Under the pieces are notes generated by a model. The model made no database searches, had not been told where the DNA came from, and was given only the letters and a program-made list of their open reading frames with translations. Source: Methanobrevibacter sp. (lineage in GTDB: Archaea; Methanobacteriota; Methanobacteria; Methanobacteriales; Methanobacteriaceae). Taken from it: DNA of 37,844 nt. Position 1 is the stretch's first letter, and every line of letters starts with the position of its first letter. Location: assembly GCA_030539935.1 (NCBI GenBank), contig JAUNXF010000004.1:1-37844 (forward strand). The letters are read 5' to 3'. The position numbers and the translations under genes are program-made. Below, piece by piece: positions 1 through 37,844 of the stretch.

Positions 1-42
1 ATAATAAAAAAAATAATAAAAAAATTGAAAAAATAGAAAGTT
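1..42 (-). terminator. U-rich terminator after moaA
   Basis: Read on the minus strand, the bases just past the moaA stop codon are runs of T broken by single A or C bases. There is no convincing hairpin. U-tracts of this kind are the usual archaeal termination signal. The tract reaches the window edge, so its full extent is unknown. Confidence 0.45.
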
Positions 43-975
43 TTATTCTTCCTTATAGAAAGGTTCCCTATTATGGATTCCCTCAAGGAAAATATCAATG
101 AGCTCTTCATCAGAATATCCTTGTCTGATGTAATCAACAAGGTCTACAAGATTGTCGTTTCTAAGTAAACAAGGTTTGATCTTTCCTTCAGGAGTTATTC
201 TAAGTCTTGTGCAGTTCTTGCAGAAGTTGGTGTTGTCTACAGGGTGAACAACCTCTATCTCACCGCCGTCAATGAAATACTTCTTCCTGTCCTGCATGAA
301 TTCCCTTACCTTAATTTCATCTGCAATTTCAGCCAAGTGCTTTTCAAACTCTGCAAGTGGGTAGTGATACTTTGAGTTGAAGTCATTGTCATCACAGCTT
401 TCGGATTCGATGATCTCAATGAGCTGAAGAATAACACCATGTTTTTTGGAAAACTCGAACATGTCAAAAATGTCATTATGGTTGATTTCATTCATAACTA
501 CCATATTTATCTTGACTGGATACATACCAACTGAACAAGATTCTACAATTCCATCCATCACTCTCTTTAAAACGTTTTTCCCTACAATCATTTGATAGGT
601 TTCTTCATTAAGTGTATCTAAACTTACATTAACTCTGTCTAATCCTGCATCGTATAATGGCTTGGCAAATTTATCCAGATTTATTCCATTGGTGGTGATT
701 GAAATGTCCTTGAAATCAAGTGTGTTGATCTTCTCCACAATCTCAACAATGTCTGGACGTATTAATGGTTCGCCTCCAGACAAACGTATCTTCTCAACAC
801 CTAGTTTCTTTGCAATTCTGCAGATTTCATAAATCTCATCTGGAGTCATTTCAGAAGATGAATCCAACATGCCGTCATGATGGCAATACATGCAATTTAC
901 ATTGCAGCGATTGGTGATTGAAATCCTAAGTGAAATGATTGGTCTTTCATAATCGTCCCTAACTTTATCCTTCAT
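43..975 (-). CDS. moaA: GTP 3',8-cyclase MoaA (radical SAM)
   Basis: Catalyses the first step of molybdopterin synthesis, the radical rearrangement of GTP to 3',8-cyclo-GTP. The 310-residue length is usual. The N-terminal radical SAM motif is C24-x3-C28-x2-C31, followed by the SGGEPL glycine motif near residue 67. The second [4Fe-4S] site shows as FCKNC with a further Cys in KIKPCL, in the C-terminal quarter, which separates MoaA from other radical SAM proteins. ATG at 975 is preceded by GGGG about 8 nt upstream. It is the last gene of a minus-strand series mobB - 62-aa ORF - moaA (gap 89 bp) downstream of fdhAB, which suits cofactor supply to the Mo/W formate dehydrogenase. The C-terminus ends in EPFYKEE and lacks the terminal Gly-Gly known from bacterial MoaA. 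Identification is firm. Confidence 0.95.
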
Positions 976-1064
976 CCATAAACCCCATAAAATTTAAAAA
1001 AATGAGAAATTCATAAAAAATAAAAATAAATAAAAAATTATAATTTGAATTTAATTAAAAATAA

Positions 1065-1253
1065 CTATTCATTTTTTATAGTTATTTCAACATCCTTAAC
1101 TTCATCCACACCATATTCGGAAGTCTTGATGGCTTTCAATAATCCAAGAATGGTTTCCTTAATGATATCATCAGTGAACTTATTCAATTCAATATCATTT
1201 CCATTTATTGTTAAACAAACATTGTTCTCAAAATCCTTATCACAATCGCTCAT
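1065..1253 (-). CDS. 62-aa stand-alone paralogue of the MobB C-terminal domain
   Basis: A short gene between mobB and moaA. Residues 12-62 align without gaps to the last ~53 residues of the neighbouring MobB with 27 of 51 identities by hand count, including NxFxxDxIKxTILG, EYGV and DxxITIKN. It contains only that C-terminal module, without a P-loop. ATG at 1253 has AGGTGAT 4-8 nt upstream, the same ribosome site type as mobB, and it lies 49 bp after mobB, so it looks translated and co-transcribed. The role is unknown. It may pair with the homologous tail of MobB or act as a small subunit for cofactor handling (inference). A decayed duplication is less likely because the frame and ribosome site are intact. 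Confidence 0.75.
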   Translation of the reverse strand: MSDCDKDFENNVCLTINGNDIELNKFTDDIIKETILGLLKAIKTSEYGVDEVKDVEITIKNE

Positions 1254-1302
1254 AAAATCACCTAAATACTATACTAATTACTAACCTTATAATATTATTA
1301 TT

Positions 1303-2010
1303 TTATTCCTTTTTATTCTTAATGGTTATGTCAATGTCATCAAAGTCTTCAACACCATACTCCCTGATCTTAAGAGGTGTCAGTATGCCCAAAATGGTTT
1401 GCTTTATATAATCGCTTACAAACCTATTTAGTCCAATGTTTACTCCATCAATAGCCAAATTGACTTCAGCTTGAGTCTCTGGATTGTAATCCAATTTTCC
1501 TTGAGCAAAGGCCTGACCTATGATGCTTGCATCGTTAAATCCACATTCACTTACAAATAGTGTTTCCAAAATGTCATAAGCTCTTTCTTCAATGAGGTCA
1601 ACCAATTCAAGAACTTCTTCATCAGTAATTTCAAAAGAGTTTACTACCTTAATTGTGTAATCATCCTTGACCTCTTCACAAGTTGCTATTTTAGCATATG
1701 GGTAGGCCTTAAATCCTTCTATAACCACAAAATCAGGATTTTCAATCAGTTTTATCAGGAATAAAATACGTTCCAAATCAAGTCTCTCATTAATATTGAA
1801 ATAGGTTCTTCCACCGATTCCTACAACAAAATCGGAACCTGACTCCATTTGCTTATAGGTATCGGTTCCCTCATGATCCATTTCCATTTGGTGATGAGAA
1901 TGCTTTATGCTTGCCACCTTAAAGCCTCGATTTGTCAATTCCTTAATGATCTTGCTTGTAAGTGAGGTCTTTCCAGTATTCTTTAAACCTACAATTGAAA
2001 TGATTCTCAT
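1303..2010 (-). CDS. mobB: Molybdopterin-guanine dinucleotide biosynthesis protein MobB, with C-terminal extension
   Basis: GTP-binding adapter of the last step of Mo/W-bis-MGD cofactor synthesis. The P-loop GLKNTGKTS lies at residues 8-16, with the MobB-type KHSHH motif near residue 36 and VVIEGFK near 99. At 235 residues it is longer than the ~170 of bacterial MobB. The extra ~80 residues form a separate C-terminal domain that is also encoded alone by the next gene (1065-1253). ATG at 2010 has GGTG 7-10 nt upstream. It lies 443 bp downstream of fdhB on the same strand, with its own probable promoter in that gap. Function by family; the tail's role is unknown. Confidence 0.92.
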   Translation of the reverse strand: MRIISIVGLKNTGKTSLTSKIIKELTNRGFKVASIKHSHHQMEMDHEGTDTYKQMESGSDFVVGIGGRTYFNINERLDLERILFLIKLIENPDFVVIEGFKAYPYAKIATCEEVKDDYTIKVVNSFEITDEEVLELVDLIEERAYDILETLFVSECGFNDASIIGQAFAQGKLDYNPETQAEVNLAIDGVNIGLNRFVSDYIKQTILGILTPLKIREYGVEDFDDIDITIKNKKE

Positions 2011-2453
2011 TTTTACACCATATTTGACTTGATTGATTCAAAAAAATTTAATAATACTATTATTTAATTGCTTATAACTTAAAAACCTATTCTTAAATTT
2101 AATTTATTCAAATAAAATCTTTTCCATCAATCATAGATTAAACTATCATTCAATAAAAGCTTATCAAAAAATAGAGAGTTAAGATAAATAAATTAAATTT
2201 AAAAATAAATCAATAGCTATTTTAGAACAAAATAGTTATCTTAATTTAAATAATTTAAAAAATAGTGATTTCATTATATTAATGAGTGAATAAGAGGTGA
2301 CTATTTTTTAAAATTATTAAAATTAAAATTAAGAATAAAAATAGAAAATTGTAAAACGAATATAATAAGTTAAGAATTAAAATAACTTACTACAAAGTTT
2401 TACAACAACTAAAATTTATTCTAAAATGTTTTTTCTACCATCATGTACTAAAT
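2011..2453. other. Gene-free spacer between fdhB and mobB with an inverted repeat
   Basis: No ORF with a ribosome site was found. An 11-bp inverted repeat with one G-T mismatch (2213-2223 and 2229-2239, 5-nt loop AGAAC) lies inside a very AT-rich tract. An outer pair TTAAGATA/TATCTTAA flanks it. On the minus strand it is followed by T-rich sequence, so it could be a distal fdhB terminator. A 14-bp palindrome TACTAAATTTAGTA (2446-2459) overlaps the fdhB stop codon. The mobB promoter must lie at roughly 2030-2090, but I cannot pick one TATA box with confidence. Confidence 0.4.
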
Positions 2454-3662
2454 TTAGTATTGTCTGTATGATTTAGGACCAAATTCAGTGAATGGTAATG
2501 GTTCTTCGTTGTCTACACCGCTGTAGTAACCGAAGATGTCTCTGACTTTTTGGTTTACAGTAGCCCATACTTTGGATACTGGAATTTCACAAGGACATAC
2601 TTCACTACATTGACCACAGTTGGTACATGCGTCAACCATGTGTACCATACGGGTTAAGTGGAAGAATGGAGCTGCAGGGGTGTATCCACCAGGTACCCAT
2701 TCAGGACCTTCAGCTTCAAGACAACAGTCGTCACAGAAACAGAGAGGACATGCTTCACGGCATCCGTAACATTTCATACATCTGGAGAATTCTTCTTTGT
2801 ATGCAGCGAATACTTCTAAGATGTCACCGGAGGTTCCAGCAAAGTCTTTTTCTCTTTGTTTCATAGCTTGTTTTACCATGATGTTGTCGATGTTAGCACG
2901 GATTTCTACACCTTTTTCGATTGGAGCTTGGGTTTCAATTAAACCAGCTTCAATAACTTTATCTAAGATGTCTGCACCTTTTTCGGAGCATACTTCTACG
3001 AAGGTTGCTTTTCCAGCTAATTCACCAATAACTCCCCAGTTACCTAATGCTAAGTCAGCGTTGGTAGGGATGTTCATGGTACATCTTTGACAGTTTTCTC
3101 TTCTACCCATTCCTTGTTCTTCGAGGTCATCAATCTTAATAGCTTTTTCGCCTTCAGCGGTTTCCATAATGAGTTTTCCTTTGGAAATTTCTTCTTTGAT
3201 GACGTCTGCAGGGTCTAATTCGTAAACGTCTCTAATCATTTTCATGGTTGGTACAGGAGGCATGGTTCCTCCACAGTTTACACCGATCATGATTACGTTG
3301 TCTTCGATGACTTTTCCTTTTCTCATTAACTCTTTTAAGGTCATTGCGTCACATGGTTTGGTAGTAACTGCAATTTTCATATCTCTTGCACCGTCTAAGT
3401 ATTTGGATACGAATTTTGCTAAGTTTAATGTACCGCAGTGAAGGGATCCTGCAGATTTGATTACATCTTCAGGGTCGGTTATGAGAATTGGTTTTGCATC
3501 GTATAAGTCAGCTGCTTCTTCTACAGCAACAACAGCGTCGACAATACCTTCTTCGAGTAAGTATTTCATGATAGTGGTTACTACTCCACCATATTCTCCT
3601 TTTTCTTTAATTGCTTCATTACCAGAGTATGCATAAAACATATCATTTACATTTACAGCCAT
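2454..3662 (-). CDS. fdhB: F420-dependent formate dehydrogenase beta subunit FdhB
   Basis: Electron-transfer subunit that carries electrons from FdhA to coenzyme F420 through Fe-S clusters and FAD. At 402 residues it belongs to the FrhB/FpoF/FdhB family. Two ferredoxin-type motifs sit in the C-terminal third: C295-x2-C298-x2-C301-x3-C305-P, with extra cysteines up to 314, and C346-x2-C349-x2-C352-x3-C356-P. The upstream segment [23 protein letters not shown] is the FrhB-type Fe-S/FAD region near residue 190. ATG at 3662 has AAGGAGT about 9 nt upstream. It starts 21 bp after fdhA and is clearly in one operon with it. Codon use is strongly biased, like fdhA and fdhC, which suggests high expression. 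Confidence 0.95.
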
Positions 3663-3683
3663 ATTATCTACTCCTTATTCACC

Positions 3684-5735
3684 TTATAATTTTTCTACTT
3701 GAATAGCACAAGCTTTTAATTCAACCATCTTACATTTAGGGTCGAAAGAATCGGAGTTGGTTAACATGTTAGCTGCACATTCGGTAAAGTGCATAGGAAT
3801 GTTTACGATACCTTTCTTAATGTCGTCGGTTACACGAGCAGGAATTTCAATTTCTCCTCTTCTGGAGTAAGCTTTTACTATTTCATTGTTAAGAATTCCT
3901 CTTTCTGCTGCGTCTTCGGTGTTGATTTCGATGAATCCGGTAGGTACTTCCTTATCTAAGGTTTCACATCTTCTGGTCATAGCAGCGTGATAGTGGAACA
4001 AGATACGGGTAGTGGTTAATAATAATGGGTATTCATCATCAACAACTTCGACAGGACCTCTGTGTTCTAATGCTTGGAATACACCTAAACCGTCTGGGTG
4101 AGCGAATTTGTCTTTGTGCATTAAAGGTTCACAAGGATCTTCTGGGTCAAGACATGGCCAGTGTACACCTTCAGGTTTGAGTAATCTTTCGTGAGTAATT
4201 CCGTAGTAGGAAGGAGCGAGTTCTCTGATTTCTTCCCAAATTTCAGCAGCGTTTTCGTAGTGGAACAATTCTCTTGGTCTGCCCATTCTTACAGCAATCT
4301 CTTCCATGATCTTCCAGTCTACCCAAGCGCCTTCAGGTGGTTCTTGAGCTTTACGTAACCATTGAACTCTTCTTTCACCGGAAGTGAAGGTACCTTCTTG
4401 TTCACCCCAACCTGCTGCAGGTAATACTACATCTGCTTCAGCAGCGGTATCGGTCATGAACAATTCTTGAACGATTAACATTTCTAAGTTTGCGATTGCT
4501 TCTTTGGTGTGCTTAATATCTGCATCGGAGAGAACAGGGTCTTCACCGTGGATGTATAATACTTTTAAGTCACCAGAGTGAGCAGCGTTCATCATTTCGA
4601 CTAAGGTTAAACCAGGAGTGGTTGGTAAGTCGATTTGGTAAGCTTCTGAGAATTTTTTGGTAATTTCAGGGTTTGCAACTTTTTGGTAACCTACATAGTC
4701 AGAAGGTAATGCACCCATATCACAAGCACCTTGTACGTTGTTTTGTCCTCTTAATGGGTTTACTCCTCCACCAATCTTACCTAAGTTACCGGTTAACATT
4801 GCGAGGTTTGCAGTGGACATTACGTTGTCTGCACCGTGGGAGTGTTCGGTAATTCCTAAGGAGTATACGATAGCTGCGTTTTCAGCTTTTGCATATTCGA
4901 TAGCTACACGTTTGATTTGTTCAGGGTCAGCTTCAGTAATTTCTGCTACTTTGTCAAGGTCATATTTCATTGCAACTTCTTTCATTTCTTCGTAACCTTT
5001 GGTTCTGTTCTTAATGAACTCATCATCTTGCAAGTCGTTTTCAATGATGATCTTGATCATACCGTTCATTAAAGCTACGTCAGTACCGGTCTTGAATTGC
5101 ATGTATTCGTGAGCTAATTTTGCAGTAGGAGTGAATCTTGGGTCAGCTACTACTAATTTTGCACCGTTCTTAATAGCTCTGATGATTTTACGACCGAATA
5201 ATGGGTGTGCTTCCATGTTGTTGGAACCGATACAGAAGATGAAGTCAGCTTCTTCAATACTGTCGTAACCGTTGGTGGATGCACCTGAACCGAAGGTGGT
5301 TGCAAGACCAGCTACGGTAGGACCGTGACAGATACGTGCACAGTGGTCTACGTTTTGAGTACCACAACCAGCTCTTGCGAGCTTTTGGGTAATGTAAATG
5401 TTTTCGTTAGGAGATCTAGCACATGCGTAGAAACCTAATTTGTTAGGGTCAGTGTCAGCATATTTTTTAAGGGTGCTAGCTACTAAGTCTAAAGCTTCAT
5501 CCCAGGAAGCTTCTCTGAATTCACCATTTTCTTTGATTAACGGAGTAGTTAATCTGTCTGGGTGGTTAATGAATTGATATCCGAAGTTACCTTTTGGACA
5601 TACTTTTCCTTCATTAACAGGGTGTCTTTTCCATGGTTCGACACCAATGATTTTTCCATCTTTGACTACAAAGTTGATACCACAACCAGTACCACAGTAA
5701 GGACAAATAGATGGTACATATTTTATCTCAACCAT
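3684..5735 (-). CDS. fdhA: F420-dependent formate dehydrogenase catalytic subunit FdhA (Mo/W-bis-MGD)
   Basis: Oxidises formate to CO2, supplying reduced F420 (and CO2) for methanogenesis. At 683 residues it has the usual length. The N-terminal [4Fe-4S] site is C11-x2-C14-x3-C18 and C46. The metal ligand is Cys136 in [11 protein letters not shown], where some homologues have selenocysteine; no in-frame TGA is needed here. Large molybdopterin oxidoreductase domains follow, and the C-terminal dinucleotide-binding domain starts near residue 570. ATG at 5735 has GGAG about 9 nt upstream. It is followed by fdhB after 21 bp. The fdhC gene lies upstream, separated by a 580-bp region holding the fdhC terminator and a duplicated repeat array, so fdhAB probably has its own regulated promoter. 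Confidence 0.97.
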
Positions 5736-5840
5736 TTTATAATCTCCATAATAAAATCAAGGTTTTATTTTTTGTTTAGTTTACATATTGGCAAATTCAA
5801 TTATTGACTAACAAATGAAACTTTTTAATAATTAATATCT

Positions 5841-5969
5841 ATTAAAATCTTAGAATATTGTGAATTGTGTCGTGTATTGTGAATTGTGTCTTTAATAATT
5901 TAATAAAATATAATTTATTAAAATCTTTCTGGATTATTGTGAATTGTGTCGTGTATTGTGAATTGTGTC
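5841..5969. repeat. Four 16-bp repeats in a duplicated ~79-bp unit upstream of fdhA; probable regulatory sites
   Basis: The 16-mer TATTGTGAATTGTGTC occurs exactly at 5856-5871, 5875-5890, 5935-5950 and 5954-5969. Copies within a pair are 19 bp apart and the pairs are 79 bp apart. Each pair is preceded on the plus strand by ATTAAAATCT (5841-5850 and 5918-5927) and AT-rich sequence, so the whole unit is a tandem duplication. Read in the fdhA direction, each unit is an operator-like pair followed by an AT-rich, possibly TATA-containing segment. The nearest copy is 121 bp from the fdhA start. I see the motif nowhere else in the window. It is probably where a formate-, hydrogen- or metal-responsive regulator binds (inference). 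Confidence 0.75.
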
Positions 5970-6056
5970 TATTGTTATAATCCAATAAAAGAATTGACAA
6001 TAATATTCTATGTACATTTATAATATAATATTATATTATCATGAAATTTGTGAAAT

Positions 6057-6082
6057 GGAGATTTTCATTTTCGAAAATCTCC
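6057..6082. repeat. Perfect 10-bp inverted repeat between fdhC and fdhA
   Basis: GGAGATTTTC and GAAAATCTCC face each other across a 6-nt loop. On neither strand is the stem followed by a strong T-run next to it, so it is more like an operator or mRNA structure than a terminator. It lies about 320 bp upstream of the fdhA start and 235 bp downstream of the fdhC stop. Confidence 0.5.
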
Positions 6083-6165
6083 CTATTGTTTTTTAAGAAT
6101 TGTGAAAAATTCCTTATATAAGTATGATTTTTATTCAAATTGAAATTTTTTTTAAGAAAATCTCT

Positions 6166-6240
6166 AAAAAAACTTGATAAATATTGTAAATACTTATTGA
6201 TATTTGAATTGAATAGGTTTGCTCAAATATTTCAATAAGT
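6166..6240 (-). terminator. Probable fdhC terminator (stem-loop plus U-tract)
   Basis: Downstream of the fdhC stop, 6192-6207 pairs with 6223-6240 (8 bp plus 8 bp, interrupted by a 2-nt bulge; 15-nt loop). Reading on along the minus strand, a run of seven T follows at 6172-6166. This argues that fdhC and fdhAB are largely separate transcripts. Confidence 0.5.
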
Positions 6241-6316
6241 AAATACAAATTTTAGGGAAATAATCCCCTGTGTTTGACTAATACAAGAATATTAGATCCA
6301 AACTGATTTAGTATAT

Positions 6317-7138
6317 CTAGTCGCGTAAGTATACGAACCAGTATGCGCAAGCTACAAAGAGAGCTCCACCAACAATGTTACCTAAGGTTACAGGAATTAA
6401 GTTGTTAATGAAGAATTGTGCCCAGGTTACTTCAGCACCTAAGAAGATACCTAATGGGATGAAGAACATGTTTGCGACACTGTGCTCAAATCCAATACAT
6501 ACAAACGCCATGATTGGGAACCAAATACCGAAGAATTTGCCTACTACATCGTCTGCAGCGTTAGCTAAGTATACAGCTAAACATACTAACCAGTTACAAC
6601 CAATACCTCTAAGGAAAGCTTGTACCCAAGTTAAAGAAGCAGTTGATTTTCCAGCTGCCATGAAGGAAGCTCCACCTAAAGCTTTGGTGTTAGCAATGGT
6701 AATTGCACCTTTTGCGAATGCTTCAGGTACCATAATACCGGTTGCGTAAGCAAGTACGTAAGCAACAAAGAGACCACCAATTAAGTTGAAAACCCAGCTT
6801 CCAACCCAGTTTTTGAGAAGTCCCATGATATCAGTTTTACCATCTAAAAGACCCATAGTCATAAACATTACGTCACCAGTGAATAATTCGGATCCACAGA
6901 TAACAACCATAATTAAACCTACAGGGAACACGCCCCCGAAGATTAATTTAGAAATACCTATTGGTACTCCACCAGCTACAGCACCGGTGTTAGCTACTTC
7001 TGCTAATAATCCACCGAATGCGATGTATGCACCTGCTAAGAAACCTAAAATAGCAAGTTTGATAATAGGCATTTCACCTTTTGCGGTAGCTGCAGATGCT
7101 ACTGCTTTTGCAGTGTCTGCAGGACTTTTAAAACTCAT
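6317..7138 (-). CDS. fdhC: Formate channel/transporter FdhC (FNT family)
   Basis: Membrane pore of the formate-nitrite transporter family that brings formate into the cell for FdhAB. About six membrane segments are visible, with the family motifs AGAYIAFGG near residue 35, [11 protein letters not shown], and [14 protein letters not shown] carrying the channel histidine. The open frame extends 14 codons further up to 7180, but ATG at 7138 is preferred. It has GAGG about 9 nt upstream, and [13 protein letters not shown] is a normal family N-terminus, giving 273 residues. It is first in the order fdhC-fdhA-fdhB, with a terminator-like structure behind it. Codon use is strongly biased, as in fdhA and fdhB. 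Confidence 0.95.
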
Positions 7139-8004
7139 ATATCTCAACCTCTTTTTTAAATTATCCCATATAATTATCAATACTCTCGAGGCTTATATCA
7201 AACCTTACATAAAGAGAGCATTAATTATAATTATTTATCATACATATAAAAAGACTTTGCTATTAAAATCAAAAGAAAAGATTTATATGTAATAAATGCA
7301 CAATTTTTCAAAGAGAAAAATAATTCATAACGATAAAAACACCTTAAAAAATAAAAAATGTTCAAAAAAATCTAAAAAAATTAAAAATAATAAAAATTAT
7401 AAGAAAAAATATAAAATTAAACATATCTAAAAAATCAAAAAATAAATCAATATAAACTTATTTTCATATTGAACATTAAAACTATTGAAAAATAAGGGAT
7501 AATAGCAAGTTAAAGTCAAAATAAAGATATTTAACAAACTAAAATTAAAGTGTATTATAATTCATATCATAATTTTTCCAAAAAAATAACTTATTTAATA
7601 ACATATTTCGACATAACGAATGAAAATAGAAGAAATTATTGGAAGATTTATTATCAATTAAACCATTTAAATCCGTCCAAATCCAAAAATAGAAAGAAAA
7701 AACACAACATGAACAACATTTATAAAACGATAGCAAAATATTGGATTAAATTTTAGGTTCACAAAAAATTTTATCATGACAAATCATGACAAATTATTGA
7801 TTCCTCCGACCAAGAAAAAAATAATGGAAGCCCTCAAAGAGCTTAAATAAAAAAATACTTTTAAAATGACATTTAAAAATTATCAATGAAACTTTAAAAA
7901 AACTGTTAAATATTTAAATGATAAATGATAAAATAAATTATATTGGATTAATAAAAATATAAGAGAAATTATTATATTACATATCATTTTTACAGGAGGA
8001 TATT
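7139..8004. other. Long intergenic region between divergent fdhC and an adhesin-like gene
   Basis: About 860 bp, very AT-rich. A TATA-like TTTTTATATGTA on the minus strand at about 7241-7252 could drive fdhC with a leader of ~85 nt. On the plus strand an AAAATATAAG around 7952-7961 could drive the gene at 8005. The only stretch that looks less like spacer is 7776-7850 (see the short ORF). The 60-70 codon frames at 7545-7756 on both strands lack ribosome sites and have spacer-like composition. Confidence 0.4.
7776..7850 (+). other. 24-codon ORF or gene remnant inside the intergenic region
   Basis: Reads MTNHDKLLIPP followed by a Lys-rich, helix-like tail (TKKKIMEALKELK) and stops at TAA. Its base composition (CCTCCGACC, GAAGCCCTC) is less AT-rich than the spacer around it, which hints at present or former coding. 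There is no good ribosome site, and ATGACAAAT is directly repeated at its start. It may be a microprotein or the end of a decayed gene. I do not recognise it. Confidence 0.15.
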
Positions 8005-9639
8005 ATGAAGAATAAAATTATAGTATCTTTATTGTTGGTTTTATTGCTTGCAATCTCTGCATCAGCAGTCAGCGCAAGTGAGGACATGGCGGATGCTATA
8101 ACCGAAACTCCAGACACTTCAGATATTGAATTGATCAATGAGGATGTGGCAGATACTGAATCAATATCTGAAAATCTCGAAGATGAAGATATGACAGAAA
8201 ATAATGTAACTGATGACACTAATAAATTAGGCGATAATGGAGAAGTATATCAATCCAACAATTTTACCATAAACTCTATTAATCAATTGCATTATATTAA
8301 TGATTATTCTGGATATAATCAGTTTTTATTAAAAAATAACACATTTAATTTAACTGACCCATTCACTATTGAAAAATCATGTATTATAAATGGAGGAATA
8401 ATTAAAGCTGAAAACTTGGATTGCTTCTTTAATATTGAATCTCCAGCAAATGGTGGCCCTAGCAGTGTAACCATTAAAAATACAAAATTTATCATTACAA
8501 AAAATCAATCTGTTGTCTTTGCAAAAGCTATAAGAGATGGGTATAACAATGTATTGAACATTGCAGGAATCACTTTGGAAAATATTACTTTTGAAATAGC
8601 TGATGGGGTTTCAGCAAATGATGTTTCCCTACTTTATATAGATACATTACCTGTTAATAATGCAATTTCCAATGCGATAAACATTAATAACTGCAATTTA
8701 AATGGTGCACATAGCATCAATATTGCAAATGCCCTAAAAACAGATGAAAATCCATTTGAACTTACAGAAATAATTGAAATAAAAACAACCAGAATTGTTT
8801 TAAATACTAATGTTATACAATATGCAGTAGACAAAGCTGTTGGAGATTCTGCATTTCCTTTTGAAGTAAAATTAATAGACCAAAATGGAAATCCTGTAGT
8901 TAATCAGACTGTTTTCTTCATAATAGATGATATAATCACTGCAACAACAGATTCCAATGGGGTTGCATCAATAATGTTATCCCTTTGTGAACCTAAAGAT
9001 TACTACATCTATAGCCAATTTAGAGGATATGAAGAATATTCTGCATCAGAACCTGTTGCAAATACAATTAGAATTATTAAAAAAGTAAGTTCACTAAGCA
9101 TCAAGAATTTGTCCTATAAAGTGACTGCAGCTAAAAAATTAACTGCAACCTTTAGAGACCAAAACAAGAAATTGATTAAAAACAAAAGGGTTACCTTTAC
9201 AGTTAATGGAAAAACCTACAGTGCAAAAACCAATTCAAAAGGAGTAGCTACTGTAAAAATCACCTTAAACAAAAAGGGAACCTACACTTACAGCGCTAAA
9301 TTTGCAGGAGACTCAATCTATACTGCAGTGACTAAAAAAGCCAAATTGACTGTAGTCCCATTGGCCACAAGCCTTACAACTAAAAAATATACCTTTAAGA
9401 AAGCAGCAAAAACTAAAAAGATATCAGTTACTTTAAAGAGTGGAAAAACAGTTCTTAAAAGTCAAAAGATCACTCTTAAAGTAAATGGAAAAACTTATAC
9501 TGCCAAAACAAACTCTAAAGGTATTGCAACAGTTAAAATAGCTTTAAACAAAAAGGGAACTTTCAAATACACTGCCAAATATGCAGGAAACAATAAGTAT
9601 AAGGCTGTTTCAAAAGCAAATAAGGTAATCATAAAATAA
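8005..9639 (+). CDS. Adhesin-like secreted protein, Ig-like repeat tail (544 aa)
   Basis: Probable cell-surface protein. Residues 1-28 are a signal peptide (Lys-rich start, LLLVLLLAISASAVSA). An acidic Asp/Glu linker runs to about residue 80, and a poorly repetitive beta-rich segment with many Asn-x-Ser/Thr sites covers about 90-260. Three Ig-like (Big/invasin-type) domains follow at about 285-360, 365-450 and 455-544. The last two share VNGKTYxAKTNSKGxATVKI and the KKGTxxYxAKxAGxxxYxAV pattern. There is no C-terminal membrane segment. ATG at 8005 has AGGAGG 6 nt upstream. The signal peptide closely resembles that of the gene at 18342. Binding partner unknown; the surface role is inferred from family and architecture. 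Confidence 0.85.
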   Translation: MKNKIIVSLLLVLLLAISASAVSASEDMADAITETPDTSDIELINEDVADTESISENLEDEDMTENNVTDDTNKLGDNGEVYQSNNFTINSINQLHYINDYSGYNQFLLKNNTFNLTDPFTIEKSCIINGGIIKAENLDCFFNIESPANGGPSSVTIKNTKFIITKNQSVVFAKAIRDGYNNVLNIAGITLENITFEIADGVSANDVSLLYIDTLPVNNAISNAININNCNLNGAHSINIANALKTDENPFELTEIIEIKTTRIVLNTNVIQYAVDKAVGDSAFPFEVKLIDQNGNPVVNQTVFFIIDDIITATTDSNGVASIMLSLCEPKDYYIYSQFRGYEEYSASEPVANTIRIIKKVSSLSIKNLSYKVTAAKKLTATFRDQNKKLIKNKRVTFTVNGKTYSAKTNSKGVATVKITLNKKGTYTYSAKFAGDSIYTAVTKKAKLTVVPLATSLTTKKYTFKKAAKTKKISVTLKSGKTVLKSQKITLKVNGKTYTAKTNSKGIATVKIALNKKGTFKYTAKYAGNNKYKAVSKANKVIIK

Positions 9640-9651
9640 AATCATTGAATT

Positions 9652-9692
9652 GAAAGTAATTTAAACAATTACTTTCTAACTTTTCTTTTTTT
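9652..9692 (+). terminator. Hairpin terminator after the 8005 adhesin gene
   Basis: GAAAGTAATT (9652-9661) pairs perfectly with AATTACTTTC (9667-9676) across a 5-nt loop, followed by TTTTCTTTTTTT. It starts 12 bp after the stop codon. Confidence 0.75.
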
Positions 9693-9796
9693 AAAACTTT
9701 CATTCTTAAAATAATCAAAATACTTAAAAAAATATAATTGCTTTTTTTAATAAGTTTTTTCTAAAAAAACCAAGTATTAATCCATAGAATAATGAA

Positions 9797-10489
9797 TTAT
9801 AACTTCAAAGTAGCAATGGCAAGTGCCTTAAATCCAATATAAACCTCTTGGCCTAAGACAAGATCCAATTCCTTGGATGCGGATAAGGTTATGTCACTAT
9901 AGAAAATAACACCATCCACATCAATTTTAGCCCGAATCATATCATCTATAAGAGTAAGTTCAACAATTGTTCCTTTAAAATTATTACGAATGCTGGACTT
10001 TTGAAGGCTGTTCATAATGAATATGTTGTCATAGCTAATCAAGGCCAGCAAGCGGTCACCCACTTTATACTTATTGTTTAATGGAATGGTTATGTCAATA
10101 GTGTTCATTCGCACCTTCATGACTCCACGAGGATAATCTATTTCAACAAGCTCTGCCTCCAATTCATTGACCTCCCTATGGAGTTCCATGATTGCATTGA
10201 TCTTTTTGCATTCCCGCAATATCTTCAAACCCTCATCAGTAAGTGTGGCGCTTCCTCCACCGCCACTTCCTCCCTTTTGGGTTTCAATTACAGAAACCTT
10301 TAAAGTGGATTCCATCTTCTTGATGTAATTGAGGGCGGTCCTGTATGAAAAACGAAGCTCATTTGCAGCAGCTCTTATCGAACCAAATTCATTTATGTAA
10401 TCTAAAAGCAAATATTTTTGCCTATCCAATAAAAATGAATTATTTTCAATAGTTATCCTATATTCAACACTTGTATTAACCCTTGTAAT
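9797..10489 (-). CDS. modE: ModE-family molybdate/tungstate-responsive regulator, probable AUU start
   Basis: DNA-binding regulator that senses molybdate or tungstate. It has an N-terminal winged HTH (GSIRAAANELRFSYRTALNYI) and a C-terminal Mop/TOBE-type oxyanion domain (KGTIVELTLIDDMIRAKID ... VLGQEVYIGFKA). No ATG or GTG exists in frame. A TTG at 10429 gives 210 residues but has no ribosome site and cuts off the start of the HTH domain. The frame stays open upstream, and its translation VEYRITIENNSFLLDRQKYL aligns with the known N-terminus of E. coli ModE (LTLKLQQKLFADPRRISLL). ATT at 10489, 8 nt after AGGGG, would give 230 residues. The family call is firm, the start is inferred. It probably regulates fdh, cofactor or transport genes nearby. 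Confidence 0.88.
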   Translation of the reverse strand: MTRVNTSVEYRITIENNSFLLDRQKYLLLDYINEFGSIRAAANELRFSYRTALNYIKKMESTLKVSVIETQKGGSGGGGSATLTDEGLKILRECKKINAIMELHREVNELEAELVEIDYPRGVMKVRMNTIDITIPLNNKYKVGDRLLALISYDNIFIMNSLQKSSIRNNFKGTIVELTLIDDMIRAKIDVDGVIFYSDITLSASKELDLVLGQEVYIGFKALAIATLKL

Positions 10490-10502
10490 ATTAACATCCC
10501 CT
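10487..10502 (-). promoter_or_regulatory. Ribosome site and proposed AUU start of modE
   Basis: AGGGG at 10502-10498, an 8-nt spacer, then ATT at 10489-10487 in frame with the ModE HTH. An ATG at 10497 is in another frame and stops after 14 codons. Confidence 0.45.
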
Positions 10503-10666
10503 AAATCAATTATTTAAAAAATAACAGTTAAATTAACATGATCAATTCTACAATTAAAAGGAAAAAAAGTAAATTAGATAATAATCAATTCCACAAAAAT
10601 AAAAGGAAAAAATTATTAATTATGATTTTTTCCTCCAAATTAAGAAAAAAATAGAAAAAATTAATG

Positions 10667-10987
10667 TCAACCTTGAACCATTACCAATTTACCCGTATCT
10701 GGATCCCTATAAACCTTTCCTACCTCTGCATAACCTGATTGCTCAAGAGAAGAACCTGCACTTGCATTGCTGGTGAAGTCCTCTCCAGTGCTCACTTGAG
10801 AAGCTGCATGCTGTGCCTGAGACTCTTGTGTCTTGGCCATCATGTCAGGATTTACCTGAAGGGCCATAATGGCAAATATCAAAAATCCCAATGCCAATAC
10901 AAGCATTGCATCTGAAAGGTTTGAGATTCCAGACATAGGGTCTTCATCACCATCGCTTTCACTAAAACGTTTTCTTTTTCTTAACAT
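10667..10987 (-). CDS. DUF2149-type small membrane protein, ExbD/MotB-like partner
   Basis: A 106-residue protein with a basic start (MLRKRKRF), one membrane segment at about residues 27-43 and an external tail ending GKVYRDPDTGKLVMVQG, the end signature I associate with archaeal DUF2149. Asp26 sits exactly where the membrane segment begins (NLSDAMLVLALGF), as does the proton-carrying Asp in ExbD, TolR and MotB. The frame is open to a TTG at 11023, but ATG at 10987 has GGGTGAT a few bases upstream and is preferred. It follows the MotA/TolQ/ExbB gene by about 65 bp on the same strand, so the two probably form a proton-driven membrane complex. What it powers is unknown. Confidence 0.8.
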   Translation of the reverse strand: MLRKRKRFSESDGDEDPMSGISNLSDAMLVLALGFLIFAIMALQVNPDMMAKTQESQAQHAASQVSTGEDFTSNASAGSSLEQSGYAEVGKVYRDPDTGKLVMVQG

Positions 10988-11052
10988 ATTATCACCCATT
11001 AAATGAGGAATGATCAAATTCAAATCATGCCTTTAATCAAAAAATTAAATGA

Positions 11053-11694
11053 TTAAAAACTGTTCAATTTCTCTAAAATTGCCTCTGCAACGGTTTCAGT
11101 AGTTGCCAAATCGCTTTCATACCATTGCTTCCTATATTTGGAAATCACATATCCTATTGCACCGATTGTCAAACCTGTAACTGTTGTGTCAAAAGCGATT
11201 GTCAAGGACTGTGCCAATGTAGTAATGTCACCGGTCCCTAAAGCGGAAAGCCCGGGACCTAATGGAATTAAAGTACCAAGCAAACCGAATATAGGGCCTA
11301 ACCTTACCAAAATGTCTGTCTTATTAGTCAGTTTGAGTAAACTGCTTTCCTCCTCTTCAATCAACTTGCCTGCAAATGCCTTTCTGGCTTCGGTTCCCAA
11401 ATTGTAATTATCGGCTATCTTTACAAGAATGTCCTTTTGCTCCTTATAAAGAGCACTTGAATCAACTACAGACTTCAGTTCTTCAGGGCTGTTTGATTTG
11501 GAAATGTTCTGTAACAATGATTCCAATCCATCAGATTTGAGTGGCTTTTTGGTAAACCATTCATTTAGGAATCCTCCAAGACTTAAAATCGCATAAACCA
11601 AGAAGATAACCAAAATAATTACAACAGGTGCAAGCAGGCTTTCTGAAATAATATGTATAAATGAAGTTAAAATTCCCGTACCTTGAAGTATCAT
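11053..11694 (-). CDS. MotA/TolQ/ExbB-type proton channel protein
   Basis: A 213-residue membrane protein. TM1 lies at about 15-40, and a cytoplasmic helical region at 45-125 carries many charged residues. Two closely spaced TMs follow in the family core (LGPIFGLLGTLIPLGPGLSALGTGD, FDTTVTGLTIGAIGYVIS). The core Gly/Pro-rich and TTVTGL motifs mark the MotA/TolQ/ExbB family, whose members use proton flow to drive work through an ExbD-like partner. ATG at 11694 has GGTGGGAG 4-10 nt upstream. It lies between a seven-TM protein (upstream) and a DUF2149 protein (downstream). Pseudomurein archaea have no outer membrane, so the target of the energy is unclear; surface proteins are one option. Confidence 0.9.
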   Translation of the reverse strand: MILQGTGILTSFIHIISESLLAPVVIILVIFLVYAILSLGGFLNEWFTKKPLKSDGLESLLQNISKSNSPEELKSVVDSSALYKEQKDILVKIADNYNLGTEARKAFAGKLIEEEESSLLKLTNKTDILVRLGPIFGLLGTLIPLGPGLSALGTGDITTLAQSLTIAFDTTVTGLTIGAIGYVISKYRKQWYESDLATTETVAEAILEKLNSF

Positions 11695-11813
11695 TCTCTC
11701 CCACCAATTATTTAATAAACAATCATAAGCATAAATTAAACTTTTTTCATTTGAAGAAAATATAAAATTATTTTTCTAAATTGCCAAATAATTTAGATGC
11801 ATATTTAAGCATC

Positions 11814-12497
11814 CTATTTTCTTTTCAATCTCTTAAAGACCCAATCACTGTATAAGACACCCAATACAAGAATAATCAGAATGATGATTATTGTATACAA
11901 AACCTGATATGTAGGTGTCAATATGAGAAAGGATCCGAACATGGAATAGTCCAATTCCCTAACTGTGCCAAAAGTCAATGCCAAAATCAATAGGAATACA
12001 AATTCCAGAAACATGTATTCACCAATTACAGCATAATAAGGCCTTTTGGCATTATTGAATATTCGAGAAATTTTATAAACCAAAAACATGACTACAATAG
12101 ATAGGACAGCTAATTCCAAGGAAGTAAAGAGCAGATTATCAGACTTTAAGCATAGGGACAATGCCCCTATTGAAATAAGTGAAGATAAAACAGTTCCATA
12201 AAATACAATCCTATCATTTTCAATGCCGTAATTCCTTCCAAGACTGACATATCGAATCGCAAATATAATCATCAATAGGCTGACCAATCCCAATATGTAA
12301 GGCATGAAGGCAATTGCATATTCCCCTAAGTTCAAGTTAGGGCAGATGAATGATAAAATGAATACTATCGCTTCATAAATTAGTGCAAATGGAATAAATT
12401 TATTTTTATTAAAATCAGATTTTTTGACTAAAAATGCAATATTAGTAACAAAAAGTAAAATAAAAACAATTAGATATTCAAAAATCAAATCCATCAT
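11814..12497 (-). CDS. Seven-TM membrane protein of the ExbB/DUF2149 cluster, unknown function
   Basis: 227 residues almost wholly made of membrane helices: about seven segments, at roughly 5-25, 35-52, 62-82, 100-118, 125-145, 157-177 and 197-217, with a basic end KRLKRK. I recognise no catalytic motif. It may belong to one of the uncharacterised transporter-like families that accompany ExbB/DUF2149 genes in methanogens (possibly DUF2162), but this is a guess from context. Two adjacent ATG codons occur at 12497 and 12494. A weak GTGAT lies upstream. It is 120 bp from the ExbB-like gene and on the same strand, so probably the first gene of a three-gene unit. Confidence 0.7.
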   Translation of the reverse strand: MMDLIFEYLIVFILLFVTNIAFLVKKSDFNKNKFIPFALIYEAIVFILSFICPNLNLGEYAIAFMPYILGLVSLLMIIFAIRYVSLGRNYGIENDRIVFYGTVLSSLISIGALSLCLKSDNLLFTSLELAVLSIVVMFLVYKISRIFNNAKRPYYAVIGEYMFLEFVFLLILALTFGTVRELDYSMFGSFLILTPTYQVLYTIIIILIILVLGVLYSDWVFKRLKRK

Positions 12498-12599
12498 AGC
12501 ATATCACATTTTAGTTTAATTACTAATATATTTTATAATGTGAATATATAAACATATCGAATAAGTTAGACTAGAAAATAGATTGTGAAAAATTTAAAA

Positions 12600-12658
12600 A
12601 ATAAAAAAGTATAAAAAAGTATAAAAAATAAAAAAGAAAAGTCAGTTAGAACTTAACT
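12600..12658 (-). terminator. Terminator after the 1007-aa adhesin gene
   Basis: On the minus strand a small stem (AGTTA/TAACT, 12644-12658, 5-nt loop) lies just after the stop codon and is followed by repeated T6 runs separated by AC or A bases. Confidence 0.5.
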
Positions 12659-12672
12659 TAAAAAACAAATTA

Positions 12673-15600
12673 TTATTTTACAACCGCTTTTCCTTTGACA
12701 CTAATAGATTTAAAAGTATTGTCTCCTGCAAATTTGGCAGTGAACTTATAGGTTTTCCTTTTATTCAATTTGACTTTAACGGCAGCAATCCCCTTGGAAT
12801 TGGTCTTTGCTGTATAAGTCTTCCCATTTATTCTAAAACTTATTTTCTTTCCTTTAACGGCTTTACCTTTTGGACTAAGGAATTTAGCGGTTAAAGTCTT
12901 TTTAGCCTTAAGCTTAAACTTCTTATTGCTAACTTTCACTTTAGCACTGGAAGGATTTACTTTAATTTTAGATGACATGAATGATGCATTATACTTATCA
13001 TCACCTAAGAAGCAAGTGACTATAGTATAAGTTCCCTTTTTAGCCAGATTGATTTGAATCTTCACATAACCACCCTTATCAGTGGTCCTGTAGTAATTCC
13101 TTCCATTGAAGTTAATGATTAATTTTTTATTAGCTAAAGCCTTAGACTTGGAATCAGTCAATCTGATAGTGAAGTACTTTCCAATCTTGCCATCCTTGCT
13201 GTAGACAGTGCTTGTTGTCATGTCTTTAGATGCAATTATGGATTTGCCCTTAACTATTGTAGGATTGATTTGATTAGAATCGTTATGGCTTATTAGGGAT
13301 CCATTGACAATACTCACATCAGAGCCCTCTGCAATGCCAGTGATGTCAAAGACAAATGGATTGGCCCCATCAATAAGATCATTGCCGATTATAGAAATGT
13401 TTCCTGTTGTAGCCAGAATAGCTCTATGACTGGATAGCTTCAATACTGTTACGGATTCACCAGCCACGTCTTCACTTGATTTGACAAGATTATTATTTTT
13501 AATAAGAATGTTTGGAATGTCAATCAAATCATCATTTGAAGCATTGATTGCAACAGCTGAAACTAAAATGTCTCCATTCTTTACAATAAAATTAAGACCA
13601 TTTATTTCAACATTGGTCAAGTCAGGATTCTCCTCTTTGGATGCTATCCTAAAAAAGGTTTTTGAATTGTCTGATGATGAAATATTAGCCAAACCCTCAG
13701 AATAAATGACTATATTCTTATCAATGGCTATGGCATCAATGGCATAATTCCTATCGGATAAGACAATTACACTACCCTCCTCAGCATTGTTTATTGCATT
13801 TTGGATATCCTTTGTATCATTGCCGCTATCCTCAACAAATACAGCCCCGCAAATGATTGTGAATGAATCCAATAGCTTGTCATATTTATTCTTAATATTC
13901 AATATGTCTATTCCGTTTTCCGCAAAATTGTAATCTGCTTTGGCATATTCCTCCTTTATAAAAAGATTGGATGAATCAATCAAATTGCCTTGAAGATTGT
14001 GCTCTAATATTAGTTCATAAATCGGAAGGTAAACCAAGGCATCTGTGTCATCATTTAGAACAAATCTGAATTTATATTCATAAGTCCCCTTTTCACTTAA
14101 ATAATTCAAGCCACTGATTCCTAAATTGATCCAATTGTTAGGTGCCAAATATTCCTCATTGGACTTAATCAATTTCATGTCCTTAAACTCATTGGAAGAG
14201 TTTAGATTCACTCCCCAATAATTGTTTTCAAAGCTGCCGTTTGTAAAGATAAGGGTTTCAAACAATAATCCGGAGAAATCATACAAGGAAAAGTCTTCAA
14301 TGGTATAAATGCAGTCTTCCAATGTTGAATTCTTTAAAGCAATCAAAAATCTTTCCAAAGTTGAATTGTCTATAGCCATATTCGGCATGTCAAATAAGGA
14401 ATTACTGAGGCTAAGATTGGATCCCAAGTAATAAATTGTTCCATTTCCATAATTATTCAAAAAGCTTGAATTGAAAATGGAAAGGTTTTCAACAAATTTG
14501 CCGGAACAAATGGCTCCTCCTGAACATTCATAAGGAGTTATGATTCCATTCAAGCCTAATGCAACATTATTTTCAAACTGGGAATCATCTATTTTAAGAT
14601 TGAATACATTCTGCCCCAAATAAATAGCTCCTCCACCACTGGTAGCCATATTGTTATCAAAGCTTGAATTGATTATGGAGGAACCGCTGGAAGAGTGGAA
14701 ATATATTGCCCCAGCATTGGTATGTGAAATGCAATCTGAAAAGCTGCAATTGATTATTTTCCCATTATTTCCGACCCAATAAATAGCTCCCCCATAGCCG
14801 CAAGCCAAATAAGTCTGCTCTTCACTGTGCAATGTCCAAGCAAATTTTGAAATTGCCTTATTGCCCTTAAAGACAGAATTGACCATTGAACATCCAGTCC
14901 CCTTTAGCCAAATGGCCCCACCAGATGATGCAGTTTCAAAATTATATCCTGTGTTGTTTATAAAACTGCAATTTTCAATAAGTGCATTGCTGCCTATTAA
15001 ATAAATTGCCGGCCCATCTGTATGATGGCAACTGGACTTGTTTGCTATATTGTTTAGGAAATTGGAGTTTAAGATTCTGATATTGTTTCCATTAGCCTTC
15101 AAGGCAGATCCCAATTCCCCATTTATTGAATTTTCAAAGCTGCAATTGTTTACGGTGATTCCATTGGCACCAAGATAAACGGAAAGCCCGCATGAATTGA
15201 TAAATCTTATATTTTCCAAAGCCACATTCGGAGAGCTTACATCCAATATCTGAGTCAGGAATCCCCCATCCAAAACAGCACCAGGGGAATCCCCCCTAAG
15301 AGTCAAGGTCTTGTTTATGATGATTTTTGAATTTCCACTATACCTCCCTCTAATGGTAACCATATCATTTTCATCTGCATCATCAATCAGCTTTTGGATA
15401 TCTGTAAAATCATTGCCGCTGCCTGATTGAAGTTTGGAATCTACAATATAACCGGTATTTTCATCATTTAACTCATTATCATCATCTTCTAAGGAATCAG
15501 ATTGGGAATTTATATCAACAGAAGAAATTTCCTCATCTAAACCGAAATTTTCCACGAATAGAATATCCTCATCATCGATAGAATCCATATCACTTAAACC

Positions 15601-15696
15601 ATTTGAATCATTGGAAGCTGAAACAAAGCCCAGACTAATGATGAAAAGTGATATGAGAATCAATGAGATAAAAAATCTTTTAAACTTTATTTTCAT
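12673..15696 (-). CDS. Adhesin-like protein: two beta-helix modules plus two Ig-like domains (1007 aa)
   Basis: Probable cell-surface protein. Residues 1-27 form a signal peptide (MKIKFKRFF then a hydrophobic run ending SLGFVSA), followed by an Asp/Glu/Ser-rich linker to ~90. A right-handed beta-helix starts at ~93 (FTDIQKLIDDADENDMVTI) and shows many NNxA...GGAIY turns, as in polymorphic outer-membrane-type repeats. A second module begins at ~625 with the same opening (TKDIQNAINNAEEGSVIVL). Two Ig-like domains close the protein at about 827-912 and 913-1007, the last with VNGKTY-type and KTNSKGIAAVKV motifs. There is no C-terminal TM. ATG at 15696 has AAGGGA 4-9 nt upstream. A promoter element shared with the 26963 gene lies at 15747-15769. 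Confidence 0.87.
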   Translation of the reverse strand: MKIKFKRFFISLILISLFIISLGFVSASNDSNGLSDMDSIDDEDILFVENFGLDEEISSVDINSQSDSLEDDDNELNDENTGYIVDSKLQSGSGNDFTDIQKLIDDADENDMVTIRGRYSGNSKIIINKTLTLRGDSPGAVLDGGFLTQILDVSSPNVALENIRFINSCGLSVYLGANGITVNNCSFENSINGELGSALKANGNNIRILNSNFLNNIANKSSCHHTDGPAIYLIGSNALIENCSFINNTGYNFETASSGGAIWLKGTGCSMVNSVFKGNKAISKFAWTLHSEEQTYLACGYGGAIYWVGNNGKIINCSFSDCISHTNAGAIYFHSSSGSSIINSSFDNNMATSGGGAIYLGQNVFNLKIDDSQFENNVALGLNGIITPYECSGGAICSGKFVENLSIFNSSFLNNYGNGTIYYLGSNLSLSNSLFDMPNMAIDNSTLERFLIALKNSTLEDCIYTIEDFSLYDFSGLLFETLIFTNGSFENNYWGVNLNSSNEFKDMKLIKSNEEYLAPNNWINLGISGLNYLSEKGTYEYKFRFVLNDDTDALVYLPIYELILEHNLQGNLIDSSNLFIKEEYAKADYNFAENGIDILNIKNKYDKLLDSFTIICGAVFVEDSGNDTKDIQNAINNAEEGSVIVLSDRNYAIDAIAIDKNIVIYSEGLANISSSDNSKTFFRIASKEENPDLTNVEINGLNFIVKNGDILVSAVAINASNDDLIDIPNILIKNNNLVKSSEDVAGESVTVLKLSSHRAILATTGNISIIGNDLIDGANPFVFDITGIAEGSDVSIVNGSLISHNDSNQINPTIVKGKSIIASKDMTTSTVYSKDGKIGKYFTIRLTDSKSKALANKKLIINFNGRNYYRTTDKGGYVKIQINLAKKGTYTIVTCFLGDDKYNASFMSSKIKVNPSSAKVKVSNKKFKLKAKKTLTAKFLSPKGKAVKGKKISFRINGKTYTAKTNSKGIAAVKVKLNKRKTYKFTAKFAGDNTFKSISVKGKAVVK

Positions 15697-15746
15697 GATT
15701 TCCCTTCATAACATTTATACCTAAATAATATATGATTTATTGACAA

Positions 15747-15769
15747 CGATATATAATGTTATTCATAAC
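15747..15769 (-). promoter_or_regulatory. TATA promoter element of the 1007-aa adhesin gene, shared with the 26963 gene
   Basis: On the minus strand this reads GTTATGAATAACATTATATA then TCG, with the TATA part 50-60 nt upstream of the ATG. 20 of 23 positions match 27048-27070, upstream of another adhesin gene. Confidence 0.55.
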
Positions 15770-15915
15770 AAGATTAATCTTAAAAATAGAGAACAGATTT
15801 AGAGAAATAGAAAATAGATTGAAAAACAGCTGAAAAATAGAAAACTGAATAAAAAAAGAAAATGGAAAAAGAAAGAAAATGAAGAAGAAAGAAGTTATGA
15901 GAAATGAATAAAAGA

Positions 15916-17955
15916 CTACTCCTCTTCCATCATTTCCAAAATATCTTCACGGTAATATAATCCAATGACAAGAATTATCAATAATACCAATCCTGCAACA
16001 CCAACAACCCTAAAGGTCTCCTCATCAACAGACAATGTCTTGATTGAAGCGGCATCTTCAGCGCTTGATGGGCTTGAAGATGGGTTGGCTGATGGGGAAC
16101 TTGCCACACTTGGAGAGCCAGCTAGACCGGAACTGCCAGACAATACTCCATTTGCATTGATTGAATTTGCACCATTGGAAAGTCCGGAATCGCCAGAGCC
16201 TGACCCAGAACCGGAACCTGACTCATTATTGTACTCATCCGAATAGTCATCAGAGCCATCAAAATCATCACCCTGTGGAGCAATTCCTGCCAATTGATTG
16301 AAGATCTCCTCATAATAGGACATTTCATCAGAGTCTATCTCTTCAAACTGTCCCCATTGGTTAAGGTCCCTATTGTCCTCACCAACATCAAGGTAAGTGT
16401 TGGAGCCTCCTTTGCCTCCGACACCATTGATGTATGCCTTTCCATCAATGAATGTTACAGCATAGGATTTTCCATTTACAGTCAATTTGGCTGAAAAGTT
16501 AGGCAAGTCAGAAATCGCATTTCCATATTTGTCCACTACAGAGAAATAATATTTGCCTCCGCTTTGACGGGATCTGATCTTAAATCCATATTTCATGCCA
16601 ACCCTAGAACATTTATTCTTTGCAAAGTTCTTTCCAATGCTTACAGCATTATCTCCCTTGTTTTGAAGGTCTAAAACGCCATTGTATGAGAAGTAATTGT
16701 TTTCCAGATCCAATTTTCCCTTGGTGCCCTTGAAGTTGTCATCAAACAATATGCCCACTCTGGCATTGTTGTTTACCAGATTCTTCTTGAATGTGAAGTT
16801 ATTTATCCATCCATTTATGATGATTCCATCACCATTGTTGGTAATGGTGTTGTTGTACATGGATACATTGTTTACGGAATATGGCATTTCGATTGCAGTG
16901 TACCATTTTCTTATGACATTGCCTTTAAGATATACATTTGAAGCGTCTTTTCCAAAGAAAATGCCAGTACACATCTTCTTGCTGTCAAAACCGATTATAT
17001 TGTTGTTGAGAATGCTGATTCCCTTTTTGCTTACAATGCTTTTGATATTAATCCCTGTATTGTAGCTGTTTTCAGGAGTTATGTTGTTTTTGGAAATGGA
17101 CACGCCTCCTGAATTGGAAATGTCTATGGCAGTGTCAAACCTTAAGAATACATTATCCCCGATTATTGAATCATAAACTTCATTTAGAACAATGGCTGTC
17201 CGTTTTGTAGATATTCTGTTTTTTGATATTGAAATCTCAGAAACATCCCTTGCATCTACAAAGGACCCTGAAGTGTTGACTGTAAAGCCACTGATATTGG
17301 TTCCAGACCCTCCATATTCTATAGTGAATACAGGAATATTAAAAATATTATTTATTACTGTACCTGATTTGCTTATAATATTTAGAGGCTTGGAAATCCT
17401 TAAATATATATTTTCATAGGAGGAACCTGCAAACTGAATAGTGCTTCCAGCTCTCGCCTTATCAATAATTCCTTGAATAATAGTATTTGCTGAATCGCCA
17501 TAATGGCCAGCATCTTCTATAACAACAAGTTCAGGACTTGACAGAACTGAATTGGAACTTTTGGAATTGCTTAGAATAATCAAATCATTTGAATTAATTT
17601 TTCTTGAATCATCAGCTGAAGACAATGATTTCTTTGAATGACTGCCAATATTCATATCATTTGAATCATATGAATCAATAGTATTTTCATTATCATTGTC
17701 TGAATCAATTAAATTGGATTCATCAGAGCTTTCCAAAGAATCTGAATCAAACAAATTGTTTTCAGACCTTTTAAAAGAGTCTGAATCATCTGAAAGATCA
17801 GGAACATCAAAATCCTCTGATTCAATAGTTAGAGAATTATCCAAACTGATATCTGATGTCATATTGTCAGATACTAGCTCATCTGATGCAACTGCAGATC
17901 CAAGACTTGTGAAGAATATTAAAAATATTAAAATTAATAATATTCTCTCTTTAAT
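15916..17955 (-). CDS. Membrane-anchored adhesin-like protein, beta-helix type, probable AUU start (679 aa)
   Basis: The first in-frame ATG (17862) gives 648 residues starting MTSDISLDNS, inside an acidic Ser/Asp linker and without a secretion signal. Upstream, the same frame encodes a clear signal peptide (KERILLILIFLIFFTSLG then SAVASD). Its only plausible start is ATT at 17955, 7 nt after a perfect AGGAGG. No ATG, GTG or TTG occurs in frame from there upstream to at least 18040. Domains: signal 1-27, Ser/Asp linker to ~150, right-handed beta-helix with NNxI-type turns to ~440, one Ig-like segment (~450-530), a Gly/Ser-rich stalk, and a C-terminal TM (VAGLVLLIILVIGLYY) with an acidic tail. 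Surface protein held by the C-terminal helix; ligand unknown. Confidence 0.85.
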   Translation of the reverse strand: MKERILLILIFLIFFTSLGSAVASDELVSDNMTSDISLDNSLTIESEDFDVPDLSDDSDSFKRSENNLFDSDSLESSDESNLIDSDNDNENTIDSYDSNDMNIGSHSKKSLSSADDSRKINSNDLIILSNSKSSNSVLSSPELVVIEDAGHYGDSANTIIQGIIDKARAGSTIQFAGSSYENIYLRISKPLNIISKSGTVINNIFNIPVFTIEYGGSGTNISGFTVNTSGSFVDARDVSEISISKNRISTKRTAIVLNEVYDSIIGDNVFLRFDTAIDISNSGGVSISKNNITPENSYNTGINIKSIVSKKGISILNNNIIGFDSKKMCTGIFFGKDASNVYLKGNVIRKWYTAIEMPYSVNNVSMYNNTITNNGDGIIINGWINNFTFKKNLVNNNARVGILFDDNFKGTKGKLDLENNYFSYNGVLDLQNKGDNAVSIGKNFAKNKCSRVGMKYGFKIRSRQSGGKYYFSVVDKYGNAISDLPNFSAKLTVNGKSYAVTFIDGKAYINGVGGKGGSNTYLDVGEDNRDLNQWGQFEEIDSDEMSYYEEIFNQLAGIAPQGDDFDGSDDYSDEYNNESGSGSGSGSGDSGLSNGANSINANGVLSGSSGLAGSPSVASSPSANPSSSPSSAEDAASIKTLSVDEETFRVVGVAGLVLLIILVIGLYYREDILEMMEEE

Positions 17956-17968
17956 ATATTCACCTCCT
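17953..17968 (-). promoter_or_regulatory. Shine-Dalgarno and proposed AUU start of the 679-aa adhesin gene
   Basis: AGGAGGTGA at 17968-17960 matches the archaeal 16S tail. ATT at 17955-17953 follows the AGGAGG core after 7 nt and opens a signal peptide. The GTG inside the ribosome site is out of frame. Confidence 0.7.
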
Positions 17969-18341
17969 ATAGAAATAGCAAATATAATAAATTTACATAT
18001 CCTATAAAATTCAACAACACATCGCTTATTTAATACCTTATTTTTGATAAATTTTAAAGAAATATATATCGAAATATAAAGTAAGTAATATGAGTATTTT
18101 ATTCATTAAACTATAAATAACTTTCTAAAAATAATTTATTTTATAAAAATTGGAAAAATAAATATAACGATAACATTTATATTACATATCGAATAAAAAT
18201 AATAACACTAATATTATTACAATTTTTTCAAACCATAAAATTCGTTTTAACAATAAGACCATATTAAATGAAAATAGTTGTAATTAGTGATAAATTTCAA
18301 TATTAGTATTTAATGTAAATTAATAATAAAGGAGAAAAAAT
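17956..18341. other. Divergent promoter region between two adhesin genes
   Basis: About 385 bp without a gene. On the minus side, a TTTATATTTCGATATATATT stretch near 18060-18080 (direct repeat GAAATATA at 18059 and 18071 on the plus strand) is a candidate TATA region for the AUU-start gene. On the plus side, ATTTATATTACATATCG around 18174-18190 resembles TTATATTACATATC at 7972-7985, upstream of the other plus-strand adhesin gene. None is proven. Confidence 0.35.
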
Positions 18342-20417
18342 ATGAATAAAAAGATTATTTTATCCTTCCTTTTAGTATTATTAGTTGCAATCTCTGTTTC
18401 TGCAGTTTCTGCAGAGGCTATCGACGATGTTGCTTCTGATGAAATAATAGCAGATGACATCGTTGCTGATGAGGCAGTAGGCGAGGACATTATAACAGCC
18501 CCTGCAGATACAAATGTTTTAGCAGAAGATGATCCTACCCCTACTGATACTCCTGATGCGACTGAAATTCAAGGATTAATTGATAATGCTGAAGAAGGAG
18601 CTACAATTGATTTAGAAGCGGATAGAACATATGATGTTGGATCCAAACAATTCACATTAACCAAAAAAGTTACCATTAACGGTAATGGTGCCACCATTAC
18701 TGGAAGCGGTGCAGCCCAAGGTGGAGATGGTGCACTTTTCATTGCAACAGCTGCTGGAACAGAATTTAAAGGAATTAAATTCGTAAATAGTGACGGACCT
18801 AAAACCTATGGACAAGGAATAGCCGGTTATGCTATCCAATTAGCTATCCAAAATGGTTTAGTAGATAACTGTATGTTCCTTAACTGGAACAGTGGAGTCT
18901 ATGGAAAAGGCGCAGCATTCTGTACAATAAACAACTCCTACTTCAACGGTTCATCAGACCTAGTAACTGGTGCAGGAAAAGGAGAAAAAGGTACTAAAGC
19001 TATTAACCTTATGGGATCTCACGACATTACAGTAACCTACTGTACCTTTGAAGGACAATTATTAGACGGTATTTCAATTGCAAGTAACTCAGGCCACAAC
19101 ATTATGACTGACAACACTTTCATTGACAATGTTTATGCTATTTACTTCGGAGGGGCTTCCACACAAGGATGTGTAATTGCAAACAACACTTTCACTAGAT
19201 GCGGATACTGCCCAGATGTCAGTGCTGAAATCAATAAGAAAGTTACTATGTTAAGTACTCAAAAAGCATGTAATGGTTTCATCATTGCAGACAACACCAT
19301 TGAAGCATTAAGCGGAACCACTTTCATGATTATGGAATCAGGTAACACAGCACACGGATATCCAAGTACCATCGGTGACATTAACATTACTGGAAACACT
19401 CTTACCTTAGCTGAAGGTGCAGTTGCTCCAACCATTACATTTATTAAAATCGTAAGTAATTCCGGTGAATTAAACCCATATGCACCAATCAATGTTTCAG
19501 GAAACACCATTGCAGATGGCGTAAACGTTGTAAAAGTTTGGTATGCAGACTGGGGAAGCGAAAATCAACCTATAATTCCTGCAGCAGACCCTGTTGTAAC
19601 AAGCATTGAAATTGCAAACGTATCTACCGCAACCAAAAAATTAACCATCAGATTAGTAGATGTAAGTGGAGAAGCATTAGCTGGCGAAGAAATCAGCTAC
19701 AGCATTAACGGTGCAGATTCTAAAACCGCTGAAACTGATGAAGATGGTTTCTTAACCATTGACGTTACTGAAGATGGTGTTGTTGCTATTGCATTTGCAG
19801 GAAACGACAACTACAAAGCATCTGAAACCAACATTAACTTCGCAAGCACTGTAACAAAAACTACCCCAACCATAACTGCAGCTGCTATGACTGCTACTGC
19901 AAAGATTGGAAAATATTACACTGTGACTTTAAAAGATTCAACTGGCAAAGCAATTGTTGGTGAGACCATAAAATTTATCTTTAACGGAAAAACCACTAAT
20001 GTAAAAACTGATGAGAACGGTAAAGCAAAAATCAAGTTAACAGTTGCTGCAAAAGGAACTTACCCAATTACCATCGCTTTCTTAGGCAATGATAAATACA
20101 ATGCGGTTGTAGCAGTCAAAAACATTAATGTAGTTCAACAAGCTACAAAAGCTGCTTTCCCAGCAAAAACCTTTAAAGTGAAAGCAACTAAAAAATTGAC
20201 ATTCACTCTTAAAGATGCAAGTGGCAAAGTTCTTGCAGGCAAAAAAATTACATTTACTGTAAACAAGAAAACATACACTGCTAAAACCAACTCTAAAGGT
20301 ATTGCAACCGTAGCGGTTTCAATTGCTAAAAAAGGTAAATTCACTGCTGTTGCAAAATTCGCTGGAGACAGTGCTTACAAAACAATCAGCAAAAAAGCTT
20401 ATGTTACAATAAAATAA
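18342..20417 (+). CDS. Adhesin-like protein: beta-helix plus three Ig-like domains (691 aa)
   Basis: Probable abundant surface protein. Residues 1-24 are a signal peptide (MNKKIILSFLLVLLVAIS...SAVSA), followed by a short Asp/Ala/Glu linker. A parallel beta-helix covers about 65-415, opening with ATEIQGLIDNAEEGATIDL. Ig-like domains lie at about 418-505, 507-598 and 600-691. The last carries KKLTFTLKDASGKVLAGKKI and AKTNSKGIATVAV. There is no C-terminal TM. ATG at 18342 has AAAGGAG 7-13 nt upstream. Unlike its neighbours, the gene prefers codons such as AAC, TTC, ACC and GGT, as the fdh genes do, which suggests high expression (inference, by eye). A clear hairpin terminator follows. Confidence 0.88.
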   Translation: MNKKIILSFLLVLLVAISVSAVSAEAIDDVASDEIIADDIVADEAVGEDIITAPADTNVLAEDDPTPTDTPDATEIQGLIDNAEEGATIDLEADRTYDVGSKQFTLTKKVTINGNGATITGSGAAQGGDGALFIATAAGTEFKGIKFVNSDGPKTYGQGIAGYAIQLAIQNGLVDNCMFLNWNSGVYGKGAAFCTINNSYFNGSSDLVTGAGKGEKGTKAINLMGSHDITVTYCTFEGQLLDGISIASNSGHNIMTDNTFIDNVYAIYFGGASTQGCVIANNTFTRCGYCPDVSAEINKKVTMLSTQKACNGFIIADNTIEALSGTTFMIMESGNTAHGYPSTIGDINITGNTLTLAEGAVAPTITFIKIVSNSGELNPYAPINVSGNTIADGVNVVKVWYADWGSENQPIIPAADPVVTSIEIANVSTATKKLTIRLVDVSGEALAGEEISYSINGADSKTAETDEDGFLTIDVTEDGVVAIAFAGNDNYKASETNINFASTVTKTTPTITAAAMTATAKIGKYYTVTLKDSTGKAIVGETIKFIFNGKTTNVKTDENGKAKIKLTVAAKGTYPITIAFLGNDKYNAVVAVKNINVVQQATKAAFPAKTFKVKATKKLTFTLKDASGKVLAGKKITFTVNKKTYTAKTNSKGIATVAVSIAKKGKFTAVAKFAGDSAYKTISKKAYVTIK

Positions 20418-20430
20418 TTAACTAATTTTT

Positions 20431-20470
20431 GAAAAGTAAACTTTTTTACTTTTCCTTTTCTTATTTTTTT
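20431..20470 (+). terminator. Hairpin terminator after the 691-aa adhesin gene
   Basis: GAAAAGTAAA (20431-20440) pairs perfectly with TTTACTTTTC (20445-20454) across a 4-nt loop. T-rich sequence follows, ending in a run of seven T at 20464-20470. Confidence 0.8.
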
Positions 20471-20670
20471 AAACTGATTTTTTAGGATAGGGCAATTAAA
20501 CCCAAAACAAAAGATATTTAAAAATTATAACAATTGTTAATAAAATTAAGAAAAAATTTATAAAAATGAAATGCACAAATATTCATATAGATAATAGATT
20601 TAATGGATGAGATTAAAAATAAAAAATAAAATATACTAGTTATTTATTAAAAATAAAGCAGAGGAAAAGC

Positions 20671-23600
20671 ATGAAAAGAAAAAATATAATATTAATTTCT
20701 TTATTTTTAATAATGGCATTGATTAATACGGGAATAGTCTTTGCAGAAGATTTTAAAGAAGTTAATTTAAGTGATAATTTAGATAACAATCAAATGATTA
20801 TCGATGAGGAAACTATTGACAATCAAGAAAATATAATCAATGGCCTGCCATATAAAGAGGAAGTTGGAGAAGATTCAGCAGCCATAATTGATGACTATGA
20901 ATGCATTTCAGATGAAAATAATGACCATAATAACCTAAAAGGTTCCAATTTAGAGGCCAATAACTTAGAGTCAACCATTTATGTGGAAGCGCAGAAGACT
21001 AATCAAAATCAGATGACAGATCCAACAATCCAAAATGCTATAAACAGTGCAAATGCTGGAGATACAATCATCATCAAAGGGCAAACATATGCCCATTGCC
21101 ACTTCATAGTGAACAAGACATTGACAATCATAAGTGAAACAGGAACTCTAATGACCCCTTGCCCTTCAAACACCCAAGGATCAAGGGCACATGGAATATT
21201 CTACATCACTCCAGAAGCAAGCGGAACAATCATTAAAGGATTTACATTAATGGATGATGATGAATACACCTTAGAAAATGACTATGGAATATACATAAAT
21301 GGGGCAAGCAATGTCCAAATCATCAATTGCACTATAGAATCAGGGATTGCAGATGGAATAAGGGTGACAAATGGGACAAACACTAAAGTTACAGATTCCC
21401 TAATTAAAGATTCAAATATTGGAATAAACATCATAAACAGCAGTCAAACCACTATAAAAAGCAATGAGATTACAAATAACACAAAAACAGGCATTTTCAT
21501 CTCTGGAAGCACAAGAAACACAACAATAGATTCAAACAACATCACATATAATCAAGCTACTGGAATAAACATAGTTACAGCAGATCACATTTACATTTTA
21601 AACAATTACATATCATTCAATCAAAAAAGTGGAAGCGGTGCTGGAGTTTATGTAAACTGCAACATCACCAAAATAGAGATTTTGGGGAATCTCTTTAGAC
21701 AAAACGGCCAATACGGAATATTGAATGACTACCGTACAAGAAATATGGATGCTAAAAAGGGAGCGGAAAAGCTTGAAGTGGTTGACAACAACTATTTCAT
21801 GGGACATACTGAAAGAACCGTTTACCATATAGACTATGTGGAATATCCTGGAGGGCCATACACTTACGACAGCACAACAGATACCTACACCAATGTAGGA
21901 AACGGAAACGGAAACTATGACATCGACAAAAGCACAGTGTATTTGGGATATGCCTTCCTAATTGATGAGACCATTTGCGGAGCCACCCTCTATAAGGCTC
22001 CAAATACAGGATGGAGTGAAAACGGAAACAGAAATCTGATGATAGGGGAAATCACCCAAGTCAAAAAGGGAACCTACCAGATAGCCATAACAAATGCAAG
22101 CGGAAGCATTGCAACAGACTTCAATTCAATCTATGTAACATTCTACTTGAATAAGAACAATACAGAATCCAGCCCTCAAGAAGGGGATGTTTATAAGACC
22201 GTCCTAATAAAAGATGGTGTTGCAACAGTCAGCTTCAGTGAAAAGGACTATCTGGAAAGTGGAAACGTATTGCTTGCAGTCTTCCCAGGACTAATCGGCA
22301 AAACCAATGTCGACCCACATGCCACTTTCAACATAGCCGATGACCAGCTTCCTAAAGACAGCATTAACACAAAAATAACTGTTTCAAACATGAACACCTA
22401 TCCGAATTCAGGGGCGACATTCACAGCTACATTGAAGGATGAATACGGAAATCCCTTAGCTGGAAAGACAATAAAGATCAGCTTGAATGGAAACACCTTA
22501 ACAAGAACCAGCGATTCAAAAGGAAAAGTAAGCCTTCCAATAAAATTGGCAAGTGAAAAGACATACACAATTTCACTAATCTTCAATGGAGATGACGAGT
22601 ACAACAAAACAAGTGCAAAGGCAAGCATTGTAGTCAAAAAGACCGGCCAGAAAATAGTCAGTTCAAACAAGGCATTTGCACCGAATAAGGCAAGCTACTA
22701 CAGCATCACCCTGAAGGATGAAAACAATAAGGCAATTGCAAACAAGTATGTCAAATTCACAATCAACAGAAAGACATACTCTGTAAAGACAAACAGCAAA
22801 GGAATAGCTAAGGTAAAGATCAAATTATCAGTGAAAAAGAAATATAAGATCAGCATAAAATCTGCAGCCACAAAGAAATACAGGGCCATGACAAAGACAA
22901 ACTACATTACAATCAAGGCCTTAAAACAGAAGATTTCAAGTTCAAATGTAAGATATGCTCCAAAATCAGTGAATTACTACAGCATTAGCTTAAAGGACCA
23001 GAACAATATTGCAATAGCCAATAAGAAAATCACTGTAAAAATCGGGACAAAAACCTATTCAAAGAAAACAAACAGCAAAGGAATAGTCAAGATAAAGATC
23101 AATTATTCCAAGAAAGGAACATATAAGGTCACCATAAAGTCTCCAAAAACAAAACAGTATATTGCAAAATCCAAAGCGAATAAAATTGTGATTACCAGCT
23201 TGAAACAGAAAATAGTCAGTTCAAACAAGAAATTCACCCCTAAGGCAAGCGGCTATTACAACATTACCTTAAAGGATGAAAACAATAAGGCAATTCCAAA
23301 TAAGGCTGTCAAATTCACCCTTAACAAAAAGACTTACACTATTAAGACAAACAGCAAGGGAATTGCAAGATTAAAAATCAACTTGACCGGAGACAAGGCC
23401 TATGCCCTAAAGATAAGCTCCCCTAAGACAAACCAATACAAGGCAATGACAAAAACAAACAACATTACAGTGACAAGGGGAAGCCATAAAATCCTATCTT
23501 ACAACAGAACATACTCAAAGAATACAGAAGAGGAATATTCTGTTTACCTAAGCGATTATGCCGGCAAGAAACTATCTGGTGAAAAGATAAGCTTTGAATT

Positions 23601-25104
23601 TGATTCCAGAAACTACACTGCCCTTACAGATGCAAACGGAATGGCAAAATTCATTGTCAATATGGAAAATCCTGGAACTTACCAAGTCATCAGCAAGTTC
23701 TTGGGAAACACTCTCAATAAGGCAATCAGCGTAACTAATACCATAACCATTAAGGATGCTACAAATACAAAATTCGTTGATAAAAACCTTCCAAACAGTG
23801 AAATCCAAAAGATCATTGACAGTTCAAATGATGAGGATACAATCGAATTCCTAGGAGATGCATACAATAACGTCAAATTAAATATTGATAAATCATTAAA
23901 CATCAAGTCTGAGATTGGAACAGTACTCAATGGAGCGCCAAACAGTCCGGTAATTAGCATAAATGCAGACAATGTCAATGTTTCAAGCCTCATCATCAAT
24001 CCTAAGGAATCCGATGGAATTGCAATCAACAATTCCAAAGATGTGAATGTATTCAACAATACCATTATCAATTCATTAAACCAATCCAAAATCAATGATT
24101 ACAATAATGGAAGCACTCTTATGCCTGGAACTGGAATAAGGGTATTGAACTGTGAAAATATCCTAATCAGCAAAAACACAATCAAATCATTTGAAAGCGG
24201 ATTATACAATGAATACTCCAATAACTTATCCATAGAAGACAATGAAATAAGTTTAAACAACTATGGAATCAAATACGGATTTGAAACAAGCAATACTCTA
24301 ATCAGAAACAATCAAATCATTGACAACATCGGATGGTATATAATGGATGAACCGGAAGGCCCTAGAGGATATGGAATTTTCCTTAACAATTCTGCAGTGA
24401 ATGTCACAATCAAGGATAACAATATCAGCAACAATTATTTGGGAATCTCCATCGACTCAAACAACAGTACTGGAATAGTGATTACAAGCAATCTGATTGC
24501 AGACAACTCACTTGAAGGAATAAGATTCAATGCACCTTATGATTTGGCTGAAAATGCAATAGAACCTATTGTAACAGATAATGCAATCTACAGAAATGCA
24601 GAAGGGCCAAGCATGATGATTCTTGGTGAAATGAGTGCAAATCCATTTGGAATCTACGGCCCTGGTGCAGAGGACGAAAGCCTAAGGCTTAAGATTGGAC
24701 CTAACTGGTATGGCGTCAACAGTCTTAGAACATGGGATTATGATACTGGAATTGTAGGTGTTGGAACCATGTGCCCAAGAATTAAAGCGGAAGTGATTAA
24801 TTTCACCAATATAGAAATGCTTAATCCGGGAACATATAAAATCAGCTTCTATAAAGATGGAGAATTGGCCACTAGCCTTGCTAGCTTTGATATATATGCC
24901 ACATTAAATAGGGGCACTGATAAAGAAACTGAAGTTCATTTCAATGTAATTAATGGAACTGGAAACTTCAGCTTTGAAAAGAATCAATTTTCAGATTCTG
25001 ATAATAAAATTGAAATCTCTGTAGGATCTTTAATTAATATTGTTGATAGGATTTACACTGTTGTCTACACATACAACGTTCCTGAAAGCGAGATTCCAGT
25101 TTAA
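20671..25104 (+). CDS. Giant adhesin-like protein with duplicated beta-helix modules and five Ig-like domains (1477 aa)
   Basis: The largest protein here. Signal peptide 1-25 (MKRKNIILISLFLIMALINT...), then an acidic linker to ~105. Beta-helix 1 (TIQNAINSANAGDTIII onward) runs to ~400, followed by a beta domain at ~410-560. Five Ig-like domains follow at about 566-655, 656-750, 751-848, 849-935 and 936-1030. Three start with a QKI(V/S)SSN motif and share KTNSKGIA. Beta-helix 2 (~1032-1340; SEIQKIIDSSNDEDTIEFL) and a second copy of the post-helix domain (~1344-1477; PGTYKISFYKDGELATSL) close it. Helix plus post-helix domain is therefore present twice, around the Ig stalk. There is no C-terminal anchor. 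ATG at 20671 has GAGG 8-11 nt upstream. Surface attachment and target unknown. Confidence 0.87.
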   Translation: MKRKNIILISLFLIMALINTGIVFAEDFKEVNLSDNLDNNQMIIDEETIDNQENIINGLPYKEEVGEDSAAIIDDYECISDENNDHNNLKGSNLEANNLESTIYVEAQKTNQNQMTDPTIQNAINSANAGDTIIIKGQTYAHCHFIVNKTLTIISETGTLMTPCPSNTQGSRAHGIFYITPEASGTIIKGFTLMDDDEYTLENDYGIYINGASNVQIINCTIESGIADGIRVTNGTNTKVTDSLIKDSNIGINIINSSQTTIKSNEITNNTKTGIFISGSTRNTTIDSNNITYNQATGINIVTADHIYILNNYISFNQKSGSGAGVYVNCNITKIEILGNLFRQNGQYGILNDYRTRNMDAKKGAEKLEVVDNNYFMGHTERTVYHIDYVEYPGGPYTYDSTTDTYTNVGNGNGNYDIDKSTVYLGYAFLIDETICGATLYKAPNTGWSENGNRNLMIGEITQVKKGTYQIAITNASGSIATDFNSIYVTFYLNKNNTESSPQEGDVYKTVLIKDGVATVSFSEKDYLESGNVLLAVFPGLIGKTNVDPHATFNIADDQLPKDSINTKITVSNMNTYPNSGATFTATLKDEYGNPLAGKTIKISLNGNTLTRTSDSKGKVSLPIKLASEKTYTISLIFNGDDEYNKTSAKASIVVKKTGQKIVSSNKAFAPNKASYYSITLKDENNKAIANKYVKFTINRKTYSVKTNSKGIAKVKIKLSVKKKYKISIKSAATKKYRAMTKTNYITIKALKQKISSSNVRYAPKSVNYYSISLKDQNNIAIANKKITVKIGTKTYSKKTNSKGIVKIKINYSKKGTYKVTIKSPKTKQYIAKSKANKIVITSLKQKIVSSNKKFTPKASGYYNITLKDENNKAIPNKAVKFTLNKKTYTIKTNSKGIARLKINLTGDKAYALKISSPKTNQYKAMTKTNNITVTRGSHKILSYNRTYSKNTEEEYSVYLSDYAGKKLSGEKISFEFDSRNYTALTDANGMAKFIVNMENPGTYQVISKFLGNTLNKAISVTNTITIKDATNTKFVDKNLPNSEIQKIIDSSNDEDTIEFLGDAYNNVKLNIDKSLNIKSEIGTVLNGAPNSPVISINADNVNVSSLIINPKESDGIAINNSKDVNVFNNTIINSLNQSKINDYNNGSTLMPGTGIRVLNCENILISKNTIKSFESGLYNEYSNNLSIEDNEISLNNYGIKYGFETSNTLIRNNQIIDNIGWYIMDEPEGPRGYGIFLNNSAVNVTIKDNNISNNYLGISIDSNNSTGIVITSNLIADNSLEGIRFNAPYDLAENAIEPIVTDNAIYRNAEGPSMMILGEMSANPFGIYGPGAEDESLRLKIGPNWYGVNSLRTWDYDTGIVGVGTMCPRIKAEVINFTNIEMLNPGTYKISFYKDGELATSLASFDIYATLNRGTDKETEVHFNVINGTGNFSFEKNQFSDSDNKIEISVGSLINIVDRIYTVVYTYNVPESEIPV

Positions 25105-25138
25105 AAAGAATAAAACCCTTTTGAAATTTAAATAAAAA

Positions 25139-25270
25139 ATATTTATTATTTTTTATTTTTTATTTTTTTATAAGTTTTAGAATAATAAAATAACTCTTTT
25201 TAAAATAAATAATAAAATAAATAAAAATAGAAAAAATTTAGTCATAAGACTAAAAAAAAATAAAAAAAAA
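25139..25270. terminator. Convergent U-tract terminators of two adhesin genes
   Basis: Downstream of the plus-strand gene ending 25104, T-runs occupy about 25148-25175. Downstream of the minus-strand gene ending 25275, the minus strand has two T9 runs at about 25252-25270 next to a small TAGTC/GACTA stem. No ORF lies between. Confidence 0.5.
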
Positions 25271-25274
25271 TAAA

Positions 25275-26963
25275 TTAATTTGACCTATCCCTTTTTCTTA
25301 ATAATCCGACAAAAAAGACTAGCAAAACAATGGTTAAAGCTAGAATATATCGAATGTCAAAAGACTTTTGGCTGATAGGATCGTCTTCAAATAATTCAAC
25401 CATTTTCCTATTATTGGAATTCTCACTAACATAAGTGGAATTGACATTATCTGATTTGACACCAGCAGATATGTTATTCTTAGTTTTTGATTGATTGTTC
25501 AACGGATTGCTTGATGCCACATCTGATTGATTGTTCAATGAAGAGGAAGATTCCCCATTATCTGATTTTCCATTTGAATCCTCTGCAGCAGTCTTATTGT
25601 CATCGAATTTCAATCCACCATCATCTGAATTGAAGCGTTCAAAATGCTCATCATAATCTCTGCCGTAATAGTCCTCCAAAATATCAGAGTACCTCTCTAG
25701 CAATGAAAAATCCAGAAGGTCAAACAATCCCATTTTATTCTTAGTGCTAGTTGGCTTAATCCTCTTGGAAACATTATTTGGATCTATAATGGAAGAATCG
25801 GTAGGATCTTCGTCTCCCCAATCATTATCATTGAACTTAGGGAAGAGATATTTTGCATCTGGCCATTTGACAAATACTTCCTGTCCTAAAGGAGAGGAAT
25901 TGTTTGTAATGATATTGTCATGGACATTTATGACAGTTGTTGCATTGAACATTGGCTGTTGTATATAGAATGAACCACCAGTTTCATCAGCTGTATTATT
26001 TACAATAATCGAATTTGTGAGGTTGAGGCTTCCGGAAACCATTATTGCTCCACCATTGGTTCCTGCAGTATTGTTGATGAAAATGCATCTATCAAGACTA
26101 GAGTTTCCAGCCCAACTGTAATAGGCGCCAGCCCACTCATCTGCATGATTATACATAAAAATACAATCTTTTACATTACCATATCCAAAAACGCTTACAC
26201 GAATTGCGCCGCCGTCACGATGGGCAGAGTTATTGATGAAAACGGAATTATATATATCTGAACTTGCATAGCAAGTGGTTACAGCTCCCCCATCATGGTC
26301 TGCATGATTGCCTATGAATAAGGAATTGTTTACAAATAAATAGCTTCTATCAGTTTCATTACCATAATTTGAAATAGCTCCTCCATTGGTTACGCTTAAT
26401 GCAGTGTTATTTATGAAAATACAATTATCTACATAAGCATTTCCAGTTTCTATGCAGATTCCTCCGCCAAAATTATCTGTTTTACCATTGATGAAGGTTA
26501 AATTGTTAAATTTGGCAGTTACACCTATGTCTTGAATGAAAAATATGGTTGACAATTCTTCACCGTCTATAATGACCTCACGTGGATTGCCATTCCCCTG
26601 TAGAGAAATGTTTTTAGTGATATTGATTCCATGCAACTTATATGTGCCTGGTTCAATTAGGATTGTATCTCCATCATTTGCAGTTCCTATCCGATTAATC
26701 AATTCTTGAGAGGATGTATCTGGATTTTGATTAGAAATAGGACTTTTTTCACTTAAACCAGTACTAGAAATTAGATTCTCATTCTCACCAATATCACAAT
26801 TAGAGATAAAATCTAATTCTTCAGAAGCCAGATCTAAATCATCCCCATTAGTTAAATCCTCATTAAGAATATTGCCATCCATACTTTCTGCACTAATTGA
26901 AGGAATCGTAATCAGAATAATTAATAATAAGCTAAATGATATCCATTTAACTTTATCTTTTAT
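25275..26963 (-). CDS. Membrane-anchored adhesin-like protein, beta-helix type, probable AUA start (562 aa)
   Basis: The first in-frame ATG (26882) starts after the signal peptide. The 27 codons upstream read KDKVKWISFSLLLIILIT then IPSISAES, a textbook secretion signal. An in-frame TAA immediately precedes ATA at 26963, and no ATG, GTG or TTG lies between, so initiation at ATA, 7 nt after AGGGAGG, is the natural reading. Domains: signal 1-24, Asp/Glu linker to ~85, right-handed beta-helix at ~90-360 with repeats of the type CIFINNTAxxNGGAI, a linker rich in Asp/Ser/Asn, and a C-terminal TM (YILALTIVLLVFFVGLL) with basic tail RKRDRSN. No Ig-like repeats. Same membrane-anchored class as the 17955 gene. 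Confidence 0.85.
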   Translation of the reverse strand: MKDKVKWISFSLLLIILITIPSISAESMDGNILNEDLTNGDDLDLASEELDFISNCDIGENENLISSTGLSEKSPISNQNPDTSSQELINRIGTANDGDTILIEPGTYKLHGINITKNISLQGNGNPREVIIDGEELSTIFFIQDIGVTAKFNNLTFINGKTDNFGGGICIETGNAYVDNCIFINNTALSVTNGGAISNYGNETDRSYLFVNNSLFIGNHADHDGGAVTTCYASSDIYNSVFINNSAHRDGGAIRVSVFGYGNVKDCIFMYNHADEWAGAYYSWAGNSSLDRCIFINNTAGTNGGAIMVSGSLNLTNSIIVNNTADETGGSFYIQQPMFNATTVINVHDNIITNNSSPLGQEVFVKWPDAKYLFPKFNDNDWGDEDPTDSSIIDPNNVSKRIKPTSTKNKMGLFDLLDFSLLERYSDILEDYYGRDYDEHFERFNSDDGGLKFDDNKTAAEDSNGKSDNGESSSSLNNQSDVASSNPLNNQSKTKNNISAGVKSDNVNSTYVSENSNNRKMVELFEDDPISQKSFDIRYILALTIVLLVFFVGLLRKRDRSN

Positions 26964-26977
26964 TTATACACCTCCCT
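26961..26977 (-). promoter_or_regulatory. Shine-Dalgarno and proposed AUA start of the 562-aa adhesin gene
   Basis: AGGGAGG at 26977-26971, a 7-nt spacer TGTATAA that ends in an in-frame stop codon, then ATA at 26963-26961. Confidence 0.7.
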
Positions 26978-27047
26978 ACAAATCGATTATTCGAATTTAA
27001 ATCAAATTAAATTCAATAATATCAATAATATAATCTTTATTATTTTA

Positions 27048-27070
27048 CAATATATAATATTTTTCATAAC
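27048..27070 (-). promoter_or_regulatory. TATA promoter element of the AUA-start adhesin gene
   Basis: On the minus strand this reads GTTATGAAAAATATTATATA then TTG. It matches the element at 15747-15769 at 20 of 23 positions. It lies about 85-105 nt upstream of the proposed start. Confidence 0.55.
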
Positions 27071-27150
27071 GAAATTATAAAAAAATTAGAAAGACTGAAA
27101 TGAGAGATGAAAAAATTATAAAAAATTAAAAAAATAGGAATAATGAAATG

Positions 27151-27192
27151 AAAAAAATAAAAAGAAAAATAGCTAAAAATTAACTATTTTTC
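27151..27192 (-). terminator. Methyltransferase terminator; stem contains the stop codon
   Basis: CTATTTTTC (27184-27192) pairs with GAAAAATAG (27164-27172) across an 11-nt loop, and the TAG stop codon lies in the stem. T-rich sequence follows on the minus strand down to 27151. Confidence 0.65.
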
Positions 27193-27795
27193 GAAAATAA
27201 TCAAATAATGGGATTTCCCTTGAGGAATGTCTTCACCGCAGTCTGGATTTAAGGAGAATAGTTCCATTCCATGTTCCTTAAAGACCTCTTCCAAGTCTTC
27301 AGGAGAGCTTCTTACAGTTATAGGAGGACCATGTTTTGCTTCTTGCTTTTTATAATCCATGATAGCAATCTTGCCCCCAGGTTTTAGAATTCGTTTGAGC
27401 TCTTCAATGGCTTCATCCATTCTTCTGGTTGCCTTGAATCCATGCCATACATTTATTAGAAGAACAATGTCAACCACATCATCTTCCAAATCAATGTGAT
27501 CGGGGATGTCTGCACATATAGGAATCAAGTTTTCATATCCCTTTTCATCTGCAGCCTTTTGAAGGTCTTCAATTGAAGGTTCAAAAATATCAACAGCATA
27601 GATGATTGCATCATCATCCAATATTTCAACCGCTTCAAGTGCCGCATGCCCATCACCGCATCCGGCATCCATAAATACTTCATTGCCTTTAAGGCCCAAT
27701 TCCATAATAATGTCATGGGCATTTAAAAATGACTCGCTTGACCTACCTTGAATGCGATGCCCATTTGCAGGCAAGAGTCCTGTTTTATTTCCCAT
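27184..27795 (-). CDS. Class I SAM-dependent methyltransferase
   Basis: 203 residues with a Rossmann methyltransferase fold. Motif I DAGCGDG is at residues 43-49, an acidic residue ends strand 2 (YAVDIFEPS), and motif II/III is present (VDIVLLINVWHGF, LKRILKPGGKIAIMDYK). It belongs to the UbiE-like small-molecule group, but the substrate cannot be told from sequence. ATG at 27795 has GGTGAT 7-12 nt upstream. It is the last gene of a minus-strand series: binding protein, permease, ATPase, FwdE-like protein, methyltransferase (gap to the FwdE-like gene 122 bp). The context suggests a role tied to uptake or processing of a metal complex, which is inference. Confidence 0.88.
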   Translation of the reverse strand: MGNKTGLLPANGHRIQGRSSESFLNAHDIIMELGLKGNEVFMDAGCGDGHAALEAVEILDDDAIIYAVDIFEPSIEDLQKAADEKGYENLIPICADIPDHIDLEDDVVDIVLLINVWHGFKATRRMDEAIEELKRILKPGGKIAIMDYKKQEAKHGPPITVRSSPEDLEEVFKEHGMELFSLNPDCGEDIPQGKSHYLIIFEK

Positions 27796-27917
27796 AAATA
27801 ATCACCGTTTAAAATAATACATGAATAGTAAACTTATCAAATTATCAATCGAATATTTAATTTAATTAAAAGAATTTTCTTTTGAAAAAACTAAACTGAT
27901 TTCATGAAAATAATGAA

Positions 27918-28493
27918 TTATTCTTCATCAATTATCTCATAATATGCCCCTTCAGCACAAGGTATGCATACTGGCTTTCCGCCACGATTCAAGTGACGGC
28001 CATCAGTAATCTTTTCACCACAGACTGAACAGAATGTGCTTGTATGTGGCTTGCCCGGCATTTGAGAAGGCTTCAATTCAACATGAACCTTTTCCACATT
28101 GAACAGCTCTTCAGCAGGAGTGCGCTTGAATCTTTCAATCATTTCATCTCGGGTTTCCCTAAGCTTTTCCTGCTTGTTTGCATCAGCATCGGAAACCCTG
28201 ATTGCTTCACCAGTGTCCATATTGTAGAAGGTCACTGCAAACTTGCCGTAGTACATTTGCTTGAGGGATCTTTTTCCCATGGTACATTTGGTAACAGATT
28301 GAACTGCATCAGCCATGCATCTGTCGATTTCCAAAAAGACAATGAGGTTCTTATGACGCTTGTTCAATTCAAAACCCATCAATTCCATACCATACATTGC
28401 AAGCTTGGTACCAATAGCTATTCCTCCACAGACTTCTCCGTGGAATTCCTTAGCCTTTGCCAATTGCTCTTCATAATCTTCAACACTTACCAT
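27918..28493 (-). CDS. FmdE/FwdE-family protein with C-terminal zinc ribbon
   Basis: 191 residues. The N-terminal FmdE domain shows FHGEVCGG (His18, Cys22) and a conserved EIDRCMADAVQSVTKCTMGKRSL block. The C-terminal Zn site has C155-x2-C158 and C176-x2-C179. The family is named after subunit E found with formylmethanofuran dehydrogenase (Mo/W). Here the gene is not next to other fwd/fmd genes. It sits between a FecCD-type ABC importer and a methyltransferase, a setting seen for FmdE paralogues whose role is unresolved. ATG at 28493 has AGGTG 7-11 nt upstream. It may be a metal or metal-cofactor handling protein (inference) rather than the enzyme subunit. Confidence 0.88.
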   Translation of the reverse strand: MVSVEDYEEQLAKAKEFHGEVCGGIAIGTKLAMYGMELMGFELNKRHKNLIVFLEIDRCMADAVQSVTKCTMGKRSLKQMYYGKFAVTFYNMDTGEAIRVSDADANKQEKLRETRDEMIERFKRTPAEELFNVEKVHVELKPSQMPGKPHTSTFCSVCGEKITDGRHLNRGGKPVCIPCAEGAYYEIIDEE

Positions 28494-28603
28494 TTTTTAC
28501 ACCTTTTTATTTTAAGATACTTATTTTATGTTAATAATTTCATAAACTTAATAATAATCTAATTAAATTAATAGATAAAATTTTTTAAAAACTTTTATTT
28601 CAT

Positions 28604-29434
28604 TTAATCTTTTGAATATTTCTTTGAATAATTGCTCATCACCAATTCCAGATTGGTCCTTTGAGGAACACATATCTTTCTGTTTCCCTCCAATTCAATG
28701 AGCTTTACATCAATTCCATAAGCTTTCCTTAAGTTCTCTTCAGTTAAAACATCCTCAGGAGAACCGAAGTCAATGAATGACTTGTCTTTCATTATGGCCA
28801 CCTTAGTTGCTGCAAGGAATGCATGATCAGGATAATGAGAGGACATGATGACAGCAAGACCAAGCTCTGACAACTGTTCAATGATTTCAAGAAGCTTGAT
28901 TTGGTTTCCGAAATCCAAGTGATTTGTAGGCTCATCCAGTATAAGCAAGTCAGGCTCTTGAGCCAATACTCTTGCAAGGAATACAAGTTGCCTTTCTCCA
29001 CCGCTTAAATTGGTATAGCTTTTATCCTTCAAATCTTCAATACCAAGAGTTTTAAGGGCATTGAAAGCTATTTCCTTATCTACATCCCTAGGAGCTGAAG
29101 TTATATTGATATAAGGGGACCTTCCCATTAAAACAACATCAAATACACTGAATGGGAAAGATGGAACATGACCTTGTGGAATATAGCCAACAATCTTGGC
29201 GATATCATTAAATGACAGTTTGCTGATATTCTCGCCATTCAATAGTACCGTTCCTGAATTAACCTTATGAAGACCATTCAATGTCTTTATCAATGTAGTC
29301 TTTCCAGTTCCATTTGGACCTAAAATGCATAATACATCTCCCTTTTCAATTGAAAAGCTAATGTTTTCAAAAACTATTGGAGAGTCCTTCTCATAGGAAA
29401 ATGAAACATCCTTGACTTCAACTAATTTTGTCAT
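28604..29434 (-). CDS. FecCD-type ABC transporter ATPase
   Basis: Energises the importer formed with the two upstream genes. Walker A GPNGTGKTT is at residues 39-47, Q-loop YIPQG near 84-88, signature LSGGERQ at 143-149, Walker B LLILDEP at 163-169, and the switch His in SSHYPDHA. This is the FecE/BtuD (iron-siderophore, cobalamin, haem) subgroup. The frame is open to TTG at 29452, but ATG at 29434 has AGGTG 6 nt upstream and gives a normal N-terminus (MTKLVEVKDVSFSYE), 276 residues. The substrate cannot be read from the ATPase. It lies 59 bp after the permease gene. Confidence 0.93.
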   Translation of the reverse strand: MTKLVEVKDVSFSYEKDSPIVFENISFSIEKGDVLCILGPNGTGKTTLIKTLNGLHKVNSGTVLLNGENISKLSFNDIAKIVGYIPQGHVPSFPFSVFDVVLMGRSPYINITSAPRDVDKEIAFNALKTLGIEDLKDKSYTNLSGGERQLVFLARVLAQEPDLLILDEPTNHLDFGNQIKLLEIIEQLSELGLAVIMSSHYPDHAFLAATKVAIMKDKSFIDFGSPEDVLTEENLRKAYGIDVKLIELEGNRKICVPQRTNLELVMSNYSKKYSKD

Positions 29435-29493
29435 AAAAACACCTGAATCCAAATAAAAACCACACTTTTGAAATATATTTTAATGAAAACGAT

Positions 29494-30519
29494 TTAATTC
29501 CATTCAGAATAACCTCTTCTAAGCAAGTAAAGGAATATCGGCACCCCAATTACTGCTGTTAAAATACCGATTGGAATCTCAATTGAAATGAAAGTTCTTG
29601 AAATATTGTCAATCAGCAATAGGAAGCTTGCACCTATGCTTAATGAAGCAGGAAGAAGTATCTTATGGTCAGGACCCACGATAATACGGGTCATGTGTGG
29701 CACAACGAGACCAATCCAGCCAATTATTCCACTGATTGAAACTGCAGCGGAAGTTATTAAGGTACAGGCCACAATAACAATCAACCTTAGTTTTCCAGGG
29801 TCTAGACCCAATGATTGGGCTTCCTCATCACCCATTGACAAGACATTCAAATGCCATCTTAAAATCATTATTACAGTCACTCCAATAAGCAAAGGCATTA
29901 TAATCATGGACAATTTATTAAAATTGACTGCAGATAGACTGCCCATAAGCCAATAGGTAATCTGAGGCAACTTATCATAAGGGTCTGCCATGAACTTAGC
30001 ACCTGAAATCAATGCATTGAAAAATGCAGAAACCGCAGTACCTGAAAGTACGAGAAGAAGGATTCCTCCAGCCTTATAAGATTTAGATATCACATAAGTA
30101 ATTGACACTGATATTATTCCAAAAATAAATGCAGACAATTGAATGAATGCATTTCCAGCATTTGCCAATATTGCAATGGCTGCACCGAATCCTGCACCTG
30201 CGGATACCCCCAATAGATCAGGGGATACAAGAGGGTTTTTAAATATTCCCTGAAATGAAGCGCCAGCAAGAGACAGGCATGCACCAACAAGCAATGCTGC
30301 TATTATACGAGGCAATCGAATGGTAAAAACTATCGAATCTATCTCAGGAGATACAGCCAAAGATGGAAAAATAGGACTAAGAATAGTCTTTATTACATCT
30401 ATTGGAGCTACCGGATACCTGCCTAGCATAAAAGACACAAAGAATAAAAATATTGGAAGCGCAATCAACAGCAGATAGATAACTAAATTGTCAATATTCA
30501 AAGAAGAATTTTCACTCAT
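29494..30519 (-). CDS. FecCD/BtuC-type ABC transporter permease
   Basis: 341 residues with about ten membrane segments. It carries the family motifs RLPRIIAALLVGACLSLAGA (segments 2-3), FKNPLVSPDLLG, the ATPase-coupling loop near GDEEAQSLGLDPGKL, and GWIGLVVPHMTRIIVGPDHK. Members import iron-siderophores, haem, cobalamin, or molybdate/tungstate in the MolBC subgroup. ATG at 30519 is preferred; an adjacent TTG at 30522 is the other option, with AAGGG upstream. It starts 66 bp after the binding-protein gene and forms one importer with it and the ATPase. Confidence 0.95.
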   Translation of the reverse strand: MSENSSLNIDNLVIYLLLIALPIFLFFVSFMLGRYPVAPIDVIKTILSPIFPSLAVSPEIDSIVFTIRLPRIIAALLVGACLSLAGASFQGIFKNPLVSPDLLGVSAGAGFGAAIAILANAGNAFIQLSAFIFGIISVSITYVISKSYKAGGILLLVLSGTAVSAFFNALISGAKFMADPYDKLPQITYWLMGSLSAVNFNKLSMIIMPLLIGVTVIMILRWHLNVLSMGDEEAQSLGLDPGKLRLIVIVACTLITSAAVSISGIIGWIGLVVPHMTRIIVGPDHKILLPASLSIGASFLLLIDNISRTFISIEIPIGILTAVIGVPIFLYLLRRGYSEWN

Positions 30520-30584
30520 CAATACAAACCCTTAAAATTATACTAATAAAATTAGAGAATGAGAAAAGATATCTCATCCAATTT

Positions 30585-31691
30585 TCATAAATCTGATTCT
30601 TTTAAACCAGAAGAAGTCAATATATCCCTGGCTTCATCATCACTTAAATCATAATGATAGAAATTGCTGTAGAACTCTTTAGTGGCATCCACCATATTGA
30701 TATTGGAATATTTGTCCGGATAAATGACCTTAGCGGTCCAAGGAACACCAATGATTATATTCGCACCGGGAGGCCTGTCAAACCATTTGAATGGAGACTG
30801 TGGAGAAATATAAACTTGATGGTCTTTAACTGCCTTTACATTGGCCCATTTTGAATCAGTGTAGACCTTATTGTAAAAGTCTTCATCAGTAGCTATTATT
30901 ACATCAGGATTCCATTTCATTATCTGTTCAATTGAAACAGACAATTCACTGCCACTGTCTTGAATTTCTGTATCTGCTACGTTTTTGCCTCCAACCAATG
31001 AAATCAATTGACCATGGGAAGCTCCGCTTGCATAAGTTGACAGCCCATCTTCACCAGAGGCATAATAAACAGTTTTCCTCTCAGATTCTGGAATAGTGCT
31101 TGCAGTAGATTGAACTTCATCCAAATATTTATCATTGAAATTGATTAGCTGATTCGCCTTATCTTCTGACTGTAAAAGCTTGCCTAAAAATTCAATTGTA
31201 TTGTCTATTCTTGTAACATTGGTATTGTCAGTGACAGCAACAACCGGAAGAGACCCAAATTTTTCCTGCCTTTCTGCAACAACAGACAAATCAACCCCCA
31301 TTCCTTCATCAATCCCTTCAACAACCAAATCGGGTTCTGATGCTATAAACTCTTCATAATTACCATCCTGACTTCCAAACCATCCGCCAACAACCGGAAA
31401 CTTCTCCTTATATTGATTAGGAACATATCTAAGCTCTTCATCAGTCCACTGGAAGTTAACACCAACTAACTTTTCAGGAGCCAACATATACATGATTGTA
31501 GTCATTGGAGGGCTTGTAGCAACAACACGATCAACATCACTTGTAATATTTACTGTCCTATTTGCCATATCAGTTATGGTTTGATTACCTGATGAGCCAA
31601 TGGAAGATGGAGAAGCAAATAAACTGACTGCTAACCCACAAGCGATTAAGGCAATTAAAACAAGCAATATTATTTTAGTTTTCTTTTCCAT
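30585..31691 (-). CDS. Metal-chelate ABC transporter substrate-binding protein
   Basis: 368 residues, cluster B (FecB/BtuF) binding protein. The N-terminus has a hydrophobic signal with a lipobox-like LIAC (Cys18), so it is probably membrane-tethered outside the cell. The first lobe begins TITDMANRTVNI, and the paired motifs TSPPMTTIMYMLAP and EPDLVVEG are typical. Lobe 2 has WNPDVIIATDEDFY and a characteristic PFKWFDRPPGANIIIG. Candidates for the substrate are an iron or cobalt chelate, a corrinoid, or an oxyanion. The nearby FwdE-like and molybdopterin genes make Mo/W tempting but unproven. ATG at 31691 has AAGGT 9 nt upstream. First gene of the importer unit. Confidence 0.92.
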   Translation of the reverse strand: MEKKTKIILLVLIALIACGLAVSLFASPSSIGSSGNQTITDMANRTVNITSDVDRVVATSPPMTTIMYMLAPEKLVGVNFQWTDEELRYVPNQYKEKFPVVGGWFGSQDGNYEEFIASEPDLVVEGIDEGMGVDLSVVAERQEKFGSLPVVAVTDNTNVTRIDNTIEFLGKLLQSEDKANQLINFNDKYLDEVQSTASTIPESERKTVYYASGEDGLSTYASGASHGQLISLVGGKNVADTEIQDSGSELSVSIEQIMKWNPDVIIATDEDFYNKVYTDSKWANVKAVKDHQVYISPQSPFKWFDRPPGANIIIGVPWTAKVIYPDKYSNINMVDATKEFYSNFYHYDLSDDEARDILTSSGLKESDL

Positions 31692-31835
31692 ATTATTACC
31701 TTAAAATTATATATTGACATAAAATATTTTTCATATCAATTATATAAATAATTTTCTAAATATTTTAAAAAACAATTAAATTGAATAAAATAAGTAAATT
31801 AAAGCTTAAACGATTAAGAAAAATAGTTTATAACG

Positions 31836-31846
31836 ATATAAAAAAT
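31836..31846 (-). promoter_or_regulatory. Candidate TATA box of the ABC importer operon
   Basis: TTTTTTATATC on the minus strand, followed by GTTATAAAC, about 145 nt upstream of the binding-protein start. Chosen by sequence only. Confidence 0.35.
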
Positions 31847-31952
31847 AGCTAAAAAAGAATTAAGAAAATAAATCGAATGTAATAAAAGTTTATAACACTT
31901 TAATAGTGAAAATAAAGAAAAAAGTTAAGAAAAAAGTAAATAAAGATTAATT

Positions 31953-31981
31953 AAAAAAAAGTTAAAAGAATATAAATATTC
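31953..31981 (-). terminator. hxlB terminator (hairpin and U-tract)
   Basis: On the minus strand GAATAT/ATATTC form a 6-bp stem (31981-31968) just after the stop codon, followed by TTTTAAC and a run of eight T. Confidence 0.6.
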
Positions 31982-31983
31982 AT

Positions 31984-32574
31984 TTATTCTAAAACAGTAT
32001 GCCTATTCTTTAAGTCCTCTTCGGTTTTTCCCATGGTTTCCATCAATTCAGAAACCAATCCGTCAAGGAAAACCAAGGAAGTTAATTCAAATGCTGTTCC
32101 AAGAGGAGTCAAAGATGTATAATTTCCTTTAATCTGTCTCTTAAGGTAGTTTTCATCATCAACTTCAACTTTTGTTCTACCTTTTACATGAATGATTCCA
32201 TCAGCTATTTGGCCTAAGCTGCTTTCAGGATAAGAGGTTAATGCCAAAACTTTTGCCCCTCTCTTTTTTGAAATCTTAGCAGCAGTTACAATGGTATTGG
32301 TTTCTCCAGAACCTGAAATTGCCAAAATGCAATCTCCTGCATTGATAGCTGGAGAAATGGTTTCACCTACAACATATGAACTTAAGCCCAAGTGCATCAA
32401 TCTCATTGCAAATGCCTTGGCTGCAAGTCCTGATCTGCCTGCACCAGTAACAAAAATATTGTCTGCAGTAGTGATGATCTCAATAAACTTAGCTATATCC
32501 TCTTCAACCAAATATTCTTCTGCGTCACGAATATTATCTAAAATTGCCTCAATTGCTGATATCATAAACTCCAT
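31984..32574 (-). CDS. hxlB: 6-phospho-3-hexuloisomerase (SIS domain)
   Basis: Interconverts 3-hexulose-6-phosphate and fructose-6-phosphate. In archaea it runs with HPS in the reverse ribulose monophosphate route that makes pentose phosphates. 196 residues, the usual length. SIS-domain motifs are FVTGAGRSGLAAKAFAMRLM (near 37-56), ISPAINAGDCILAISGSGET, and PLGTAFELTSLVFLD. ATG at 32574 follows AGGTAGAG; a second ATG three codons later is too close to its own GGAG. No HPS gene is present in the window. It stands alone on the minus strand, divergent from the regulator gene at 32842. Confidence 0.93.
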   Translation of the reverse strand: MEFMISAIEAILDNIRDAEEYLVEEDIAKFIEIITTADNIFVTGAGRSGLAAKAFAMRLMHLGLSSYVVGETISPAINAGDCILAISGSGETNTIVTAAKISKKRGAKVLALTSYPESSLGQIADGIIHVKGRTKVEVDDENYLKRQIKGNYTSLTPLGTAFELTSLVFLDGLVSELMETMGKTEEDLKNRHTVLE

Positions 32575-32841
32575 TTAAATCTCTACCTAAAATATTGATA
32601 CATAATTTCAATAATTATTAAAACACTGAAAAAATAATATAAAAACAAAATTTCATCTATAAATATTTTGAAATTAGATAATAATATTATATATTTTGAT
32701 ATATTTAAAATTAATTAGTGATGGAAAATAAATGTAAAAATAGCAAAATATTATAAAAATCTAAGATAAATATACAATCAATGGAAATAAAATTAGAAAA
32801 TTTTTAAATAGCTTTAAAGCAAGGCATGGAAGAGTGATTTA

Positions 32842-33774
32842 ATGCCAAATCGTGAAAATGAAAATCATGATGATGCAATCATCGATGAACAGAATATCAA
32901 ACCTGAGATTGGGATTGAAATAGACGGAAATTCCTTCAATCATAAATTCTTTGAAACTTTGGAATCATTGTCAAAAACATATTCTCAGCGAAAAACCGCA
33001 AAGGAACTGAAGGTCTCCCATTCTGTACTTAATAGAAGAATTAAAAATGCAGAGGACAAGATTGGAGAAAAGCTGGTGGTTACAGTAGGATCAGGTTCTG
33101 AATTAAGCGAAAAGGGATATGAACTTTTGGAACTCTATTACAAATACAAAAACAGGTTAGAGGATAGGGAAGAAATCATAATAGCTGGAGGGCATATCAT
33201 AACAGGCCTTCTCCAAGCCATCAGCTATGACCTGCCTTTTAAGACATTGATATACAGCAGTGACGATGAAAGTGCATATGAACTTGCAAAACAGGATTTA
33301 GTGGATATATTGGCATTGGATGATCCGTTGCTTGCTTTTGAAAACGACTTGAACTTTACAGCCATTGCATACGACCACCTAGTCTTAATCTCTCCAAATC
33401 ACGGAAAAACAGTTGAAAAGATTGGAGATCTGGAAGGATTGAAATTCATTGGAGTCAAAGGAAGTGCCCAAAGGTTGGCATGGAGCACATTAAAGGAGGA
33501 AAATATTAATTTCACTATTGAAAGGGAAGTCAAGTCACAATTCGATGCATTCAAGATTGTTAAAAACTCTGAAGATTATTATACCTTCTTAAATGCAAGC
33601 TACTTCAATGGAAATGAAATATTGAAAAATGAGACCCGTCACGTAATAAGCTTAGTCCAGTGCAATGATGCAAAAGAGGACATATATAATTTGATTGAAT
33701 ATCTGCTCTTTGATGGACAAACTAAAATAGGGGAACAAGGGTTCATACCAATGAAACCTTGGAAAACAAGATAA
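32842..33774 (+). CDS. ModE-like winged-HTH regulator with a ligand-binding (COG1910-like) domain
   Basis: 310 residues. After a polar Asn/Asp start, a LysR/ModE-type HTH covers about 35-85 (YSQRKTAKELKVSHSVLNRR, then KIGEKLV). It is followed by a wing (SGSELSEKGYELLELY) and, from ~108, an alpha/beta domain resembling periplasmic binding proteins (EEIIIAGGHIITGLL, QDLVDILALDDP). This fits regulators that pair a ModE-like HTH with a molybdate-type binding domain, but ligand and targets are unknown. ATG at 32842 has GAGTGAT 5-11 nt upstream. It is divergent from hxlB and convergent with thiC. It may control thiC, hxlB or the nearby importer (inference). Confidence 0.82.
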   Translation: MPNRENENHDDAIIDEQNIKPEIGIEIDGNSFNHKFFETLESLSKTYSQRKTAKELKVSHSVLNRRIKNAEDKIGEKLVVTVGSGSELSEKGYELLELYYKYKNRLEDREEIIIAGGHIITGLLQAISYDLPFKTLIYSSDDESAYELAKQDLVDILALDDPLLAFENDLNFTAIAYDHLVLISPNHGKTVEKIGDLEGLKFIGVKGSAQRLAWSTLKEENINFTIEREVKSQFDAFKIVKNSEDYYTFLNASYFNGNEILKNETRHVISLVQCNDAKEDIYNLIEYLLFDGQTKIGEQGFIPMKPWKTR

Positions 33775-33840
33775 AAAAAATAAGAAATAATTGAAAAATA
33801 GAAAAAATAAAAAAAGAAATATTTTAAAAATAGAAAAAAT

Positions 33841-33874
33841 AAAAAAAAGAAAAATAGATGTATCCATCTATTTT
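33841..33874 (-). terminator. thiC terminator; stem contains the stop codon
   Basis: AAAATAGATG and CATCTATTTT (33851-33860 and 33865-33874) form a perfect 10-bp stem with a 4-nt loop. The thiC TAG stop (33870-33868) is in the stem, and a run of eight T follows on the minus strand after TTTTTC. Confidence 0.75.
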
Positions 33875-35166
33875 ATCAATTCAGAATCAGATTGGTCCAA
33901 CCATTGATTTACTATTTTTACAGCACAATAGTTACCGCACATTGTACATGTGTCCTCTTCTTCAGGAGGCCTTTCATCCCTTTTTGCACGTGCAGCTTCA
34001 GGGAACATTGCACATTCATATTGGGCTTCCCAATCCAATCTTTTTCTTGCTTCAGCCATAGCCAAGTCTTGTGAACCGTCTATTTGGCCGCTTGCCAAGT
34101 CACCTGCGTAAGCGCCGATTCTGGTTGCAATGACTCCTTCCTTTACATCTTCAGGAGATGGAAGAGCCAAGTGTTCTGCAGGAGTTACATAACAGATGAA
34201 GTCTGCTCCAGCCTTTGCAGATGAAGCTGCACCGATTGCAGATACAATGTGGTCGTAACCTGGAGCCACATCACATACAATAGGTCCTAACATATAGAAA
34301 GGAGCATTGGAACACATTTTCTTTTGAATCATAACATTGGTTGGAATCTCATTGATAGGAATGTGGCCTGGACCTTCAATCATACATTGCACACCTGCAT
34401 CACGGGATCTGTCAATGAGTTCTCCCAAGATAATCAATTCTTGGATTTGAGCCCTGTCAGTTGAATCTGCAATGGAACCTGCCCTCATACCGTTTGCAAG
34501 GGAAAGAACAACATCATGTTCCTTTGCAATTTCCAATACATAATCAAAGTTGGAGTATAATGGATTTTCCCTTTCGTTTTCAACAATCCAACCAGACATG
34601 AATGATCCTCCACGGGATACAAGTCCAGTTACACGGCCTTGCCTTTTAAGTCTTGTTAATGTTTCAATGTTGATACTGCTGTGAACAGCCATAAAGTCAA
34701 TACCATCTTTTGCTTGCTTTTCAATAGCTCCGAACAAGTCATCCTCATCCATATAGATTACAGAGCCATGTTCCCTAATGCTTTCAATAGCTGCTTGGTA
34801 AACTGGTACGGAACCTACTGGCAATGGAGACATATCCAAAACTCTTCTTCTTATTACATCCAAGTCTCCGCCAATACTCAATTCCATCAAGCAGTCAGCA
34901 CCATTGTCAATTGCAATTTGTGCCTTCAATACCTCTTCATCAAAGTTTACAATGTCTGTAGAGGTTCCTACAGTTGCATTGACTTTTGTTCTAAGTCCTG
35001 CACCAATACCTGATGCTTCAATGTCTCTGTGTACATTGGATGGAATTACAATGGTACCATTTGCAACGGACCTTAAGATAAAATCTTCGCTAACACCTTC
35101 AATCTTAGCCACATGCTTCATTTCTTCTGTTAATATGCCTTTTTTTGCATCACTAATTTGAGTCAT
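33868..35166 (-). CDS. thiC: Phosphomethylpyrimidine synthase ThiC
   Basis: Radical SAM enzyme converting aminoimidazole ribotide to HMP phosphate, the pyrimidine half of thiamine. 432 residues, the shorter archaeal/ThiC1 length, without the N-terminal extension of bacterial forms. The [4Fe-4S] cysteines are at the C-terminus: C407-x2-C410-x3-C414 (CTMCGNYC). Conserved blocks include [34 protein letters not shown] and [24 protein letters not shown] at 35166 has GGGGAG 6-11 nt upstream. It is a single gene with its own terminator and a ~160-nt leader. Palindromes next to the TATA box suggest transcriptional control. I found no TPP riboswitch core. Confidence 0.96.
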
Positions 35167-35351
35167 TCTTTCTCCCCATTAAATTTTTTGATTATGCTAG
35201 ATTATTATAAAATCAATATTTCTTAGAATCATTTATTTCATTTAAATCATGTTGAGGAATCGCTTAATTTAAATTCAAATATATTTTATTAAAGTAAAGT
35301 TTATCTTAATTCTATTTGATTTGATTTTATAATTTTATTTAATGTAATCAA

Positions 35352-35400
35352 TCTATATAAATATATCTATTTTATTAGGGCTTTATTTCCGAAATAAAGC
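35352..35400 (-). promoter_or_regulatory. thiC TATA box with an adjacent 21-bp palindrome
   Basis: On the minus strand ATTTATATAGA (35362-35352) is the best TATA box. Eighteen bases upstream lies GCTTTATTTC-C-GAAATAAAGC (35380-35400), 10-bp arms around a single base, shaped like a dimer-binding operator. Confidence 0.6.
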
Positions 35401-35416
35401 ATTCTAAATCCTTTTT

Positions 35417-35443
35417 TATCAAATAGTTTTGATATATATCAAA
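35417..35443. promoter_or_regulatory. Three alternating ATCAAA/TTTGAT half-sites upstream of thiC
   Basis: TATCAAA (35417-35423), then TTTGATATATATCAAA (35428-35443), a perfect 16-bp palindrome. The first half-site also pairs with the second across TAGT. This is probably a second operator, since it is close to the palindrome at 35380. Confidence 0.45.
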
Positions 35444-35532
35444 TACATTTTATAAAATATTAAGTGTTTTTAAAAATAGCTATAATAATAAAAAAAATAT
35501 GAAAAAAAGAGAGTGAAAAAATCTAAAAAAAT

Positions 35533-35627
35533 AGCAAGAAAAATAGTAAAATAGTTGAATGAAACAACCATTTTATAAAAAGCAAGAAAAATAGTAAAAT
35601 AGTTGAATGAAACAACTATTTATAAAA
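35533..35627 (-). repeat. Tandemly duplicated pfkB terminator (48 + 47 bp)
   Basis: 35533-35580 and 35581-35627 are nearly identical, starting AGCAAGAAAAATAG. Each holds an ATAGTTG...CAACTAT-type stem (35599-35619 and, with one G-T pair, 35551-35571) followed on the minus strand by T-rich sequence. The copy nearest the gene includes the pfkB stop codon TAG in its stem. This is a local duplication of the gene end. Confidence 0.75.
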
Positions 35628-36536
35628 ATCAACCATTCTATTGTATGCTTCATCAAAGGTAGGCATATTGGTTTGGCATCCTTGCTTTTCAACAACAAAT
35701 GATGAAACAGATGAAGCGAATTTAGCAGCCTCTTCCAATGAAGCGCCATAAATGAGTCTGGATACGAATCCTGCCTTATAGGAATCTCCTGCACCTGTAG
35801 GGTCTACAGCAGGTCTGTAAATGGATTCAACCTCTATCTTGCCTTCATCAGGACTATAGATGATACTGCCTTTAGAACCACAAGTCATTAAAACAATTTC
35901 CGGACCCAAATCCATCAAACCATTAATATCAACATTCATTGAATCTTGAATGCGCTTGATTTCATGATGGTTTCCAAATAATATATTGACATTTGAGATA
36001 ACTTCCTTTAGTTTCTTAGGACTATACATACCTAAGTCTTGTCCCGGATCAAAAGAAACTAATCTTTCCTCTTCTTTAGCAACGATACCTGTCTTACAAT
36101 TAAAGTGAGGATCACCAGTTGCCAAATGAACCGCCTTAAATTCCTTTATCTTTTCTCTTGGAACATCACTGTCATGAAACTCCTTTCCAGCACCCCAGTA
36201 GAAATAGCTGATTTGATCCTGATTATTATTGGTCATTACAAATGCAGTTGGTGTATTCTCCTCTTCGGATATTATCAAAGCTTCAGTGTCAACACCTAAC
36301 TTCTGCATATTCTTATGGTAATGAGAATCAATAAATTCACAGCCTACAGCAGATACCAAACCGGTTTTCATTCCTAAAGTTGCACCAATCATTGCAACAT
36401 TTGCTGCAGCACCACCATTCAAGTTCTTCATGGTTTTCATAGGTGCTGAATGATTGGCCTTAGGAAACTCATCAACTGTAATGATATAATCTAATGCAGT
36501 GTGTCCCACTGCTAATAAATCTTTTTTCGCACTCAA
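35616..36536 (-). CDS. PfkB-family carbohydrate or nucleoside kinase
   Basis: 306 residues of the ribokinase fold. N-terminal substrate motif GGAAANVAMIGATLG is near residues 41-55 and the C-terminal signature DPTGAGDSYKAGF at 245-257, with catalytic Asp251. Archaeal members phosphorylate nucleosides, ribose or other sugars; the exact substrate cannot be fixed here. The start is TTG at 36536 (no ATG until residue 33), about 10 nt after AAGGG on the minus strand. It is a single gene on the minus strand between the thiC leader and a long spacer. Its 3' end including the stop codon is part of a tandem duplication. Confidence 0.9.
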   Translation of the reverse strand: MSAKKDLLAVGHTALDYIITVDEFPKANHSAPMKTMKNLNGGAAANVAMIGATLGMKTGLVSAVGCEFIDSHYHKNMQKLGVDTEALIISEEENTPTAFVMTNNNQDQISYFYWGAGKEFHDSDVPREKIKEFKAVHLATGDPHFNCKTGIVAKEEERLVSFDPGQDLGMYSPKKLKEVISNVNILFGNHHEIKRIQDSMNVDINGLMDLGPEIVLMTCGSKGSIIYSPDEGKIEVESIYRPAVDPTGAGDSYKAGFVSRLIYGASLEEAAKFASSVSSFVVEKQGCQTNMPTFDEAYNRMVDFYK

Positions 36537-37131
36537 ACAAATACAACCCTTATCTTTTATGTTTTTAACTGTTAATAATAAATAATTAATTTAGTGCCAC
36601 TGCTAAATCAATCTAATAAATAAAATAAGATCCAATAGAATTATTTTAAAAAAAATAATGCTATTTAATATCTTATTAATGAATTAAATAATATTTATCG
36701 ATTTAAATTTAGAAAAAATTTATCTAAAAATATTATAAAATTTAAAAATTTTTTTTCTAAAATTAGTACAATATTATTTTAGACTTCCCAATATTTAATG
36801 ATTTTTATTAACATATGTTATCTAATTATTTCGGAACCATTAGAACAAAATTTCATTAAAAATATTCCTCAATAATTAAGTAATAAATATTTTATTTTTA
36901 TAATAATTTTAACTTGCGATAGCATTTGAAAACTAATATTTTTAAAAATCTAAAAAAGTAAGCTAAAGCAAAATATCTAAACTAAATTAAACTAAAAATC
37001 CCCACATAAAAACTAAACCTCTTAGGGAATTTAAAGAAAAATATATAATGAGTAAATTTTATAATAAAATTATATTACGAAATGAATATAATTTATATTT
37101 GATAAAAAATCTATTAAATGGGGGCTAAAAT
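36537..37131. other. Long AT-rich spacer with promoter of the last adhesin gene
   Basis: About 595 bp without a convincing ORF. A TATA box AAATATATAATG at about 37039-37050 precedes the gene starting near 37132 by ~85 nt. AATATAATTTATATTTG (37085-37101) is another TATA-like stretch. The pfkB promoter should lie near 36560-36620 but is not distinct. Confidence 0.35.
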
Positions 37132-37145
37132 ATTAGTGAAAAAAA
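37118..37145 (+). promoter_or_regulatory. Ribosome site and ambiguous start (AUU, or GTG before an A7 tract) of the last adhesin gene
   Basis: GGGGG at 37120-37124, 7 nt, then ATT at 37132-37134 in frame with the signal peptide. An in-frame TAA at 37126-37128 blocks earlier starts. GTG at 37136 would be in frame only if the A7 run at 37139-37145 had eight A. Confidence 0.5.
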
Positions 37146-37844
37146 TAAAATAAAAAATAGTTTGATTTTATTTTTAGTTATTTTATCAATATTTTGTCTT
37201 ATAGGTTCTATAAATGCAGTAGAATTATCAGATAATAATATAAATCAAAATAAGTATGATAATATAATTAATAATATCGAACAAGAAGAAGAGGATACAA
37301 ATATTGAAAATTTCAATGGAGAACTGTCACACACATATGAGGATGAGGACACCATCTTAGATGAAACACCTCAAAATCAAATAAGAGATGTAGAACCAAC
37401 TACAATTTATGTTTCTGCTGATGGTGATGACTTACTTGCTGATGGAAGTGAAAAAAATCCATTTAAAACAATTAAACAAGGAATCGACAATAGTGAAGAT
37501 GGATCAACAATCCACATATCTGAAGGAACATTTGATGAATTCAACATCAACATCGATAAAACATTAACTATTGAAGGAGTGAAAGATAAAACAGTCATCG
37601 ATGGAAAGAACATCTTTAGAATATTTGTAATGGATTCCAATGCAAAATTAACACTGATTGGATTGACTTTAATAAATGGAAACATTATCAGTGATGAAAC
37701 TGGAATTGGAGGAGCCATTTATAACGATGGCGGAGAATTGACATTAATCAATTGTACAATTAAAGACTCTTATGCAAGCTACAATGGTGGAGCAATCTAC
37801 AGCAACAATGGAAAATTAACTATCATAAACTCAAATATCATAAA
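37132..37844 (+). CDS. Adhesin-like protein, N-terminal part, cut by the window end
   Basis: At least 237 codons, open to the window edge. A signal peptide is clear (KNSLILFLVILSIFCLIG then SINA), followed by an Asn/Asp/Glu linker. From about residue 90 a beta-helix of the PMP-like type begins (PTTIYVSADGDDLLADGSEK, FKTIKQGIDNSEDGSTIHIS, GGAIYNDGGELTLINCTI). No ATG lies in frame before the signal. ATT at 37132 is 7 nt after GGGGG. TTG at 37162 has no ribosome site. GTG at 37136 needs a one-base insertion and would then give MKKNKIKNS, an attractive start. It resembles the 562-aa protein in its repeats; C-terminus unknown. Confidence 0.8.
   Translation, partial: MSEKNKIKNSLILFLVILSIFCLIGSINAVELSDNNINQNKYDNIINNIEQEEEDTNIENFNGELSHTYEDEDTILDETPQNQIRDVEPTTIYVSADGDDLLADGSEKNPFKTIKQGIDNSEDGSTIHISEGTFDEFNINIDKTLTIEGVKDKTVIDGKNIFRIFVMDSNAKLTLIGLTLINGNIISDETGIGGAIYNDGGELTLINCTIKDSYASYNGGAIYSNNGKLTIINSNII

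Follow-up and report, generated by a model that had tools for sequence, protein, structure and literature searches.

The gene for a 562-aa adhesin-like protein of Methanobrevibacter sp. is most probably translated from an AUA codon at position 26963, by means of the ordinary initiator tRNA and a strong Shine-Dalgarno (SD) sequence, as one of a selected class of genes in the Methanobacteriales; on the sequence comparisons described here, this reading is given a probability of about 0.88. Start codons of this type (AUA, AUC or AUU, abbreviated AUH, or ATH in DNA) appear to be kept by selection across the order, almost only in genes encoding exported proteins, most of them of adhesin or beta-helix type. 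The gene lies in the window, which is the whole stretch of 37,844 nucleotides that was analysed (assembly GCA_030539935.1, contig JAUNXF010000004.1), and its features are as follows:

25275-26963, minus strand: coding sequence of the 562-aa adhesin-like protein, with Chlam_PMP-type repeats
25299-25349, minus strand: transmembrane segment near the C-terminus (residues 539-555) with the basic tail RKRDR, read directly from the sequence
26880-26882, minus strand: first in-frame ATG, residue 28, past the signal peptide
26889-26963, minus strand: signal peptide, residues 1-25 (IKDKVKWISFSLLLIILITIPSISA), recognised by eye and hydropathy
26961-26963, minus strand: ATA, proposed near-cognate start codon
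26964-26966, minus strand: in-frame TAA directly before ATA, which excludes an in-frame start upstream
26971-26977, minus strand: SD sequence AGGGAGG, a 7-nt run with the following TG (GGGAGGTG context)
27048-27064, minus strand: archaeal promoter-like BRE/TATA element (GAAAAATATTATATATTG), its function suggested by the consensus

The protein matches Chlam_PMP (PF02415) with an E value of 1.1e-9. An earlier note on this DNA had proposed the AUA start from the letters alone, and the elements on which it relied are found as described: the TAA abuts the ATA, AGGGAGG stands exactly 7 nt (TGTATAA) before it, the first 25 residues form a signal peptide of the textbook Sec type, and no ATG, GTG or TTG precedes 26882 in the frame. 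One in-frame CTG is found, at codon 17 within the hydrophobic core of the signal peptide. The export signal is present when the protein is read from ATA and is lost if the start is placed at ATG 26882, which is likely the start that a gene finder would pick. The TATA-like element, located some 85-100 nt upstream of ATA, is kept in the G014, G006, G007 and M1 homologues. Further upstream, the ATG at 27067 was discarded as a candidate: it is placed before the TATA-like element, and so probably outside the transcript, and the homologues do not preserve its frame of 21 residues. In the predicted RNA fold of 26963-26900 (minus strand), the SD pairs with AUUCCUU in the codons of the signal peptide, and masking of the SD by this segment is possible, although the folding of the 5' regions (z -2.5 for this fold and -1.9) is weak evidence, too weak to build on.

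Evidence for the AUA start comes from the homologues, the comparison that the earlier note had called for. This first family was assembled from 20 homologues in public Methanobrevibacter genomes plus nine loci in genomes of relatives, and came to 25 sequences after deduplication. At the start place, 22 of the 25 have a near-cognate codon (ATA in 11, ATC in 10, ATT in 1), two have ATG and one TTG. The first two bases are therefore nearly always fixed as AT while the third one wanders, which is the pattern expected of a start codon that pairs at two positions, and it lends support to the AUA start. In a maximum-likelihood tree at least 11 changes of the start codon were counted, only three of them between near-cognate and canonical codons, all on end branches. 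The start codon is 6-8 nt from AGGAGG in nearly all 25 sequences (in L011 an ATC lies 9 nt away), with SD runs mostly of 7-9 nt (5-6 in four) and spacings of 6-9. The TAA immediately ahead of the start codon is also found in G007, L009/G014, L010/G006, G001 and L012. Some homologues hold an alternative in-frame codon, either a GTG within the SD or an ATG 2-6 codons downstream; in L025 and L026 this extra ATG is two codons downstream of the start place.

The gene is under purifying selection, as judged from the whole-gene dN/dS of 0.13-0.18 against five homologues. This value rules out a pseudogene and opposes the decay that the earlier note had listed, together with silencing, as a possible refutation. 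Codons 2-27 keep 81-92% amino acid identity in the four closest homologues (G007, G014, G006 and G001) and codons 28-90 only 38-52%; this region just past the signal peptide (approximately 26882-26694) evolves fast compared with the 77-86% identity of the close homologues elsewhere. Between the two closest sequences, the synonymous rate is 0.06 in codons 2-27 versus 0.76 in the whole gene, a rough estimate given the short stretch. Such a low rate suggests that these codons may also be constrained as RNA.

A second adhesin gene of the same kind is found in the window:

15916-17955, minus strand: coding sequence of the second adhesin-like protein (679 aa), with a Beta_helix domain and a C-terminal transmembrane segment
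17953-17955, minus strand: ATT, near-cognate start codon of this protein
17960-17968, minus strand: 9-nt SD sequence AGGAGGTGA, 7 nt (counted from AGGAGG) before ATT

The 679-aa protein matches Beta_helix (PF13229, E 6.6e-16), and its signal peptide, read from ATT 17955, is IKERILLILIFLIFFTSLGSAVA. The codon at its start place is ATT in eight species and ATC in one, and ATG is found in none of these nine. In G007 and G014 as well, some 8-10 kb separate the two adhesin genes. The AUA gene had been called the cleanest case in the window, a fair description of it, but the ATT gene has the stronger SD. What had escaped the earlier reader is that the AUA gene belongs to a class, which includes this second gene and dozens of genes for exported proteins across the order.

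A third family, consisting of a beta-helix protein from a different family within the order (f2/g2, with genome sizes of 1.6-1.8 Mb), has ATT in all seven carriers, two of them in single-contig genomes. That such starts are more than chance is also indicated by about 0.7 Mb of sequence sampled without selection, composed of the window, 20 stretches of its genome and 20 stretches of G003. The modal spacing between SD and ATG in this sample is 7 (25 of 42 ATG starts), and ATH codons lacking a nearby canonical start occur at spacing 7 only, in three cases, all of them with signal peptides. The pattern AGGAGGTG-N(4-6)-ATH-AAR, searched across 115 genomes of the order, opened 49 separate frames that are 60 codons or longer (ATA 18, ATT 17, ATC 14), and 45 of these frames begin with a signal-peptide-like N-terminus, called by a simple rule of hydropathy and charge. 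The frames come from nine or more genera within one family, these genera being partly deduced from kinship codes. Because a frame was matched only if its second codon was AAR and its SD the exact 8-nt sequence, these numbers give neither the full count nor the true frequency of AUH starts.

ATG and ACH versions of the pattern served as yardsticks, and a reversed-pattern control was set aside, the reversed motif being frequent in coding DNA. With ATG, 7 of 21 long frames are signal-peptide-like (30 of the 49 matches examined); the difference from ATH gives a Fisher p of about 1e-6, which is only nominal since related genomes are not independent. The ACH version yielded 16 matches and three long frames, none with a convincing start. 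In the AUH genes the codon class is kept, the SD is at a working distance and, in the AUA gene and five close homologues with TAA directly before the start codon, no canonical in-frame start is found upstream.

Some other frames encountered during these searches deserve mention. In the window's own genome (L085, G000 contig C29), an ORF from about position 833 has TTGAGGTGAAAATATT and then the signal peptide STKNKALLLLILSLIVFSMASVSA at the head of a 982-codon frame, so that a near-cognate start is probable there. At L119 (G020:C1:1466650-1466668, minus strand), there is a 272-codon frame, opened by AGGAGGTGATATTATTAAG, whose NAD-binding-like N-terminus (IKVGFIGFGEVAS) has no signal peptide; this is possibly an AUU start in a cytoplasmic enzyme. 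Finally, the plus-strand ORF at about 11903-13112 of L101 (G003:C1:380001-400000) shows TTGGAGGTCTTTTTCTG and no canonical in-frame start upstream; it is possible that a CTG starts a protein beginning LYNFNENTNSN.

In the mechanism proposed, the initiator tRNA charged with methionine (anticodon CAU) would pair with the A and U of the codon, and a mismatch at position three would be tolerated because the SD, long (7-9 nt) and optimally spaced, anchors the 30S subunit. The product would begin with Met-Lys, methionine being the presumed first residue, and would be exported by the Sec system after cleavage of the signal peptide. By analogy with infC and sigR (see below), the weak start would limit or regulate the synthesis of the surface protein, for instance through the archaeal initiation-fidelity factors aIF1 and aIF1A. 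In bacteria such starts are held down by IF3, a factor that archaea are not known to have; aIF1 and aIF1A are present in archaea. It has been reported that proteins with non-AUG starts become more abundant in H. volcanii when the rRNA methylase KsgA/Dim1 is lost (PMC7897474), which shows that discrimination between start codons in archaea can be tuned. A broader proposal, in which AUH starts are a deliberate, order-wide mark of surface-protein mRNAs, the strong SD and the mismatch together placing the adhesins under the fidelity factors as a translational regulon, is speculative and rather unlikely.

Several other readings of the start must be weighed against AUA 26963. That of a sequencing or assembly error, with G as the true base, draws on the fact that the window comes from an assembly of 154 contigs with about 75% completeness, and the earlier note had allowed for a correction to ATG. 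Such a correction does not hold, as ATC stands at the start place in the homologue from G003, whose genome is one contig of 2,937,203 bp. Draft errors do not explain near-cognate codons with a varying third base in 22 of 25 independent homologues, single-contig genomes included; for the class this reading is already refuted, and for the gene its probability is negligible. A start at ATG 26882, giving a protein devoid of signal peptide as gene finders would annotate it, has in its favour that it is the first canonical start in frame, but it is very improbable: this ATG is replaced by ATT or ATA in close homologues, the codons ahead of it are conserved as a signal peptide, no SD was found ahead of it, and the C-terminal membrane anchor calls for an export signal that its product lacks. 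It is also highly unlikely that translation starts at a GTG in the SD or upstream, the frame being reached by frameshift or by re-initiation (from GTG TAT AAA TAA, which overlaps the ATA). A GTG is indeed embedded in AGGAGGTG and is in frame 9 nt upstream in several homologues; nevertheless, its frame relative to the gene varies from one homologue to the next, while AT-N is always in frame and at a fixed spacing, the stop of the mini-frame is lost in the ATC homologues, and in two homologues the AUH position itself is occupied by ATG.

Two more readings accept the AUH codon as the start and differ from the proposed mechanism in how it is read or what it does. A dedicated initiator tRNA, or one with a modified anticodon, could read AUA, AUC and AUU as starts. 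A modified CAU tRNA for AUA exists in archaea and all three codons are in use, but the tRNA loci scanned in G003 (part of the tRNA matches) include tRNA-Met(CAT) genes and none with an unexpected anticodon, and three different third bases are more simply understood as tolerance of a third-base mismatch; this reading is highly unlikely. As a separate observation, a tRNA-like gene at L055 2747-2821 (G000 contig C61), to which ARAGORN assigned the two-base anticodon 'ca', is probably a poorly folded ordinary tRNA. The other reading comes close to an even chance: the AUH start would be real but free of regulation, a static brake on expression that is offset by the strong SD. In its favour, SD runs of 7-9 nt go with AUH and no ATG gene of the sample of about 0.7 Mb reached an 8-nt run; against it, the restriction of AUH to exported proteins in different genera points to a common reason, although regulation is not proven thereby.

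Near-cognate initiation is known from other systems. The infC gene, which codes for IF3, starts with AUU in E. coli and ATC in Streptomyces and is repressed by IF3 (PMC5472188). It has in common with the genes described here a conserved start codon of AUH type, but its product is a self-controlled cytoplasmic initiation factor of bacteria, whereas here a class of exported archaeal surface proteins is concerned. The sigR gene of Streptomyces has a conserved GTC start that was mis-annotated, limits the amount of protein and is controlled by IF3 (PMC5472188); this is one bacterial gene with GTC, in contrast to many gene families with AUA, AUC and AUU. Archaeal GUG and UUG starts likewise use the initiator tRNA with one mismatch, and the SD is more conserved for UUG than for AUG (Belinky et al., PMC5622118). 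In the same study, 61,358 reconstructed ancestral AUG starts from 36 prokaryote groups gave a single change to AUU, which makes families standing at AUH exceptional: what was there a lone change is here the standing state of whole gene families.

The adhesin-like proteins described from Methanobrevibacter and Methanosphaera (PMC2812497, PMC11532034) share size, beta-helix/PMP-type repeats, membrane anchor and genus with those of the window, and 105 of them were counted in the genome paper of M. ruminantium; in neither PMC2812497 nor PMC11532034 was anything found about the codons at which they start. Some adhesins have been reported to be devoid of an N-terminal membrane domain or anchor, possibly through partial annotation (PMC11532034). 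Wrong start calls would yield exactly such proteins, and mis-annotated AUH starts may account for some of them. No report of a class of AUH starts in archaea or in methanogen adhesins was found in the literature searched, so that its standing use in the exported-protein genes of an archaeal order is, as far as could be found, new.

If these results are confirmed, archaeal ribosomes routinely start on AUA, AUC and AUU in nature, and the fidelity of initiation governed by aIF1 and aIF1A would become open to study on natural mRNAs. Besides, it would follow that annotations of the adhesins from rumen and gut methanogens, which have been proposed as targets for vaccines and methane mitigation (PMC2812497), often lose the signal peptide.
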